From Cellulomonas cellasea (GTDB taxonomy: Bacteria; Actinomycetota; Actinomycetes; Actinomycetales; Cellulomonadaceae), in contig NZ_JAUDBQ010000008.1 of NCBI RefSeq assembly GCF_030372105.1, positions 1-64,000 on the forward strand: 64,000 bases of DNA. The letters run 5' to 3'. Within the stretch, counting starts at the first letter, position 1. Each line of letters begins with the position of its first letter. Made by a program: the position numbers and the translations under genes. Positions 1 through 64,000 of this stretch are shown in pieces. Under the pieces are notes generated by a model. The model worked only from the letters and a program-made list of their open reading frames with translations, searched no databases and was not told the DNA's origin.

Positions 1-643
1 CGTCCGGATCCCCGCCCGATGCCGCGCCTGAGGCCGCGCCCGCCACCGTCAGCACTGCTGTCGCGGGCCGCCCCAGGGCCGCCACAGCCGCCAGCTCCTG
101 TCCGGCCTCGACGACGCGCTCCTCGCCGAAGCGCAGCCCGGTGGCCTCCGCGAGCGCCGAGCCGACGGCCTCCCCCACCGGCACGGCCACGGCGTCGGGC
201 CCGTCGGGGGCGGTGGCACCGCCGACGAGGAGCACCGCCTGGGCGCCCAGGCGCTCGAGCTCGGCGGCGACCTCGGCGTCGGCCGCACCGCCGGTGAGCA
301 GCACGGGAACCCCCCAGGCCACGGCGGCGGAGGCCCCCGCGAGCTGGCCGGGCACGTCGGCGGCGGAGGCGAGCACCACCACGGGCGCCTGGGCGTACAG
401 CGTGCGGCTGGCCGCGAGCGCCACCGCGTCGGCGGCCTCGTCGGCGGCGAGCGTCAGCGCCTGCGCGGGGTCCTGGACCGCGGCGGCCAGCACCGCGGGA
501 CTGGCTGTGGCAGTCGGCGTGCCGTCGGTGGGCGCCGGCCGCTGGCCCGCGACACAGCCCGTCACGATGAGCCCGACGACGACCGCTGCTCCGAGCCCGA
601 GCCGGCCGAGGGGAAGCGGGCGACGGGCAGGACGGACGGACAC
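1..643 (-). CDS. Lipoprotein with cell-wall-binding-repeat-2-like domain (3' end outside window)
   Basis: GTG start at 643 with an AGGAG ribosome site 5 bases upstream; the frame stays open to the left edge (214 codons seen). Residues 1-30 form a lipoprotein signal: a basic N-terminus, a hydrophobic stretch and a lipobox ending VTGC with the lipidated Cys at 30. The mature part alternates hydrophobic beta strands (VVVLAS, VPVLLTGG, AVLLVGGATAP) with acidic or Ala-rich helices, including a VAAELERLGAQAV helix. This is the pattern of the cell-wall-binding repeat 2 family. It is probably a membrane-anchored surface protein. The full function is unknown because the C-terminus is missing. Confidence 0.7.
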   Translation of the reverse strand, partial: MSVRPARRPLPLGRLGLGAAVVVGLIVTGCVAGQRPAPTDGTPTATASPAVLAAAVQDPAQALTLAADEAADAVALAASRTLYAQAPVVVLASAADVPGQLAGASAAVAWGVPVLLTGGAADAEVAAELERLGAQAVLLVGGATAPDGPDAVAVPVGEAVGSALAEATGLRFGEERVVEAGQELAAVAALGRPATAVLTVAGAASGAASGGDPD

Positions 644-786
644 AGGACTCCTCGTGATCGGCAGCCAGCAGAACCTCACACCCTAGGCGCGCCGCAGGTC
701 ATGTGCGGAGCCGGCGGCCGACCCCGCGGACGGGCACGGAGGGGCACGGAGGGGCGGGCCTGCGCCGGACGCGGCAGGATTCCCCT

Positions 787-1827
787 ATGACAGACGAGGT
801 CAGCACCGCTGGCGCCTACGTGACGGCGGGCGCCGAGTTCACCAGGGACGACCGGTACATCGCGACGCGGATCACAGCGGACGGGCGCGACGGCTACCCC
901 GTCGAGGCGGGCCGCTACCGCCTGGTGGTGTCCCGCGCGTGCCCGTGGGCGAGCCGCGCGGTGATCGTGCGGCGGTTGCTGGGCTTGGAGGACGCGCTGC
1001 CGATGGCCGTCGCCGGGCCGACCCACGACAGGCGCTCGTGGACCTTCGACCTGGACCCGGGCGGCGTGGACCCGGTGCTGGGCATCCCGCGTCTGCAGGA
1101 CGCCTACTTCGCCCGGTTCCCCGGGTACTCGCGGGGCATCACGGTCCCGGCGATCGTGGACGTGGCCACCGGCGAGGTGGTCACGAACGACTACGCGCAG
1201 ATGACACTGGACCTGGAGACGGAGTGGGCGGCGCTGCACCGCCCCGGCGCCCCGGACCTCTACCCGGAGCACCTGCGCCCGGAGATCGACGCGGTGGCCC
1301 GCGACGTCTTCCGCGACGTGAACAACGGCGTCTACCGGTGCGGTTTCGCCGGGTCGCAGGACGCGTACGACTCGGCCTACCGCCGCCTGTTCACGCGGCT
1401 GGACTGGTTGTCCGAGCGGCTCGCGGGCCAGCGGTACCTCGTCGGGGACACGATCACCGAGGCGGATGTGCGGCTGTTCACCACGTTGGCGCGGTTCGAC
1501 GCCGTCTACCACGGGCACTTCAAGTGCAACCGCGACAAGCTCACCGAGATGCCGGTGCTGTGGGCGTACGCCCGCGACCTGTTCCAGACCCCTGGCTTCG
1601 GGGACACCGTCGACTTCGACCACATCAAGCGGCACTACTACGTGGTCCACGAGGACATCAACCCGACGCGGATCGTGCCGCAGGGCCCCGACCTGCGCGG
1701 CTGGCTGACCCCGCATGGGCGCGAGGCGCTGGGCGGGCGCCCGTTCGGCGACGGCTCCCCGCCGGGACCCGTGCCCGAGCAGGACCGGGTGCCCGTCGAG
1801 CACACCGCCGCCGCGATGGCCGGCTGA
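787..1827 (+). CDS. Glutathionyl-hydroquinone reductase-like (Xi-class GST) protein
   Basis: 346 aa, close to the usual length of the ECM4/YqjG family. An N-terminal thioredoxin-like domain carries the family motif CPWASR, with the catalytic Cys at residue 52. An all-helical GST C-terminal domain follows (YLVGDTITEADVRLF, near residues 215-235). Family members reduce glutathionyl-hydroquinones through a Cys mechanism. Actinobacteria of this group make mycothiol rather than glutathione, so the physiological thiol is uncertain. ATG at 787 is chosen because upstream in-frame sequence lacks family similarity; the ribosome site is weak. It stands just before the CHAD gene and may be co-transcribed with it. 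Confidence 0.85.
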   Translation: MTDEVSTAGAYVTAGAEFTRDDRYIATRITADGRDGYPVEAGRYRLVVSRACPWASRAVIVRRLLGLEDALPMAVAGPTHDRRSWTFDLDPGGVDPVLGIPRLQDAYFARFPGYSRGITVPAIVDVATGEVVTNDYAQMTLDLETEWAALHRPGAPDLYPEHLRPEIDAVARDVFRDVNNGVYRCGFAGSQDAYDSAYRRLFTRLDWLSERLAGQRYLVGDTITEADVRLFTTLARFDAVYHGHFKCNRDKLTEMPVLWAYARDLFQTPGFGDTVDFDHIKRHYYVVHEDINPTRIVPQGPDLRGWLTPHGREALGGRPFGDGSPPGPVPEQDRVPVEHTAAAMAG

Positions 1828-1850
1828 GGGCCACACCCGAGGGAGGCGCC

Positions 1851-2762
1851 ATGGCAGGGCTCGCACCAGAGGAGGCGTATCCCGACGCCGGGGGGCTGGT
1901 GCTGCGACGCCTCGCCGACCAAGCGGCCCAGCTCGCCGCCCAGGAGCCCGGGGTGCGCGCCGCGGACCCGGACGCGGTGCACGACATGCGGGTGGCCACC
2001 CGCAGGCTGCGCAGCGCGCTCGGCACATTCCGCCCCGTGCTGCTGCGCGCGCGCACGGACCCGCTGCGCGACAGCCTGCGCCAACTCGGGCGCCGGCTCG
2101 GGCAGGCCCGTGACGCCGACGTCAGCCGTGCGGGGCTGGGCGACCTGCTCGCGGAGGTGCCGGCGGGCCTGGTCATCGGGCCCGTGCGCACCCGCCTGGA
2201 CGCCGATCGCGGCTCCGCGTACGACGCCGCGCTGACCCGCGTGGTCGAGGACCTCGACGGGCCGGACTGGGCGGCGCTGCGCGCGCTCCTGGCCGACCTG
2301 GTCGCGGACCCGCCGCTGGCGCCCGCGGCCAGCCGCGACGTCGACGAGGTGCTGCTGCCGCGCGTGGACCGGGCGTTCCGCCGGCTGAGCCGCGCGTGGA
2401 GGTCCGCCCGCGCCGAGCAGTCGGGGGCGCAGCGGGACACGGCACTGCACGAGACGCGCAAGGAGGCCCGCCAGGCCCGGTACGCCGCCGAGACGCTGGC
2501 GCCCGTCATCGGCCAGGACGCGGTGCGCAGCGCCCGGGCCGCCGAGCAGGTCCAGGGCCTGCTCGGCTCCCACCAGGACCTGGTGGTGCTGCGCGGCGTG
2601 CTGCGGCGGGCCGCTGTCGAGGCGCAGCTGGCCGGGGAGAACGCGTTCACCTACGGGCTGCTGCACGAGCAGGCCCGGGTGCGCGCGCTCGAGCTCGAGC
2701 AGCAGCTCCCCCGGCTGGCGCGGCGTGCCACCCGGCCTGGGCGGCGCGCCTGGATGCGGTGA
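1851..2762 (+). CDS. CHAD domain protein
   Basis: 303 aa; ATG preceded by a GGGAGG ribosome site. CHAD domains are all-alpha, with two conserved His/Arg-rich helices that bind polyphosphate. Both are visible: HDMRVATRRLRSAL starting at His44, and LHETRKEARQARYAAE near residue 200. The N-terminus lacks the CYTH domain often fused to CHAD, so this is a stand-alone CHAD protein. A CYTH-only protein occurs about 8 kb away (10322-10957) but is not adjacent. A role in polyphosphate binding is inferred from the family. Confidence 0.85.
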   Translation: MAGLAPEEAYPDAGGLVLRRLADQAAQLAAQEPGVRAADPDAVHDMRVATRRLRSALGTFRPVLLRARTDPLRDSLRQLGRRLGQARDADVSRAGLGDLLAEVPAGLVIGPVRTRLDADRGSAYDAALTRVVEDLDGPDWAALRALLADLVADPPLAPAASRDVDEVLLPRVDRAFRRLSRAWRSARAEQSGAQRDTALHETRKEARQARYAAETLAPVIGQDAVRSARAAEQVQGLLGSHQDLVVLRGVLRRAAVEAQLAGENAFTYGLLHEQARVRALELEQQLPRLARRATRPGRRAWMR

Positions 2763-2822
2763 CCGCCATCCGGACAGGGCCTCGCCACCCGGCTCGCACC
2801 CGGTTAGCGTCCGTGGCGACAA

Positions 2823-2924
2823 GCCCCCGGGGAGCGCAGGAGCGCTGAGAGTGCGGCCGGACGAGAGTCCCACCCGCAGACCCGTGGAACCTGATCCGGC
2901 TCACACCGGCGTAGGGAGCAGGGC
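2823..2924 (+). ncRNA. TPP (thiamine pyrophosphate) riboswitch
   Basis: All conserved TPP aptamer blocks are present in order: GGGGAGC at 2829, GCTGAGAG at 2844, ACCTGATC at 2889 and GTAGGGAG at 2911. A short closing P1 pairs 2823-2826 with 2921-2924. It precedes the ykoFEDC-type transporter genes, which fits repression of thiamine or precursor uptake when TPP is abundant. About 145 nt separate it from the ykoF start; possible expression-platform hairpins are listed separately. Confidence 0.95.
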
Positions 2925-3014
2925 ATGTGTCGTCGGGCTCCCCCGTCGCCGCGTGGCTGACGGGCTGGGCGGCGACTGCTGCCCTGATCCGTCGTCCGCA
3001 CCGCCGACCCGGGG

Positions 3015-3064
3015 GCCGGGCGGCGCGTATGTGCTGCCCGGGGGTCCGCCTGACGGACGAGAGG
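3015..3064 (+). promoter_or_regulatory. Candidate riboswitch expression platform next to the ykoF ribosome site
   Basis: Two hairpins can form between the TPP aptamer and the ykoF start: GCCGGGC (3015-3021) with a GCCCGGG copy near 3035, and GTCCG (3044-3048) with CGGAC (3054-3058). The second ends directly before the ribosome site GAGAGG (3059-3064). There is no U-tract, so translational control looks more likely than termination. This is an inference from base pairing by eye. Confidence 0.4.
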
Positions 3065-3070
3065 CCCTCG

Positions 3071-3727
3071 ATGAGCATCACCGAGCACCACCCCGCACCC
3101 ACCGCCCACGCGGCGCCCACCCCCGCCGAGTTGGGGATCGGCGCGCGGCTCTCCCTGCATCCGATGACCGACGGCTTCGTCCCCGTGATCCTCGGCGCGT
3201 TGCGGGCCGCGGCGCGTCCCGAGGTCGAGGTCGTCACCGATGACGTGTCGACGTTCGTCCGGGGCGCCGAGCATCACGTCGTGGCCTACCTCCTCGACGC
3301 GATCTCCGCCGCCGCGGCGTCCGGCGCACACGTCGTGGCGCATGTGCACCTGTCGCGCGGGTGCCCGGGCGAGGTCGCCTGCACTGTCGACGACGCGATC
3401 CTGCGGCGGCCCGTCACGTTGGGCCCGCTGCCGCGGAGCCACCACGCCGCGAGCGCCCACTGGGCGCTGTACCCGCTCGACGACGGCGACGCGGACCGCC
3501 GCGGCGATCACATGGCTGGCATCTTCGCCGCCATCGAGCACGCCCGCTCCCTGGGCGTCGTGACCGGCTCCGAGCACTTCGTGACACGCCTCGACGGCGA
3601 CCTGGCCGACGTGCTGGGCGCTGTGGCGCAGGGCTGGCTGCTCGTCGGGCAGCGGGTGCGGCATGTGGTGTCCCACGCGACGATCTCACTGGGCTCCCCC
3701 TCCGCCAGTGCGGCGGGCGCCCGATGA
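3071..3727 (+). CDS. ykoF: YkoF-family thiamine/HMP-binding protein
   Basis: 218 aa. YkoF proteins have two ACT-like repeats and bind thiamine or its hydroxymethylpyrimidine moiety in the cytoplasm. The two repeats begin at ARLSLHPMTDGFVPVIL and, in the second half, at HWALYPLDDGD. The paired motifs THVVAYLLDAI-type helix and VVAHVHLSRGCPGEV strand are characteristic. ATG at 3071 is chosen over the earlier ATG at 2927 because it has a GAGAGG ribosome site and starts at the family's normal N-terminus; the earlier one lies right behind the riboswitch. The stop overlaps the next start (ATGA), giving one operon ykoFEDC. Confidence 0.9.
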   Translation: MSITEHHPAPTAHAAPTPAELGIGARLSLHPMTDGFVPVILGALRAAARPEVEVVTDDVSTFVRGAEHHVVAYLLDAISAAAASGAHVVAHVHLSRGCPGEVACTVDDAILRRPVTLGPLPRSHHAASAHWALYPLDDGDADRRGDHMAGIFAAIEHARSLGVVTGSEHFVTRLDGDLADVLGAVAQGWLLVGQRVRHVVSHATISLGSPSASAAGAR

Positions 3728-4395
3728 CCGCCGTGCGGCGCCGTGCCGCGCTCACCCTGCACGAGCTGGTGCTGCTGGCCGCCCTCGCCGTCGTCGCCGG
3801 GTTCCTCTACTGGGCGCTGGTGCAGGGCTGGCTCGCGCTGCAGGTGGCGATGGGCCCGTTCGGGGACCTGGCGCAGAACGTGCTGGCCGGCGGGTGGATG
3901 GTGGTGGCGCCGCTCGCCGTGTTCATCGTGCGCAAGCCCGGGGTGGGCGTCGTCGCCGAGCTCGTGGCAGCCCTCGTGGAGGTCGTCTTCCTCGCCTCCC
4001 CCGTGGGCCCGATGCTCCTGGTGGTGGGCCTCGTGCAGGGCGCGGGCGCCGAGCTCGCCTTCACCCTCACCCGGTACCGGCGCTACGGGTGGGGCGTGTT
4101 CGTGCTCTCCGGCCTCACTGCGGCCGCCGCGAACCTGGCCATCGGCATGGTGCGGTTCGGGTGGGCGTCCCAGGACTGGTTCGCGCTGCGCGTGGCGCTG
4201 CAGATGGCCAGCGGCGTGGTGCTGTGCGGGCTGCTCGCCCGGGTCACCGGCGAGGCGCTGCTGCGCACCGGGGTGTTGGACGACCATGCGGTGGGGCGCG
4301 CGCGGCTGGCATCGGAGGCGCGGCTGGCATCGGAGGCGGGGGCGACGACGACGGACGACAGCACCGTCGCCGACGTCCGCGCAGGCGCCGAGTGA
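3724..4395 (+). CDS. ykoE: YkoE-family ECF transporter substrate-binding (S) membrane protein
   Basis: 223 aa with about five or six hydrophobic helices (for example LVLLAALAVVAGFLYWAL near the N-terminus, VVAELVAALVEVVFLASPVGPMLLVVGLVQG in the middle). It is the substrate-specific subunit of the ThiW/YkoE type that captures thiamine or hydroxymethylpyrimidine and docks on the YkoD-YkoC energizing module. It overlaps ykoF (ATGA) and the next gene (GTGA), so translation is coupled. The C-terminus holds a short direct repeat (RLASEA twice) followed by an acidic tail. Confidence 0.9.
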   Translation: MTAVRRRAALTLHELVLLAALAVVAGFLYWALVQGWLALQVAMGPFGDLAQNVLAGGWMVVAPLAVFIVRKPGVGVVAELVAALVEVVFLASPVGPMLLVVGLVQGAGAELAFTLTRYRRYGWGVFVLSGLTAAAANLAIGMVRFGWASQDWFALRVALQMASGVVLCGLLARVTGEALLRTGVLDDHAVGRARLASEARLASEAGATTTDDSTVADVRAGAE

Positions 4396-6005
4396 TCCGG
4401 GTCCGAGGCCTGACCGTGCGGTACCCGCGGGCTGCGCGTCCGGTGCTCGACGGGCTGGACCTCGATGTCGCCGCCGGCGAGCAGGTGCTGCTCGTCGGGC
4501 CCTCCGGCGCGGGCAAGAGCACTGTGCTGCGCGTCCTGGCGGGCGTGGTCCCGCAGTCGATCGGGGCCCAGGCCCGAGGCGAGGTGCGGGTCGCGGGGAT
4601 GCCCGTGCTCGGCGGAGGCGACGTGGTCGGCGTCCCGACGCTGGCCCGGGAGGTGGGCGTGCTGACGCAGGACCCCGCCGACCAGCTCGTGCTGCCGACG
4701 GTGCTCGACGAGGTCGCGTTCGGGCTGGAGAACCGGGCCGTGCCGCGCCACCTGATCGGGCCGCGGGTCGAGCGGGCGCTCGCGCTGGTCGGCGCCGCGG
4801 GCCTCGCGGGGCGGCGCACCAGCGAGCTGTCCGGCGGCGAGGGCCAACGGGTGGCGCTCGCTGCGGTGCTGGTCGCGGACCCCTCCGTGCTGCTGCTCGA
4901 CGAGCCGACCGCGCTGCTCGACCCCGTCGGCGCCCGACAGGTCGCCGACGCGGTGCGCGCCGCGCGCCACGGCCGGGCCTGCGTGATGGTCGAGCATCGG
5001 CTCGACGAGATCGGCGGCCTCCCGGGTCGCATCGTCGTGCTGGACGAGCAGGGCCGGGTGCGCGTCGACGGCCCGACCGACGCCGTGCTGGCCGAGCGGT
5101 CCGCCGAGCTCGTGGCGCTGGGGTGTTGGCTGCCCGCGTCCGCCGAGCTGCGCGCGGCTGGCTTCGACTCGGCCTCTCAAGCGGCCGCCGCTGCGCGACC
5201 GGCGGGAGGGCCCGTGGCGCCACCGGCGGGAGAGGTGGTGCTGCGGGCCCGGTCGGTGCGGGTCGACCGGGGCGGGCGCCGCGTGGTGGGCCCGGTCGAC
5301 CTGGCGGTCCGCCGGGGGCGGGTGACGGCGGTGCTCGGGGTCAACGGCTCGGGGAAGTCCTCGCTGCTGCTGGCGTTGGCGGGCCTGCTGCCGAGTGCGG
5401 GCGAGGTGTCGGGCGGCAGTGTGGGCATGGCCTTCCAGCATCCCGAGCACCAGTTCCTCACCCGCAGCGTCCGGGCCGAGCTCGCCTATGGGCCGCAGGC
5501 CGCTGGACTGCCGGACGCCTCGGCCATCGCCGATCGTGCCCTGCTCGACTTGGGCCTGCGGGGGCTTGCCGAGCAGGACCCGTTCCGCCTCTCGGGAGGC
5601 CAGCAGCGCCGGGTGTCGCTCGCCGCGATCGCTGTGTGCGACCACGACGTGCTGCTCGCCGACGAGCCGACATTCGGCCAGGACCGCCTCACGGGCGCGC
5701 TCGTCGCCCGCACCCTGCGCCGGCTCGCCGACGAGGGACGCGGCGTCGTGGTCGTGACGCATGACCTGCGCCTGGCCGCCGCCCTGGCCGACGAGGTGGT
5801 GGTGCTGCGCGACGGCCGCGTGCTGGGCTCCGGACCGCCCGGCCGGGTGCTGGCAGACACGGCACTACTCCGTCGGGCAGGGCTCGCCCTGCCACCCTTG
5901 CTCGCGGCATGGCGCTCCACCGGCGCCGATCTGCAGGCGTTCTTGGCGACGCTCGACGAGGGCGTCCGGCGACTGCCCGGCCCCGCGCTCGAGGCGGCGA
6001 GGTGA
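4392..6005 (+). CDS. ykoD: ECF transporter ATPase with two fused ABC domains (YkoD type)
   Basis: 537 aa; GTG start overlapping the ykoE stop. Two complete ABC ATPase domains lie in tandem. The first has Walker A GPSGAGKST at residues 36-44, signature LSGGEGQRV and Walker B LLLDEPT. The second has Walker A GVNGSGKSS near residue 318, signature LSGGQQRRV and a Walker B ending LLADEPTFGQD. This corresponds to fused EcfA-EcfA' and powers uptake by the YkoE/YkoC membrane pair. The linker around residues 255-280 is Ala/Pro-rich. Confidence 0.92.
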   Translation: MIRVRGLTVRYPRAARPVLDGLDLDVAAGEQVLLVGPSGAGKSTVLRVLAGVVPQSIGAQARGEVRVAGMPVLGGGDVVGVPTLAREVGVLTQDPADQLVLPTVLDEVAFGLENRAVPRHLIGPRVERALALVGAAGLAGRRTSELSGGEGQRVALAAVLVADPSVLLLDEPTALLDPVGARQVADAVRAARHGRACVMVEHRLDEIGGLPGRIVVLDEQGRVRVDGPTDAVLAERSAELVALGCWLPASAELRAAGFDSASQAAAAARPAGGPVAPPAGEVVLRARSVRVDRGGRRVVGPVDLAVRRGRVTAVLGVNGSGKSSLLLALAGLLPSAGEVSGGSVGMAFQHPEHQFLTRSVRAELAYGPQAAGLPDASAIADRALLDLGLRGLAEQDPFRLSGGQQRRVSLAAIAVCDHDVLLADEPTFGQDRLTGALVARTLRRLADEGRGVVVVTHDLRLAAALADEVVVLRDGRVLGSGPPGRVLADTALLRRAGLALPPLLAAWRSTGADLQAFLATLDEGVRRLPGPALEAAR

Positions 6006-6808
6006 GCGGGCCGGGCCTCGGCCGGGCGTTGCAGCACGACTCCCTGCTGCACCGCCGCAACCCCACGGTGAAGCTCGCGGTGCTGCTCGTGGGCACGGGC
6101 GCGCTGGTGGCGGTGCTGGACCCCTGGACCCCGTTGGCCCTGCTGCTGCTGGCCGGACCGGCGGTGACGTGGGCTGGCGCGCTGCCGTGGCGCAGGGTGT
6201 TGCGCGCGCAGGCCGCCTTCACGCCGTTCGCGCTCAGCATCCTCCTGGTCAACGCCGTCACCCGCCCAGGAGTGACGGTGCTCGCCGCGGGCCCATTCGA
6301 GGTCACCGACACGGGTGTGGCGGTGGGCGCCTCGCTCGCCTGGCGGACGCTGCTGGTGGGGACGCTGTCCACCGCCTTCGTCCTGACCACCGACGGCGCC
6401 CGGCTCATGACGAGCCTGCACCAGCACGCCCGGCTCGGGCCGCAGGCGACCTTCGCGGTCCTCGCCGGCTACCGGATGCTCGAGCAGCTCCCGGCGCGCT
6501 GGACGACCATCCGCCAGGCCCAGGCCGCCCGCGTGCCGCCCGGGCGGCGCGGCCGGGGCCGACTGCGGGGCACGGCGCGCGCGGCGTTCACCTTGCTGGT
6601 GGTGACGCTGCGGCAGAGCCAGCGGATGGCGGTGTCGATGGAGCTCCGGGCGCTGGGCTCGGGTCCGCGCACCGTGCACCGGCCGGTTCCGCTGGACAGG
6701 TCGGATGCGGTGTTCGCGGCGGTGGTGCTCGGCGCCGGCGCGGCGGTGGTGGCGGCCTCCGCCGGCGCCGGGTGGCTGGAGTCGTTCGGGGCGTTCAGCC
6801 CGCCGTGA
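6002..6808 (+). CDS. ykoC: ECF transporter transmembrane (T) protein, YkoC type
   Basis: 268 aa; GTG start overlapping the ykoD stop. Hydrophobic helices near residues 25-65 (LAVLLVGTGALVAVL, LALLLLAGPAV) and at the C-terminus match the CbiQ/EcfT family. The cytoplasmic coupling segments QAQAARVPPG and SMELRALG occupy the places where EcfT proteins contact the ATPases. It is the last gene of the riboswitch-controlled operon. Its end overlaps the convergent dioxygenase gene by 14 bases. Confidence 0.9.
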   Translation: MSGPGLGRALQHDSLLHRRNPTVKLAVLLVGTGALVAVLDPWTPLALLLLAGPAVTWAGALPWRRVLRAQAAFTPFALSILLVNAVTRPGVTVLAAGPFEVTDTGVAVGASLAWRTLLVGTLSTAFVLTTDGARLMTSLHQHARLGPQATFAVLAGYRMLEQLPARWTTIRQAQAARVPPGRRGRGRLRGTARAAFTLLVVTLRQSQRMAVSMELRALGSGPRTVHRPVPLDRSDAVFAAVVLGAGAAVVAASAGAGWLESFGAFSPP

Positions 6809-7736
6809 CCTTGATGAGGTTGCGCCACGGGTCCTCGAAGGACAGCGTGAGGCCGTCGTGCCGCGCCTGGACCCGGGCGTGCGCGAGCCGGTCGCCGAGG
6901 GCCGCGACGTCGTCGGCCGTGGGGACGACGATGCCGATCTCGCCGAGGCCCAGCGCGGAGGCCCGGGGCCCGGCGCCGGCGCTGTTCCAGGTGTTGACGG
7001 CGATGTGGTGGTGGTAGCCGCCGGCGGCGACGAACAGCGCGCCGTGGAACTCCGCCATCACGTCGAAGCCGAGGGCGTCCACGTAGAAGTCGCGGGCCGA
7101 GGGCACGTCGCCGACCTGCAGGTGCACGTGCCCGATCGTGGCGCCGCTGGCCGGCGCGGCGGGCAGCCCGAACGCGTCGACGCTGGAGGGCTCGCGCAGG
7201 TGCTGGCGCAGGAACTCGTTCGGGTCGAGCCGCAGCGAGTCCATCTGGACGTGCCCCTGGGGGTCGAAGCCCCAGTCGCCGCGGTCGCGGTCCCAGTACA
7301 GCTCGACGCCGTTGCCCTCGGGGTCGGTGGCGTAGAACGCCAGCGAGACGAGGTGGTCGGCGCTGCCGACGTAGCTCTGCGGCGCCTTCTGGGCGACAGA
7401 GGCGACGGTCGCCGCGAGCGCGGCGCGGTCCTCGAAGAGGAAGGCGCTGTGGAACAGGCCGGCTTGGCCGCGCTGCTGCGGTGGCAGGTCGGGGGTGTGG
7501 CGGAGCACGACGAGCGGGGTGGTCCCGCGTCCCAGGGTGACGACGTCGGGGCGCCCGGAGCCCGCCAGCCGGTCGATGGGCGTCTCGATGACGTCGAAGA
7601 GCAGCACGTCGCGGTAGAAGCGCACCTGCTGGTCGAGGTCGCCGACGAGGAGGGTCACCGCGTCCATCCCGGCGCCTGCGGCGATCGCGTCGGGGCGGCT
7701 CGGCAGGGTCGCGGGGGTGGTGGGGACGGTGCTCAT
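6795..7736 (-). CDS. VOC-family ring-cleavage dioxygenase-like protein (CatE type)
   Basis: 313 aa made of two vicinal-oxygen-chelate modules: residues about 20-150 and about 195-310. Recognisable parts are the metal-region strand GHVHLQVGD, the HHHIAVNTW segment and a final strand GEIGIVVPTADD, together with FYATDPEGNGVELYWDR in the first half. This is the layout of catechol-2,3-dioxygenase/CatE-like proteins, which often protect against quinones or catechols. Substrate is not deducible. ATG at 7736 has a GAGGAGC ribosome site. An inverted repeat upstream (7771-7786) is a candidate operator. Confidence 0.8.
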   Translation of the reverse strand: MSTVPTTPATLPSRPDAIAAGAGMDAVTLLVGDLDQQVRFYRDVLLFDVIETPIDRLAGSGRPDVVTLGRGTTPLVVLRHTPDLPPQQRGQAGLFHSAFLFEDRAALAATVASVAQKAPQSYVGSADHLVSLAFYATDPEGNGVELYWDRDRGDWGFDPQGHVQMDSLRLDPNEFLRQHLREPSSVDAFGLPAAPASGATIGHVHLQVGDVPSARDFYVDALGFDVMAEFHGALFVAAGGYHHHIAVNTWNSAGAGPRASALGLGEIGIVVPTADDVAALGDRLAHARVQARHDGLTLSFEDPWRNLIKVTAG

Positions 7737-7770
7737 GGGTGCTCCTCGGTTGGTGGCCTACTCCCAATGT

Positions 7771-7786
7771 AGTTGATCGTTCAACT
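7771..7786. promoter_or_regulatory. Inverted repeat upstream of the VOC dioxygenase gene, candidate operator
   Basis: AGTTGATCGTTCAACT has 6-bp perfect arms (AGTTGA/TCAACT) around a 4-base centre. It lies 35 bp before the dioxygenase start and 60 bp before the divergent DUF488 gene. Spacing and symmetry fit a MarR/TetR-type dimer site. No cognate regulator gene is next to it, so the binding protein is unknown. Confidence 0.45.
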
Positions 7787-7845
7787 TCACGCGAGCCCGG
7801 GTCATTCCCACTGCGCCACAGGGCCCGGCGGGGCATGCTCGATCG

Positions 7846-8196
7846 ATGGACGTGACGACCAAGCGGATCTACTCCCCCGTCAGCCCCGACGACGGCTACC
7901 GCGTGCTGGTCGACCGGCTGTGGCCACGCGGCGTCAGCAAAGCCGCCGCCAACCTGGACCTGTGGCTGCGCGACGTGGCGCCCAGCACCGAGCTGCGCAC
8001 CTGGTGGGACCACGACCCCGGGAAGCAGGCGGAGTTCGCCGCGCGCTACGACGCCGAGCTCGACCACAACCCGGCGGTCGACGAGCTCCGCCAGGTGGCA
8101 CGCGAGCACCCCCGGGTCACGCTCCTCTACGCGGCCCGCGACCCGCACATGAACCACGCGCAGGTGCTGCTCGACTACCTCACCGGCGAGGCCTAG
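7846..8196 (+). CDS. DUF488 family protein
   Basis: 116 aa, the usual size for small DUF488 proteins. It shows the family signature DRLWPRG (residues 25-31), the central ELRTWWDHDPGK segment and the strand VTLLYAARDPHMNHAQVL. The biochemical function of the family is not established. The last four bases overlap the stop of the convergent glycosidase gene. Confidence 0.85.
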   Translation: MDVTTKRIYSPVSPDDGYRVLVDRLWPRGVSKAAANLDLWLRDVAPSTELRTWWDHDPGKQAEFAARYDAELDHNPAVDELRQVAREHPRVTLLYAARDPHMNHAQVLLDYLTGEA

Positions 8197-9515
8197 CCCG
8201 CGCTGCCCCGGAACACCGCCCAGGCGTGCGGCGGCGCCGAGCCCGGCGCGCCCTCCGCGACGTCCAGGTCGCCCGAGCGCAGCACCCGCTCCCCCACCGG
8301 GCCCTGCGGGGTGAACGGCTCGTCCGCCAGGTTGAGCACCAGCACCAGCCGCTCCGACCCGTCCGGCGCCGACGACTCCAGCACCAGGCGCTCGTTGGCC
8401 ACCTCGAGCGTGCGGCCCGCGGCCCGCACCAGCCACGGGTGCCGCCGCCGGAACCCGATCAGGCGCTGATGCTCCCGGTACAGCGCCCAGCCCTCCGGGG
8501 CGAGGCCATGCGGCCCCGGCGGGAACTCCGGGCGGATGGCGTCGTCGCCGCCGAAGCGCTCCTCCTTGACCCCCCGGAAGCCCTGCTCGTCGCCCGCGTA
8601 CACCGACGGGGTGCCCGCGACGAACATCAGCACCGCGAGGGCATGCGTCACATGCCGCACGTCGCCCACCTGGTCGGCGATGCGCGTCACGTCGTGGTTC
8701 CCCACGAACGTCTGCGGCAGGAAGACCTCCAGGAACGCCCGGTGGCGGTCGAGCGCCCACGCCAGCTCGAAGAAGTTGCGGTCGGCCAGCGAGCTCCAGA
8801 TCGCCTTCCACAACTCGTACTGGGTCACCGAGTCGATGCCCGACTGGGTCACGTACTCGGCGTAGTCGCCGTGGATCATCTCCCCCAGCACCCACGCCTG
8901 CGGGTGCTGGGCGCGCACCTCGGGCAGCACCGACTGCCAGAACTCCGGCGGCACCGCGTACGCGGCGTCCAGGCGCCAGCCGTCGGCGCCGCGGGCCAGC
9001 CAGTGCGACATCACGTCGGCCACATGCCGGGCGACCTCGGGCTGGTCATGGTCGAGCACCACCAACTGGTCGTGGCCCTCGAAGACCGCCGGGACCGCCG
9101 CGTCGCCGTCGCCGACCCACTTCACCCAGCGGCCCGCCTCCGTCCCCGGTCCGGCCGCGAGCGCCGCCCGCACCCGGGGGTGCCCGCGCCCGACGTGGTT
9201 GAACACGCCGTCGAGCACCAGCCGCACGCCGCGCTCCCGGGCGGCGGCCACCAGGGCGTCCCAGTCCGCGTCGTCGCCCAGCCGCGGGTCGATCGCCAGG
9301 TGGTCGAGGGTGTCGTAGCCGTGCGTTTGCGACGCGAAGACCGGGCCCAGCAGCAGCCCGTTGCAGCCCAGCTCGACCACGTAGTCGAGCCACTCCGTGA
9401 GCCGTCCCAGCCGGTGGCGGACGCCGGGATCCGGGTCGGGGCCGTCCACCGGCGCCCCCGTGAACCCGAGCGGGTAGGCGTGCCACCAGATGGCGTGGTC
9501 GACCCAGTCGGGCAT
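8193..9515 (-). CDS. Alpha-amylase family (GH13) glycosidase
   Basis: 440 aa with no signal peptide, so probably cytoplasmic. The four GH13 motifs are visible: region I LDGVFNH (about residues 101-107), region II GWRLDAAY with the nucleophile Asp183, region III GEMIH with the acid/base Glu212, and region IV VGNHD with Asp275. A short C-terminal beta domain (LVLVLNLADEPF) follows. It probably hydrolyses or transfers short alpha-glucans; the exact specificity is open. ATG at 9515 is chosen (GGAG five bases upstream) over a TTG one codon earlier. Confidence 0.88.
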   Translation of the reverse strand: MPDWVDHAIWWHAYPLGFTGAPVDGPDPDPGVRHRLGRLTEWLDYVVELGCNGLLLGPVFASQTHGYDTLDHLAIDPRLGDDADWDALVAAARERGVRLVLDGVFNHVGRGHPRVRAALAAGPGTEAGRWVKWVGDGDAAVPAVFEGHDQLVVLDHDQPEVARHVADVMSHWLARGADGWRLDAAYAVPPEFWQSVLPEVRAQHPQAWVLGEMIHGDYAEYVTQSGIDSVTQYELWKAIWSSLADRNFFELAWALDRHRAFLEVFLPQTFVGNHDVTRIADQVGDVRHVTHALAVLMFVAGTPSVYAGDEQGFRGVKEERFGGDDAIRPEFPPGPHGLAPEGWALYREHQRLIGFRRRHPWLVRAAGRTLEVANERLVLESSAPDGSERLVLVLNLADEPFTPQGPVGERVLRSGDLDVAEGAPGSAPPHAWAVFRGSAG

Positions 9516-9604
9516 CAATGCTCCTCAGAACGGCCGTGCGGCGGTGCGGTGGAACGTCCGGGCGTGGGGCGCGGGCTGGCCCGATCCTCTCGCGTCCGCG
9601 CCGG

Positions 9605-10234
9605 TCAGCGCACCACGGCGAACCCGCCGGTCCACGGGACCCGCTGAGCCGTGGCCAGGGTGATCTGCAGGAACCCGACCTGTTCGAGCTGCTGGGCGCG
9701 GCTCAGCCCACCCGCGTCGAGCCCCACCAGCCCCGCGGCGTCGAGCAGGTCGGCGAGCTGGCGCTTGGCCGCCGGGTCGTCGCCGGCGATCAGCACGGTG
9801 GTGGGCAGCCCGCCCACCCTCCCGGACTCCAGAGTCGCCGCGAAGGTCGTGTTGAAGGCCTTGAGCACATGCGCGTCAGGGGCCCACTCGGCCACCTGCT
9901 CGGCCGCCGACGTGCCCTGCGGCACCATCAGCCCGTCGAGGGTGGCCAGGTCGATCGGGTTGCAGATGTCGACGAGCGTCTTGCCGCCCACCTGGGGCGT
10001 GTACTGCTCGACGAGCTGCGCCAGGCCCGTGTACGGCACTGCCAGCACGACGATGTCGCCGGTGAGCGGGTCGCCGAGCCGGCCGGGCGCCACCTGCTCG
10101 CCGAGGGTCGCCGCGATCTGCACCCCCTGGTCGAGGTTCCGCGACAGGACCTGCACCCGGGCGCCGCCGTTGACGCCCACTGACGCGATCGCCGCCGCCA
10201 TCGTGCCGGCCCCGATGATGCTCAAGCTGGTCAT
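9605..10234 (-). CDS. NAD(P)-binding oxidoreductase of the F420-dependent NADP reductase family
   Basis: 209 aa. An N-terminal Rossmann fold begins SLSIIGAGTMAAAIA, and the family strand VVLAVPYTGLAQLV and segment VLKAFNTTFAATLES follow. Related proteins pass electrons between F420 and NADP, or reduce other substrates. The ATG at 10234 has GGAGG five bases upstream; a longer in-frame start at 10282 would add residues without family similarity. No F420 biosynthesis gene is nearby, so cofactor use is unproven. Confidence 0.82.
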   Translation of the reverse strand: MTSLSIIGAGTMAAAIASVGVNGGARVQVLSRNLDQGVQIAATLGEQVAPGRLGDPLTGDIVVLAVPYTGLAQLVEQYTPQVGGKTLVDICNPIDLATLDGLMVPQGTSAAEQVAEWAPDAHVLKAFNTTFAATLESGRVGGLPTTVLIAGDDPAAKRQLADLLDAAGLVGLDAGGLSRAQQLEQVGFLQITLATAQRVPWTGGFAVVR

Positions 10235-10321
10235 GACTACCTCCGCCGGACTGCCGTGCGCGCACGGATGTGGTCCTCCCACTGTCCGTCGCGCGCGGGC
10301 GGCGCGCCCAGCGAGAGCGGG

Positions 10322-10957
10322 CTAGCGGCGTTCGAAGCGGTTGACGCCGAGCCCTTGCAGGAAGTGCGGCCCCTGCTCCGCGAGCTCGGCGGCATACGCG
10401 GCCGCCCAGCCGGAGAACGGCGCCGTGGCCAGCGCGTCGTTCGAGAACCGCCGGTCGCCCGTCACCTCGCTCACGCAGAAGGCCGGGATGGTCAGGTCCG
10501 TCACCGGCCCGCCCCGCTCGCACTCGGCGATCACCAGCGGCCGGTTCGCGCCGCCGAACACGTCGATGACCCAGCCGTCGCCGCCGAGCCACACGGAGTA
10601 GCGGTTCTTCACGATGCGCGCCCCGCCCCGCCGGATCATCTCGACGCCGACGCTGACGTCGATCTCCCGCTCGGCCTCGTACCGCGTGCCCTCGATCATC
10701 GGCCCCTTGGCCGTCAGGGCGCAGAAGTCGAACTGGCCGGCGAACTCGTCGAGCACGTCGAGGACGTCCTCGGAGCCGTCCATCTCGATCCGGGCGGTCG
10801 ACGACTGCACGCGCAGCCGTAGCGCGAAGCCCTGGTCGGCGAGGTAGTAGCTCTGCACGATGAGCACCGGGTCGGGCTCGGCGAGCGCCTCGCTCGGCAC
10901 CTCCCGCACGAAGAACCGACGCTCGAACTCGAAGTCACCGTTCCCGCTGTCGCTCAT
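10322..10957 (-). CDS. CYTH domain protein
   Basis: 211 aa. It begins with the tunnel-fold signature EFERRFFV (compare ExExK in CYTH proteins). Alternating charged strands follow (FALRLRVQSSTARIEM, YEAEREIDV, ARIVKNRYSVWL, WVIDVFGG, LVIAECERGG), as in CYTH phosphatases and adenylate cyclases that act on triphosphate groups. It is shorter than class IV cyclases and has no CHAD partner fused. ATG 10957 has a GAGGAG site eight bases upstream. The substrate is not predictable. Confidence 0.8.
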   Translation of the reverse strand: MSDSGNGDFEFERRFFVREVPSEALAEPDPVLIVQSYYLADQGFALRLRVQSSTARIEMDGSEDVLDVLDEFAGQFDFCALTAKGPMIEGTRYEAEREIDVSVGVEMIRRGGARIVKNRYSVWLGGDGWVIDVFGGANRPLVIAECERGGPVTDLTIPAFCVSEVTGDRRFSNDALATAPFSGWAAAYAAELAEQGPHFLQGLGVNRFERR

Positions 10958-11098
10958 GGCGCCGGCTCCTCTCGTGCGAGACCAACCCTGTGGCCGGGCC
11001 CTGAGCACGAGCGTAACGTCGATCACGGCGCCCGACCGGGACCGGGACGACACCCCACCCGGGATCGCGAACGCGCCCGGACGGCGGCGGGGGCACCG

Positions 11099-11899
11099 AT
11101 GACAGACCTGGCGTTCGACGTGCTCGACTCCTCGGAGACCGCCCTGACGAAGACCAGCACCCTCGTCTACGGGGACGAGGCGCTGATGATCGTCGACACC
11201 GGGCTCACGGCGTCACAGGCGCACCGCATCGTCGCGGCCGCCCTCGAGACGGGCCGCCCGGTGACGCATGTGCTGATCAGTGGCGCGGGCCCCGACTTCC
11301 ACCTCGGGGCGGGCATCGTCTCCGACGCGTTCCCGGACGCCCACGTGTTCGCCACGGCGCGGGTCGTCGACCGCATCGTGGCCGCCTATGACCGCCAGGT
11401 CGCGCACTGGGCGCGGCTCGGGCGCAACCTGCCGACGCGCCGGGCGGTCATCGAAGCCTGGGCCGGCGACGCCTTCGAGTTCGAGGGGCGGCTCTTCGAA
11501 TTGCGCGCGGGGGGCGGGACGCTCGGCTGGCGGGGCGACTACCTGTGGCAGCCGCAGTCCCACACCGTGCTGGGCGGCGCCCTGTTGTACGGCGGCGATC
11601 ACGTGTGGACGGCCGGCACGCCATCGGCGGCGGAGCGCGCGGAGTGGGCGGGGCGGTTACGCGAGTTGCAGTCCGTCGCGGCGCGGCTCGTCGTGCCCGG
11701 CCACCGCCGGCCCGGATGGCGGGGCGATCCCGTGACGTGGACCCTCGAGTACCTGGACGTCTTCGAGCAGGTCATCGCCGCGACGGACGTGCCCGCGGCG
11801 GCGGCGCGCACGCTGCGCGAGCGGTTCCCCGACGCCGGGCTCGTCGTGGCCGTGGACATCGGCGTCACAGCGGCGATGGGCCGGACCCCGCACACGTGA
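11099..11899 (+). CDS. Metallo-beta-lactamase-fold protein with degenerate metal motif
   Basis: 266 aa. The N-terminal strands (STLVYGDEALMIVDTGLT) and overall layout are those of the MBL fold. The normal HxHxDH metal motif is replaced by GAGPDF (residues 62-67), so only Asp66 remains. A GGDH motif near residue 165 and VPGHRRPG near residue 200 survive. With two or three zinc ligands missing, hydrolase activity is doubtful; it may bind one metal, or act as a binding or regulatory protein. It stands alone between a CYTH gene and an ECF sigma gene. Confidence 0.75.
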   Translation: MTDLAFDVLDSSETALTKTSTLVYGDEALMIVDTGLTASQAHRIVAAALETGRPVTHVLISGAGPDFHLGAGIVSDAFPDAHVFATARVVDRIVAAYDRQVAHWARLGRNLPTRRAVIEAWAGDAFEFEGRLFELRAGGGTLGWRGDYLWQPQSHTVLGGALLYGGDHVWTAGTPSAAERAEWAGRLRELQSVAARLVVPGHRRPGWRGDPVTWTLEYLDVFEQVIAATDVPAAAARTLRERFPDAGLVVAVDIGVTAAMGRTPHT

Positions 11900-11901
11900 G
11901 C

Positions 11902-12936
11902 TCACGGGCGCACGGCGCCCGGCAGACCGAACGCTGAGAACAGCGGCTCCCCGAACCAGGCCGTCACCCGGCCGACGCCGCGGTCGTCGACCTCGAGCAC
12001 CTGGACCTGGAACGGCCGATGTGTGCCGTCCGAGTCCTCCATGTAGAGCCCGAACGCGGGCGACCCGTTGGCGGACGTCGGCAGCATCCGCATGCTCCCC
12101 GGACCGTTCGCGGGGCACCACGTCGAGATGAGCGTGGCCACGTCCTGGGGACCGCTGTACCAACCGGGGAACGGCGGCATCTCCCACACCACGTCGGCGG
12201 CCATGAGCTGCACGATCGCGGCCACGTCGTAGGCCTCGAAGGCCGCCACGTACGCGTCGAGCAGGTGGCGCAGCCGCTCGTCGTCGAGCGAGCCGGGCTG
12301 CTCCCGGTCGAGGCGCGCGACGTTCGCGCGGGCCCGCTGCAAGGTGGAGTTGACCCCCGCGACGGTCATGTCGAGGGCGTCCGCGACCTCCGCCGCGCTC
12401 CACGCCAGGACGTCCCGCAGCAGCAGCACGGCACGCTGCCGGGCGGTGAGGTGCTGCAGCGCCGCGACGAAGGCGAGCCGCACGGACTCGTGGCCCACCG
12501 CGGCGGCCGCCGGGTCGGTGGACTCATGGCCCCACACCACCGCGTCGGGCAGGGGCTCGAGCCACGGCACCGCGCCGTCGGCGCGCGGCTCATGCGCCGG
12601 GTCCGCGGCGGGCGCCCCGAGCCCGGTGGGCAGCGGCCGCCGGGTCCGCCCCGCCAAATGCGTCAGGCAGGTGTTGGTGGCGATGCGGAACATCCAGGTG
12701 CGCAGCGACGCCCGGTTCTCGAACCCGTGCATGGCCCGCCAGGCGCGCAGGTACGTCTCCTGCACGAGGTCCTCGGCGTCGTGCACCGAGCCCGTCATGC
12801 GGTAGCAGTGCGCCATGATCTCGCGGCGCAGCGGCTCGGTCAGCGCGGCGAAATCTCGTTCGAGGACGTCGCCGGGGGTGGGCGTGGGCGAGGCTCCGTC
12901 CGGCTTCGAGCCGTCGGCGCCTGTGACGAAGGTCAT
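11902..12936 (-). CDS. ECF sigma factor with C-terminal SnoaL-like domain
   Basis: 344 aa from ATG 12936; a GTG at 12963 would add nine residues. Sigma region 2 is at about residues 40-105 (DAEDLVQETYLRAWRA) and region 4 includes LTARQRAVLLLRD and the helix-turn-helix SAAEVADALDMTVAGVNSTLQRAR. The last 120 residues form a SnoaL/NTF2-like domain (AYVAAFEAYDVAAIVQLMAADVVWEMPPFPGWYSG). Such tails replace an anti-sigma factor in SigG- and ECF41-like sigmas and tune activity. No anti-sigma gene is present. It is divergent from a small VOC gene that may be its target. Confidence 0.88.
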   Translation of the reverse strand: MTFVTGADGSKPDGASPTPTPGDVLERDFAALTEPLRREIMAHCYRMTGSVHDAEDLVQETYLRAWRAMHGFENRASLRTWMFRIATNTCLTHLAGRTRRPLPTGLGAPAADPAHEPRADGAVPWLEPLPDAVVWGHESTDPAAAAVGHESVRLAFVAALQHLTARQRAVLLLRDVLAWSAAEVADALDMTVAGVNSTLQRARANVARLDREQPGSLDDERLRHLLDAYVAAFEAYDVAAIVQLMAADVVWEMPPFPGWYSGPQDVATLISTWCPANGPGSMRMLPTSANGSPAFGLYMEDSDGTHRPFQVQVLEVDDRGVGRVTAWFGEPLFSAFGLPGAVRP

Positions 12937-13078
12937 ACCCTCACGGTAGCCGGGGGCGCCCACAGCAGCCCGGCCGCCTGATGCGGGCCGTCCGATGAGT
13001 CCGAGCAGTGGGCGAGGTCGGTACCCACATCACCGCCTCCCCGTGGCGGCTGACCCGACCGCATCCGAGGAGAGTCCG

Positions 13079-13480
13079 ATGGACCGCATGATCTTCGTGA
13101 ACCTGCCCGTGGCGGACCTGGCCGCCTCCCGGGACTTCTACACCGGGCTCGGCTTCACCATCAACGAGATGTTCAGCGACGACCAGGTCACGTCGATCGT
13201 CATCTCCGACACGATCGTCGTGATGCTGCTCGCGCGCGAGCGCTTCTCGGACTTCGCCCGGGTCCCGATCGCCGACGCCCGCGCCACGGTGCAGGTGCTC
13301 AACGCGCTGTCGGCCAGCTCCCGCGAGGAGGTCGACGCGCTCTTCGGCGACGCGCTGGCGCACGGCGGCGCGGAGTACCGCGAGACCCAGGAGGAGGGCC
13401 CGATGTACGGGCGGGCCGTCACCGACCCCGACGGGCACGTGTGGGAGTTCATCCACATGGACATGTCCGCGGTCGGCTGA
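13079..13480 (+). CDS. Glyoxalase/bleomycin-resistance (VOC) family protein
   Basis: 133 aa. It shows the single-module VOC pattern: MIFVNLPVADLAASRDFYTGLGFTIN at the start and AVTDPDGHVWEFIHMD at the end, where the Glu is a typical metal ligand. ATG 13079 is preceded by a GGAGA ribosome site. The gene is transcribed away from the SnoaL-tailed sigma factor; such VOC or DGPF-type genes are common neighbours and targets of these sigmas. The substrate is unknown. Confidence 0.8.
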   Translation: MDRMIFVNLPVADLAASRDFYTGLGFTINEMFSDDQVTSIVISDTIVVMLLARERFSDFARVPIADARATVQVLNALSASSREEVDALFGDALAHGGAEYRETQEEGPMYGRAVTDPDGHVWEFIHMDMSAVG

Positions 13481-13505
13481 GCACCAGCCGACTCCCGCGA
13501 CGACG

Positions 13506-13549
13506 GCGGCGGCCCCGGAGAGGAGGTTCATCCTCTCCGGGGCCGCCGC
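13506..13549. terminator. Strong bidirectional terminator hairpin
   Basis: A perfect 19-bp stem (13506-13524 pairing with 13531-13549) closes a 6-base GGTTCA loop. It sits between the stops of two convergent genes, the VOC protein and the NatB-like permease, and can serve both. Confidence 0.85.
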
Positions 13550-13554
13550 GGTCA

Positions 13555-13586
13555 GTCAGACAGCGTCCTCGTCAGACAGCGTCCTC
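13555..13586. repeat. 16-bp perfect tandem duplication at the natB stop codon
   Basis: The unit GTCAGACAGCGTCCTC occurs twice back to back (13555-13570 and 13571-13586). The copy on the right contains the stop of the permease gene. Removing one copy would leave the same protein end, so the duplication is silent. It looks like a recent slippage event. Confidence 0.8.
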
Positions 13587-14684
13587 GCTCGCCTTGAGCG
13601 CCTCGCGCACCGACGTGCGCCCGCCCATCCGCAGCAGCGAGCCCGAGTAGATGCGCGCCGCGATCGCCGTCACCAGCAGCGTGCAGCCGATCAGGACCGT
13701 CAGCGACAGGATCGGCTCCCACCACTGCGCCTCGCCGAGGAACAACCGCACCGGCATGCCGACGGTGGCGCTGAACGGCACGTACGACATGACAGTCATC
13801 GCGAAGGCGTTGTCGTTGAAGAACAGCACCAGGAAGTACGGGATCATCACGATCATCATCACCGGGGTGAGCACCGATCCGACGTCCTCCTGGCGGGAGA
13901 CCAGCGACGCGCTCGCCGCGAAGATCGCCGCCACCAGCACGAAGCCGACGACGAAGAACACGATGAACCACACCAGGGCTGATCCCAGCACCCCGAGCAG
14001 CTCGTCTTGGGAGGTCACGACCAGCCCGATCACGGCCACCACGGCGATGGAGGCCGTCTGGCCGAAGGCGACCACCGAGTTGCCCAGGATCTTGCCGGCG
14101 AGCAGCGCCCGCGCGGGGACCGCCGAGAGCAGGATCTCCACGATGCGGGTCTGCTTCTCCTGGACGGTGTTCTGGGCGATCATGCTGCCCGATCCCATGG
14201 CCGACATCATGAACACGAACCCGAAGGCCATCGACACGAGCATGCGCAGGCCCTCGCTCGTCGCGTCGCCGTCGATCAGCTCGACGGCAGGCGCCACGGA
14301 CAGCGCGCCGACCACGTCGGAGGGGGCGCTGGTGCGGGCGACGACCGTCAGGCCGAGCGCGCCCTCGCCGGGCAGCACCGCGGCCTCGACCTCGTCGGAC
14401 TCCACCATCTGGCGCGCCGCGTCGGCGTCGTCCGCGAGGACCGCCTCGAGCCCCTCGGCGGACTCCACCGCCGCCGAGGTGGACGCCACGACGGCGACCT
14501 TGGTGGCGTCGTCGCCGGATCCGCCGAACAGGCTGGGCAGGATGATCCCGGCCAAGACCAGGCCCAGCGTGATCGCTGTCGAGATGAGGAACGACTTGGT
14601 GCGGACCTGCGTGGTGATCTCACGCTCGGCGACGAGGAGCGTGGAGCCCCACATCGACGGCACGGCCGGGCGCTGCGCGCTCAT
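13572..14684 (-). CDS. ABC-2 type permease (NatB-like)
   Basis: 370 aa. One N-terminal membrane helix (FLISTAITLGLVLAGIILPSLF) is followed by an extracellular domain of about 130 residues. Five further helices run from about residue 150 to the end, including LVSMAFGFVFMMSA and FIVFFVVGFVLVAAIFAASA, with the QEKQTRIVEILLSAVP coupling segment typical of ABC-2 exporters. It is translationally coupled to the ATPase upstream (ATGA). Relatives export sodium, antibiotics or peptides; the substrate here is not known. The two-component genes upstream may control it. Confidence 0.85.
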   Translation of the reverse strand: MSAQRPAVPSMWGSTLLVAEREITTQVRTKSFLISTAITLGLVLAGIILPSLFGGSGDDATKVAVVASTSAAVESAEGLEAVLADDADAARQMVESDEVEAAVLPGEGALGLTVVARTSAPSDVVGALSVAPAVELIDGDATSEGLRMLVSMAFGFVFMMSAMGSGSMIAQNTVQEKQTRIVEILLSAVPARALLAGKILGNSVVAFGQTASIAVVAVIGLVVTSQDELLGVLGSALVWFIVFFVVGFVLVAAIFAASASLVSRQEDVGSVLTPVMMIVMIPYFLVLFFNDNAFAMTVMSYVPFSATVGMPVRLFLGEAQWWEPILSLTVLIGCTLLVTAIAARIYSGSLLRMGGRTSVREALKASEDAV

Positions 14685-15622
14685 CGGGCCATCTCCTTCT
14701 CGGTGGTCTGGGCGGTCTCAGTGGCGGTGTCCTCGTCTGGCTCGGAGACGATCTCCCGGAAGATCTCGCCGAGGGTGGGCCGCTGCGGGCCGAACGCCGT
14801 GACGGCGCCGCGCTCGAGAGCGGACCGCAGCACGGCCTGGGCGGCGTCTTGCTCGGCCTCGAACAGCGCCGATCCGCCGTCGAACTCCACGACGGTGACG
14901 CCGCGCTCGGCGCGCAGCCACCCGACGTCCTGGGTCGTGGTGATCTCGTAGCGCGTCGAGCCGAACTCCTCGTGCAGCGCGGCCCGGGAGCCCGCCGCGC
15001 GGATCTGCCCGCCGGCGATGATCACCAGGTCGTCGCACAGGCGCTCGACCACGTCGAGCTGGTGGGACGAGAAGAGGACGGGCACGCCGGTGGCGGCCTT
15101 CTCGGCGAGCACGCCGAGCACCACGTCGACGGCCATGGGGTCCAGGCCGGAGAACGGCTCGTCGAGGATCAGCACCTGCGGGTCGTGCACCAGCGCGGCG
15201 GCGACCTGCGCGCGCTGCTGGTTGCCGAGGGACAGGCTCTCCAGCGGGTCGTCGGCGCGCTCGCCCAGCCCGAGCCGCTCCAGCAGGTCACGGGCCCGGT
15301 CCGTCGCCGTGCGGCGGTCGAAGCCGTGCAGCCGGGCCAGGTAGGCCACCTGCTCGACGACCTTCATCTTCGGGTACAGGCCACGCTCCTCGGGCATGTA
15401 CCCGAAGGACCGGCGCTGCACCGCGTCGATCGGGCGGCCGTCGACGGTCACCGTGCCGGCCTCGGGGGCGAGCACCCCCAGGATGATCCGCATCGTCGTG
15501 GTCTTGCCCGCGCCGTTGGCGCCGACGAAGCCGGTCAGGCGCCCGCTGGCCACGGCGAAGGACACGTCGTCGAGCACCCGGCGATCGCCGAAGGACCGGG
15601 TGATGCCGTCGAGCTGCAGCAT
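14681..15622 (-). CDS. ABC transporter ATP-binding protein (NatA-like)
   Basis: 313 aa. Walker A GANGAGKTTT (about residues 34-43), Q-loop, signature LSLGNQQRAQV, Walker B LILDEPFSGLD and switch His in SSHQLD are all present. About 90 C-terminal residues form the accessory domain seen in NatA-type ATPases (RYEITTTQDVGWLRAERGVTVVEF). It pairs with the downstream permease. A hairpin at 15704-15733 separates it from the response regulator, so the pair probably has its own promoter. Confidence 0.88.
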   Translation of the reverse strand: MLQLDGITRSFGDRRVLDDVSFAVASGRLTGFVGANGAGKTTTMRIILGVLAPEAGTVTVDGRPIDAVQRRSFGYMPEERGLYPKMKVVEQVAYLARLHGFDRRTATDRARDLLERLGLGERADDPLESLSLGNQQRAQVAAALVHDPQVLILDEPFSGLDPMAVDVVLGVLAEKAATGVPVLFSSHQLDVVERLCDDLVIIAGGQIRAAGSRAALHEEFGSTRYEITTTQDVGWLRAERGVTVVEFDGGSALFEAEQDAAQAVLRSALERGAVTAFGPQRPTLGEIFREIVSEPDEDTATETAQTTEKEMAR

Positions 15623-15703
15623 GTCGCCCTCTCTCGTTCTCAGAACCGGGCCGTTGCCCGCTGAGGTCGAGATTACGGACGTCGCCGCAGGTCACACCTC
15701 CGG

Positions 15704-15733
15704 CGCGAGGCGGAAATCTGGCTCCGCCTCGCG
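15704..15733 (-). terminator. Terminator-like hairpin after the response regulator
   Basis: A 10-bp perfect stem (15704-15713 with 15724-15733) closes a 10-base loop. It lies 8 bases beyond the regulator stop. There is no T-run, as is usual in this GC-rich genome. Confidence 0.55.
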
Positions 15734-15740
15734 GCTGAGG

Positions 15741-16439
15741 TCAGGTGTGGTCGACCAGTCCGTGCTGGTGGGCGAACACCACGGCCTGCACGCGGTCGCG
15801 CAGCGCCAGCTTCATCAGCACGTTGGACACGTGGGTCTTCACCGTCGCCCGGCCCACCACGAGCTCGGCCGCGATCTCGTCGTTGGACAGGCCGCGGGCG
15901 AGCAGCCGCAGCACCCCCAGCTCGCGCTCCGTCAGCGCGGCGACCTCCACCGGGAGCCCTCCCCCGGACGGCGGAGGCGCGGCCCCGGCGGGGGCGCCCA
16001 GCAGCGCGCCCTCGACGGCCTGCCGGATCACCGCGCGCGTCACCTCGGGCGCCAGCAGCGCGTCCCCGGCGGCCAGGGCCCGCACCGCGTCGACGAGCTG
16101 CGCGGGCCGGGAGTTCTTCAACAGGAACCCGCTGGCCCCCGCGCGCAGGGCCTCGACCAGGTAGTCCTGCCGGTTGAACGTGGTGAGCATGAGCACCCCG
16201 GCGCGGATCCGCGGGTCCGCCACGGCCAGCCGGGTCGCCTCCAGGCCGTCCATGTCGGGCATCTGCACGTCCATGCAGATGACGTCGGGGTCGAGCCCGC
16301 GCGCGGCCTCGAGGGCCTCGGCGCCGGTGGACGCCTCCCCCACCACTGTGATGTCGGGCTGCGCGTCGAGGATCGTCGCGAAGCCGCCGCGCACCAGCGC
16401 CTGGTCGTCGACGAGCAGCACCCGGATCGGCTCAGACAT
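15741..16439 (-). CDS. NarL/LuxR-type response regulator
   Basis: 232 aa. The receiver domain (residues 1-120) has the acidic pair DD at 11-12, phospho-acceptor Asp57 (VICMDVQMPD), and the Thr/Lys switch residues (MLTT; FLLKN). A Pro/Gly-rich linker leads to a LuxR helix-turn-helix: LTERELGVLRLLARGLSNDEIAAELVVGRATVKTHVSNVLMKL. The start overlaps the kinase stop by 8 bases, so the two are a cognate pair. Targets may include the downstream natAB genes or the iron operon upstream; this is inference. Confidence 0.93.
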   Translation of the reverse strand: MSEPIRVLLVDDQALVRGGFATILDAQPDITVVGEASTGAEALEAARGLDPDVICMDVQMPDMDGLEATRLAVADPRIRAGVLMLTTFNRQDYLVEALRAGASGFLLKNSRPAQLVDAVRALAAGDALLAPEVTRAVIRQAVEGALLGAPAGAAPPPSGGGLPVEVAALTERELGVLRLLARGLSNDEIAAELVVGRATVKTHVSNVLMKLALRDRVQAVVFAHQHGLVDHT

Positions 16440-17772
16440 CGGCGGTCTCCCGTCGCGCGTCGGCGGCCTCTCTGCGCAGTGGCACCTGCGCGCGGACCAC
16501 GAACCCGCCGAGCCGCCGCTGTGTGGTCAGCAGCGTCCCGCCGTCGGCGGCCACCCGCTCGCGCATCCCCACCAGGCCGAGCCGGCCCGCGGAGCCGTCG
16601 GAGGAGCCACCGCGCCGCGGGCCCACGCCGTTGTCGGCGACCTCCAGCTCCACGGCGCCGTCGAGGTAGCGCAGCCGCACGTCGGCGTGGGCGTCCCGCC
16701 CGGCGTGCTTGCGCACGTTGGTGAGCGCCTCCTGCGCGATCCGGTACAGGTTCAGCGAGGTGACGGGCGGCAGCGGCACCGGGTCCCCCACCACCAGGTA
16801 GGTCGCACGGACCCCGCCCGCGGCGGCGGCCTCGACCAGCTCGGGGATCTTGCCGACGCCCAACGAGCCCACCGCCTCCTCGGGCCCGGCGTCCGAGTCG
16901 TCCTCGCGGAGCGTGCCCAGCAGCCCGTGCAGCTCGGAGATCGCATCGCGGGCGGCGTCCTCGACGTGCTCCATCGCGGTGGCGGCCCGCACGGCGTCGA
17001 CGTCCAGCAACGTGCGGGCCGCGGCGGCCTGCACCCCCATCAGCGACACGTGGTGGCCCACCGAGTCGTGCAGCTCACGGGCTAGCCGCAGCCGCTCGAT
17101 CGTCACCGCCTGGCTCTCCACCCGCATCCGCTCGCGCTGCAGCTCGCGCGTGCGCCACCGCATGCGGGCCCGGTCGCGCGCCGAGGCCCACGCGTGGTCG
17201 CCGAACCAGTAGGCGCCCGCGAAGTACAGGATGTTGGTAAGGAGCTGGATGAGCATGTACGCGACCATCGGGGAGAGCACGCCCACCCCCTCGAACTCCT
17301 CGAGCACGTCGGGGTCGGTGGACGCTTGGAACAGCGCCACCAGCAGCCACACGAACATCGCGATGATGACGGCGACGCGTACCCAGGTGGCGCGCCGGCG
17401 GGACGGCTCCCAGGCTCCGACGGAGTACAGCGCCATGAACAGCGCGATGTTGACCACGAGCAGCTCGGGCACCGACAGCGTGGACGTCAGCACGAAGGCG
17501 GCCGCCACCGCCACGGCCACGGCCGCCGGCCACCGCCTGCGCCAGGCGAGCGGCAGCGTCGCCGCCGCGAGGCACAGCAGCGACACCGGGCCGGACGCGG
17601 GATCGTCGTAGACCCCTGCCGTGCGGTACAGCACCCAGCTCAGCACCGCCCCGGCGAACAGCGCGGCCGCCATGGCCAGGTCCGCGCGGCGCTCGGCGGG
17701 GGCCGGGCGGCCGCGCCGCCAGTCGGGGTTGTCGGGGTGGATCGCCTGGTCGGCGGCGTCGGTGGTGCTCAC
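16432..17772 (-). CDS. Sensor histidine kinase (HisKA_3 family)
   Basis: 446 aa, GTG start. The N-terminal half holds about five membrane helices (for example AAALFAGAVLSWVLY, VVNIALFMALYSVGAW, VAVIIAMFVWLLVALF) and no large sensor domain. The dimerisation helix carries the phospho-accepting His in LARELHDSVGHHVSLM (about residue 235). The HATPase domain shows NVRKHA and VADNGVGPRRGG. Only 4 bases separate it from the esterase gene upstream, so it is probably co-transcribed with the siderophore operon. The signal is unknown. Confidence 0.9.
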   Translation of the reverse strand: MSTTDAADQAIHPDNPDWRRGRPAPAERRADLAMAAALFAGAVLSWVLYRTAGVYDDPASGPVSLLCLAAATLPLAWRRRWPAAVAVAVAAAFVLTSTLSVPELLVVNIALFMALYSVGAWEPSRRRATWVRVAVIIAMFVWLLVALFQASTDPDVLEEFEGVGVLSPMVAYMLIQLLTNILYFAGAYWFGDHAWASARDRARMRWRTRELQRERMRVESQAVTIERLRLARELHDSVGHHVSLMGVQAAAARTLLDVDAVRAATAMEHVEDAARDAISELHGLLGTLREDDSDAGPEEAVGSLGVGKIPELVEAAAAGGVRATYLVVGDPVPLPPVTSLNLYRIAQEALTNVRKHAGRDAHADVRLRYLDGAVELEVADNGVGPRRGGSSDGSAGRLGLVGMRERVAADGGTLLTTQRRLGGFVVRAQVPLRREAADARRETADV

Positions 17773-17776
17773 GCCG

Positions 17777-19087
17777 TCACGGTAGCGGGCCCTCAGCGCG
17801 CGACGGGCGCAGCGCCCGTGCCAGCCCGTCGATCATGGCCGGGTGCCACCACGCCCAGTCGTGGCCCCCGGTCACCACGGTGAGCTGTGCGTCGTGCCCG
17901 TGGCGCGCCAGCTCGCCGCGCAGCTCGCGGCAGGCGCCCAGCATCTCCGGCTCGAGGGCGCCGACTTGCAGTTCCACCCGTGCCGGCTCCGCGGCGAGCA
18001 GCGGCCCGGCCAGGTCGAAGCGCCACAGCGACGGCGACTGCGCGACCGCGGCGCCGACCTGGCCACCGCCCAACGCCACGAGCCACAGCGCCGCCAGCCC
18101 GCCGAAGCTCGCCCCGGCGGCGACCACCTGCGCGGGGTCGCCACTGATGCCGACGCGCTGGCGCACCGCGGGCAGCAGATCCCGCAGCACGAAGTCCGTG
18201 GCGCCGCCGGGCACGCCGAGCTCCTCCCACCGGGTGGGCACGTCGCCCGAGTCCACGAGCACCGCCCGGGTCGGCGGCAGCGCGCCCGCGCGGATCGCGG
18301 CGTCCAGGCTCCCGGCGAGCGGCAGGGCCTGCGCCCACACCTGCCCGTCGAACACGACGGCCAGCGGCAGCACGTCCTCGGACGAGGATCCGGGCGGCTC
18401 GTACAGCCACACCCGCCAGGCGCGCCGGGCAGGAGTGGCGGCAAAGTCGATGACGCTCAGCGCCCGCTCCCCGGGACACGCGCGCCACGGGTGGGCGGGC
18501 GCGGCAGGGCCCTCGACCACCGAGACGGCGGTGTCGTGCATGGTCGCCGATCGCAAGGGGTTGCGCGGGTCGGGCGAGCCGGCCATCGCGGCGAGGCGGA
18601 TGGCGCGGCGGTCGGCGGCTGCCCACCAGGGCGGCAGCCCGTCGCCGCGGTGGGCGGTGACCACGTAGGACGCGCGCCAATCCCGGGGCATCCGATAGGA
18701 CAGCGTCCACAGGTCGGAGCCCTCGAGCCGGGTCAGCTCGCTGGCGCCCAGGTCGCGCACGTCGAGCACGCCGTTGGCGCTCAGCAGCACCGCCGACGCG
18801 CAGGCGTCCTCCACCACCCACGTGTAGACGCACTCGCCGCTCGCCGGGTCGCTGTCGTCGATCGTCGGCGACGGCCCGGCGAGCAGCCGCGCGGCGAGGT
18901 CACGGCGCCTGCCCGAGGTGGCCTCGGCGCCCCCCGCCCGGGCCTCGCGCCACGCGCGCTCGGGCTCGCCCACGACGCGCGGCACGCGCTCGATCCCGGG
19001 AGCGGCCATGGGCTTGCGCTCGTCGAAGCGCTGCCCGTGGACGTGGTGGGAGCGCGGCTCGGGAGGCGCGACGGTGCGTCGGGTCAC
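17777..19087 (-). CDS. Enterochelin esterase-like ferric-siderophore hydrolase
   Basis: 436 aa. It has an N-terminal all-beta domain like that of Fes (VYTWVVEDACASAVLLSANG, DLWTLSYRMPRDWRASYVVTAHRGDG) and a C-terminal alpha/beta hydrolase. The nucleophile elbow is GASFGG (Ser near residue 324) and the catalytic His lies in TGGHDWAWWHPAM. Fes-type enzymes cleave imported ferric-siderophores in the cytoplasm to release iron. The GTG start overlaps the stop of the siderophore-interacting protein gene, and no signal peptide is seen. Both support a role in iron release after uptake. Confidence 0.85.
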   Translation of the reverse strand: MTRRTVAPPEPRSHHVHGQRFDERKPMAAPGIERVPRVVGEPERAWREARAGGAEATSGRRRDLAARLLAGPSPTIDDSDPASGECVYTWVVEDACASAVLLSANGVLDVRDLGASELTRLEGSDLWTLSYRMPRDWRASYVVTAHRGDGLPPWWAAADRRAIRLAAMAGSPDPRNPLRSATMHDTAVSVVEGPAAPAHPWRACPGERALSVIDFAATPARRAWRVWLYEPPGSSSEDVLPLAVVFDGQVWAQALPLAGSLDAAIRAGALPPTRAVLVDSGDVPTRWEELGVPGGATDFVLRDLLPAVRQRVGISGDPAQVVAAGASFGGLAALWLVALGGGQVGAAVAQSPSLWRFDLAGPLLAAEPARVELQVGALEPEMLGACRELRGELARHGHDAQLTVVTGGHDWAWWHPAMIDGLARALRPSRAEGPLP

Positions 19088-19971
19088 GGCGCCGCCACGA
19101 TCCCGGCGGCGGCGGTGGCAGGCACGGGCGCCTCGTCACCGGGCTCGACCTCGAGCTCGCCGTCCACCCGGTCGTGGTCGGACTCCTTGCCGTACCCGAC
19201 CTCGGTGATCCCGTGATGCCAGTACCCGATGATGAGCTGCTGGCGCCTGTCGAAGCCGGTCTCGCGCAGATGCCGCCGCAGCTCGCGGACCACTGCGGAC
19301 TCCGCGGCCACCCACACCCGGGCCGTGCCGCCCGCCGCCACCACGTCCTCGGGCGGCAGGGCCATGGCCAGCACCGCGTCCTGCAGCATGCGCGTGGAGC
19401 CTGCCGGGGCGCCGTCGCGGTGCAGCCAGCGCACCTCGACGCCCGGGGGCCTGCTCAGGCCCTGCTCCTCGCCGGCGTCCGCGACCTCGATGATCGCGAG
19501 CCCGCGCGTGGTGGCGGGCAGGTGCTCGAGGATCCACCCGACGGCCGGCAGCCCGGTCTCGTCGGCCACCAGCACGATCCAGTCGCACACCCCCGGCACC
19601 AGGCCGCCGCCGGCCAGCAGGCCGAGCCGGTCGCCCGGCTCCACCCGCTCGGCCCACGCCGACGCGAGCCCCTCGTCGCCGTGCCGCACGAAGTCCACGT
19701 CGAGCTCGCCGGCCTGCGCGTCGGCGCGGCGCATCGTGTAGGTGCGGACCCGGTCCCGCTGGCCGGGCGCCCACACGTACCTGCGGTTCTCCCGGACGGG
19801 CAGGTCGAGGCGGCCGCCGGCGCCCGGGAAGTAGAGCTTGATGTTGGGCGGCCCGGTCACCGAGAGGAACGCCTCGACCTCGGGGCCCGCGAACGTCACC
19901 CGGCGCATCCGCGGGGTCACGTCCACCACCCGCACGACCTCGGCGCTCACGGGCAGGCTGTCGGCGGTCAT
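19084..19971 (-). CDS. Siderophore-interacting protein (FAD-binding ferric reductase)
   Basis: 295 aa. The FAD domain has the RTYTMRR motif (near residue 87) of the SIP/ViuB family. The C-terminal NAD(P)H-like domain contains WVAAESAVVRELRRHLRE and the ending IIGYWHHG, both typical of the family. Such proteins reduce iron in ferric-siderophores in the cytoplasm. ATG overlaps the stop of the ATPase gene (ATGA) and the end overlaps the esterase start, giving tight coupling to import. Confidence 0.92.
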   Translation of the reverse strand: MTADSLPVSAEVVRVVDVTPRMRRVTFAGPEVEAFLSVTGPPNIKLYFPGAGGRLDLPVRENRRYVWAPGQRDRVRTYTMRRADAQAGELDVDFVRHGDEGLASAWAERVEPGDRLGLLAGGGLVPGVCDWIVLVADETGLPAVGWILEHLPATTRGLAIIEVADAGEEQGLSRPPGVEVRWLHRDGAPAGSTRMLQDAVLAMALPPEDVVAAGGTARVWVAAESAVVRELRRHLRETGFDRRQQLIIGYWHHGITEVGYGKESDHDRVDGELEVEPGDEAPVPATAAAGIVAAP

Positions 19972-20822
19972 CGGGTCTCCCGGGTGGTGGTCAGAACAGG
20001 CGCGTCGTTCAGGGCAGGGCGGGCAGGGCGGGCGGGCCGGTCGGCGTCGAGCGGCACGACCATCGGCCGGCCCGTCACGGGATCCGGCACGCACACGCAC
20101 TCGATGTCGTAGACCGCGCCGATCAGCTCCGCCGTCACGATGTCCTCCGGGGCGCCGGTGGCGACCACGCGCCCGTCCTTCATGGCGATCACGTGGTCGG
20201 CGTAGCGGAACGCCATGTTGAGGTCGTGCAGCACCGCGACGAGCGTGTAGTCGCCGGTGTCGTGCAGGCGGCGGCACAGGCTCAGCACCTCGATCTGGTG
20301 CGCGATGTCCAGGAACGTCGTCGGCTCGTCGAGCAGCAGCACCGGCGTCTGCTGCGCGAGCACCAGCGCGAGCCACACCCGCTGCCGCTGCCCGCCCGAG
20401 AGCTGGTCCACGGCGTGCTCGGCGAGGTCCGCCACACCGGTGGCCGTCATCGCCTCCAGCACGGCGCGCTCGTCGGCGGCGGACCACTGCCGCAGCATCG
20501 ACTGGTGCGGGAACCGCCCCCGGGACACCAGGTCCGCGACGGTGATGCCGTCGGGCGCGGTGGAGCTCTGCGGCAGCAGCCCCAGGCGCCGGGCGACCTC
20601 GCGCGAGGAGTACTCGGTGATCGCCTTGCCGTCCAGCACCACCCGCCCGGCCCGCGGGGCGAGCAGCCGCGAGAGCGCGCGCAGCAGCGTCGACTTGCCG
20701 CACGCGTTGGGGCCGATGATCGCCGTGAACGACCCGGTGGGGATCTCGACGTCGAGGCCGGTCGAGACGATCCGGCCGTCGTAGCCGACGGTCAGGCCCT
20801 GGGCGGCGAGCGTGGAAGTCAT
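19968..20822 (-). CDS. Iron-siderophore ABC transporter ATP-binding protein (FepC type)
   Basis: 284 aa. The Walker A is GPNACGKST, the variant with Ala-Cys that is characteristic of FepC/FecE siderophore ATPases. Signature [12 protein letters not shown], Walker B LLLDEPTTFLD and switch His (AVLHDLN) follow. A C-terminal tail of about 30 residues rich in Pro/Arg is extra. It sits 32 bases after the second permease gene, with an AAGGA-type ribosome site. Confidence 0.93.
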   Translation of the reverse strand: MTSTLAAQGLTVGYDGRIVSTGLDVEIPTGSFTAIIGPNACGKSTLLRALSRLLAPRAGRVVLDGKAITEYSSREVARRLGLLPQSSTAPDGITVADLVSRGRFPHQSMLRQWSAADERAVLEAMTATGVADLAEHAVDQLSGGQRQRVWLALVLAQQTPVLLLDEPTTFLDIAHQIEVLSLCRRLHDTGDYTLVAVLHDLNMAFRYADHVIAMKDGRVVATGAPEDIVTAELIGAVYDIECVCVPDPVTGRPMVVPLDADRPARPARPALNDAPVLTTTRETR

Positions 20823-20854
20823 GGAAGGTCCTTCGTCGTGGTTCACGCGCGGCC

Positions 20855-21931
20855 TCACACCTGGCGCGATCGGGTCAGCAGCCACAGCAGGTACGCCCCG
20901 CCGAGCAGGCCGGTCATGCGCCCGATCGGGATGGCGGCGTTCACCGGCAGGTGCTGGGTCAGCAGGTCGGCGGCGACGACGAGCGCGGCGCCCATGAACG
21001 CCGAGGAGGCCAGCGGCGCCCGCACCGAGCGCGTCACGCGCACCACGAGCTGCGGCGCGGCGAGGGCGACGAACGCGATGGGCCCGGCCGAGGCTGTGGC
21101 CAGCGCCGTCATCCCGACAGCCGCGACCATCAGCACCAGGCGGGTGCGCTCGACGCGGACCCCGAGCTGCCGGGCGGCGTCGTCGCCCATCTCCATCAGG
21201 TCGAGGTGCCGGCCGAGGGCGAGCACCACGGGCAGCAGCACCGCGAAGCCCACGGCCACCGGCCACACGTGCTCCCAGGCGCGCGCGTTGAGCGAGCCCG
21301 CCAGCCAGATCTCGGCGGACATGGCCTGCTCGATGCCGGCCCGCGCGAGCAGCAGCGTGTTCACCGCGGCGAGCATGGACCCGACGCCGATGCCGACCAG
21401 CACCAGGCGGAAGCCGCCGGTCACCCCGCCCTTGGAGGCGAGCGCGTAGACGGCCAGCGCGGTCAGCAGCCCGCCGGCCACAGCGCTCACCGACGTGGCC
21501 GTGGCGCCCGCGTTGAACAGCACGATCTGCGCGACGGCGCCCGTCGCGGCGCCCGTGGTGAAGCCGATGACGTCGGGCGAGCCGAGCGCGTTGCGGGAGA
21601 TCGACTGGAAGACCGCGCCGGCGGTGCCCAGGCAGGCGCCGACGAACACCGCCGTCAGCAGTCGCGGCAGTCGGATGTCGGTGACGACCTTGCGGGTCAC
21701 CGCGTCGTCGGTGCTGCCCGTCAGTCCCGCGAGGACCTCCGACGGGGTGAGCGGGATGGTGCCGGTGGCCATCACCAGCACCCCGAGCACCAGGATCAGC
21801 GCCGTCAGCGCGAGGCAGACGGCTGTGGTGCGGGGATGCCAGCGCCAGGACAGGCCCCCGCGTCGGAAGGCGCGTGAGCGCGGCGCGGGCGCGTGGCCCG
21901 CGGCGTCGGGCAGGGCGGTGGCGGCGGTCAT
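20855..21931 (-). CDS. Iron-siderophore ABC transporter permease (FepG type)
   Basis: 358 aa in the FecCD family with about ten membrane helices. Family motifs include RLPRLLTAVFVGACLGTAG near residue 92, NALGSPDVIGFTTGAA, and GPIAFVALAAPQLV in the ATPase-coupling region. It forms the heterodimeric channel with the upstream permease; the ATG overlaps that gene's stop. Confidence 0.92.
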   Translation of the reverse strand: MTAATALPDAAGHAPAPRSRAFRRGGLSWRWHPRTTAVCLALTALILVLGVLVMATGTIPLTPSEVLAGLTGSTDDAVTRKVVTDIRLPRLLTAVFVGACLGTAGAVFQSISRNALGSPDVIGFTTGAATGAVAQIVLFNAGATATSVSAVAGGLLTALAVYALASKGGVTGGFRLVLVGIGVGSMLAAVNTLLLARAGIEQAMSAEIWLAGSLNARAWEHVWPVAVGFAVLLPVVLALGRHLDLMEMGDDAARQLGVRVERTRLVLMVAAVGMTALATASAGPIAFVALAAPQLVVRVTRSVRAPLASSAFMGAALVVAADLLTQHLPVNAAIPIGRMTGLLGGAYLLWLLTRSRQV

Positions 21932-22977
21932 AGCTGGGCGAACCTCCGGCGGCGGACGAGGGCGATGAAGAAGGGCCCGCCGATGACCGCCGACATCACG
22001 CCCGCGCCGATCTCGCCGGGATGCGCGATGACCCGCCCGAGCACGTCGGCGCCCAGCAGCACGATCATGGCGAACAGCGCGGACCATGGCAGCACGCGCC
22101 GCTGGTCGGGGCCCACGACGAGCCGCGCCATATGCGGCGCCGCGAGCCCGACGAAGGCGATGGGCCCGGCGGCGGCCGTCGCGGAGCCTGCGAGCAGCAG
22201 CACAGCCACCGACGCGAGGGTCCAGGTGCGGCGGCCGTTCAGCCCGAGCGCAGTGCTCATGTCGGAGCCGAGCGCGACGGCGTTGAGCGACGGCGCCACG
22301 GCGATGGCCAGCACCACGCCGACCACGATGCTCGCCGCGACCACCGGCACCGCGTCCATGCCCCGGCCCTGCAACGACCCGGTCGCCCAGGCGCGGAACG
22401 CGTCGAGGGCGCGGTCGGGCGAGTTGATGATGACGATCGAGGTCAGCGCCGCGAGCATCACGCTCAGGCCCGCGCCGGCCAGCACGAGCCGCACCGGGTT
22501 GGTGCCCGCGTCATGCGCGCGGCCGAGCATGAGCACCGCCACCGCCGCGAGTCCCGCGCCGAGGTACCCGAACCAGACGTACCCGCCGATGCCGTTGAGC
22601 CCGAAGGCCGAGACGCCCAGCACGATCGCGGCCGCGGCGCCGGCGTTGACGCCCAGCACCCCTGGCTCGGCGAGCGCGTTGCGCGTCATCGCCTGCATCA
22701 ACGCGCCGGAGATGCCGAGCGCGGCGCCGACCAGCACCGCGATGATCGTGCGCGGCACCCGCAGCTCCCGCACGATCAGGTGCAGGTCGTTGCCCGGGTC
22801 GTAGGCGGTGAACGCCGAGATCGTCTCCGACAGCGGGATCTGCCGTGACCCGAGCGCCAGGCTGGCCAGCAGCAGCACGGCCAGGCACACCCAGGAGACG
22901 GCCAGCCCGGCCCGCCGCCTCGTGCGAGGCGACGGGCCGGGAGTGCGGCCCATGGTGCGGGCCGGGGCGATCGACAT
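21928..22977 (-). CDS. Iron-siderophore ABC transporter permease (FepD type)
   Basis: 349 aa in the FecCD family, with about ten helices. Typical motifs are LRVPRTIIAVLVGAALGISG, NALAEPGVLGVNAGAA and GPIAFVGLAAPHMAR, the last with the PHMAR variant usual for FepD-like partners. The gene begins 11 bases after the binding-protein stop and overlaps the next permease start (ATGA). Confidence 0.92.
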   Translation of the reverse strand: MSIAPARTMGRTPGPSPRTRRRAGLAVSWVCLAVLLLASLALGSRQIPLSETISAFTAYDPGNDLHLIVRELRVPRTIIAVLVGAALGISGALMQAMTRNALAEPGVLGVNAGAAAAIVLGVSAFGLNGIGGYVWFGYLGAGLAAVAVLMLGRAHDAGTNPVRLVLAGAGLSVMLAALTSIVIINSPDRALDAFRAWATGSLQGRGMDAVPVVAASIVVGVVLAIAVAPSLNAVALGSDMSTALGLNGRRTWTLASVAVLLLAGSATAAAGPIAFVGLAAPHMARLVVGPDQRRVLPWSALFAMIVLLGADVLGRVIAHPGEIGAGVMSAVIGGPFFIALVRRRRFAQL

Positions 22978-22988
22978 GAGGGGCCGAG

Positions 22989-23996
22989 TCAGCTCAGCTG
23001 CTCGACGAGCGTGTCGACGAGCGAGGTGGCGCTGTAGAGGTCCAGCCGGAACGACAGGCCCATCGGGTAGACCTGCTTGCTCTGCACGGCCGGCAGGTTC
23101 GCCAGCGTCGGGTCGGCGAGGAACCGCTCGACGTCGGGGGCCTCACCGGAGAGCAGGAACACGCTGTCGCCGCCGATGGCCGCGGTCAGGTTCTCGAAAG
23201 ACACCCAGGCGACGTCCTGGCGCACCTGCTCGGACGTGTCGAGCCCGTCGGGGGCCGCGACCACCTCGATGCCCAGGCCGTCGAAGAGCTGCGCCCACGG
23301 GCTGGTCGTCTTGGCGACTGCGGAGTCCGACTCGGCGCCGTTGTAGCTGACGATGCTCGCGACGCCGGGGTCGACGGTGATCTTCTTCGCGGCGTCGGCC
23401 ACGTAGGCGTCGAAGTCGGCTGCCGCTGCCGCCGCCTCGTCCTCTAGGCCGGTCGCCGCGCCCAGCTCGGTCGCGAGGTCCTGCCAGGTCTGGCTGGAGT
23501 AGTCCACGACGATCGTCGGGAAGAGCTCGCTGAGCTGCGCGTACTGGTCGAGCACGCTGTCGGCGCCGCTGGTGGAGACGATGACCAGGTCGGGCTCGGC
23601 CGCGATGACCGCCTCGAGGTCGAACTCGAGGTTCGGGTACAGGATCTCGACGCCGCGCTCGACGGCCAGGTCGCCCCACTGGCGGAAGAAGCCGTTCGCG
23701 TCGGCGGAGGCGGTGTCAGGCTTGCTCGCGGCCGAGGCCACGACGGGGGCGTCGATGGCGAGCAGGGTGCCCGTGGCGCTCATGGCCGTGGAGACGATCC
23801 GCTCGGGCTTCGCCTCGATGACCGTCTCACCCGCCTCATGCGTGATGGTGCGCGGCCACGACGCGTCCTCGGTGGCCTCGGCCCCGGCTGTGGCTCCTGC
23901 CTCGGCGGCGGGCTCGGGCGAGCTGCAGGCGCTCAGGGCGAGGGCGGCGAGGGCGAGCGTCACGGCTGCCTTCGAGCGCAGACGGAGGGACTTCAC
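22989..23996 (-). CDS. Iron-siderophore ABC transporter substrate-binding lipoprotein
   Basis: 335 aa, GTG start with GAGGAG eight bases upstream. A lipoprotein signal with lipobox LSAC (lipidated Cys24) precedes an acidic linker. The binding fold shows RIVSTAMSATGTLLAID, FDLEAVIAAEPDLVIVST and the long central helix region of class III (FepB/BtuF) proteins. It captures the ferric-siderophore outside the membrane. First gene of the operon, 56 bases downstream of an iron box. Confidence 0.92.
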   Translation of the reverse strand: MKSLRLRSKAAVTLALAALALSACSSPEPAAEAGATAGAEATEDASWPRTITHEAGETVIEAKPERIVSTAMSATGTLLAIDAPVVASAASKPDTASADANGFFRQWGDLAVERGVEILYPNLEFDLEAVIAAEPDLVIVSTSGADSVLDQYAQLSELFPTIVVDYSSQTWQDLATELGAATGLEDEAAAAAADFDAYVADAAKKITVDPGVASIVSYNGAESDSAVAKTTSPWAQLFDGLGIEVVAAPDGLDTSEQVRQDVAWVSFENLTAAIGGDSVFLLSGEAPDVERFLADPTLANLPAVQSKQVYPMGLSFRLDLYSATSLVDTLVEQLS

Positions 23997-24051
23997 GGTG
24001 GGGGCTCCTCTGGGGGACGGTGCGAGACGCGACTGCGCTCCGTGGTGGAAG

Positions 24052-24070
24052 TTAGCAGAGCCTTGCCTAA
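24052..24070. promoter_or_regulatory. DtxR/IdeR-type iron box
   Basis: TTAGCAGAGCCTTGCCTAA is a 19-bp site with TTAG/CTAA ends and a GCCT core, close to the DtxR/IdeR consensus TTAGGTTAGGCTAACCTAA. It lies 56 bp before the first siderophore uptake gene. Repression by the Fe(II)-bound regulator when iron is plentiful is the expected control. Confidence 0.8.
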
Positions 24071-24180
24071 GTGAGGTAACCCTTCCAGAGGATGGCCTCA
24101 CTTCGGATCCCCAGGTCAGAACGTTAAGCAGGCCATCGCCCCGGCCCCTCAGGACGTTGGGCCCACCCGTCGCGGCAGCG

Positions 24181-24705
24181 TCACCCGGCCTCGTAGACGC
24201 GCAGCCAGCGCGTGAGGATCGGCTCCAGGGCGGCCCGATCCGCGGCCGAGAGCTGCTCCACGAGCCGCCGCTCGTTCCGCATGTGCTCGGCGAACGCGGC
24301 GTCGATGACCTCGAGCCCGGCCGGCGTGAGCGCGACGATGCGCCGACGCCCGTCCCCGTCAGCCGCCCTGCGCTCCACGAGCCCCGCGGCCACGAGCCTG
24401 TCGACGCGCTTGGTCATCGCACCGGTGGTGACCATCGTGTGCCGCGCGAGGTCGACGGGGGCCCGCTCATACGGCGCCCCGGCCCTGCGGAGCGCGGCGA
24501 GCACGTCGAACTCCCCTTCGCCGAGGCCGTGGCGCTCGTAGACGGCGACGAGCTCGGCGGTGAGGTGGGCCGCGAGGCGGTGCAACCGCCCGATGACCCC
24601 CTGGGGCGCGACATCGAGGTCCGGGCGCTCGCGTCGCCACTCCGCCTGGATACGGGCGACCCGGTCGCCCGCCTCGCCTGCCTCGCCGCGGTCCACATCA
24701 CTCAT
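24181..24705 (-). CDS. MarR family transcriptional regulator
   Basis: 174 aa, typical MarR length. The winged-helix region spans GEGEFDVLAALRRAG, VDLARHTMVTTGAMTKRVDRLVAAGLVERR and the wing ADGDGRRRIVALTPAG. It is divergent from an EamA transporter gene, and CTTCC/GGAAG inverted repeats fill the short intergenic space. The simplest reading is that it represses the transporter and itself. Confidence 0.9.
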   Translation of the reverse strand: MSDVDRGEAGEAGDRVARIQAEWRRERPDLDVAPQGVIGRLHRLAAHLTAELVAVYERHGLGEGEFDVLAALRRAGAPYERAPVDLARHTMVTTGAMTKRVDRLVAAGLVERRAADGDGRRRIVALTPAGLEVIDAAFAEHMRNERRLVEQLSAADRAALEPILTRWLRVYEAG

Positions 24706-24718
24706 CCGGCGATGATAG

Positions 24719-24753
24719 CTTCCCCGGAAGATATAGTCGCTTCCATGGAAGCG
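24719..24753. promoter_or_regulatory. Double inverted repeat, probable MarR operator over the EamA start codon
   Basis: Two sites share the half CTTCC/GGAAG. CTTCC-CC-GGAAG lies at 24719-24730. The perfect 16-bp palindrome CGCTTCCATGGAAGCG lies at 24738-24753, with the EamA ATG (24745) at its centre. The sites are about 21 bp apart, two helical turns. Regulator binding would block transcription of both genes. Confidence 0.75.
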
Positions 24754-25650
24754 AAATGGCGCTGGATCCTCATCACGGCGATTGCCCCGGTGGCCTGGGG
24801 GTCGAACTACTTCGTGACCCGCCAGTACCTGCCCGTCGACTCGCCGCTGTGGGGCTCCGCGCTGCGCGCCCTGCCCGCCGGCGCCATCCTGCTGCTCCTC
24901 GCGCGACGGCTCCCCCGCGGCTCATGGTGGTGGCGGTCGCTCGTCCTGGGCACGCTCAACGTCGGGGCGTTCTTCATCCTGATCTACATCGCCTCCCAGC
25001 TGCTGCCCTCCAACGTGGCGTCGACGATCATGGCCTCCTCGGCGCTCGTGCTGATGCTGCTCGCCTGGCCGCTGCTCTCCGAGCGGCCCGCCGCCGCCGG
25101 CGCCGTCGGCGCGGTGACCGGTGTCGCGGGCGTCGCGGTGCTGCTGCTCGGAGGCGGCGCGCAGGCTCCCGGGTGGGGCGTGGCCGCGTCGATCGCGGCG
25201 ATGGCCATGTCGTCCCTCGGCTTCGTCCTGACGAAGCGGTGGGCGCCGACGGAGTCGACCGTCGCCGTGACGTCCTGGCAGCTCATCGGAGGTGGCGCGC
25301 TGATCGTGCCCGCCGCGCTACTGGTCGAGGGCCCGCCACCATCGCTCGACTCCCCCGCGCTGCTGGGATTCGGCTACGTCACGCTGGTGGCGACGGCGCT
25401 CGCCTACGTCGCCTGGTTCGCCGGCCTGCGCCGACTGCCCGCAGGCGCCGTCGGCGCGATCGGGCTGCTCAACCCCGTCACGGGCGTCCTGCTGGGCACG
25501 GTGGCCGCCGGCGAGGCGTTCGGCCCGCGGCAGGCGGCCGGCGCCGCGCTCGTCCTCCTCGGCGTGCTGGTCAGCCAGCAGCGCGGCGCCGCCACGGGGC
25601 GCGTGCGCACCCCGTGGCGGCAGAAGTCAGCGCCATGCGCGCTTCCTTGA
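24745..25650 (+). CDS. EamA/DMT family membrane transporter
   Basis: 301 aa with ten hydrophobic helices in two EamA repeats (from ILITAIAPVAWGSNYFVTRQYLP and from GWGVAASIAAMAMSSLGFVLTKRW). The second repeat ends with GAIGLLNPVTGVLLGTVAAGEAFGPRQAAGAALVLLGV. Relatives export amino acids, nucleosides or drugs. No separate ribosome site is visible because the operator covers the start, so the mRNA may be leaderless or nearly so. Control by the divergent MarR is likely. Confidence 0.88.
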   Translation: MEAKWRWILITAIAPVAWGSNYFVTRQYLPVDSPLWGSALRALPAGAILLLLARRLPRGSWWWRSLVLGTLNVGAFFILIYIASQLLPSNVASTIMASSALVLMLLAWPLLSERPAAAGAVGAVTGVAGVAVLLLGGGAQAPGWGVAASIAAMAMSSLGFVLTKRWAPTESTVAVTSWQLIGGGALIVPAALLVEGPPPSLDSPALLGFGYVTLVATALAYVAWFAGLRRLPAGAVGAIGLLNPVTGVLLGTVAAGEAFGPRQAAGAALVLLGVLVSQQRGAATGRVRTPWRQKSAPCALP

Positions 25651-25667
25651 CCTTGACCGCCGCGCGC

Positions 25668-26468
25668 TCAGATGACCTGCTCGGTGGGCAGGATGTGCAC
25701 CTCGGCGAGGTTGACGTGCCGCGGGACGCTCGCGATGAAGGCGACAGTCTCCGCGATGTCAGCCGGCTGCAGGACGTCGATCTCCTTGATGAGGTCGGCC
25801 ATGAGCTGGCTCGCCGCCGGGTCGGTCACATGGTCGGGCAGCTCGGTGTCCACCATGCCGGGCTCGATCGCGGAGACCCGGACCTTGCTGCGACCCAGCT
25901 CCATCCGCAGCAACCGGGTCAGCTGGGCCTGGTACGCCTTAGTCGCCGAGTACACCTGGAAGCGCTCGAGGTGGCGCACCGCTGCCGTCGAGGACGTCAC
26001 GATGAGGTCAGCCGGCCCTCGTTCCGCGCTGCTGACCAGCGAGCGCACGAACGCCTGCACCGTGTTCATGGTGCCCTTGACGTTCAGGTCGATCTGGGCG
26101 TCCCAGTCCTCCACGGCGAGGTCCACGATGCTGCTGATGAGCTGCACGCCGGCGTTGGCGAAGACGAGGTCGACCTCGCCCAGCTCGCGCTGGACGCGGT
26201 CCGCGGTCGCCAGGAGGGCTTCTCGGTCCACGACGTCGGTGGGCAGCGCCAACGCCACGCCGCCGCGGGCGCGGATGCGATCCTCGAGCGCGTCGAGCCG
26301 CTCTCCACGACGCGCGAGGAGGGCGACCTTCGCGCCCAGGCCCGCGAGCCGCTCGGCGGTGGCCTCGCCGATGCCGCTCGAGGCGCCGGTCACCACGGCC
26401 ACACGGCCGCTCAGCGGGGCCCCGGCGAGGATATGGGCGGGGTTGATGTGTTCTGTCGTCTGTGTCAT
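25668..26468 (-). CDS. Short-chain dehydrogenase/reductase
   Basis: 266 aa. Classical SDR motifs: TGASSGIG cofactor motif (near residues 28-35), NAGV, the Ser of TSSTAAV, and the catalytic YSATK. ATG 26468 has AGGGTGG five bases upstream; an in-frame GTG at 26477 is less well placed. It is convergent with the EamA gene and ends 17 bases from it. The substrate cannot be told. Confidence 0.88.
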   Translation of the reverse strand: MTQTTEHINPAHILAGAPLSGRVAVVTGASSGIGEATAERLAGLGAKVALLARRGERLDALEDRIRARGGVALALPTDVVDREALLATADRVQRELGEVDLVFANAGVQLISSIVDLAVEDWDAQIDLNVKGTMNTVQAFVRSLVSSAERGPADLIVTSSTAAVRHLERFQVYSATKAYQAQLTRLLRMELGRSKVRVSAIEPGMVDTELPDHVTDPAASQLMADLIKEIDVLQPADIAETVAFIASVPRHVNLAEVHILPTEQVI

Positions 26469-26583
26469 GCGATCCACCCTGCCGCGGTCTGGCGACGCGA
26501 GGGAGGCCGCGTCAGGGCCACCCTCGCGTGGCGCCGTCCTCGAGAAGACGCACTGCCCTCGAGAAGACCGGGAGGCCGCCTAC

Positions 26584-26622
26584 GACGAAGAGCGCCCGAC
26601 CTATGGTCGGACGCTCTTCGTC
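26584..26622 (-). terminator. Hairpin downstream of tRNA-Ala
   Basis: A stem of 17 pairs with one mismatch (26584-26601 with 26605-26622) closes a 3-base loop. It begins 5 bases past the tRNA 3' end on the same strand. It probably ends the tRNA transcript. Confidence 0.65.
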
Positions 26623-26625
26623 TTC

Positions 26626-26700
<75 letters not shown>

Positions 26701-26786
26701 GTGAGATCAACCGGAAACGTGTTCCGGGCGGATCCCCCGTGCCCTTGCGGGCGTGGATAACTGTAGGTCAGACATGGCCCGAATGG

Positions 26787-27461
26787 CTAATCGGGATCTC
26801 TGACCTGCTGATCGGGCCCCGCGTTCCAGTCGGCGGAGGCGTCAGTGGGGCCCAGGTTGTAGCCGGTGAGCCGCCACAGGCCGCCATGGGTCGCGCGCCC
26901 CGCGTGCAGCTCCGCCCAGTGGGCATTGCTGGGGCCGGTGATGCCACGCCAGTCGGCCGGGAGACCCAGCAGCGCCCCGACGGCCAGGCTGATCGCCGCG
27001 CCGTGGGTGACGACCACGAGGGTGTCCCCCGCGTCGAGCCCGGCGGCGTGCTCGGCCACTGCCTCCTGCATGCGCTGCGCCACGTCCGCACGGCTCTCGC
27101 CGCCGGGCCGGTGCGGCTCGCCGCCCAGCGCCCACGCGGCGTGGTCGGCGGGCCAGCGCTCCGCGATCTCCTGGGAGGTCATGCCCTCCCAGTCGCCGAA
27201 CGACCGCTCCCGCACGCGCGGGTCGAGCACCAGGTCGAGCCCGACCTGCTCGGCGAGCGCCTCGGCCGTCGCCCGCGCGCGCGACAGGTCGGAGCTCACG
27301 ATGAGCGTGGGCCGGTACCGCGCGGTGAGGGCCGCCGCGGCGGTGTGCGCCTGCCAGCGGCCCACATCGTCGAGCGGGATGTCGATCTGGCCCTGCAACC
27401 GCCCGGAGGCGTTGTGCGCGGTGCGCCCGTGCCGCCAGAGCAGCACGCGCCCCGCCGTCAC
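26787..27461 (-). CDS. Histidine phosphatase family protein (GpgP-like position)
   Basis: 224 aa. The RHG motif LLWRHGRTAHN with the phosphorylated His11, the central SDLSRARATAEAL, the acid-side EREFGDWEG-type segment and the second His in VVVTHGAAIS mark the phosphoglycerate-mutase-like superfamily. The GTG start overlaps the rsfS stop. In Mycobacterium the gene in the same place after nadD-rsfS encodes glucosyl-3-phosphoglycerate phosphatase (GpgP), so that function is possible here. Other phosphatase roles are not excluded. Confidence 0.85.
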   Translation of the reverse strand: MTAGRVLLWRHGRTAHNASGRLQGQIDIPLDDVGRWQAHTAAAALTARYRPTLIVSSDLSRARATAEALAEQVGLDLVLDPRVRERSFGDWEGMTSQEIAERWPADHAAWALGGEPHRPGGESRADVAQRMQEAVAEHAAGLDAGDTLVVVTHGAAISLAVGALLGLPADWRGITGPSNAHWAELHAGRATHGGLWRLTGYNLGPTDASADWNAGPDQQVRDPD

Positions 27462-27874
27462 TGAGCGGTCCCGTCCTCGCCGGCGTCGTCCGCCGTGGTG
27501 CCGTCCCCGCTGCGGATGTCAGCGGGCAGCTCGATGGCCGGGCAGTCCTTCCACAGCTTCTCGAGCGCGTAGTAGACGCGGTCCTCGGCGTGCTGCACGT
27601 GCACCACGATGTCGCCGAAGTCCAGCAGGACCCAACGGCCCTCGGACTTGCCCTCGCGCCGCACGGCCTTCGAGCCGGCCTTGTGCAGGGCCTCCTCGAC
27701 GGCGTCGACGATGGCGCCGACCTGCCGCTCGTTGGTGCCCGACGCGATGACGAACGCGTCCGTGAGGACGAGCTGCTCGCTCACGTCGAGGGCGATGATC
27801 TCTTCAGCCTTGAGATCGGCTGCGGCGCGGGCTGCCAGGATGGCGAGCTCGACGGCGCGTTCTGTTGCCGGCAC
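27458..27874 (-). CDS. rsfS: Ribosomal silencing factor RsfS
   Basis: 138 aa. The DUF143/RsfS fold is clear: LDVSEQLVLTDAFVIASGTNERQVGAIVDAVEEAL, then EGRWVLLDFGDIVVHVQHAEDRVYYALEKLW. RsfS binds L14 of the large ribosomal subunit and blocks subunit joining during starvation. The acidic C-terminal tail of about 25 residues is extra. Downstream of nadD as in most actinobacteria. Confidence 0.95.
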   Translation of the reverse strand: MPATERAVELAILAARAAADLKAEEIIALDVSEQLVLTDAFVIASGTNERQVGAIVDAVEEALHKAGSKAVRREGKSEGRWVLLDFGDIVVHVQHAEDRVYYALEKLWKDCPAIELPADIRSGDGTTADDAGEDGTAQ

Positions 27875-27907
27875 GGGACTCCTTGGTGATAAGCGCTGCG
27901 GCGCTCG

Positions 27908-29113
27908 TCAGAGCACGCGCAGACCGGGTGAGAGGTCGACGGCCGCGGCTCCGGCAACCACCTCGGTGGAGGCCGGGCCGGCGGCAGAGTCGTCGCCACC
28001 GGCAGCCTTGCTGCCGAGCAGCATGATGAGGAAGCCGAGGACGAACGCGACGAGAGCCAGCACGATGAGCTGCAACCAGGTGTACGGGTGCGAGGGCCGC
28101 TCGTCGTACTCGTCGTCCTCGTCGTCGTCACTAGCGTACGGCGTGCCACTGGCGCCGGGCTCCGGCTGCCCGTCGGCTCCGGCCCGCGTGCCGCGCGTGA
28201 GCGAGCCCCACGGCGGGACGGACGCCTCCTCGGCAGGAGCGCTCGGCGCCCAGGAGGGCGCCCCTGTGGCATGCGGGGCGGGGTGCGGCGCGGCGTGCGG
28301 CTCCACCGGCGGGACGGGCCGCGCGTCAGGCGGCGCGCTCGGCGTGGTGCTCGCCCAGGACGGGCCCGCAGTGCTCGCAGGGCTGGCGGTGGGGCGCCAC
28401 GGCGCCGCCGGGGCCTCGGGCGCCGGCGCGGCCTCGGCGGGGGCCGGTGCGCTCCCCCAGGCCGAGGACCGGGTGCTCGAGCGCGACGGCGCCGCCTGCG
28501 GCGCGGGCGTCGACGTGCGCACAGGCGCGCCGGGGGCCGCGGACGCGGCGGCCGCGCCCCAGCCAGCGGCTGCTGCCGACGTCGGGCCGCCGGTGGGCGC
28601 GGGCGCCCCGGCGCCCCACGGCCGCGACGGCTCGGGCTGGCGCGGCGCGGGCGGCGGGGTGGATGCGGGCCGCTGGGGCGACGGGGCCGCCGCGGCGCGA
28701 TCGGCGTAGGTCGGCCGGGCGGGGGCGCTCGGGCCAGTGGGCCGCGCGTCGGGCCGCCCTTGCGAGGGCGCGGACGGCTGGCCGGGGTGGGAGCCCCACG
28801 CCGGGGACGCGCCCGCACTCGGGCCGGCGGACGGAGCCGGGGGGCCCTGACGCGGACCGGAGGGCTCCAACGAGGTGTCGCGGATCGAACGACGTGAGCG
28901 CATCGGGTTCGACGGCTCCGGGGCGAGCCCCGGCACCTGGTACGGGCCCTGGGACCCGGCCTGGCCGTCAGGCCCCACAGACTGCACCGGCTGGCTGCGC
29001 AGAGCGCGCCGGGACGTGGGCGCGCTGTCGGGCGCCGCGGGGCCGCCCACGGCTCCAGGGTCGTCCGAACGGGCCATCTCTCGACGGCGGCGGCGCTCTC
29101 CGGGTTCACTCAT
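27908..29113 (-). CDS. Pro/Ala/Ser-rich single-pass membrane protein between nadD and rsfS
   Basis: 401 aa. Residues 1-320 are low-complexity, rich in Pro, Ala, Ser, Gly and Arg, and likely disordered. An acidic patch ([10 protein letters not shown]) comes next, then a membrane helix [22 protein letters not shown] near residue 355 and a short 35-residue outer tail. The N-terminal part therefore lies in the cytoplasm. The ATG overlaps the nadD stop region by 8 bases, so it is co-translated with nadD. I recognise no domain. The position is conserved in related actinobacteria, but the function is unknown. Confidence 0.8.
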
Positions 29114-29708
29114 CGTTACCTCGATACAGACCGTGCTTCGCGATGTACTGGACCACCCCGTCAGGGACGAGGTACCAGACGGGCTGCCCGGCGCGCGCAC
29201 GCGCACGGACGTCCGTCGAGGAGATCGCCAGCGCGGGGATCTCGTGCTGGCTCACCCGGTCGGCGGGCAAACCGGCGATGGACAACGTGTGACCGGGACG
29301 GGTCACGGCCACGAACTGCGCCATGCCGAAGAGCTCGTCCGGGTCCTTCCACGAGAGGATCTGCTCGACGGCGTCCGCTCCGGTGATGAAGAACAGATCG
29401 GCGCCAGGCCGGTGCAGGTTGAGGTCTCGCAGGGTGTCGACCGTGTACGTCAGCCCGGGACGGTCGATGTCGACCCGGCTCACCGTGAAGCGCGGGTTGG
29501 ACGCGGTCGCGATGACCGCCATCAGGTACCGGTGCTCGGCGGCGGTGACGTGCTGGCCCTGCTTGAACGTCGGGTTGCCCGTCGGGACGAAGACCACCTC
29601 GTCCAGGTCGAACTCGGCGGCAACCTCGCTGGCGGCGACCAGGTGACCGTGGTGGATGGGGTCGAACGTGCCGCCCATCACACCGAGCCGGGGCCGTCGC
29701 GGCGTCAT
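29106..29708 (-). CDS. nadD: Nicotinate-nucleotide adenylyltransferase NadD
   Basis: 200 aa. It transfers AMP to nicotinate mononucleotide in NAD synthesis. The nucleotidyltransferase signature [12 protein letters not shown] is near residue 12, and the second motif [10 protein letters not shown] is near residue 165. ATG 29708 is chosen; a TTG three codons earlier is an alternative. It lies between a small membrane protein gene and the Pro-rich membrane protein gene. Confidence 0.95.
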
Positions 29709-29752
29709 CGGCTGCAACCTCGCTCTCGTCCTCGTGGTGCTCGGAGCCGCGC

Positions 29753-29899
29753 TCAGTGGCGGGTGCCGACGCTCCGGAACGCGTACGTGGCGCCGAGCAG
29801 CGCGAGGAGGCCGGCCAGCGTGATCGCCCCGTAGACGATGGGCGGGAACGCGAGATGATTCACAGCGGCTTCCTCAGCAGCGAGCAGGGCAGCGTGCAC
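29753..29899 (-). CDS. Small single-pass membrane protein conserved between proA and nadD
   Basis: 48 aa, GTG start with GGAGG five bases upstream. After an acidic and Ala-rich N-terminus it has one membrane helix ([23 protein letters not shown]) and a short basic end VGTRH. Proteins of this size with the pattern PPxxYGxI...FRxVxxRH occur at this place in many Micrococcales genomes, as far as I recall. The function is unknown. Confidence 0.75.
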
Positions 29900-29959
29900 G
29901 TCATCCTCCAGAAAGGTCCTGAGACAAAGCGGGTCCAGTGTCGCACGTCGGTCGGGCGC

Positions 29960-31285
29960 TCAGGCCCGGACGTGCCCGTCACCATGCACGACCCACTTCG
30001 TGGTGGTCAGCTCGGCGAGGCCCATGGGCCCCCGGGCGTGCAGCTTCTGCGTCGAGATCCCGATCTCCGCGCCGAGCCCGAACTGGCCGCCGTCGGTGAA
30101 CCGGGTCGAGGCGTTGACGATGACCGCGGCGGAGTCGAGCTCCGCGACGAACCGCTCCGACGCCGCGAGGTCGCGGGTGACGATCGCCTCGGTGTGCCCC
30201 GACGACCAGGCGCGGATGTGCTCGATCGCGGCGTCCAGGTCGTCCACGACGCGCACGGCCAGGTCCAGCGACAGGTACTCCGTCGCCCAGTCCTCGTCGG
30301 TGGCGGGGACCACCTCCACGCCCTCGGGGGCGAGCGCGGCCGTCGCCGCGTCGCCGTGCAGCACGACACCCTCCCCCGCGAGCGCCGCCAGGGCGGCGGG
30401 CAGGAACGCGGGCGCGGCGTCGGCGTGCACCAGCAGCGTCTCGGCGGCGTTGCACACCCCCACGCGCTGGGTCTTGGAGTTGAGCAGGATGGGCAGCGCC
30501 ATCGCGGGGTCGGCGCTGGCATCGACGTACACGTGGCAGTTGCCGACGCCCGTCTCCACGACGGGCACCGTGGACTCGCGCACGACGGTCTGGATCAGGT
30601 CCGCGCCACCGCGCGGGACGAGCACGTCCACCAGGCCGCGCGCGTGCATGAGCGCGACGGCGCCCTCGCGCCCGTAGGCGTCGATGGACTGGACCAGGTC
30701 GGCGGGCAGGCCCTGGGCGGCCAGCGCCTCGCCGAGCACCCCGACGATGACCTCGTTGCTGCGGGCGGCAGCCGAGCCCCCGCGCAGCACCACGGCGTTG
30801 CCGCTCTTGAGCGCCAGCCCGGCGGCGTCCACCGTGACGTTGGGGCGGGCCTCGTAGATCATGCCGACCACGCCCATCGGCACCCGGACCTGGCGCAGGC
30901 GCAGCCCGTTGGGCAGCGTGGAGCCGCGCACGACCTCCCCCACCGGGTCGGGCAGGGCGGCCAGCTCGCGCAGCGCCTCGGCGATGGCGACGATGCGGGC
31001 GTCGGTCAGCGCGAGCCGGTCGAGCAGCCCCGACGACGTGCCGTTCTCGCGGCCCCGCTCGAGGTCCTCGGCGTTTGCCTCGAGGATCTCGTCGGTGTGC
31101 GCGACGAGGGCGTCGGCGAGCGCGTCCAGGGCTGCGTCCTTGGTCGCCCGAGTCGCCGTGGCGAGCACACGGGCAGCGGACTTCGCGCGGCGCGCGGCGG
31201 CCAGCACGTGCTCGGCCACGTCGGACATCGGGCCGTTGACGTGGGACGACGGGGCCTGGACCGTGTTCTCGAGCGAGGCTGTCAT
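29960..31285 (-). CDS. proA: Gamma-glutamyl phosphate reductase ProA
   Basis: 441 aa, normal family length. It reduces gamma-glutamyl phosphate to glutamate semialdehyde in proline synthesis. The substrate-region motif [29 protein letters not shown] is near residue 140. The catalytic Cys is in [13 protein letters not shown] and the C-terminal segment is [22 protein letters not shown]. ProB, its partner, is about 12 kb away, separated by accessory genes. Confidence 0.97.
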
Positions 31286-31366
31286 GGCGCCAGCGTAGTC
31301 CGGGCCCTCGCGCTCATCGAGCCCCGTCTCGGACGTCGGGCCCGCCTCCCCGCACAGGCCAGGCCG

Positions 31367-32458
31367 TCAGGCGAGCCCGCGCGCCCGGCCCGCGTCGTCC
31401 GGCCCCCACAGCGTCGTCGACACCTCGCGGCGCACCAGCGGCACGACCTCCTCGGCGAAGCGGCGCAGCACGTCCTGCTGCTGCTCGTAGGGCAGCACGG
31501 GGTTGAGCGAGACGGACTGGACGTCATGGCCGTAGGCCTTGTGGTAGGCGAGGATCTTCTCGGCCACCTGCTCTGGGGAGCCCACCAGCGCCGGCCCGTG
31601 CGCCACCGCGTCCTCGAGGGTGGGGAACGACGACGCCTTGCCGGGACGGCCGTCGCCGGCGTGCGCGGCGGCGGTGCGGGCGGCCTGCGCCTCGTACACC
31701 GCCCGGTACTCGGCCGTCGCCTGCGCGGTGGTGTCGGCGAGGAACAGCCCGCCCGAGCCGGAGCCGACATACGCCTTCGCCGGGTCGTGGCCGTAGGCCG
31801 CGTACTGCTCGCGGTAGTGGTCGATGAGCGCCTTGTAGGCCTCCCGGGGCTGGAACGCGTTCGCCGTGAAGATCGGGTCGCCCCATCGGGCGGCGAGCTC
31901 GACGGCGAAGGTCGACGTCGCGGAGCCGTGCCACACGCGGAACGGGCCGTCGAAGGGACGCGGCTGCGTCGTCGCGTCGGCCAGCGGGGCGTGGAAGCGG
32001 CCCGACCAGTCGACGTGCTCCTCGCGCAGCAGGCGCCGCAGCAGCTCGTAGTTCTCCTGGAGGTAGTCGTACTGGTGGGCGATGTCGAGCCCGAACAGCG
32101 GGAAGTGCCGGTCCTCGTTGCCCTTGCCGATGACGATCTCGAGCCGCCCGCCGGAGAGCTGGTCGACGGTGGCGTAGTCCTCGGCGACCCGCACCGGGTC
32201 CAGCAGCGAGAGCACGGTGACCCCGGTGCTCAGCAGGATGCGCTCGGTGGCCTGCGCGAGCGCGCCGAGCAGCACCGTGGGCGAGGAGGACAGGAAGTCC
32301 CCGGCGTGCCGCTCCCCCACGGCGTACGAGTCGAAGCCGAGCTGCTCGGCGAGGACCGCGTTCTGCACCACGCGCTCGAGCCGCTCCGTGGGGCTGATCA
32401 GCTCGCCGGTGACGGGGTGCGGGGTGTGCGGGACGATGTCGAGGACCTGGAACCTCAT
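31367..32458 (-). CDS. LLM-class FMN-dependent monooxygenase (luciferase-like)
   Basis: 363 aa TIM-barrel luciferase-like oxidoreductase. Typical pieces are LAEQLGFDSYAVGERH, ILLSTGVTVLSLLDPVRVAEDYATVDQLSGGRLEIVIGKG and FRVWHGSATSTFAVELAARWGDPIFTA. It resembles the putative monooxygenases encoded with peptide-type ABC transporters (the KPN_01858-like group) and the YtnJ/YxeK enzymes that oxidise S-substituted N-acetylcysteines. The ATG overlaps the acetyltransferase stop, so it is the last gene of the presumed thiol-salvage operon. A flavin reductase is not encoded nearby. Confidence 0.82.
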   Translation of the reverse strand: MRFQVLDIVPHTPHPVTGELISPTERLERVVQNAVLAEQLGFDSYAVGERHAGDFLSSSPTVLLGALAQATERILLSTGVTVLSLLDPVRVAEDYATVDQLSGGRLEIVIGKGNEDRHFPLFGLDIAHQYDYLQENYELLRRLLREEHVDWSGRFHAPLADATTQPRPFDGPFRVWHGSATSTFAVELAARWGDPIFTANAFQPREAYKALIDHYREQYAAYGHDPAKAYVGSGSGGLFLADTTAQATAEYRAVYEAQAARTAAAHAGDGRPGKASSFPTLEDAVAHGPALVGSPEQVAEKILAYHKAYGHDVQSVSLNPVLPYEQQQDVLRRFAEEVVPLVRREVSTTLWGPDDAGRARGLA

Positions 32459-33465
32459 GGGCGTGCTCCTTCGGGAGTCTCGACATCGAGGCCGAACGCG
32501 AGGAGCGGGCTCCCCTCGATGATGTGGGTCTCCCGCTCGGGAAGGCGGGAGAAGCCGAGCCGCTGGTAGAGCCGGTGGGCGCCCGTCATCTCGGCGCCGG
32601 AGTTCATCACCACGCGCCGCAGTCCGCGCTGGCGTGCGAGCTCGACGACATGCCGGGTGAGCAGCTCGCCGATGCCTCGCCCACGGGCGGCCGGGTCGAC
32701 GGCGAGGAGCCGGAAGTCGAGCTCGCCGTCCTCCGCGACCAGGGAGATGCGGGCCCCTGGCCGCGGGGTGGCGACGGCGCCCAGCAGTGCGCCGGTCGCC
32801 AGGTCCTGGGCGACCCACACCTCGTGCTCGCGCGCGCGGGCCTCGACGTCCGCGAGCTCGGCGCGGTACCGGTCACTGATCGCGTAGTCGTGGCTGTACG
32901 CCGCAACGGTCAGCTCGGCGACCCGCTCGTGCTCATGCGCGGCGATCAGCCGGACGAGCACGCCGTGGCGTGAGAAGTCGTACCGGTAGAAGACGAGCCG
33001 CCCGACGCCCGGCACCTCTGCGGTCTCGCGCTCGACGTCGCGGGCGAACCCCAGCCGCTCGTAGAGGCGCTGGGCGTCCACGTTGGCCGGCCCGGTGTCC
33101 AGGACGAGCGCGTCCATGCCCCAGGCGCGCGCCCGGTCGAGGGACTCGAGGACCATCGCGCCCCCGATGCCACGGCCCCGCCCGGCGGGGGCGACCGTGA
33201 GCAGCCGCAGCTCGGCCTCGCCGTCCCGCGCCTCGCGGGCGTGGTCTGTGCCGTTCCGCAGCAGGCTGGCCGTGCCGAGCAGCTCGTCGCCCTCGACGGC
33301 CACCAGCAGGTCGCCGCTGGCGGCTCGCCCGGCGGCGTCGCGCAGCAGCCGCACTCGCTCCGGATTCGTGGTCGGCCCGTACACCCCGGTGGCGAAGCCG
33401 TGCTCGGTCAGGCGCCCTACCGCGGGGTGCTCGTCGACGCGCGCGCTGCGAATCTCGATGCTCAT
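32455..33465 (-). CDS. Tandem GNAT acetyltransferase
   Basis: 336 aa with two GNAT domains: residues about 3-165 with the acetyl-CoA loop RGRGIGGAM, and about 170-325 with RGRGIGELL. N-acetyltransferases in analogous Bacillus operons (SnaA, SnaB) acetylate S-modified cysteines before oxidation, which fits the neighbours here. ATG 33465 (AGGGA nearby) is preferred. A GTG at 33525 overlaps the M20 gene stop but lacks a ribosome site. Acetyl acceptor not known. Confidence 0.82.
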   Translation of the reverse strand: MSIEIRSARVDEHPAVGRLTEHGFATGVYGPTTNPERVRLLRDAAGRAASGDLLVAVEGDELLGTASLLRNGTDHAREARDGEAELRLLTVAPAGRGRGIGGAMVLESLDRARAWGMDALVLDTGPANVDAQRLYERLGFARDVERETAEVPGVGRLVFYRYDFSRHGVLVRLIAAHEHERVAELTVAAYSHDYAISDRYRAELADVEARAREHEVWVAQDLATGALLGAVATPRPGARISLVAEDGELDFRLLAVDPAARGRGIGELLTRHVVELARQRGLRRVVMNSGAEMTGAHRLYQRLGFSRLPERETHIIEGSPLLAFGLDVETPEGARP

Positions 33466-33521
33466 CCGTTCCCTGTCCCTCGTCCTGCCCGTTCGGCCGT
33501 CGCCCTGCCCTGGCTGCTTGC

Positions 33522-34889
33522 TCACTCGAAGTAGCCGGGCACGTCCACCGGCCCGCCGGCGTGCTCGAAGTCCTGGCGCACGGCGTCCCGCAGGCGCGGG
33601 TCGGCAAGATAGTCGAGCGCCGTGAGCGCCAGCCCGATGGCCCCGTCGATCGCGGCCCGGTCGCCGGCCGGACCGCCTGCGGCGTGGGCGAACTCGCGGG
33701 TGTGCAGGGCGACGTCGGGCTCGCTGACGGCGATCATCGGGTGGATGCCGGGCAGCCGCTGGCTCACGTTCCCGAAGTCCGTCGACGCCGCGAGGATCTC
33801 CGGCACGATGCCGCCCGCGAGCGCGGTGCGCCCCTGCGCCGCCTGGTGCTGGGCCCAGCGCTCGGCCAGTGGGGTGTTGGTGCGCAGCGGCAGGCTGAAC
33901 GGCACGGGGTCCCAGGTCACCTCGGCCGTGGTGCCGGTGGCTAGCGCGACGCCGTGGGCGATGTCCTCCAGGCGCTGGGACAGGTCGCGGAGCGTGGCGG
34001 CGTGCGCCGATCGCACGTAGTACTCGAGGGTGGCGCGCTCGGGCACGACGCTCGGCCGCTCCCCGCCCTCGAGCACGATGCCGTGGACGCGGTCCGAGGG
34101 CGGGATGTGCTGGCGGAGAAAACCGACCGCCTGGTAGTTGAGTGCGACGGCGTCGAGCGCGTTCCGCCCCATGAACGGGCTCGCCGACGCATGGGCCGCG
34201 ACCCCGTGATAGGTCACGCGCAGCCGGCGGCGCCCCAAGAACGGGTGATCGACGACGTCATAGCCGAACGGGTGGACCATCACCGCAGCGTCCACCCCGT
34301 CGAAGAACCCGGCGCGCGCGAGGATCTCCTTGCCGGAGTTCCCCTCCTCGGCAGGGGTGCCCAGGAGCAGCACCCGGCCCGGCAGCTCGAGCCCGTCGGC
34401 CACGGCCCGGCGCAGCGCGAGGAACGCCCCCACGCCCGCCGCGGCGATCACGTTGTGGCCGCAGGCGTGGCCGATCCCCGGCAGCGCGTCGTACTCCGCG
34501 AGGATCGCCACGGTGGGCCCCGCGCCCGGGTCGGGATCCCCGGAGTCCGGGCCGGCGGCCGTCAGCCCCGCGCGCAGCGCCGTGGCCAGCCCGTGCGAGC
34601 CGACAGTCGCGGTGACGCCGTGCCTGGCCAGCAGATCGGCGATCTCCGCAGCGGCCCGGCGCTCCTGGAACGCCTCCTCGGGATGCGCGTGGATGACGCG
34701 CGAGAACACGACGACGTCGTCCTGCTGGGCCTCGGCGGCGGACCGGACCCGTGCCACATCGCGCTCGGCTGCGCCCTGGTGCGGTGAGGCCGACGGGACG
34801 AAGGTCGCCCGGCGGCGCTCCGTCTGCGCCCGCAGCGCGTCGAGATAGGCGGTGCTCGGCGGCGCCGGCCGTGTGCGGTCCTCGCTCAT
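33522..34889 (-). CDS. M20 family amidohydrolase/deacylase
   Basis: 455 aa. Metal-binding motifs of the M20 peptidase family are visible: LPGIGHACGHN (near residue 148) and the catalytic Glu pair in LLGTPAEEGNSGKE. A dimerisation domain starts around RRLRVTYHGVAAHASASPFMGRNALDAV. Such enzymes remove acyl or amino acid groups from amides (SndA/YxeP and AbgB types). Position after a peptide transporter and before an acetyltransferase and a monooxygenase suggests deacylation of an N-acyl thiol or cleavage of an imported conjugate. Confidence 0.87.
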   Translation of the reverse strand: MSEDRTRPAPPSTAYLDALRAQTERRRATFVPSASPHQGAAERDVARVRSAAEAQQDDVVVFSRVIHAHPEEAFQERRAAAEIADLLARHGVTATVGSHGLATALRAGLTAAGPDSGDPDPGAGPTVAILAEYDALPGIGHACGHNVIAAAGVGAFLALRRAVADGLELPGRVLLLGTPAEEGNSGKEILARAGFFDGVDAAVMVHPFGYDVVDHPFLGRRRLRVTYHGVAAHASASPFMGRNALDAVALNYQAVGFLRQHIPPSDRVHGIVLEGGERPSVVPERATLEYYVRSAHAATLRDLSQRLEDIAHGVALATGTTAEVTWDPVPFSLPLRTNTPLAERWAQHQAAQGRTALAGGIVPEILAASTDFGNVSQRLPGIHPMIAVSEPDVALHTREFAHAAGGPAGDRAAIDGAIGLALTALDYLADPRLRDAVRQDFEHAGGPVDVPGYFE

Positions 34890-34963
34890 CGCCCGCGGCC
34901 TTCGGTCAGCAGCCGGTCGAGACCCCGGTCGCGCGGTGGGGCGGTGAGCGGGTGCTCGGTCAT
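34886..34963 (-). CDS. Possible 25-aa ORF overlapping the M20 start
   Basis: A 25-codon frame with an ATG and a GGGAGA site six bases upstream ends in an ATGA overlap with the M20 gene start. It starts MTEHPLTAPP and ends RLLTEGRGR. Its main effect could be translational coupling into the M20 gene across the 240-base gap after the ATPase gene. No family is recognised, and it may be fortuitous. Confidence 0.3.
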   Translation of the reverse strand: MTEHPLTAPPRDRGLDRLLTEGRGR

Positions 34964-35131
34964 CGTGGGTCTCCCTGGGTGGTGCGGGGTCGGTCCGAGT
35001 GGCGCCTCGGAGGGGTGGACGTCGGTCAACGACGCCGTCGCCAGGACCAGGATGGTGCCCGCAGCGCACACGAGGCCAACCACGCGGGCATTCCCGATGC
35101 GCGACACCACCCTGGACGGCGCCTGCCAGCC

Positions 35132-36875
35132 TCACCCGGACACCCCCAGCGCACGCGCCCGCCGCCCGGGCACCGCCTCGACGAGCTCGCGGGTGTACGC
35201 CTCCCGCGGGTCGAGCAGCACCTGCTCCGGCGTCCCCCGCTCGACGAGCCGCCCGCGATGCATGACGCCCACCTCGTCGGCGATCTGCCGCACGACGGCC
35301 AGATCGTGGGAGATGAAGAGGTAGCTCAGGCCGTGCTCGGCCTGCAGCTCCGCCAACAGGTCCAGGATCTGCGCCTGGACGGACACGTCGAGCGCGGAGA
35401 CAGGCTCGTCGAGCACCACCAAGTCCGGGTGCAGGGCGAGCGCCCGCGCGATGGCCACACGCTGCCGCTGCCCGCCCGACAGCTCCGCGGGCAGCCGGCC
35501 CGCGACGCCCGTCGGCAGCGCGACCCGGTCGAGGAGCTCGCGGACCCGGGCCGCACGGGTCGCGGCGTCGCCGACGCGGAACGCGCGCAACGGCTCGGCG
35601 ATCACCCGCTCGACGGTGAAGCGCGGGGTCCAGCGACGCGTACGGGCTCTGGTAGACGACCTGCACGCGTCGCCGCAGCCGGCGCAGCCGCTCCCCCGAC
35701 ACCCGCGTCACGTCCACCCCGTCGAGATGGACCGTGCCGGACGTGGGCTGCTCCAAGCGCAGCACCAGCCGCGCGGTGGTGCTCTTGCCCGATCCCGACT
35801 CGCCCACCAGCGCGAACGTGCGCCCGGACGGGATCTCGAAGCTCACCTCGTCGACGGCCCGCAGGGTGCGGGCGCCGCCTGCCGTGCGGGGCAGGGCGAA
35901 CTCCTTGACCAGCCCGCGCGCGCTGAGCAGCGGGGCAGCGAGGCCATCGGGGGTCGCGGCGCCCAGGCCATCCGTCGCCTCGAAGGCCTGGTCGTCTGGG
36001 GTCGAGGGGCCCTGGCCGCCCACGGGCGCCGTCCGGGCGCCCGGCGCCCGCCCACCGCCGCGGGGGCCGGCCGCCAGGCTCGGCGCGGCGGCGATCAGCG
36101 CCCGCGTGTAGGGGTGGCGCGGCGCGCCCAGCACCTGCGCCGTCGGGCCCTGCTCGACGACCTGCCCGTGCTGGAGCACGACGATGCGGTCCGCCCGGTC
36201 CGCGGCGACGCCCAGGTCATGCGTGATGAGCAGCACCGCGGTGCCGAGCGTCGAGGTGAGCGCGGCGATGTGGTCGAGGATGCCGCGCTGCACGGTGACG
36301 TCGAGCGCCGAGGTCGGCTCGTCGGCGATCACGAGGCGTGGCCGGGCCGCGAGCGCGATGGCGATGAGCACGCGCTGGCGCATCCCGCCGGAGAGCTCGG
36401 TGGGGTACTGGCGGGCGCGCACCTCCGGGCGGTCGAGCCCGGCCTCGCCGAGCAGCTCGACCGCGCGGGCGCGGGCCTGCCGCCGCCCGGCGAGCCCGTG
36501 CAGCACGAGCACCTCGGCCACCTGCGCGCCAACCCGCATGACGGGGTTGAGGGAGACCGTGGGGTCCTGGGGGACGAGCCCGATGTCCCGGCCGCGCACC
36601 TCACGCCACTGCTGCTCGGAGAGCCCGGTGAGGTCCTCGCCGCCGAAGCGCAGCCTGCCCCCGTCCACGCGCCCGCCACGGGCGAGCAGGTGGATGACGG
36701 CGTGCGCGAGGGTGCTCTTGCCCGAGCCCGACTCCCCCACCAGCGCCACGACCTCGCCGGGGCGCACCTCCAAGGTCACGCCGCGCACCGCGTCGGCCCG
36801 CCCCTCCCCGGACCGGTACGACACGCGCAGGTCCTCGACGCTCAGCAGCGGGCCCTGCTCGGCAACCGTGCCCAT
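35132..36875 (-). pseudogene. Dipeptide ABC transporter ATPase (two fused domains), interrupted by a frameshift
   Basis: The start ATG 36875 overlaps the permease stop (TGATG) with GGAGG upstream. Domain 1 is complete: Walker A GESGSGKST, signature LSGGMRQRV and Walker B VIADEPTSALD (DppD type). Domain 2 (DppF type) starts with Walker A GESGSGKST and reaches [12 protein letters not shown]. It then leaves frame at a G4 run (35625-35628; C4 in the coding strand). The remainder, with [21 protein letters not shown] and SHDLAVV, continues in another frame to the stop at 35132. Removing one base restores a 580-aa protein like DppD-DppF fusions. It may be a sequencing error or a real inactivation. 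Confidence 0.85.
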
Positions 36876-37783
36876 CAGTCCTCCACCCGTCGTTCCAGCG
36901 CACGCGCGACGCGGTTCGCCGACAGCACCACTGCCACGATCACCAGGCCCGGGAACGTGGCGAGCCACCAGGCGGCAGCCAGGTAGTTGCGCCCCTCGGA
37001 GACCAGCGACCCCCACTCGGGCGCGGGAGGCGCCGCGCCGTAGCCCAGGAAGCTCAGCGCGGAGATCGCCAGGATCGCGGCGCCGAACTCGAGCGCCACG
37101 AGCGCGAGCACGGGCCCCGAGGCGTTGGGCAGCACATGCTGGCCCAGCACCGCATGCCAGCGGGCGCCCGACGAGCGCGCGGCCTCGACGTACACCGAGG
37201 CGCTCACCCGCAGCACCTCGGAGCGCATCACCCGGGCGAAGGCCGCCACGCTGGTGATGCCCACCGCGACGGCCACCTTGAGGGAGCCGAAGCCCAGCAC
37301 GGTGACCAGGGCCAGCGACAGCAGCAACCCCGGGATGGCGAGCAGCACGTCGACGACGCGCCCCACCACGTCGTCCACCCACCCCCGCAGGAACCCGGCC
37401 AGCAGGCCCAGGAACGTGCCGACGGCCAGGCCCACGACCACGGCGACGACTGTCGCCTGGATCGACAGCGCGGCCCCGTGCACCACCCGGGCGAACAGGT
37501 CCCGCCCGATCTGGTCGGTGCCGAACGGGTGCGCGGCGGAGGGGCCCTGCAGGCGCTCGGCCGGGACGCCGGTGATCGGATCGGCGGAGGTGAACAGGCC
37601 CGGCGCGACGACCCACGCCGCCACGCCCAGCAGCACCAGGACCGAGAGCGCCAGCCCCGGGCTGCGGCACAGCGCACGCCACACTGGGCGGGCCGCCGAC
37701 GCCGGCCAGCGCCGGCCGGGGGCCGGGATCACGGCGCCGGCTGCGTGGGATGCGCCGGGCTGCAGGTGCTCGACTACTGCCAT
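36875..37783 (-). CDS. Dipeptide/oligopeptide-type ABC transporter permease (DppC type)
   Basis: 302 aa. It has the N-terminal OppC-like segment with HPFGTDQIGRDLFARVVHGAALSIQ, five or six membrane helices, and the coupling EAA loop YVEAARSSGARWHAVLGQHVLPNASGPVL. It forms the channel with the DppB-type partner, whose gene ends 34 bases upstream. The stop overlaps the ATPase start. Confidence 0.92.
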   Translation of the reverse strand: MAVVEHLQPGASHAAGAVIPAPGRRWPASAARPVWRALCRSPGLALSVLVLLGVAAWVVAPGLFTSADPITGVPAERLQGPSAAHPFGTDQIGRDLFARVVHGAALSIQATVVAVVVGLAVGTFLGLLAGFLRGWVDDVVGRVVDVLLAIPGLLLSLALVTVLGFGSLKVAVAVGITSVAAFARVMRSEVLRVSASVYVEAARSSGARWHAVLGQHVLPNASGPVLALVALEFGAAILAISALSFLGYGAAPPAPEWGSLVSEGRNYLAAAWWLATFPGLVIVAVVLSANRVARALERRVED

Positions 37784-37817
37784 CAGATCGCTCCTCGTCT
37801 CGGGCGCCGGGTCCGGG

Positions 37818-38771
37818 TCATGCGGCGACCGGCGCGCGTCGGAGGCTGATGCGGGGGTCCACCAGCGGGTACAGCAGGTCGACCGCGAGCGCGACGACCA
37901 CGAACACGAGCGCCGAGAACACCACCACCGCCATCACCACGGGGATGTCCTGGGAGTTCACCGCGGAGATCGTGAGCCGGCCCAGCCCCACCCGCGAGAA
38001 GACCGTCTCGGTGACCACGGCGCCGGAAAGGAGCTGGCCGACGCTCACGCCGAGCACCGTCAACGCGGGGATCGACGCATTGCGCAGCGCGTGGCGGAAG
38101 TGCACGCGCGCCCGCCCGGCGCCCTTGGCCCGCGCCGTCTCGATGTACGGCTCGGCCAACGTCTGGCGCAGCGACCGAGCCAGGAGCTGGGCGATCGACG
38201 CGCTGGTCGGCAGCGCCAGGGCCACCGCGGGCAGCACGAGGCTCGCGAGGCCGTCGTTGCCGATCGCCGGGAACAGCCGCCACTGGAAGCTGAAGACCTG
38301 CACCAGCATCAGCCCCACCCAGAACACCGGCAGGGACACCCCCAGCGGTGGCAGCGCCGCGAGGGCGTGCCGCAGCCACCGCGTGCGCGGGTAGGTGCTC
38401 GCCACCGCCAGCCCGACGCCGAGCAGCACGGACAGCGCGAGCCCCGCGACGGTGAGCTGCAGGGTCTGCGGCAGCACGTCCAGGATCAGCGATGTCGCCG
38501 GGGCGTCGGACTGGTACGAGCGGCCGAAGTCGAGCCGGGCCGCGCCGCCCAGCGCGTGCAGGTACTGGGCGAGCGGCGGCCGGTCGAGCCCATGCTCCGC
38601 GCGCAGCTCCGCCAGCAGCGCTGGGTCGACCACCGACTGCTCCCCGCCGCCGGAGGCCATCAGCTCCACCGGGTCGCTGGGCAGCAGGTACAAGATGGCG
38701 AAGGTCACCGTGAACGCGGCCCACAGGACGACTGCCCCCTGCGCCAGCCGGCGGAGCACGTAACGGGTCAT
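37818..38771 (-). CDS. Dipeptide/oligopeptide-type ABC transporter permease (DppB type)
   Basis: 317 aa. The N-terminal helix MTRYVLRRLAQGAVVLWAAFTVTFAILYLLP, the HGLDRPPLAQYLHAL segment and the EAA loop YIETARAKGAGRARVHFRHALRNASIPAL are diagnostic of DppB. The ATG overlaps the binding-protein stop (ATGA). Confidence 0.93.
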   Translation of the reverse strand: MTRYVLRRLAQGAVVLWAAFTVTFAILYLLPSDPVELMASGGGEQSVVDPALLAELRAEHGLDRPPLAQYLHALGGAARLDFGRSYQSDAPATSLILDVLPQTLQLTVAGLALSVLLGVGLAVASTYPRTRWLRHALAALPPLGVSLPVFWVGLMLVQVFSFQWRLFPAIGNDGLASLVLPAVALALPTSASIAQLLARSLRQTLAEPYIETARAKGAGRARVHFRHALRNASIPALTVLGVSVGQLLSGAVVTETVFSRVGLGRLTISAVNSQDIPVVMAVVVFSALVFVVVALAVDLLYPLVDPRISLRRAPVAA

Positions 38772-40390
38772 GGCTGGGACACCCACGCGTCGTAGAAGTC
38801 CAGGCGGGTGGACGCCTCGAACTTCAGGTCGTGCACGGTGTCGGCCGCGGCGATGGTCGTGGACAGCTCCACCACGGGGATCGAGTGCGCCTTCTCCAGC
38901 AGCAGCCGCGACGCCTCGGTGACGAGCCGCTGCCGCTCCGCCGGGTCGACGGCTGCGGCCTGCTGGTCGAGGAGGTCGTCGACCGGCTCCGCCGCCCGCT
39001 TGTTCGTGTTGCGCGCGTTCACCGAGAAGAGGTTGCGCAGGATGTCCGGGTCGGAGCGGGTCAGGTTCCCGTACGAGAAGTCGTACTCCCCGTCCGCGCT
39101 GGCGGCGGTGGCCTCGGCGATCGTCACCTGGTTGAGCCGCAGATCGAACCCGATCTGCCGCAGCTGCTGCTGGACCAGCTCGAGCGGGTCCTTCACCTGC
39201 CAGAACGTCACCTCGGTCGACAGCGGCTGGCCGTCCTTCACCCGGATCCCGTCCGGCCCCTCCACCCAGCCGGCCCCCTCCAGGAGCTCCTTGGCGCCCT
39301 CGGGGTCGTACGCGAGCAGCTCGTCCAGCCCTTCGTACAGCGGCGTCGTGTGGGCGAGCGCGGCGCTCGCGGGCTCGTCGAGCGGGGTGAGCACCGTGCC
39401 GGTGACCTCCTCGCGGTCGATGCCCTTGAGCACCGCCACGCGGACCCGCTCGTCGGCGAGCAGCGGGCGGGACTCGTTCGGGTACAGGTTGAACACGACG
39501 CCCGGGTTGGCGCGGTACGCGAGCCAGAACCCGTTGCCGTCGAACTGCGGCAAGTCCGCGGTGCCGATGGCCGCGGTCGCGTCGATCTGCCCGGACGCCA
39601 GGCTCCCGGCCCGAACCCCGGCCTCGGGGATCACCGTGAACGTGACGGTGTCCAGATACGCCTCGCCCGTGTGCGAGCTCGCCCCCGCCGCGCCCCACGT
39701 GTACCCGTCGCGCCGCGCGAGCACGGCCCGCTGGTCCACGGTGTACTCCTGGACGACGAACGGCCCCGACCCGTCGAACTTCCCGGCGCAGCGGTCCTCG
39801 ACGCTCAGCGCCGCCGAGGCCGGCGAGAGCAGGCCCAGCGAGAACGTCGACGTGGCCTGGAGGAACTGGGCGCTCGGCGCGCTGAAGTCCACCACCACCG
39901 TCGACGGGTCCGGGGCGGTCACCGACTCGAGGTCCACCAGGTACGTCGAGCCCAGCGACGCCTTCGCGCCGAGCGCGACGATGGCCTCGAAGTTCGTCTT
40001 GACCGACGCCGCGTCGATGGGCGTGCCGTCGGCGTAGGTGGCGCCGTCGACCAGGTGGAACGTGAACTGGCTGGCGTCGTCGTTCACCTCCCACGACTCG
40101 GCCAGCCACGGCACGATCTCGCCCGACTCCGGGTTCTGCGCCGTGAGGGACGCCACCGTCTGGCGCGCGATGGCGATGGCGTCGTTGTTGCCGACCTGCT
40201 GCGGGTCGACGCACTTGGAGTCGACGGTGATGGCGAAGGCCAGGTCTCCGCCGCGCACCGGCTCCGCCGACGTGGAGGACGTGGAGTCGCCCTCGGCGGG
40301 CTCGGTGGCGCCGCCGGCGCAGGCGGACAGGGCCAGGGCGGCGGTGACGGCCAGGGCCGTGCCAGGGGCATGACGGTGCAGGGTGCGCAT
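38768..40390 (-). CDS. Substrate-binding lipoprotein of a peptide-type ABC transporter (family 5)
   Basis: 540 aa. Lipoprotein signal with lipobox LSAC (Cys24), then a Ser/Thr/Glu linker. The SBP family 5 fold includes VPWLAESWEVNDDASQFTFHLVDGATYADGTPIDAASVKTNF (about residues 95-135) and VVFNLYPNESRPLLADERVRVAVLKGIDRE. The ATG has GAGGAG nine bases upstream. It is like the binding proteins encoded beside LLM monooxygenases (KPN_01854-like). The true ligand may be a modified cysteine or thiol peptide, not an ordinary dipeptide. A Cys-rich leader ORF precedes it by 224 bases. Confidence 0.9.
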   Translation of the reverse strand: MRTLHRHAPGTALAVTAALALSACAGGATEPAEGDSTSSTSAEPVRGGDLAFAITVDSKCVDPQQVGNNDAIAIARQTVASLTAQNPESGEIVPWLAESWEVNDDASQFTFHLVDGATYADGTPIDAASVKTNFEAIVALGAKASLGSTYLVDLESVTAPDPSTVVVDFSAPSAQFLQATSTFSLGLLSPASAALSVEDRCAGKFDGSGPFVVQEYTVDQRAVLARRDGYTWGAAGASSHTGEAYLDTVTFTVIPEAGVRAGSLASGQIDATAAIGTADLPQFDGNGFWLAYRANPGVVFNLYPNESRPLLADERVRVAVLKGIDREEVTGTVLTPLDEPASAALAHTTPLYEGLDELLAYDPEGAKELLEGAGWVEGPDGIRVKDGQPLSTEVTFWQVKDPLELVQQQLRQIGFDLRLNQVTIAEATAASADGEYDFSYGNLTRSDPDILRNLFSVNARNTNKRAAEPVDDLLDQQAAAVDPAERQRLVTEASRLLLEKAHSIPVVELSTTIAAADTVHDLKFEASTRLDFYDAWVSQP

Positions 40391-40509
40391 GTGGGTCGAC
40401 TCCTCGATCGGTCGGGTCGGTGCGGTGGAGGCGTCCTCGACCCCGCCCGTCGCGGGCCTCCCGTCACGTCGACGGGTGGGCGCGGGAGCGGGCGGCCCTG
40501 GCGCAGGAG

Positions 40510-40527
40510 ACGGCGATCGGCCGTCAT
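40510..40527 (-). promoter_or_regulatory. Hairpin in the transcribed leader of the ABC transporter operon
   Basis: A 6-bp GACGGC/GCCGTC stem with a short loop lies between the Cys-rich leader ORF and the binding-protein gene. A second 6-bp hairpin (CCCGTC/GACGGG) is at 40461-40477, and a third (GTTCCG/CGGAAC) forms directly after the leader stop near 40602-40616. Together they could provide alternative structures for attenuation. Pairing was found by eye only. Confidence 0.35.
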
Positions 40528-40614
40528 GGCGCAGCGGGACAGGCAGAGACGAAGGACGAGGCGCTGGAGGCGCGGATGGACGGGCGAGGCCGTGCCGGGC
40601 AGTTCCGGGCGGAA

Positions 40615-40692
40615 CTAGCGACAGGCGCGCGGGACCAGCAGCATGCGTCGACAGCCCACACAGGGGGCGTCGGGACACTGCCAGTGGGCCAC
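40615..40692 (-). CDS. Cys-rich leader peptide, candidate cysteine attenuator
   Basis: 25 codons, GTG start with a GAAGGA ribosome site six bases upstream. The peptide begins MAHWQCPDAPCVGC and ends RRMLLVPRACR, with Cys at 6, 11, 14 and 24. The second half resembles the short actinobacterial leader peptides that end in an Arg-rich and Cys-containing tail ahead of sulfur genes. Ribosome stalling at Cys codons when cysteine is short would then control the downstream transporter operon. The role is inferred from position and composition. Confidence 0.55.
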   Translation of the reverse strand: MAHWQCPDAPCVGCRRMLLVPRACR

Positions 40693-40902
40693 GGTCAGTC
40701 CTTCGTCAGATGCGGTGTGCTTACCGGCCGTGCGTCGACCGGTCAGGCGTACCCGGAGCACCCCGTCACATCGAGGGGTTGCTGGTCGACGAGCCGGGCC
40801 TTGGCGTCGACACTCTGTGCCTGCGAGAAGTACAGCGGCGCGGAGCCCGGGTTGGCAACCATTGCGCCGTTTGATCTCATATGTCGGCCGATAGCCGGGC
40901 GC
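40693..40902. other. Intergenic stretch before the Cys-leader operon
   Basis: Apart from the possible 45-aa ORF at 40743-40880, nothing recognisable is seen. The stretch must hold the promoter of the leader and transporter operon, but no clear -35/-10 pair can be picked. It ends at the terminator of the lyase gene. Confidence 0.5.
40743..40880 (-). CDS. Possible 45-aa ORF upstream of the leader peptide
   Basis: A 45-codon frame with ATG at 40880 and the ending LDVTGCSGYA. GC at third positions is high through most of it, as in real genes here. No good ribosome site is seen and the first codons are unusual (AGA TCA AAC). It may be a small protein of the same operon, or chance. I recognise no family. 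Confidence 0.3.
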   Translation of the reverse strand: MRSNGAMVANPGSAPLYFSQAQSVDAKARLVDQQPLDVTGCSGYA

Positions 40903-40940
40903 GCACGGGGGCGGCAGCCACCCGGCTGCCGCCCCCGTGC
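40903..40940 (-). terminator. Strong terminator hairpin after the rhamnogalacturonan lyase gene
   Basis: A perfect 17-bp stem (40903-40919 with 40924-40940) and a 4-base loop lie 26 bases past the lyase stop. Confidence 0.85.
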
Positions 40941-40965
40941 CGCCCCACCCGGCGCGCGAACGCCG

Positions 40966-43260
40966 CTACGGCGTGTAGATCTTCGGCTGCGCCGGCGCCG
41001 TGAACGGGTCGCCCAGCGCGAACCCCGGATGCGGCGGCTGGTTGTACGCCGTGTTCTGCCACGCGATCGCCGTGCGGTACTGCGCGTCGTGCAGCAGCGT
41101 GTGGACCTTCAGGGCTGTGACAGTCGGCGTCGCGTAGATCCGCAGGGCTGTCGAGTCGGTGGTCGGCCAGACGACCTCCTCACGCCAGTCGCCCCACAGG
41201 TCCCCCGACAGGGACGGCGTGGCCTTCGTGGAGTTGTTCGCGACGACCCCCGACGCGGTGAGCAGACGGGTGTCGCTCGACGGCGTGTACTTGTTCACGT
41301 ACGTCCGGTCCAGCAGCTCGCGCACCGGGTCGCCGTCCCACCAGGCCAGGAAGTTCGCCGACGACGGCTTGCGGCCGATGTCGGAGCCCTTCGCGCTGCG
41401 CATCACCGAGTCCGCCGACGACCACGACTCCGCCCCCGCACTGCCCGACCAGATGTCGCCCGAGACGCCGCGGCCGTTGTCGCCGCCCGCCGGGGTGGAC
41501 CACAGGATCTGACCGGTGCGGGCGTCCGCGAACCACGAGCTCGGCTTGCTGGCGTCCTCGCTGACCTTGAACACCTCGAGCCCGGAGCGGGAGGGGTCCA
41601 GGTCGCCGACGTGCAACGCGTCGCCGTGGCCCAGCCCGGTGTTCCACATGACCGTGCCGTTGTCGTTGATGGCCGCGGCGCCGTAGATGACCTCCTGCTT
41701 GCCGTCGCCGTCGGCGTCCGCGATCGACAGCTGGTGGTTGCCCTGGCCCGCCACTGCGCTGTTGCCCGCGGACGAGCTGTTCGAGTCGAAGGTCCAGCGC
41801 CGCGTGAGCGACCCGTTGCGGTAGTCCCAGGCCGCCACGACGGCCCGCGTGTAGTAGCCGCGCGCCATGATGATCGACGGCCGCTGCCCGTCCAGGTAGG
41901 CGGTGCCCGCGAGGAACCTGTCGACGCGGTTGCCGTAGGAGTCGCCCCAGCTCGACACTGTGCCTCGCGCGGGCACGTAGTCGGCGGTGGCGCCGATGGA
42001 CCCGTCCTGGCCCTTGAAGACCGTGAGGTACTCGGGCCCGCTGAGCACGTAGCCGGAGGAGTTGCGGTAGTCGGCGCTGGACGAGCCGATGAGCTGGCCC
42101 GTGCCGGACCGGGTGCCGTCGGCGGTCTTCACCGCGACCTCGGCCCGGCCGTCGCCGTCGTAGTCGTAGACCTGGAACTGCGTGTAGTGCGCGCCGGCCC
42201 GGATGTTGCGCCCCAGGTCGACACGCCACAGCCGCGTGCCGTTCAGCTCGTAGGCGTCCAGGTAGACATTGCCCGTGTAGCCGGACTGCGAGTTGTCCTT
42301 GGCGTTGGACGGGTCCCACTTGAGCACGATCTCGAGCTGCCCGTCGCCGTCCAGGTCGCCCACGCTCGCGTCGTTCGCGCTGTACGTGTACGCCTCCCCC
42401 GAGGGCGTCGTCCCGCCGGCGGGCTTCTGGATCGGCACGTCCAGGTAGCCGTTGGCGAACGTGAGGCTGGCCCCCGAGGCGGCCTGCTCGGCCCCGTTGA
42501 CGACGGCGCGCACCGTGTAGGACGCGTTCGCCGCCGCGCCGGCGTCATAGAAGTTCGTGGAGTCGGCCACGGGCGTCGAGGTGATCCGCGTGCCGCCGCG
42601 GTAGACGTGGAAGGTGGTGCTGCGCGGCTCCGTGCCGAGCAGGCGCCACTGCACGAGGTTGCCGCTGCCGGAGCGCACGCTGATCAGCCCGCGGTCGAGG
42701 CGCTCGGCCTGCCAGGAGCCCGCCACCGGCGCCGTCGGCTCCGGGGTGGGCGTCGGCGACGCGCTGGGCGAGGCCGACGGTGTGGCGCTCGGGGTGGCGG
42801 TGGGGCTCGCTGTCGGCGAGGACGTGGGCGAGCTGGTGGGCGTCGCGGCCGCACCGGTGCACGCGGTCCCGTTGAGCGTGAACGCCGTGGGCGCCGGGTT
42901 GGACGAGCCGTTCCACGCGCCGTTGAACCCGAAGGACACGGAGCCGCCACTGGGCACCGCCGCGTTGTAGCCGGCGTCCTTCACGCTCACCGCGTTGCCG
43001 GACTGCGTCGCGACGCCGTTCCACGCCTGCGTGACGCTCTGCCCGGCGGAGAAGGACCAGCCCAGCGTCCAGCCGTTGAGCGCGTCCCCGAGGTTGGCGA
43101 TGGTCACGGAGCCGCCGAAGCCCGTCGACCACTGGTTCGTCACCTCGTAAGTGACCCGGCAGGCGGTGGCCGCGACGGCGCCCTGGGCTGCGACCACCCC
43201 CACGCCCGCGGCCAGCGCCGCGATGGCGATCAACCCGGTGGCTCTGCGTCGAACTGACAT
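40966..43260 (-). CDS. Secreted rhamnogalacturonan lyase (PL11) with N-terminal CBM2
   Basis: 764 aa. A signal peptide of about 30 residues ends AVA-A. A cellulose-binding CBM2 spans residues 33-134, bounded by Cys34 and Cys134 with surface Trp44, Trp64 and Trp80. A Ser/Thr/Pro linker runs from about 138 to 178. The rest is a PL11 beta-propeller with repeated calcium-type loops such as DLDGDGQLEIVLKWD, DYDGDGRAEVAVKTADGT and DADGDGKQEVIYGAAA. It cleaves the rhamnose-galacturonate backbone of pectin outside the cell while anchored to cellulose. ATG 43260 has GGGGAG upstream. Confidence 0.94.
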   Translation of the reverse strand: MSVRRRATGLIAIAALAAGVGVVAAQGAVAATACRVTYEVTNQWSTGFGGSVTIANLGDALNGWTLGWSFSAGQSVTQAWNGVATQSGNAVSVKDAGYNAAVPSGGSVSFGFNGAWNGSSNPAPTAFTLNGTACTGAAATPTSSPTSSPTASPTATPSATPSASPSASPTPTPEPTAPVAGSWQAERLDRGLISVRSGSGNLVQWRLLGTEPRSTTFHVYRGGTRITSTPVADSTNFYDAGAAANASYTVRAVVNGAEQAASGASLTFANGYLDVPIQKPAGGTTPSGEAYTYSANDASVGDLDGDGQLEIVLKWDPSNAKDNSQSGYTGNVYLDAYELNGTRLWRVDLGRNIRAGAHYTQFQVYDYDGDGRAEVAVKTADGTRSGTGQLIGSSSADYRNSSGYVLSGPEYLTVFKGQDGSIGATADYVPARGTVSSWGDSYGNRVDRFLAGTAYLDGQRPSIIMARGYYTRAVVAAWDYRNGSLTRRWTFDSNSSSAGNSAVAGQGNHQLSIADADGDGKQEVIYGAAAINDNGTVMWNTGLGHGDALHVGDLDPSRSGLEVFKVSEDASKPSSWFADARTGQILWSTPAGGDNGRGVSGDIWSGSAGAESWSSADSVMRSAKGSDIGRKPSSANFLAWWDGDPVRELLDRTYVNKYTPSSDTRLLTASGVVANNSTKATPSLSGDLWGDWREEVVWPTTDSTALRIYATPTVTALKVHTLLHDAQYRTAIAWQNTAYNQPPHPGFALGDPFTAPAQPKIYTP

Positions 43261-43446
43261 CAGTCTCCCCTTCGAGCGATGCGTGGGGAGATGGTTCTGG
43301 CCTGCGCCCGCGTCGAGCAAGCGCTCTCCCGGTGCAGAGGCTAGAAGCAGGACAACCCGCCTGTCACGGGAGGAACCGGGCCCTGAAGCGATTCACGGCC
43401 GCCAACCGCTCAGCGTGCCGGCTCCCCTGCCCGGCATCGCGCGAGG

Positions 43447-44586
43447 TCAGCGTCGGCGCCGCACCAGCACCAGGTCGTCGCGGTGCACCAGCTCGCGCCC
43501 GTACTCCGGCCCGAGGTCCGCGCGCAGCTCCGACGTGGTGTGCCCCAGCAGGCCCGGCACCTCCTCGGAGGCGTACGCCACCAGCCCGCGCGCGACCACC
43601 ACGCCGTCCGGGCCGCACAACTCCACAGGGTCGCCAGCCTCGAAGTCGCCCTCCACCCGGGTCACCCCGGCGGGCAGCAGCGACGTCCGCCGATCCACGA
43701 CCGCGCGCACGGCGCCCTCGTCGAGCACCAGCCGGCCCCGCGTCCGCGCGGCGTGCGCGAGCCACAGCAGCCGGGTGGACGCCCGTCGGCCAGTGGCCGC
43801 GAACCAGGTGCCCACGTCCTCCCCGGCCAGTGCCGCGGCGGCGTTCTCCGCCGAGGTCAGCACCACAGGGATGCCCGAGGCCGTCGCGATGGCCACCGAC
43901 TCCAACTTGGTGACCATGCCGCCGGTGCCGATCGCGCTGCCCCGGGCCGTCACGTCGATGCCGTCCAGATCGCGCGGCCCCCGCACCTCGGGGATGCGCA
44001 CCGAGCCGGGCCGCGACGGCGGGCCGGTGTGCAGCCCGTTGACGTCAGTGAGCAGCACCAACGCGTCCGCGTGCACCAGATGGGACACCAGCGCGGCGAG
44101 GCGGTCGTTGTCACCGAAGCGGATCTCATCGGTGGCGACCGCGTCGTTCTCGTTGATCACGGGGACCACGCCCAGCTCGAGCAGCCGGGTCAGGGCGCGC
44201 TGCGCGTTGCGGTAGTGGGTGCGCCGCACCGTGTCGTCGGCGGTGAGCAGCACCTGGCCCACCCGCAGGCCGTGCTCCCAGAACGAGCGCGTGTAGTGGG
44301 CGACCAGCAGGCCCTGCCCGGCCGACGCGGCAGCCTGCTGAGTCGCCAGGTCGCGCGGCCGGGTCGAGAGTCCCAGCGGCTCGATGCCCGCGGCGATGGC
44401 GCCGGAGGAGACGAGCACGACCTGCCCGCCAGCCGCCCTGCGGGCGGCGAGCACCTTGACCAGAGAGTCCAGGCGCGCGGGGTCGAGCCGGCCGCTCTCG
44501 TCCGTGAGGGACGAGGAGCCGACCTTGACGACCACCCGAGGGGCGTCGAGGAGCTGGCGACGGTCGAACAGTGCTGCTGCGCTCAC
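43447..44586 (-). CDS. proB: Glutamate 5-kinase ProB
   Basis: 379 aa. It phosphorylates glutamate, the first step of proline synthesis. The kinase domain has VVVKVGSSSLTD, VLVSSGAIAAGI and the substrate segment VINENDAVATDEIRFGDNDRLAALVS. A C-terminal PUA domain (about residues 285-375) is present. The GTG at 44586 is preferred because GGGGGAG lies about ten bases upstream; an ATG at 44595 would sit too close to it. It follows obgE. Confidence 0.94.
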   Translation of the reverse strand: MSAAALFDRRQLLDAPRVVVKVGSSSLTDESGRLDPARLDSLVKVLAARRAAGGQVVLVSSGAIAAGIEPLGLSTRPRDLATQQAAASAGQGLLVAHYTRSFWEHGLRVGQVLLTADDTVRRTHYRNAQRALTRLLELGVVPVINENDAVATDEIRFGDNDRLAALVSHLVHADALVLLTDVNGLHTGPPSRPGSVRIPEVRGPRDLDGIDVTARGSAIGTGGMVTKLESVAIATASGIPVVLTSAENAAAALAGEDVGTWFAATGRRASTRLLWLAHAARTRGRLVLDEGAVRAVVDRRTSLLPAGVTRVEGDFEAGDPVELCGPDGVVVARGLVAYASEEVPGLLGHTTSELRADLGPEYGRELVHRDDLVLVRRRR

Positions 44587-44652
44587 AGGGGGCATTCTCC
44601 CCCGACGCGGCCCGGTGTCACGCGCATGCCCGCGCACCGGACCGCTGGCACG

Positions 44653-46167
44653 TCAGTCCTCGTCCGTCCAGAGCCCCGCCTCGCGCTCCGTCCACAGCTC
44701 GGCGCGTGCCTCGGCCTTGGCGTCCATGCGGTCCTTGTACTGCTCGCGCTTCTCGCCACGCGTCGGACGCGAACGCTCCTCGATGCGCATGTCGGTGCCA
44801 CGCGGACCCGACAGCAGCTCGGACCCGGTCATCAGCGTCGGCTCCCAGTCGAAGACCACGGCGCTCGGCCCGGAGCCGATGACGACCTCCGCGCCCGCGA
44901 CGGCGCCGGCGGCGAAGAGCTTCTCCTCGACGCCGAGCCGGGCGAGCCGGTCGGCCAGGTACCCGACGGCCTCGTCGTTGCGGAAGTCCGTCTGCCGCAC
45001 CCAGCGCTCCGGCTTGGAGCCCAGGATCTGGAAGTAGTCGCGGCCACCCTCGGTCTTGTGCGTCACGGTGAAGCCCGTGTCGTCGATGGCCTTGGGGCGA
45101 AGCACCACACGGGTCTGCTCGGGCGCGGGCGCCTCGCGACGGGCCCGGTCGACCAACTCCCCGAGCGCGAACGTGAGCTGCCGCAGCCCCTCGTGGCTCG
45201 CGGTCGAGACCTCGAAGACCTGCAGCCCGCGGGCCTCCAGCTCGGGGCGCACCATCTCGGCGAGCTCACGGGCCTCGGGCACGTCGATCTTGTTGAGCAC
45301 CACCAGGCGCGGGCGCTCGTTGAGCGGCACCCGGCCGCCCTCGATGCCCAGGTCCCCGGAGTACGTCGCGAGCTCGGCCTCCAGGGCCTCGAGGTCGCTC
45401 AGCGGGTCGCGGTCGGGCTCGAGCGTGGCGCAGTCCAGCACGTGCACCAGCACGGCGCAGCGCTCGATGTGCCGCAGGAACTCCAGCCCGAGGCCCTTGC
45501 CCTCGCTGGCGCCGGGGATCAGCCCGGGCACGTCGGCGACGGTGTAGCGGGCCGATCCGGCCTGCACGACGCCCAGGTTCGGGATCAGCGTGGTGAACGG
45601 GTAGTCGGCGATCTTCGGGCGGGCCGCGGAGATCGCCGCGACGAGGCTCGACTTGCCCGCGCTGGGGAAGCCGACGAGCGCCACATCGGCGATCGTCTTG
45701 AGCTCGAGGACGACGTCCCGCGCCTCGCCGGGCTCGCCCAGCAGCGCGAAGCCCGGGGCCTTGCGGCGCGGGGACGCGATGGCCGCGTTGCCCAGGCCGC
45801 CGTGGCCGCCGGCGGCGACGATGAACTCGGCGCCCGCGCCCACCAGGTCGGCGAGCACCTCGCCGGTGGTCGACTTGACAACTGTGCCGTCGGGCACGGG
45901 CAGCACCAGGTTCTCGCCCGAGGCGCCCTGGCGGTGGTCGCCCATGCCCTGCTTGCCGGACGACGCGTGCCGGTGCGGGGCGTGGTGGTAGTCGAGCAAC
46001 GTGGTCACCTGCGGGTCGACGACGAGCGTCACACTCCCGCCATGACCGCCATTGCCGCCGTCAGGGCCGGCGAGCGGCTTGAACTTCTCTCGGCGGATCG
46101 AGACGCACCCGTGGCCGCCGTCACCGCCGCTGGCATGCAGGACGACGCGGTCGACGAAGGTCGCCAT
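44653..46167 (-). CDS. obgE: GTPase Obg (CgtA)
   Basis: 504 aa with three domains: a Gly-rich Obg fold (residues 1-160, with [31 protein letters not shown]), a G domain (P-loop GFPSAGKSS, switch [28 protein letters not shown]), and a C-terminal OCT domain ([24 protein letters not shown]). A charged tail of about 60 residues is typical of actinobacterial Obg. It acts in ribosome assembly and stress control. Confidence 0.97.
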
Positions 46168-46279
46168 CGGTCACCACTCTCCTCGAGCCGGCATCGCCGG
46201 CCATCTCCACTGCCGCGAAATGCTGGCAGGTCATGCTGTGAGTCACGTGCGCTGTGCGCTCGCTTTGTGCTGGCAACGA

Positions 46280-46312
46280 CGAAGGGACGCACCGCACCGG
46301 TGCGCCCCTTCG
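46280..46312 (-). terminator. Hairpin between rpmA and obgE
   Basis: A stem of 15 pairs with one mismatch and a 3-base loop lies 20 bases past the rpmA stop. It may end or reduce transcription of rplU-rpmA before obgE. Confidence 0.7.
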
Positions 46313-46331
46313 ACGAACGAGATAGACGGGG

Positions 46332-46589
46332 TCAGACCGCCGCCGCCACGATGTCGATGACCTTGCGGCCACGACGCTGGCCGAACTCCACCGCGCCCGG
46401 CGCGAGGGCGAACAGCGTGTCGTCCTTGCCGCGGCCGACGTTGATGCCGGGGTGGAAGTGCGTGCCGCGCTGGCGGACGATGATCTCGCCAGCCTTGACG
46501 ACCTGACCACCGAAGCGCTTGACGCCGAGGCGCTGCGCGTTCGAGTCGCGACCGTTGCGCGACGAGCTCGCGCCCTTCTTGTGTGCCAT
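46332..46589 (-). CDS. rpmA: 50S ribosomal protein L27
   Basis: 85 aa. It starts [21 protein letters not shown] without the cleaved N-terminal extension of Firmicutes, and contains the conserved [27 protein letters not shown]. It sits near the peptidyl transferase centre. Follows rplU by 60 bases. Confidence 0.98.
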
Positions 46590-46649
46590 GACGTACCTGC
46601 CTTCGTGCTCAGATGGATAACGCTCCGCGGACGACGCCGCGGCGCAAGA

Positions 46650-46970
46650 TCAGTTGATGCCGGTGACCTTCAGGCGGGTCAGCTTCTGGCGGTGGCCCTT
46701 GCGGACGCGGTACCCGGTCTTGTTCTTGTACTTCAGGATGTCGATCTTCGGGCCCTTCTCATCCCGGACGACCTCCGCCGTGACGGTGATCTTCGCGAGA
46801 TCCTGAGCGTCGTGGGTGACCTTCTCACCGTCGACGAGCAGCAGGGCGGGAAGCTCGACAGTCGAACCAGCCTGCGCGGAGAGGCGGTCGACGACGACGA
46901 CGTCGCCCACGGCGACCTTCTCCTGGCGGCCGCCAGCCTTCACGATCGCGTACACCACGTTGCTGCTCAT
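46650..46970 (-). CDS. rplU: 50S ribosomal protein L21
   Basis: 106 aa. Conserved [18 protein letters not shown] and the C-terminal [21 protein letters not shown] mark L21. First ribosomal gene after the RNase E/G gene, as in other actinobacteria. Confidence 0.98.
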
Positions 46971-47047
46971 CTCTGCTCGTCGAACTTCAGTCAGGGGCGC
47001 GCTCTACGTGATGGACACGGGTGTTGGCCCTCACATCACGGACGCGC

Positions 47048-47075
47048 ACGTCGGTGCGCCCAAACGCACCGACGT
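47048..47075 (-). terminator. Hairpin between the RNase E/G gene and rplU
   Basis: An 11-bp perfect stem (47048-47058 with 47065-47075) with a 6-base loop lies about 57 bases past the RNase stop. It could be a terminator or part of the rplU leader. Confidence 0.55.
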
Positions 47076-47132
47076 TCAAGAGTACGGAACGCCTCTGGCT
47101 CGGTCAAATGAGCCCGAGGCGTCCCGGACCCG

Positions 47133-50100
47133 TCAGGCCGTCGGGGACTCCTCGTCCTCGTCAGCCTCGAAAACCTCAGGGGCCACAGGCGTCAGCGCGA
47201 GAGCCTCCACGGCCTCGTCCTGCGCCCGCTCCTCGGCCGCGACCACCTCGGTCGCCTCGGCCGACGGCACGGCGAAGGCCGCCAACACGTCGAGCACCGG
47301 CGGGGCGCCCACCGGCGCCGCGTCCGGGACCTCCGCCGTCGCTGCGCGAGACTCGCGCGACTCCCGCGCCGGGGCCTCGATGGCACGCGGAGCCGGCGCC
47401 AATGCCTCGAGCTCGGCGGCCGTGGCACGCGGGGGCGCCTCGTCACCGTGCTCATGCGCATGCGCCGCAGCGGCTGCGATAGTCGCGAGCGTCGCCTTGA
47501 CCGCCTCACGCGCCTCCGGCAGCACCGGGACCGCGGGAAGCGTCGAGGAGCCCGCCGGGGCGGCCTCCTTGGCCCCGCGCTTGCGGCGCGCGCGCTTGGG
47601 CTCCGGCTCGACAGGCTCCGAGGAGGCCTGCTGGCCGGCGCCCGCGTCCGGGCGGCCGTTCTTCTCGATCGGGTCGGTGTGCACGATGAACCCGCGCCCG
47701 TGGCAGTGCTCGCACGTCTCGCTGAACGCCTCGACCAGGCCCTGGCCCACGCGCTTGCGGGTCATCTGCACCAGGCCGAGCGAGGTGACCTCGGCCACCT
47801 GGTGCTTGGTCCGGTCACGGCCCAGGCACTCCACGAGGCGGCGCAGCACCAGGTCGCGGTTCGACTCGAGCACCATGTCGATGAAGTCGATGACGATGAT
47901 GCCGCCGATGTCCCGCAGCCGGAGCTGGCGGACGATTTCCTCGGCCGCCTCCAGGTTGTTGCGCGTCACCGTCTCCTCGAGCGTGCCGCCCGATCCGGTG
48001 AACTTGCCCGTGTTGACGTCGACCACGGTCATAGCCTCGGTGCGCTCGATGATGAGCGAGCCACCCGAGGGCAGCCACACCTTGCGGTCCATGCCCTTGG
48101 CGAGCTGCTCGTCGACCCGGTGCGCGGAGAACACGTCGCCGTTCCCCGTCCAGCGGGTGACCTTCTCGGCGAGGTCGGGGGCGAGCTCGCCGATGTAGCC
48201 GGAGATCGTGGCCCACGCCTCGTCGCCCTGCACCACGAGCGAGCTGAAGTCGTCGTTGAAGATGTCGCGCACCACGCGGATGGCCATGTCCGGCTCACCC
48301 TGCAGCAGCGCCGGCGCGGACGCCGACTTCGCCTTCTTCTCGATGGCCTCCCACTGGCCCTGCAGGCGCGCGATGTCGGCGCGCAGCTCGTCCTCGCTGG
48401 CGCCCTCGGCGGCGGTGCGCACGATGACGCCCGCGGAGTCCGGGACGATCTCGCGCAGGATCTTCTTCAGGCGCGCGCGCTCGTTGTCGGGCAGCTTGCG
48501 GCTGATGCCGGTCATCCCGCCGCCGGGCACGTACACGAGGTACCGGCCAGCGAGCGTGATCTGCGACGTCAGGCGGGCGCCCTTGTGGCCGATCGGGTCC
48601 TTGGTGACCTGGACGAGCACCGAGTCGCCGGACTTGAGCGCCTGCTCGATGCGGCGCGGCTGGCCCTCGAGGCCCGCGGCGTCCCAGTTGACCTCGCCGG
48701 CGTACAGCACCGCGTTGCGGCCCTTGCCGACGTCGACGAACGCGGCCTCCATGCTCGGCAGCACGTTCTGCACGCGGCCGAGGTACACGTTGCCGGCCAT
48801 CGACACCTGCGCCTGGCGGGAGACGTAGTGCTCGACGAGCACGCCGTCCTCGAGCACGGCGATCTGCGTGCGGCCACCGGCCTCGCGCACGACCATCGAG
48901 CGCTCAACGGCCTCGCGGCGGGCCAGGAACTCCGACTCGGTGATGATCTGACGGCGACGGCCCGCGTCACGGCCCTCCCGGCGGCGCTGGCGCTTGGCCT
49001 CGAGCCGCGTGGAGCCCCGCAGCGCTGTCACCTCGTCGCTGGACGTGCTGCGCGTGCTGCGCGAGCGGGTGGGTGCGGTCGTCTCCTGGTCGGAGGACTC
49101 GCCCCGGCTGCTGCGGCGACGACGGCGACGGCGACGGCTCGAACCGCCCTGCTCGTCGTGCTCGCCCTCGTGCTCGGACTCGTGGTCGCCCTCGTGCTCG
49201 GCGTCCTCGTCATGCGCGTCCTGCGTGTCATCCGCGGCGGAGCCGTCGGAGGGCTCGGAGCCCTCGCCGGCGTCGCCCTGCTCGTCCGAGCTGCGACCAC
49301 GGCGGCCACGGCCGCCACGGCGACGGCGACGGCGCTGCGCGGACTGCTCGTCCTCACGCGCCTGGGCGTCCCGCTGCTCCTCGTCGGACTCCGACCCGGC
49401 GTCCTGCGCCTGCTCGTCGTCCGCCGAGACCTGCTCCTCGTCCTCGTCGCGCGCGACGTCACTCGACGCGACGTCGGCCTGCGCGCCACGACGGCCACGA
49501 CGCCGCGACGGCCGCTCGGCCGCGGGCGCCTCGGCGCGGGCCTCCTCCGCGGACTCGTCAGCGGCGTGGTCCTCGACGTGCAGCACCGCGGCGGCCTCGG
49601 AGACGAGCTCCGGCGGGCCGGCCGGGGCCTGCGCGCGCCGACGGCGCGGACGGGCGTCCGGGTCCGGCGCCTGGAACAACAGGGCAGTGGTGGCCAGACG
49701 GGCCGCCCCGCGCGACGTGACGGGGGCCGGCTCGGCGGGCTGGTCCTGGCTCTCGGGCTGCGTGACGGCCTCAGCGGGGGCGGGAGTCGAGGCGGCTGCG
49801 CTGGAGCGTGTCGCACGCGTCCGGCCACGGCGCGTCGATCCGGCCTCGCTCGCGGCCAGCTCGGCCAGCACGTCGAGCCCGGCGACGCCGGACGGCTTCT
49901 CCGAGGCCTCGACCGACTCGTCGGCCTCTGCCTCATCCTCGGCGTCGACCTCGTCGACGACCTCGACCACCGGCTCCGGAGCCTTGCGGGTCCGCCGGGT
50001 CGTGCGCTTGGGCGCCGGAGCGGCGACCTCGGCCGGAGCCGCGTCGGCGCTGCCCGCAGCCTCCTCGGGCGCGGCAGGGGCCTCAGCGGCCTCCGGGGCC

Positions 50101-50639
50101 GTCGCGGGGCGGGTGGAACGGCGGCTGCGCTTGCGGGCCGGCGGCGTGGCGTCGACAGCCGGGGCGTCGACGGACGCGGCGGCGGGCGAGTCAGCGGCGG
50201 CAGGCGCGGCACTGGCCGGCTCGACGCTCGCCGGCTCGCTTGTCGGATCGGCGCTGGCGGGAGCGGCACTGGCGGTGGGACGCACCGCCCGCCGCGAGCG
50301 GGTGGCCCGCGGCGCCGCAGCCTCGGGCTGGGCGGCCTCGACGGCCGGAGCCGCCTCGGGCGCGGCAGCCTCGACGGGCGATCCCGCGGCCTCCGTGACG
50401 GAGGCCTTCGTCACGCGACGAGACCGAGTGCGGGGCGCTGCCGCCGGAGCCTCGGCCGCGATCTCGACGGGGCTGGCGGCCTCGACGGCGGCGTCAGCGG
50501 GCTTCGCGTCCGTCGGCGGCGCGGTCTTGCGGGTCGCCCGGCGTCGTGCGGGCTTGGTCGGAGCAGCATCGGGGGCTGTGCCCCCGACGTCGACCTGTGA
50601 CGTGCTGTCGTTGTTCTCGGGGGTCTTGTCGAGCGTCAC
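47133..50639 (-). CDS. rne: Ribonuclease E/G with large disordered N-terminal and C-terminal extensions
   Basis: 1168 aa from GTG 50639 (AGGAG eight bases upstream). Residues 1 to about 540 are low-complexity, first Ala/Pro-rich with many ARKRSRR-like basic patches, then acidic and Arg-rich. The catalytic core covers about 560-990: S1 domain (YVSRQAQVSMAGNVYLGRV, KGARLTSQITLAGRYLVYV), the DNase-I-like site TVVDVNTGKF near residue 875, and the zinc-link CEHCHGRG near residue 976. The C-terminal 170 residues are again Ala-rich. It processes rRNA and decays mRNA. Confidence 0.93.
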   Translation of the reverse strand: MTLDKTPENNDSTSQVDVGGTAPDAAPTKPARRRATRKTAPPTDAKPADAAVEAASPVEIAAEAPAAAPRTRSRRVTKASVTEAAGSPVEAAAPEAAPAVEAAQPEAAAPRATRSRRAVRPTASAAPASADPTSEPASVEPASAAPAAADSPAAASVDAPAVDATPPARKRSRRSTRPATAPEAAEAPAAPEEAAGSADAAPAEVAAPAPKRTTRRTRKAPEPVVEVVDEVDAEDEAEADESVEASEKPSGVAGLDVLAELAASEAGSTRRGRTRATRSSAAASTPAPAEAVTQPESQDQPAEPAPVTSRGAARLATTALLFQAPDPDARPRRRRAQAPAGPPELVSEAAAVLHVEDHAADESAEEARAEAPAAERPSRRRGRRGAQADVASSDVARDEDEEQVSADDEQAQDAGSESDEEQRDAQAREDEQSAQRRRRRRGGRGRRGRSSDEQGDAGEGSEPSDGSAADDTQDAHDEDAEHEGDHESEHEGEHDEQGGSSRRRRRRRRSSRGESSDQETTAPTRSRSTRSTSSDEVTALRGSTRLEAKRQRRREGRDAGRRRQIITESEFLARREAVERSMVVREAGGRTQIAVLEDGVLVEHYVSRQAQVSMAGNVYLGRVQNVLPSMEAAFVDVGKGRNAVLYAGEVNWDAAGLEGQPRRIEQALKSGDSVLVQVTKDPIGHKGARLTSQITLAGRYLVYVPGGGMTGISRKLPDNERARLKKILREIVPDSAGVIVRTAAEGASEDELRADIARLQGQWEAIEKKAKSASAPALLQGEPDMAIRVVRDIFNDDFSSLVVQGDEAWATISGYIGELAPDLAEKVTRWTGNGDVFSAHRVDEQLAKGMDRKVWLPSGGSLIIERTEAMTVVDVNTGKFTGSGGTLEETVTRNNLEAAEEIVRQLRLRDIGGIIVIDFIDMVLESNRDLVLRRLVECLGRDRTKHQVAEVTSLGLVQMTRKRVGQGLVEAFSETCEHCHGRGFIVHTDPIEKNGRPDAGAGQQASSEPVEPEPKRARRKRGAKEAAPAGSSTLPAVPVLPEAREAVKATLATIAAAAAHAHEHGDEAPPRATAAELEALAPAPRAIEAPARESRESRAATAEVPDAAPVGAPPVLDVLAAFAVPSAEATEVVAAEERAQDEAVEALALTPVAPEVFEADEDEESPTA

Positions 50640-51089
50640 TCGTGGTACTCCTGCATGCCCCTCGGAGCCGGCCACACTCCTCGGCGCCCCAGGGGCGGTC
50701 AGTCGTCGCACGCGCTGTGCGCTGCGACGGAAGTCGTCGGTGGCGGCTGCTGCACCGCGGTCGGCGCCATCGCCAGCCAGCATGTCGTTCGAGAGCCCCA
50801 CGGTGGGGATCGGTCACATCCGGCGGCGCCTGGCGAGCTCGACACGCTATGGCACTGCGAGCACGGTCACGGAATCAGAACGGTGTGGGCGCCCTGGAAT
50901 CCTCGGTCAGTATCGCACAGCACCCTTAGAAGAGGGAGACGACACGACAGTGCAGTATGGGTCTCGTCCTCATCGCGCCGTCGTTCGGCCAGGACCAAAG
51001 TCCTGGGCCGTCATCGCACGCCGACCTACCGTTCGACCTGGGTGCTCGGTCCGACCCCCCAGTAGCCACGCACGCGACGGAGTACTCCC
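50640..51089. other. Divergent intergenic region between rne and cydA (450 bp)
   Basis: The left half is open in the rne frame up to a GTG at 50801, but without sequence features that suggest coding. The right half has the palindrome at 50989-51006 (listed separately). The cydA ribosome site GGAG lies seven bases before its GTG. Both gene promoters should be here; no convincing core promoter can be named. Confidence 0.5.
50989..51006. promoter_or_regulatory. DosR/DevR-like palindrome upstream of cydA
   Basis: CCAGGACCAAAGTCCTGG has 7-bp perfect arms and a 4-base centre. It keeps the core GGAC-N-AA-AGTCC of the mycobacterial DosR box (GGGACTWWAGTCCC). It lies 84 bp before the cydA start. A DevR-like regulator and a DevS-like kinase are encoded at the end of the same cyd gene cluster, which supports the assignment. 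Confidence 0.6.
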
Positions 51090-52562
51090 GTGGAAGCCCT
51101 TGACCTGGCCAGATGGCAGTTCGGTGTCACCACCGTCTACCACTTCATCTTCGTCCCGCTGACCATCGGCCTCGCCCCGCTCGTGGCGCTCATGCAGACC
51201 TTCTGGGTGCGCACGGGCAACGAGCGCTGGCTTCGCCTGACCAAGTTCTTCGGCAAGCTGCTGCTGATCAACTTCGCGATCGGCGTCGCCACCGGCATCG
51301 TCCAGGAGTTCCAGTTCGGCATGAACTGGAGCGAGTACTCGCGCTTCGTGGGCGACGTGTTCGGCGCCCCGCTCGCGATGGAGGCGCTCGCCGCGTTCTT
51401 CGTCGAGTCGACGTTCCTGGGCCTGTGGATCTTCGGCTGGGACAAGCTGCCCAAGAAGATCCACCTCGCGTGCATCTGGGCCGTGGCGATCGCCACCAAC
51501 CTCTCGGCCTACTTCATCCTCGCCGCGAACTCGTGGATGCAGCACCCCGTCGGCACGGTCTTCAACATCGAGACCGGCCGCGCCGAGATGGTCGACATCT
51601 GGGCGGTGCTCACCAACAGCACGCTGCTGGCGGCCTTCCCGCACACCATCACCGCCGCATGGCTGACCGCCGGCACGTTCGTCGCGGGCATCGCCGCCTG
51701 GTGGATGGTCAAGCTGGTGCGCCGCGGCGAGGCCGAGAAGGCCCGCGACGTCTACCGCCCGGCTGTGGTGCTGGGCATGGTCACCATGCTCATCTCGGGC
51801 GTGGGCCTGGCCCTGTCCGGCGACTTCCAGGCCAAGCTCATGTTCGAGCAGCAGCCCATGAAGATGGCCGCGGCCGAGGCGCTGTGCGAGAGCACCGACG
51901 GCGCGTCCTTCACGATCCTGGCGATCGGCAACATCAACACCGACTGCGACGGGGTCACCCACCTCATCGAGCTGCCGGGGGTCACCTCGTTCCTCGCGTC
52001 GGGCGACTTCAACGGCCACCTGGAGGGCGTCAACCAGATCCAGGAGCGCTACGAGGAGCTGTACGGCGAGGGCATCGACTACTCCCCCGACCTCGCGGTG
52101 ACCTTCTGGAGCTTCCGCCTGATGATCGGCCTGGCCGCCGGATCCGCCGCGCTCGCGCTCGCGTCGCTGTGGCTGACCCGCAAGGGCCGCGTGACCGACA
52201 ACATCTGGTTCTCGCGCCTGGCGATCATCGCGATCCCCATGCCGTTCCTGGCCAGCTCGTTCGGCTGGATCTTCACCGAGATGGGCCGCCAGCCGTGGGT
52301 CGTCGCGCCGAACCCCACGGGCGTGGACGGCGTGTGGCTGCTCACCCAGCGCGGTGTCTCCGAGGTGGTGAGCCCCACCACCGTCGTCATCTCGATGGTG
52401 GCCTTCACCGCGCTCTACGGCGTGCTCGCGGTGATCTGGTACAAGCTCATGCACCGCTACGCGGTCGAGGGCGTGGCTGACACCGAGCACGACCCGAGCC
52501 CCGACAACCCCGACAACCACAGCGACGACGCGGGCGACAAGCCGCTGTCGTTCGCCTACTGA
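51090..52562 (+). CDS. cydA: Cytochrome bd ubiquinol/menaquinol oxidase subunit I
   Basis: 490 aa, GTG start with GGAG upstream. Haem ligands are visible: His18 in TVYHFIFVPL, a second His in AAFPHTITAAW and a Met in FTEMGRQPWVV. The two Glu of the proton path are in AMEALAAFFVESTFLG. The Q-loop is of the short type usual in actinobacteria. It reduces oxygen with high affinity in the membrane and matters at low oxygen. Confidence 0.97.
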   Translation: MEALDLARWQFGVTTVYHFIFVPLTIGLAPLVALMQTFWVRTGNERWLRLTKFFGKLLLINFAIGVATGIVQEFQFGMNWSEYSRFVGDVFGAPLAMEALAAFFVESTFLGLWIFGWDKLPKKIHLACIWAVAIATNLSAYFILAANSWMQHPVGTVFNIETGRAEMVDIWAVLTNSTLLAAFPHTITAAWLTAGTFVAGIAAWWMVKLVRRGEAEKARDVYRPAVVLGMVTMLISGVGLALSGDFQAKLMFEQQPMKMAAAEALCESTDGASFTILAIGNINTDCDGVTHLIELPGVTSFLASGDFNGHLEGVNQIQERYEELYGEGIDYSPDLAVTFWSFRLMIGLAAGSAALALASLWLTRKGRVTDNIWFSRLAIIAIPMPFLASSFGWIFTEMGRQPWVVAPNPTGVDGVWLLTQRGVSEVVSPTTVVISMVAFTALYGVLAVIWYKLMHRYAVEGVADTEHDPSPDNPDNHSDDAGDKPLSFAY

Positions 52563-52572
52563 GGCAGGCGTC

Positions 52573-53664
52573 ATGGAGCTCACGACAGTCTGGTTCTTGC
52601 TGATCGCCCTGCTGTGGACGGGCTACCTCGTGCTCGAGGGGTTCGACTTCGGCGTCGGCATGCTGCTCAAGCCGCTGGGACGCGACGACAAGGAACGTCG
52701 CGTCATGATCAACACCATCGGCCCGGTGTGGGACGGCAACGAGGTGTGGCTGCTGACGGCGGGCGGCGCGACGTTCGCGGCGTTCCCCGAGTGGTACGCC
52801 ACGATGTTCTCCGGCTTCTACCTGCCGCTGCTGCTCATCCTGCTCGCGCTCATCGTGCGCGTGGTGGCCTTCGAGTGGCGCGGCAAGATCAACGACCAGG
52901 CGTGGCGCGACCGCGCCGACTGGGCGCTGACGATCGGCTCCTGGGTCCCCGCGATCCTGTGGGGCGTCGCGTTCGCGAACCTGGTGCGCGGCGTCGAGCT
53001 GGACGCGAACCACCAGTACGTGGGCGGGTTCTTCGCGCTGCTCAACCCGTTCGCCCTGGTGGGCGGCGTCACGACGGCGCTGCTGTTCCTCACCCACGGC
53101 GCGGTGTTCCTGGCGCTGAAGTCCGACGGCGAGGTGCGCCGCCGCGCTGGCGACCTCGCGGCACGCCTCTCGGTGGTCACGCTGGTCGTGGCGGCCGCGT
53201 GGGCCATCTGGGCGCAGATCGCCTACTCGGTGGCCTGGACCTGGGCCGCTGTGGCCGTCGCGGCGATCGCCCTGGTGGCGCTCGTGGTGGCGACCCGCGC
53301 CCGGCGTGAGGGCTGGGCGTTCATCGCCTCGGCCGTGACGCTCGTCGCCGCCGTCGTGCTGATCTTCGGCTCGATGTACCCCGACGTGATGCCCGCCTTC
53401 GACCCGGCGAACTCGCTGAACATCGACAACGCGGCGTCGTCGTCGTACACGCTGACGGTGATGACGTGGGTCGCGGTGTGCCTGGTGCCCTTCGTCCTGC
53501 TCTACCAGGGCTGGACCTACTGGGTGTTCCGCAAGCGCATCTCGGCTGAGCAGATCCCCGACTCCATCGGCCTCACCTTCGCGCGTGTGAAGGCCGCGGC
53601 CTTCAGCGGCGGCACGGACAACGGCTCCTCGGCCTCCTCGCGGACGGACGGCCCGACGCCGTGA
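52573..53664 (+). CDS. cydB: Cytochrome bd oxidase subunit II
   Basis: 363 aa with eight or nine membrane helices. Family motifs are LVLEGFDFGVGMLL, GPVWDGNEVWLLTAGGATFAAFP and the C-terminal WTYWVFRKRI. Begins 10 bases after cydA, so it is in the same operon. A Ser/Gly-rich tail of 25 residues follows the last helix. Confidence 0.97.
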   Translation: MELTTVWFLLIALLWTGYLVLEGFDFGVGMLLKPLGRDDKERRVMINTIGPVWDGNEVWLLTAGGATFAAFPEWYATMFSGFYLPLLLILLALIVRVVAFEWRGKINDQAWRDRADWALTIGSWVPAILWGVAFANLVRGVELDANHQYVGGFFALLNPFALVGGVTTALLFLTHGAVFLALKSDGEVRRRAGDLAARLSVVTLVVAAAWAIWAQIAYSVAWTWAAVAVAAIALVALVVATRARREGWAFIASAVTLVAAVVLIFGSMYPDVMPAFDPANSLNIDNAASSSYTLTVMTWVAVCLVPFVLLYQGWTYWVFRKRISAEQIPDSIGLTFARVKAAAFSGGTDNGSSASSRTDGPTP

Positions 53665-53677
53665 GGCGCGTCCGGCT

Positions 53678-55453
53678 GTGAAGCCCCTCGACCCGAGGCT
53701 GCTACGCCACGCGCGCGCTGCCCGGCAGTACGTCGCCCTCACCGTCGTGCTCGGCCTGGCCGTCGCGGCGCTGGTCATCGCCCAGGCGCTGCTGCTCGGC
53801 CACGGGCTGGGCTCGGCTGTGCAGGACGGCGCGGACCTCGGCGACCTGGGCCCGCTGATCGGCTGGCTCGTGGTCGTCGTGGCCGCGCGCGCGCTCGTGA
53901 CGGGCGCGCAGGAGCGGTACGCCCACCGGGCCGCGACCCGCGCGATCGGCGAGCTGCGCGCGCAGGTCGTGGAGCGGGCGACGGCACTGGGCCCGCGCTG
54001 GCTGGCCGGCGGCGAGGGCCCCCGGGTCGTGACGCTGGTGACGCGCGGGCTGGAGAACCTCGAGCCGTACTTCGTCAGGTACCTCCCCCAGCTCGTGCTC
54101 GCAGCGACCGTCACGCCGGCCACCCTGCTGGTGGTGCTGGGCCTGGACTGGATCTCCGCGGCGATCATCGCGGGCACCATCCCGCTGGTGCCGATCTTCA
54201 TGACGCTCGTCGGACGGCTGACGCAGGGACGCTCCGAGCGCGGCCTGCGCGTCATGCAGCGCCTCGGCTCCCAGGTGCTCGACCTGCTCGCCGGGCTGCC
54301 CACGCTGCGCGGGTTCGGGCGTGAGCGGGGCGCCACGCGCCGGGTGCGCGAGCTCGGCCAGGCGCACCGCCGGGCGACGATGGGCACGCTGCGCGTCGCG
54401 TTCCTGTCCGGGATGGTGCTCGAGCTGCTCACCACGCTCGCGGTGGCCCTGGTGGCCGTCGCCATCGGGATGCGGCTGGTCTACGGCCAGATCGACCTCG
54501 TCACCGGGCTGACGGTGCTGGTGCTCGCGCCCGAGGTGTACCTGCCGCTGCGCCAGGTCGGCGCCCACTTCCACGCCTCCACCGACGGGGTCGCCGCCGC
54601 GGAGCAGGTCTTCGAGGTGCTCGAGACCCCGCTCCCCGAGCAGGGCTCGCTGCCGTGCCCGGACCTGCGCACGGCCACCCTCAGGCTGCGGGACGTCAGC
54701 GTGCGGGCGCCCGGGCGCGACGTGCTGGCGCCCGCCCGGCTCGACCTCGAGCTGCGCCCCGGGCAGGTGCTCGCCCTGACGGGCGCCTCCGGCGGCGGCA
54801 AGACGACAGCCGTGTCCGTGCTGCTCGGGCTGCTCAGGCCCGACACAGGCACTGTGGACGTCCTGCCCGCGAACGGCGCCGCGGTCCCGCTCGCCGACAT
54901 CGACCCCCAGGGCTACTGGTCGCAGGTGTCCTGGCTGCCGCAGCGCCCCGTGCTGGAGCCGGGGACGATCGACTCCGTGGTGGCTGGCTCGGGATCCGCG
55001 ACGCGGGGGCAACCCGTGGACGCCGCCCAGCGGGATGAGGCCGCTGCCCTCACCGGCCTGGACGCGGTGGTGGCCGCGCTGCCCGCCGGGTGGCAGACGC
55101 CGCTGGGCCGTGGCGGCGCCGGTCTCTCCGTCGGCCAGCGCCAGCGCGTGGCGCTGACGCGCGCGCTGCTCTCCGACGCGCCGCTAGTGGTGCTCGACGA
55201 GCCGACCGCGCACCTGGACGCGGCGTCGGAGGAGGTCGTGCTCCGCACCGTCGAGGCGCTGCGCGGCGAGGGCCGCACAGTGCTGCTCGTCGCCCACCGC
55301 GCGACGCTGATCGCGCTGGCCGACCAGGTGGTGGAGGTCCACTCCGCCGACCTTCCCGACGCGCCCGCCGACGACGACGCCGCGACTGCGACTGCCTCCG
55401 TGGCGACGGCAGCGGCGACCCGATCCGACGTCGACGTGGAGGCTCCCCGATGA
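53678..55453 (+). CDS. cydD: Thiol reductant ABC exporter subunit CydD
   Basis: 591 aa half-transporter. Six membrane helices in residues 1-300 are followed by the ATPase domain: Walker A GASGGGKTTAV, signature LSVGQRQRVAL and Walker B VLDEPTAHLD. CydDC exports thiols to the outside, needed for assembly of the bd oxidase. GTG 53678 is 13 bases after the cydB stop. The stop overlaps the next start (ATGA). Confidence 0.95.
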   Translation: MKPLDPRLLRHARAARQYVALTVVLGLAVAALVIAQALLLGHGLGSAVQDGADLGDLGPLIGWLVVVVAARALVTGAQERYAHRAATRAIGELRAQVVERATALGPRWLAGGEGPRVVTLVTRGLENLEPYFVRYLPQLVLAATVTPATLLVVLGLDWISAAIIAGTIPLVPIFMTLVGRLTQGRSERGLRVMQRLGSQVLDLLAGLPTLRGFGRERGATRRVRELGQAHRRATMGTLRVAFLSGMVLELLTTLAVALVAVAIGMRLVYGQIDLVTGLTVLVLAPEVYLPLRQVGAHFHASTDGVAAAEQVFEVLETPLPEQGSLPCPDLRTATLRLRDVSVRAPGRDVLAPARLDLELRPGQVLALTGASGGGKTTAVSVLLGLLRPDTGTVDVLPANGAAVPLADIDPQGYWSQVSWLPQRPVLEPGTIDSVVAGSGSATRGQPVDAAQRDEAAALTGLDAVVAALPAGWQTPLGRGGAGLSVGQRQRVALTRALLSDAPLVVLDEPTAHLDAASEEVVLRTVEALRGEGRTVLLVAHRATLIALADQVVEVHSADLPDAPADDDAATATASVATAAATRSDVDVEAPR

Positions 55454-57363
55454 CCGCCACGACGCCGAAGCCCGTGACCCTCGCGCACCCCGGGCCCACC
55501 GAGGCCGCCACCACCGTCCGGCTCCCCCGGCAGGGCAGGCTCGCCCGCCGCCTCTCCCGGAGCCACGACCCGTTGTGGCGTGCCGTGGCGCTGCTCGACG
55601 TGCGCCCGACCCGCGTGGCCCTGGCCGTGCTGCTCGGCGTGCTGAGCCTCGGCTCGGCCGTCGCCCTCGCCGCGGTGTCCGCGTGGCTGATCGCCCGCGC
55701 GTCGCAGATGCCCCCGGTGCTGACGCTGTCCATCGCCACCGTCGGCGTGCGGACCTTCGGCATCGGGCGCGGGGTGTTCCGCTACGTCGAACGCCTCACC
55801 TCGCATGACGTGGCCCTGCGCGGCATGGCCAACCTCCGCACCGCGCTGTACCAACAGCTCGCGGTGGGACGCCCCGAGGCGACGCTCCGCCTGCGGCGCG
55901 GCGACCTGCTGACCCGGGTCGGCGCGGATGTCGACGCGGTGGGCGATGCCGTGGTGCGCGGCCTGCTGCCCATCGCCGTGGCGGTGGTGCTGGGCCTGGG
56001 CACCACCGTGGCGATGGGCTTGTTCCTCCCGGCGGCCGGGCTGAGCCTCGCGGCATGCCTGCTGCTCGCCGGCGTGGTGGCGCCGTGGCTCGCCGCGCGC
56101 GCGGCCCGCACCACCGAGCAGCGCGCCGCCAGCGCCCGGGCGACCCTGTCGACGGTGGCGCTCGGCCTGCTGGACGACGCCGGCCCGCTCACGGTGCAGG
56201 GCCGCACCCCCCACGAGCTGGCGGCGCTGCGCGAGGCGGACCGCGAGCTCGCGTCCGCCGCCGACGCCGGCGCCCGCCCCGCGGCCCTCGGGGCGCTGCT
56301 CGGCTCGCTCGCCACGGGTGTGGCGACGTTGGCCGCGCTGGTGCTCGGCGTGCCCGCCGTCCACGCCGGGGTGCTGACACACGTGGAGCTGGCCGTCATC
56401 GTGCTGACCCCGCTGGCCTCCTTCGAGGCCGTCAGCGTGCTGCCCGCCGCGGCCATCCAGCTCCAGCGCTCGCGCGCGGCCGCCCGGCGCATCATGTCGC
56501 TGCTCGACGAGGCGGCGCCGGACGCCACCGTGGCCCCCCGCCCGGGTGTCCCGCCCATCGAGCAACCCGCCGCGGAGCAGCCAGCCGCCCGCCAGCACTC
56601 CGCCGCCCTCCCGCACGTCGGGACCTCCTCCTTGCGCGCACGCGGGCTGTCCTGCGGCTGGCCCGGGCGGAGCCCCGTCATCGAGGGGCTGGACCTCGAC
56701 GTGCGCCCCGGCCGCTCGATCGCCGTGGTCGGCCCGAGCGGGGCCGGAAAGACGACGCTGCTACTCACCCTCGCAGGCCTGATCCCCGCACGGGCGGGCG
56801 ACCTCGACGTGGACGGCACGCCGATCAGCGCCCTGGACCACGAGGCGGTCGCACGCCACGTCGTCCTCACGTCGGAGGACGCGCACGTCTTCGAGACCTC
56901 CGTCCTGGAGAACCTGCGGGTCGCGCGCGGCGACGTCACCCCCGACGAGGCAGTCGGCGCGCTCGAGCGCGCCGGGTTGGGCCCATGGCTCGCGGCGCTG
57001 CCCGACGGCGTGGACACCGAGCTCGGCCCCGACGCGCAGAGCGTCTCCGGGGGCGAGCGCCGCAGGCTCCTGCTGGCCCGGGCGCTGCTGTCCCCCGCGC
57101 CGCTGCTGCTGGTGGACGAGCCAGCAGAGCACCTCGACTCGGCCACCGCCGACCGCCTCGTGCGGGACCTGCTCTCCCAGGGGTCCGAGCGCGGCGTGGT
57201 GCTGGTCACACATCGCCTCTCCCCGCTCGACTCCGCCGACGAGATCGTGGTGGTTGACGGGGGACGCGTGACGGGACGCGGCAGTCACGCGGCGCTGCTC
57301 GCCTCCCACCCGGGCTACCGTGAGGGCTTCGCACGAGAGCACGAGGCACCGGAGGAACGATGA
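55450..57363 (+). CDS. cydC: Thiol reductant ABC exporter subunit CydC
   Basis: 637 aa half-transporter. The membrane part has TRVALAVLLGVLSLGSAVALAAVSAWLIARASQMPPVLTL and the RYVERLTSHDVALR segment typical of CydC. The ATPase part has GPSGAGKTTLL, signature VSGGERRRL and LLVDEPAEHLD. A Pro/Ala-rich insertion lies between the halves (about residues 365-390). It forms the heterodimer with CydD. Overlaps cydD and the following kinase gene. Confidence 0.95.
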   Translation: MTATTPKPVTLAHPGPTEAATTVRLPRQGRLARRLSRSHDPLWRAVALLDVRPTRVALAVLLGVLSLGSAVALAAVSAWLIARASQMPPVLTLSIATVGVRTFGIGRGVFRYVERLTSHDVALRGMANLRTALYQQLAVGRPEATLRLRRGDLLTRVGADVDAVGDAVVRGLLPIAVAVVLGLGTTVAMGLFLPAAGLSLAACLLLAGVVAPWLAARAARTTEQRAASARATLSTVALGLLDDAGPLTVQGRTPHELAALREADRELASAADAGARPAALGALLGSLATGVATLAALVLGVPAVHAGVLTHVELAVIVLTPLASFEAVSVLPAAAIQLQRSRAAARRIMSLLDEAAPDATVAPRPGVPPIEQPAAEQPAARQHSAALPHVGTSSLRARGLSCGWPGRSPVIEGLDLDVRPGRSIAVVGPSGAGKTTLLLTLAGLIPARAGDLDVDGTPISALDHEAVARHVVLTSEDAHVFETSVLENLRVARGDVTPDEAVGALERAGLGPWLAALPDGVDTELGPDAQSVSGGERRRLLLARALLSPAPLLLVDEPAEHLDSATADRLVRDLLSQGSERGVVLVTHRLSPLDSADEIVVVDGGRVTGRGSHAALLASHPGYREGFAREHEAPEER

Positions 57364-59063
57364 CCGACCGCCCGACCAGCGGTGGCGCCACAGTCGACGA
57401 GCCATCGACCGGCGACGGTCTGACCGAATTGCTCAACGCCGTCCTGTCTGTCGCCAGCGACCTGGACCTGACGGGCGTGCTCGAGCGGTTCGTGCACCTC
57501 AGCGCGGACCTCACCGGCGCCCCCTACGGCGCGATCAACGTGCTCGACAAGCGCGGCGCCTCGACGACGTTCGTGCAGACCGGCGTGCCCGCGGCCATCG
57601 CGGCGATGCTCGGCCACCCTCCGCACAAGATCGGCGTGCTCAGCCGGATCCCCGCCGACGGCGTGCTCCTGCTCGACGACCTCACGCAGCACCCGGCATT
57701 CGAGGGCTTCCCCGCCGGGCATCCCCCGATGGGCTCGTTCCTGGGCGCCGCCGTTCGCGTGCGCGACCAGGTGTACGGCTACCTCTACCTGTCCGACAAG
57801 CCGGGCGGCTTCACGGAGCACGACGCGTCGGTGGTCGTCGCGCTGGCCGCCGCCGCGGGTGTCGCCGTCGCCAACGCGCAGCTCTACACCGAGGCCGCCC
57901 GCCGCGAGCACTGGCTGCGCGCCGGCCAGGACATCACCACGATGCTGCTGTCCGGCGTCGACGAGGAGGACGCGCTCGCCCACATCGCGGCCACGGCCCG
58001 TGATGTCGCAGACGCCGACACCGCCGCGCTCGCACTGCCCGGCATGGGCGGCGAGCTCATGATCGAGCTGGCCGACGGCCACAACGCGGACAGCCTCATC
58101 GGCGAGGTGATGCCGCGCGACGGCCGCTCGTGGTCGGTGATGACCGAGGGCCGCGGCCTGCTCGTCGAGTCCCTGTCGAAGTCCCGCGTCGTGCGCGTGG
58201 TGCCCATGCGGGCATTCGGGCCGGCCCTCTTCGCCCCGCTGCAGACCTCGGGCCGCGGCGTCGGCGTCCTCATCCTGCTGCGCCGCATCGGCAGCCCCGC
58301 GTTCGACCCGAGCGACCTGGTGACCGCCGAGTCGTTCGCGTCCCAGGCCGCCCTGGCCTTCGTCCTCGCCGAGGCGCGGCATGCGCAGGACGTCGCCGCG
58401 CTGCTCGACGAGCGGGAGCGCATCGCCCGCGACTTGCACGACCTCGCCATCCAGCAGCTCTTCGCCACCGGCATGCAGCTCGAGACGGTGCGCCGTCGCG
58501 CGGCCCGCGGCGTCGACCCCAGCGAGCTCACGAGCATCGTCGAGGAGGCGCTGGACAACGTCGACGGCTCAGTGCGCCAGATCCGGCAGATCGTCTACGC
58601 GCTGCGCGACCCCGACGCCGCCACGGGCCTGGTCGAGCGGCTGCGCCGGGAGGCCAGCCTGGCCCGCACCGGCCTGGGCTTCGCGCCGTCGCTGGTGGTC
58701 TCGCTGGACGACGCGACGGTGCCGGACGGCGACTACCTGGAGGCCGACCAGCTCGACGCGCGCGTGGGCGCCGACCTCACCGACGACGTCGTCGCGGTGG
58801 TGCGCGAGGGCCTGGCGAACGCGGCACGGCACGCGCACGCCTCGGGCGTCACCGTGCGGGTGTCGGTGCGCGGAGCCGGGCCCACCGGCACGGTGCTGGT
58901 CGAGGTGGAGGACGACGGCTCCGGCCTGCCGCCCGTGCGCGACAGGCGATCCGGCACCGGCAACCTGGCGGCCCGCGCGCGGCAGCACGGCGGGTCCTTC
59001 AGCCTGGGCGTCTCGCCGAGCGGCGACGGCACCCTGCTGAGCTGGTCAGCCCCGCTGGGCTGA
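57360..59063 (+). CDS. GAF-domain sensor histidine kinase, DevS/DosT-like
   Basis: 567 aa, soluble. Two GAF domains (about residues 20-190 and 205-345) precede a HisKA_3 helix with the phospho-His360 in RIARDLHDLAIQQLFATGMQLETV. The HATPase domain has GLANAARHAHA and VEDDGSGLPP. GAF-1 contains the segment FPAGHPPMGSFLGAAVRVRDQVYGYLYLSDK, very like the haem-binding GAF of mycobacterial DevS/DosT; a His in HPPM (121) lies near the likely haem region. Start overlaps the cydC stop (ATGA), tying an oxygen or redox sensor to the bd oxidase genes. Confidence 0.9.
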   Translation: MTDRPTSGGATVDEPSTGDGLTELLNAVLSVASDLDLTGVLERFVHLSADLTGAPYGAINVLDKRGASTTFVQTGVPAAIAAMLGHPPHKIGVLSRIPADGVLLLDDLTQHPAFEGFPAGHPPMGSFLGAAVRVRDQVYGYLYLSDKPGGFTEHDASVVVALAAAAGVAVANAQLYTEAARREHWLRAGQDITTMLLSGVDEEDALAHIAATARDVADADTAALALPGMGGELMIELADGHNADSLIGEVMPRDGRSWSVMTEGRGLLVESLSKSRVVRVVPMRAFGPALFAPLQTSGRGVGVLILLRRIGSPAFDPSDLVTAESFASQAALAFVLAEARHAQDVAALLDERERIARDLHDLAIQQLFATGMQLETVRRRAARGVDPSELTSIVEEALDNVDGSVRQIRQIVYALRDPDAATGLVERLRREASLARTGLGFAPSLVVSLDDATVPDGDYLEADQLDARVGADLTDDVVAVVREGLANAARHAHASGVTVRVSVRGAGPTGTVLVEVEDDGSGLPPVRDRRSGTGNLAARARQHGGSFSLGVSPSGDGTLLSWSAPLG

Positions 59064-59078
59064 CCAGCCCCGACGGGC

Positions 59079-59759
59079 TCAGCGACCGGTCTCGGCGCGC
59101 CAACCGCTGTGCTTGCGGGCCGAGACCCACGCCGCGACCTGGGTCCGGCGCTGCAGGCCCATCTTGGCGAGCAGCGACGTGATGTGGTTCTTGACGGTCT
59201 TCTCCGCGACGCCGAGCCGCTCGGCGATCTCACGGTTGGACAGGCCCTCGCCGATCAGGTCGAGCACCTTCATCTCGCTCGGTGTGAGGTTCTCCGTCGG
59301 GTCGTCGTGCCCGGCGCGGCGGCGCGTGACGGTCCGCTCGTCGAGCAGCGTCCGGCCGGCAGCCACGGCGCGCACCACCTCGGTGATCTCCGCGCCGCGC
59401 ACGCTCTTGAGCAGGTAGGCCGACGCCCCGGCCTCGAGGGCGGCGGTGAGCGCGTCGTCGTCGTCGAAGGACGTGAGCACGATGGCCCGCGCCTCGGGGT
59501 GGAGCTTGCGGACCGCGGTGATGAGGTCGATGCCGGTGCCGTCGGGCAGCTGCAGGTCGACCAGCAGGATCTGCGGCTGGACCAGCGCGGCACGGCGCAC
59601 GCCGTCGGCGACCGATCCGGCCTCGGCGATCACTGTCATGCCCTCAGCGCGCTCCACGACCTCCGCGATGCCGCGCCGCACGACCTCGTGGTCGTCGACG
59701 ATCATCACGGTGATGGGGCCGCTGCGTTCGGGCTTCGGTGCAGGATTCGTGGGGGGCAC
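59079..59759 (-). CDS. DevR/DosR-like response regulator (NarL family)
   Basis: 226 aa, GTG start. Receiver domain with DDHE at 22-25, phospho-acceptor Asp68 in LLVDLQLPDG, and Lys in YLLKSVRG. The LuxR helix-turn-helix LTPSEMKVLDLIGEGLSNREIAERLGVAEKTVKNHITSLLAKMGLQRRTQVAAW is close to that of mycobacterial DosR. It is convergent with the kinase, 15 bases apart, so it has its own promoter. It probably receives phosphate from that kinase and binds the palindrome upstream of cydA. Confidence 0.88.
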   Translation of the reverse strand: MPPTNPAPKPERSGPITVMIVDDHEVVRRGIAEVVERAEGMTVIAEAGSVADGVRRAALVQPQILLVDLQLPDGTGIDLITAVRKLHPEARAIVLTSFDDDDALTAALEAGASAYLLKSVRGAEITEVVRAVAAGRTLLDERTVTRRRAGHDDPTENLTPSEMKVLDLIGEGLSNREIAERLGVAEKTVKNHITSLLAKMGLQRRTQVAAWVSARKHSGWRAETGR

Positions 59760-59834
59760 ACCTCATCGTATCCAGGGACTCGGGCACAGCCTCGCGAGAC
59801 CCACCGATCGGACCGAGTTCGGCTGGGCCTGCGG

Positions 59835-60761
59835 CTACCAGCGGCCGTTGCGCGGGCGCGGCTGGCAGACCGGGCAGGTGTACGACGACCGGTTCATGAA
59901 GGTGTCGCGTCGCACCAGCGTCCCGCAGCGCGGGCAGGGACGCCCCTCCTGGCCGTAGACCGCCAACGAGCGGTCGAAGTACCCCGACGCCCCGTTCACG
60001 TCGACGTACAGCGCGTCGAAGCTGGTGCCGCCCTGGGCGAGCGCCTCCCGCATCACCTCGGTGGCGCCGTCCAGGGCCCGCTCCACCTCCGCCCGGCGCA
60101 GGGTGTCGGTGGGCCTGGCGTAGTGCAGCCTGGCGCGCCACAGGCCCTCATCGGCGTAGATGTTGCCCACTCCGGAGGCGAGCGTCTGGTCGAGCAGCGC
60201 ACGCTTGAGGCCCGTCTTGCGCTGCCGGATCCGGGCCACGAGGGCCTCCCGGTCGAGGGCCGGGTCGAGCAAGTCGCGCCCGATGTGCGCCACCGGCTCG
60301 GGCACGAGCGGCAGCGGCGACCCGGTCCCGCCAGGGGCGCCGTCGGGGGTGGGCGCCAGCTCGGCCACCGACAGGTGCCCGAAGGTCCGCTGGTCGACGA
60401 AGTCCAGGGCGCCGCCGTCGTCCAGCCACAGCCGCACGCGCAGATGCGGATGCGGCTCGGCGGCGGCGGCGTCGGCAGCGGTGCTGCGCACCAGGAGCTG
60501 CCCGCTCATGCCCAGGTGCGCCATCAGGGCGGCGTCGGGCAGCTCGGTGTCCGGCGCGTCCAACAGCAGCCACAGGAACTTGCCCCGGCGTGCCGCGGCG
60601 TCGAGGCGTCGGCCCCGGAGCCGTCCGGCGAAGTCGAGCGGTCCGCCCTCGTGCCGGCGCACGCTGTAGTCGCGCCGCACCTCGACGTCGGCGATGGCGC
60701 GCCCGATCACATGGCGCTCGAGCCCGTCCCTGACGGTCTCGACCTCAGGCAGCTCCGGCAT
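59835..60761 (-). CDS. mutM: Formamidopyrimidine-DNA glycosylase
   Basis: 308 aa. The N-terminal catalytic [10 protein letters not shown] (Pro2 nucleophile), the Lys-containing GKFLWLLL, the helix-two-turn-helix region [26 protein letters not shown], and the C-terminal zinc finger [13 protein letters not shown]...YTCPVCQ are intact. It removes 8-oxoguanine from DNA. Follows rnc by 12 bases. Confidence 0.97.
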
Positions 60762-60773
60762 GCCTGGCCCGGC

Positions 60774-61481
60774 TCAAGCCGAGGGGGCCGTGGAGCGTGG
60801 CAACGCCTCGAGGGCGCCGTAGGCGTTCGCGGCGGCCTCCTGCTCGGCGAGCTTCTTCGCCGGGCCGGTGCCGGTCCCCCGCGCCTCCCCGCCGACGATG
60901 GCGCGCGCGGTGAACGTGCGCGCGTGGTCGGGGCCCTCGCCCACCACCTCGTAGACCGGGGCGCCCAGGCCCAGCTCCGCGGCGAGCTCCTGCAGGCTGG
61001 TCTTCCAGTCGAGCCCGGCGCCCAGATCGGCCGCCGCAGTGAGCGTGGCCCCGACGAGGCGCAACACCACGCCGCGGGCCTCCTCCAGCCCGTGGGCGAG
61101 GTAAACGGCGCCGAACAGCGCCTCGAGCGTGTCCGACAGGATCGAGTCCTTGTCGTTGCCCCCGGTCGCGAGCTCGCCCTTGCCGAGCAGCACGTAGGAC
61201 CCGAGGTCGAGCTCGCGGGCGACGGAGGCCAGCGCGCGCTGCGAGACCGTGGCGGCGCGCATCTTCGCCAGCTCGCCCTCGGACAGCCCCGGGTGCGTGC
61301 GGTACAGCGTCTCGGTCACGACGAGCCCCAGCACCGTGTCGCCGAGGAACTCCAGGCGCTCGTTGGTCGGGATGCCGCCCGCCTCATGGGCGAAGGACCT
61401 GTGTGTGAGGGACAGCACAAGAAGCTCGGGGTCCAGCTGGACCCCGAGCTTCTCGATGAGCTGTGTGGCCGCGTCGCTCAT
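60774..61481 (-). CDS. rnc: Ribonuclease III
   Basis: 235 aa. The signature [15 protein letters not shown] and the acidic [15 protein letters not shown] form the active site. A C-terminal double-stranded-RNA-binding domain runs from about [13 protein letters not shown] to [16 protein letters not shown]. It processes rRNA and other structured RNA. 61 bases after rpmF. Confidence 0.97.
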
Positions 61482-61542
61482 GACCAGGTCAATGGACGGC
61501 GCGTGCGCAGCATGGTGATGCCTCTCAACGGTCGGAAGACCG

Positions 61543-61740
61543 TCAGCGTGCCTCGTGCTCGGTGCGGACCGCCTCGGCGTAGCGACGGTTGTTGTACGCG
61601 CCGCACGACGGGCAGGCGATGTGCGGCTGCTTGTCGGCCTTGCACTGGGGGCAGGTCATGAGCGTCGTGGCAGTGGTCTTCCACTGCGACCGACGCGCAC
61701 GGGTGTTGCTGCGCGACATCTTGCGCTTCGGAACAGCCAC
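61543..61740 (-). CDS. rpmF: 50S ribosomal protein L32
   Basis: 65 aa, GTG start with an AGAGAG-type site upstream. It begins [21 protein letters not shown] and has the zinc-binding pairs CPQC and CPSC. The start lies two bases after the yceD stop, the classical yceD-rpmF pair. Confidence 0.97.
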
Positions 61741-61742
61741 GG

Positions 61743-62339
61743 CTAGCTCTCTTTCGTCTCGTCGAACGTGCCCTGGAGGCGCCCGAGGGCGGCCCACCGA
61801 GGGTCAAGGATCTCATGCGTGTGGTCCGGGTCGTCCGCCAGGCGTGCTCCACACTCGGAGCACAGGCCCGGGCAGTCGGGTCCGCAGAGCGGTTGAAAGG
61901 GTAGCGCAGGCACCACCGTGTCCCGAATCGCGGGCTCGATGTCGATCAAGTCGCCCTCGAGCTCGCGCACGTCCTCCTCGTCGTCGCCGTCCTCGACCGC
62001 GACCGCCGCACGCTCAGGGTAGACGTACAACTCCTGGAACGGGACGTCGAAGTCCTCGACGACCTCCTCCAGGCAGCGCACGCACTCCCCCACCGCACGG
62101 CCGCGGACGGATCCGGTGACCAGGACCCCCTCCATCACAGCCTCGAGCCGGACATCCAGCTCCAGGTCGCTCCCGACAGGGACGCCGATCACCTCGGTGC
62201 CGAGATCCTCTGGGGCGGGCACCGTCCGCTGCACGGTCCGCATCGATCCCGGACGTCGTCCGAGCTCATGGGTGTCGAGCACGAAGGGCGAGCGGGGATC
62301 GAGGTGTGTCGCGCGCTGCACGGTCCAGGTTCCCGTCAT
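61743..62339 (-). CDS. yceD: DUF177 / YceD family protein
   Basis: 198 aa. Family features are the strand VTGSVRGRAVGECVRCLEEV and the C-terminal cysteine motif CGPDCPGLCSECGARL. YceD proteins are linked to 23S rRNA maturation in several bacteria. Position before rpmF is conserved. The middle acidic region EDGDDEEDV is longer than usual. Confidence 0.92.
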   Translation of the reverse strand: MTGTWTVQRATHLDPRSPFVLDTHELGRRPGSMRTVQRTVPAPEDLGTEVIGVPVGSDLELDVRLEAVMEGVLVTGSVRGRAVGECVRCLEEVVEDFDVPFQELYVYPERAAVAVEDGDDEEDVRELEGDLIDIEPAIRDTVVPALPFQPLCGPDCPGLCSECGARLADDPDHTHEILDPRWAALGRLQGTFDETKES

Positions 62340-62423
62340 AGAGGTGTCTCGGTCCGCACGATGACCGGCAGGACCAAAGAAGAATCCTACGGCACCGCGG
62401 GCCGCGCCCCAAACCGGCGCGGG

Positions 62424-62933
62424 CTAGCCGTCGGAGCCGGCCAGGCGCCCCGCGAGCTTCGCCCTCCCCGCCTGGACCTGGCTGAGCACCTTGCCGAGGT
62501 CGATCTCGAAGTCGGCGAGCCGCCGGTCGCAGTAGTCGTCAGCGTCCCGGCGCAGGCCCTCGGCAGTGCGCTCGGCCTCGGCGATCAGCTCCGCGGCGCG
62601 GGCGCGGGCCTGCTCGACGACCTCCTCGCGCTCCACCAGGCGGGCGGCTTGCGCGCGGGCCTCGCGGAGCATGACGTCGGCGGAGGCCTGCGCGGCCTCC
62701 CGGGCGGCGTCGGCGTCCGCCAGCACCGCGTCGGCCTGCACGAGCTGCGTGGGCAGCGCGTCCAGCGCCTGGGAGACCAGGTCGAGCAGCTCGGCGCGGT
62801 TCACCAGCACCGAGGACGACATCGGCATCGCGCGCGCCGTCTCGATGGAGGCCGCGAGCGCCTCGAGTATCCCCGTCAGCCCCTCGGGCTGGGTCCGGTC
62901 CTCGGCGCCGTTGTGGGCGTCTGCCGTCGTCAT
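62424..62933 (-). CDS. Coiled-coil protein like the septation protein SepIVA (Rv2927c)
   Basis: 169 aa. The N-terminus LTGILEALAASIETARAMPMSSSVLVNRAELLDLVSQALDALP is close to the start of mycobacterial SepIVA, and the gene is in the same place (between coaD and yceD). A long Ala/Glu/Arg coiled coil follows (about 65-130) and the end DYCDRRLADFEIDLGKVLSQVQAGRAKL also matches. SepIVA is a DivIVA-like factor for septation and cell-envelope growth. This copy has a shorter coiled coil than the mycobacterial one. The start overlaps the coaD stop. Confidence 0.8.
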   Translation of the reverse strand: MTTADAHNGAEDRTQPEGLTGILEALAASIETARAMPMSSSVLVNRAELLDLVSQALDALPTQLVQADAVLADADAAREAAQASADVMLREARAQAARLVEREEVVEQARARAAELIAEAERTAEGLRRDADDYCDRRLADFEIDLGKVLSQVQAGRAKLAGRLAGSDG

Positions 62934-63430
62934 GTGCTGCCTCCCCCCGCCGGGCGTGCGCCCAGCGCGTCGCGGACCGCCTGGGACACGCCAGGCGGCA
63001 CCAGGTCGTCGATCTCCCCCCCGAACCGGGCCACGTCCTTGACCAGCGAGGACGCGATGTGGGCGAGGGCGGTGTCGCCGATGACGAACACCGTCTCCAC
63101 CCCGGTCAGGTGGCGGTTCATGAGGGCCATCGGGGCCTCGGCGTCGAAGTCGGCGCCACCCCGCAGCCCTTTGACCACAGCCACGGCGCCCACCTCGCGC
63201 ACGAAGTCGGCCAACAGGCCGGGGATCACCTCGACGCGCACCCCGTCGAGGCCGTCGAGGGCCGCGCGTGCCAGCTCGACGCGCACGTCGGCCGGCAGCA
63301 GCGCCTTCTTGGACGAGTTCTGGGCGACGCCGACCACCACCTCGTCGAAGAGGCTGTGGGCCCGGCGCACCACGTCCAGGTGGCCGAGGGTGATCGGGTC
63401 GAAGGATCCCGGGCAGACGGCTGTGGTCAC
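62930..63430 (-). CDS. coaD: Phosphopantetheine adenylyltransferase
   Basis: 166 aa, GTG start. The nucleotidyltransferase motif VCPGSFDPITLGHLDVV, the KGLRGG segment and the second motif MNRHLTG and IASSLVKDVARFGG are all typical. It makes dephospho-CoA. Ten bases after rsmD. Confidence 0.96.
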   Translation of the reverse strand: MTTAVCPGSFDPITLGHLDVVRRAHSLFDEVVVGVAQNSSKKALLPADVRVELARAALDGLDGVRVEVIPGLLADFVREVGAVAVVKGLRGGADFDAEAPMALMNRHLTGVETVFVIGDTALAHIASSLVKDVARFGGEIDDLVPPGVSQAVRDALGARPAGGGST

Positions 63431-63440
63431 GGATGCCAAC

Positions 63441-64000
63441 CTACGCGAGCACGTCCCCCGAGGGCTGCGTGACAGGCTGGGCGCTCCACACCCGGGTCTC
63501 CCCGTGGGCGCGCTCGTCGAACCGCTCGAGGCCCGCCGGCCAGGTGGGCTCGGGGCTGCGGGTGGACCGCTCCACGACCACCACCGCATCGGGCGACAGG
63601 AAGCCGGGCAGCCCGGCGAGCACCGCCGCCAGGTCCTTCTCCGGCACGTCGTACGGCGGGTCGAGCAGCACCAGGTCCCAGGGGTGCGCGGCGCCACGGG
63701 CGGTGAACCGCTCCGCGCGGTCTGCGACGACAGTGACCTGGCCGCCGAGGCCCAGCGCGGCGACATTGCGCCGGCACACCTCGACCGCGGGCCGCGCCGC
63801 CTCGACGAGGGTGGCGTGCGCCGCGCCCCGGCTGACGGCCTCGAGGCCCAGCGCCCCCGAGCCCGCGTACAGGTCGAGCACCCGCGCGCCGTCGACCACG
63901 CCCAGGTGCTCCAGGCGCGCGAACAGCGCCTCCCGCACGCGGTCGCTGGTGGGCCGGGTGCCCTTGGCCGGGACCTGCAGCGTGCGCCCGCCAACGGCGC
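63441..64000 (-). CDS. rsmD: 16S rRNA (guanine966-N2)-methyltransferase RsmD (5' end outside window)
   Basis: The visible part begins inside GGRTLQVPAKGTRPTSDRVREALF, the conserved N-terminal region, so only about 10 residues are missing. The SAM motif LDLYAGSGALGLEAVSRGA and catalytic LLDPPYDVP are present. It methylates G966 of 16S rRNA. Followed by coaD as in most bacteria. Confidence 0.93.
   Translation of the reverse strand, partial: AVGGRTLQVPAKGTRPTSDRVREALFARLEHLGVVDGARVLDLYAGSGALGLEAVSRGAAHATLVEAARPAVEVCRRNVAALGLGGQVTVVADRAERFTARGAAHPWDLVLLDPPYDVPEKDLAAVLAGLPGFLSPDAVVVVERSTRSPEPTWPAGLERFDERAHGETRVWSAQPVTQPSGDVLA

Follow-up and report, generated by a model that had tools for sequence, protein, structure and literature searches.

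What decides whether the transport operon that begins at position 40390 on the minus strand of this Cellulomonas cellasea DNA is expressed? The window, meaning the whole 64,000-nucleotide stretch analysed, carried a first-pass annotation that placed a 25-residue, Cys-rich leader peptide ahead of the operon and invoked attenuation. That annotation overlooked a SAM-IV riboswitch aptamer directly upstream of the leader ORF, and it gave too much weight to hairpins and to the CPDAPCVGC segment of the peptide. The leader runs, in order, aptamer, leader ORF, 224-base spacer and operon. At a probability of roughly two in three, we favour the reading that it is a two-input sulfur sensor, in which the aptamer would respond to S-adenosylmethionine (SAM) and the Cys codons to Cys-tRNA, with Rho-dependent control of a salvage operon.

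The SAM-IV aptamer and the leader ORF

The leader has the following features:
40712–40821, minus strand: SAM-IV riboswitch aptamer (RF00634), 66.2 bits against a gathering cut-off of 38, model positions 1–116 complete, E = 1.7e-9
40698–40707, minus strand: 5′ arm of a 10-bp complement, GACGAAGGAC, in the leader Shine-Dalgarno region, perfectly complementary to part of the spacer
40699–40704, minus strand: leader Shine-Dalgarno GAAGGA, read in the sequence, 6 nt ahead of the GTG
40615–40692, minus strand: leader ORF as translated, 25 codons, GTG start, four TGT Cys codons, ending ACR*
40601–40616, minus strand: small hairpin that spans the stop codon; folding predicts it here and in a close relative (L090)
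40548–40557, minus strand: 3′ arm of the 10-bp complement, GTCCTTCGTC, in the spacer, pairing with the leader Shine-Dalgarno region
40391–40614, minus strand: C-rich, G-poor spacer, candidate Rho-loading region, 224 nt, C 0.46, G 0.30

A cmscan of the whole window returned three matches, one of them the complete SAM-IV aptamer, which scores above the curated covariance-model cut-off and retains the conserved SAM-IV core in the alignment of 40821–40712. A TPP riboswitch lies elsewhere in the window (2818–2936, plus strand, 64 bits), and a strong G+C-rich palindrome at 40903–40940, just past the upstream gene 40966–43320, perhaps marks the 3′ end of that gene.

The aptamer match ends 19 nt before the leader GTG. 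Across 21 leaders listed by hand, the median distance from aptamer to ORF start was 34 nt, close to the 36 nt that separate the aptamer from cysteine-desulfurase genes following it directly (37 genes with a callable start), and from this we infer that the leader ORF is the riboswitch's target, just as a first gene would be. The binding-protein gene starts 321 nt behind the aptamer, a long way for the riboswitch to control that gene's Shine-Dalgarno sequence directly. This distance argues against the alternative that the SAM-IV aptamer controls the operon alone and the short ORF is incidental, which we consider unlikely and which the survey below also addresses.

Translation of the minus strand bore out the annotated ribosome site GAAGGA, the GTG start (at 40692) and the 25-codon frame with its four Cys codons, all TGT. 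The peptide is VAHWQCPDAPCVGCRRMLLVPRACR*, and the TAG stop lies at 40617–40615. The binding-protein gene, with its start at 40390 and a Shine-Dalgarno of its own, is read in another frame. TGT is also, as annotated, the rarer Cys codon: 24 TGT against 211 TGC were counted in 96 first genes behind SAM-IV sites (taken with a crude ORF caller), and 4 against 14 in eight window ORFs, one of which (37783–38724) is in the wrong frame. In the leader ORFs found behind aptamers at other loci and in the window, the figures were 45 TGT and 27 TGC (25 sites, near relative omitted). The enrichment of TGT in Cys-ended leader ORFs over background genes is strong by these counts, where the background is coding sequence and random GC-rich DNA would hold more TGT than genes do.

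By its make-up the ORF belongs with the actinobacterial Cys-rich leaders: it is short and preceded by a ribosome site, its several Cys codons include at least one adjoining the stop, and it lies upstream of sulfur genes, whose sulfur role is deduced from the domains of the operon. Neither NCBIfam nor Pfam holds a family matching the peptide, and profiles NF042934, NF042936 and NF042933 gave no match to it at E up to 5. It also differs from the mycobacterial polycysteine attenuator, defined from the title of the cited paper by a Cys run in a leaderless ORF, as its Cys residues are scattered and a Shine-Dalgarno is present. The CPDAPCVGC segment singled out previously is indeed in the window peptide, but among the leaders listed it occurs elsewhere only in that of the near relative, so the common feature is Cys codons near the stop. 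By eye, its spacing resembles that of metal-binding sites, as would suit a functional Cys-rich microprotein such as a thiol or metal binder; leaders at other loci do not have the window's peptide sequence, and the window peptide matches no family, so we regard this explanation as very unlikely.

Recurrence of the leader behind SAM aptamers

Within the genus, the window leader was present in two of the seven genomes searched (its own included), a third giving a 29-base match only. Cellulomonas timonensis (L090/L103) encodes the same peptide. Compared with the relative that has the full leader, the 78-nt ORF differs by one synonymous change, the aptamer stretch at 5 of 130 positions and the spacer at 8 of 225 columns. 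The exact peptide is known from two genomes only, 96% identical there, a divergence too small to prove selection on the ORF alone. Conservation of the small frame thus holds for one relative; the peptide is not conserved further away, where it is the arrangement that recurs.

We assessed this recurrence across SAM-IV sites, which were found in 47 of 59 relatives and in 114 of 197 genomes of the class. The 188 sites scanned, drawn from a larger number, comprised 102 from relatives and 86 from the class; the latter, a selection among the matches listed, consisted of 26 returned directly and 60 chosen (54 lower-scoring listed ones and six others). We counted Shine-Dalgarno-led ORFs of 5–60 codons with at least two Cys, one within the last five codons, that start between 15 nt before and 70 nt after the aptamer end. 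Such Cys-ended ORFs occurred at 26 of the 188 sites, the window and its near relative included, against a mean of 4.7 and a maximum of 10 in dinucleotide shuffles (60 rounds); about 5 of the 26 would be expected by chance. A strict rule retained 18 sites (shuffle mean 0.93, maximum 3). The reverse complement yielded 4 ORFs (none under the strict rule) and the upstream flank 1 in 58. Of 15 residues put through the same scan (A, G, L, P and R left out), Cys stood out with 26 against 5.4, followed by Val with 18 against 11.1. An excess of several times over chance speaks against an incidental ORF behind a self-sufficient riboswitch.

The peptides themselves vary. Some leaders elsewhere share an RRHxDL motif with each other, which the window leader lacks, and two tandem leaders (L235 and L043) match NF042934 above its cut-off. 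At two sites (L061 and L065), leaders of 8 codons (MRMCCCRH and MRMRCCHP) sit about 10 nt behind SAM-IV and precede a MetN-like and a luciferase-like gene, respectively. A back-to-back pair of SAM-IV aptamers lies on one further contig (G102 contig 16).

The leader ORFs were unevenly distributed over the genes that follow, as classed by exemplar proteins (sites with a leader/sites):
Luciferase-like: 10/17
Binding protein: 5/7
MetN-like: 1/4
Permease: 1/3
PAPS-reductase-like: 1/2
MetY-like: 3/32
MetX-like: 1/14 (L208, the ORF starting inside the aptamer end)
Cysteine-desulfurase-like: 0/64
Flavin and FMN reductases: 0/9
Other: 4/36

Exemplars for the desulfurase, luciferase-like, MetN, PAPS-reductase-like and binding-protein classes were backed by Pfam; those for MetY, MetX, the reductases and a second luciferase-like class were named by eye. 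Luciferase-like and binding-protein sites together carried a leader in 15 of 24 cases, against 3 of 96 desulfurase and MetY sites (Fisher, 1.8e-10, relatedness ignored), and in 13 of 24 against 1 of 96 under the strict rule (relatedness likewise ignored). A rougher class count, with clusters of mixed frames, L058 added by hand and L208 left out, gave 16/25 against 3/100. Three sites scored as lacking a leader (L037, L050 and L058) each have a Cys-rich short ORF whose last Cys falls outside the tail rule. This preference for certain genes, and the unusual codon choice, speak against control by the riboswitch alone; the desulfurase genes, none of which has a leader ORF behind its SAM-IV aptamer, speak for it. 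The absence of leaders from the flavin-reductase genes weighs against the two-input reading, as these would be expected to serve the same monooxygenases.

Relatives of the window's binding protein were also inspected. Among 29 such loci (L103–L131), 14 have a SAM-IV core by pattern, and a leader ORF was recovered in two of the 14, C. timonensis and Oerskovia rustica; in the latter (L108), a confirmed SAM-IV aptamer (81.4 bits) is followed by an unrelated peptide ending APCCR. A Cys leader thus lies upstream of related binding-protein genes in these two; the other 12 lacked a leader ORF by the standard scan, so it is dispensable in that setting, which favours the riboswitch-alone alternative. 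Of the 15 loci that lack such a core, leader scans covered 14 (L130 omitted; L113 with only 75 bases upstream). One of them, from Kineococcus vitellinus (L120), carries MSAKSHVPILRRVVDLCRTCSTGCR behind a SAM-I aptamer of 51.9 bits. ORFs flagged at L116, L127, L128 and L131 were chance-like. In two congeneric genomes from a different family of the class (L235 and L244), SAM-IV is followed by an RRHIDL-type leader and a binding protein of the window's class, and the same order of SAM-IV, Cys leader and binding protein recurs in a third family (L212), with a weaker ribosome site.

The window's own genome holds a second tandem (L301, C29:80947–81045). A SAM-I match of 43.8 bits, slightly short of the 44.4 cut-off, is overlapped at its 3′ end by GGAGGT; the leader ORF MRNPSSVHSCRCCPA follows, with three TGT codons, and the start of a luciferase-like gene lies 304 bases past the aptamer. 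Luciferase-like genes in other genomes carry SAM-IV and a Cys leader at 10 of 17 sites, so the aptamer class can differ while the Cys leader stays. Among 51 hand-picked SAM-I aptamers surveyed without a shuffle control (30 loci of the best matches, 20 chosen and L120, which was found by its leader), a loose scan flagged five, L295, L301, L306, L317 and L120. The tandems at L120, L301 and L306 are convincing; L295 and L317 were set aside as chance-like. The same genome also has a SAM-I and a SAM-IV aptamer back to back (C29:89821–89923, minus strand, and 90043–90157, plus strand), and a similar pair lies on G087 contig 75.

Spacer composition and candidate modes of control

The hairpin annotated at the leader stop is real and short (AGTTCC/GGAACT within 40616–40601), and in the close relative L090 it is predicted with one base inserted in its loop. 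Its overlap with the stop codon would suit classical transcription attenuation, in which an intrinsic terminator follows the ORF and competes with an antiterminator. However, no terminator-like site was found in a scan of 40300–41000, no T run follows the hairpin in the DNA, and global folding of the window leader showed nothing unusual. We therefore consider a classical attenuator extremely unlikely. The further hairpins reported before the next gene did not hold up, folding stability over the 343-nt stretch 40712–40370 being at chance level (z = −0.81). A sigma-70 promoter scan of the window leader found nothing. Of the original attenuation proposal, a regulatory Cys-codon leader remains likely from the comparative data; the classical mechanism does not.

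In mycobacterial-type translation attenuation, leader RNA would sequester the binding protein's Shine-Dalgarno until a stalled ribosome frees it, as a 2020 paper, cited in later work, is reported to describe for Cys genes of M. smegmatis. Four leaders (L082, L230, L235 and L244) hold, inside the leader ORF, a 7-nt complement to the gene start region, but shuffles matched these in 6, 28, 12 and 37 of 60 rounds, respectively, so that even the best of the 21 leaders, L082, was reached by 6 of 60. In the window, sequestration was rejected: the best complement to the binding-protein start is 7 nt, is reached by 22 of 60 shuffles, which is chance level, and lies in the spacer, outside the ORF. We judge this mechanism improbable here, although it may operate at the four other loci.

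A different pairing, of 10 bp, joins the leader Shine-Dalgarno region to the spacer; a complement of this kind was found in 34 of 20,000 shuffles. Among 21 leaders it is common to the window and its near relative L090 only; in the other 19, such complements extend to 8 nt at most (L076, where 2 of 60 shuffles did as well). It appears to be a lineage-specific extra, which might close the leader once the spacer is made. A hairpin of at least 6 pairs just before the leader Shine-Dalgarno was present in 11 of 20 tandems (shuffle mean 2.0, maximum 6). It is absent from the window leader and is therefore left out of our explanation.

The composition of the spacer points to Rho. Mean C−G was 0.20 in 20 tandem spacers and −0.02 just upstream of 58 aptamers; of the 150-base windows on both strands of L103–L126, 0.8% attained the spacer level of 0.20. 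Twelve binding-protein leaders without the ORF are also moderately C-rich (mean C−G 0.12). By composition, then, the window has the C-rich, G-poor stretch behind the ORF that would be expected of a Rho-dependent leader; such spacers suit Rho loading and favour Rho-dependent control. Cys-rich leaders have been predicted for actinobacterial cys operons, with Rho suggested, in the available text of PMC1262725.

The operon and a two-signal reading of its leader

The genes behind the leader are:
38768–40390, minus strand: solute-binding protein, SBP_bac_5 (Pfam, 3.7e-68)
37818–38765, minus strand: ABC permease, DppB-like (Pfam BPD_transp_1, 5.2e-32)
36875–37783, minus strand: ABC permease, DppC-like (Pfam, 6.6e-31)
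33522–36866, minus strand: two ABC ATPase domains and an M20/amidohydrolase domain in a single frame (Pfam; TIGR01891 above cut-off)
32455–33525, minus strand: double GNAT acetyltransferase (Pfam)
31367–32458, minus strand: luciferase-like FMN monooxygenase (Pfam, 9.3e-77 on the longer frame 31367–32818; ATG at 32458)

The frame 37783–38724 was rejected as the first permease, the right one being 37818–38765. For the monooxygenase, the nearest NCBIfam model was TIGR04036, below its cut-off. Alignment of the frame 33522–36866 to C. timonensis shifts frame near residue 414, which points to a difference in gene order or to an error in one of the two sequences.

By their Pfam and NCBIfam domains, an acetyltransferase, a flavin monooxygenase and an amidohydrolase stand side by side, as in the salvage of S-modified cysteines, and the operon may import and salvage these or similar organosulfur compounds. 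The Bacillus subtilis clusters that break down S-modified cysteines group acetyltransferase, monooxygenase and deacetylase genes, and their shared predicted product is N-acetylcysteine (available text of PMC12757645). The window resembles the scm, ytn and yha clusters described there in keeping acetyltransferase, flavin monooxygenase and deacetylase genes together; unlike them, it adds a dipeptide-type transporter and an amidohydrolase fused to ATPase domains (PMC12757645).

Under the two-input reading, SAM binding to the aptamer would govern ribosome entry at the 25-codon ORF, which sits where the first gene normally follows this riboswitch. At high SAM the ORF would go untranslated, the C-rich spacer would be exposed, and Rho would terminate transcription. 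At low SAM with ample Cys-tRNA, ribosomes would reach the stop codon and leave, exposing the spacer again. When SAM is low and Cys-tRNA scarce, ribosomes would stall on the TGT codons by the stop and cover the start of the spacer, and RNA polymerase would reach the operon. The operon is thus probably switched on only when both SAM and cysteine run low, and once on it would import and break down S-modified cysteines or similar organosulfur compounds.

The Salmonella mgtA leader, with mgtL, combines an ion-sensing RNA and the translation of Pro codons in one leader; its ligand, amino acid, host and mechanism are different. Among SAM riboswitches (SAM-IV, RF00634; SAM-I, RF00162), the window aptamer is a full-length, above-threshold SAM-IV match, and the difference is that a Cys-codon leader ORF stands in place of the regulated gene. 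Like the Cys-rich leaders known from Actinomycetota (NF042934, NF042936 and NF042933; available text of PMC1262725), the window ORF is short, has Cys near its stop and lies upstream of sulfur genes, but its peptide falls outside these three families and is preceded by a riboswitch, which the available text does not mention for them. In the M. tuberculosis Mbox-rv1805A-pe20 and B12-uPPE2-ppe2 leaders, too, whether a small ORF preceding the operon is translated depends on a riboswitch (PMC12810186, PMC11260477), and for the Mbox leader, riboswitch control of the small ORF together with Rho-dependent termination has been reported (PMC12810186). The available text of those two papers does not describe these ORFs as amino-acid sensors; the window ORF would add a Cys-codon input. 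The 'methionine' leader peptide of Streptomyces lividans metNIQ, which has ...ARCMCRRMCAF as its end, is likewise rich in Cys close to the stop and may deserve re-reading as a Cys leader (available text of PMC8079986). Aptamer and Cys leader are thus each of a known class; their pairing was not found among the matches listed from the open-licence literature, and an earlier report may exist.

Beyond this locus, and at slightly short of even odds, actinomycetes may repeatedly have built a sulfur-starvation RNA AND-gate, in which SAM-I or SAM-IV gates a leader ORF and its Cys codons read Cys-tRNA charging. Genes serving both the Met and Cys pools would then open only when both are low, with Met-branch genes mostly under the aptamer alone. 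If this is true, one leader RNA integrates a metabolite, through its aptamer, with an aminoacyl-tRNA, through its codons, and the choice of sensor tracks the metabolic branch point: genes feeding both Cys and Met would often carry both sensors, those of the Met branch mostly one. Long leaders behind known riboswitches, easily annotated as an aptamer acting on the annotated gene, would then merit re-reading. The arrangement would offer a testable logic gate and a way of predicting sulfur-acquisition operons from sequence.
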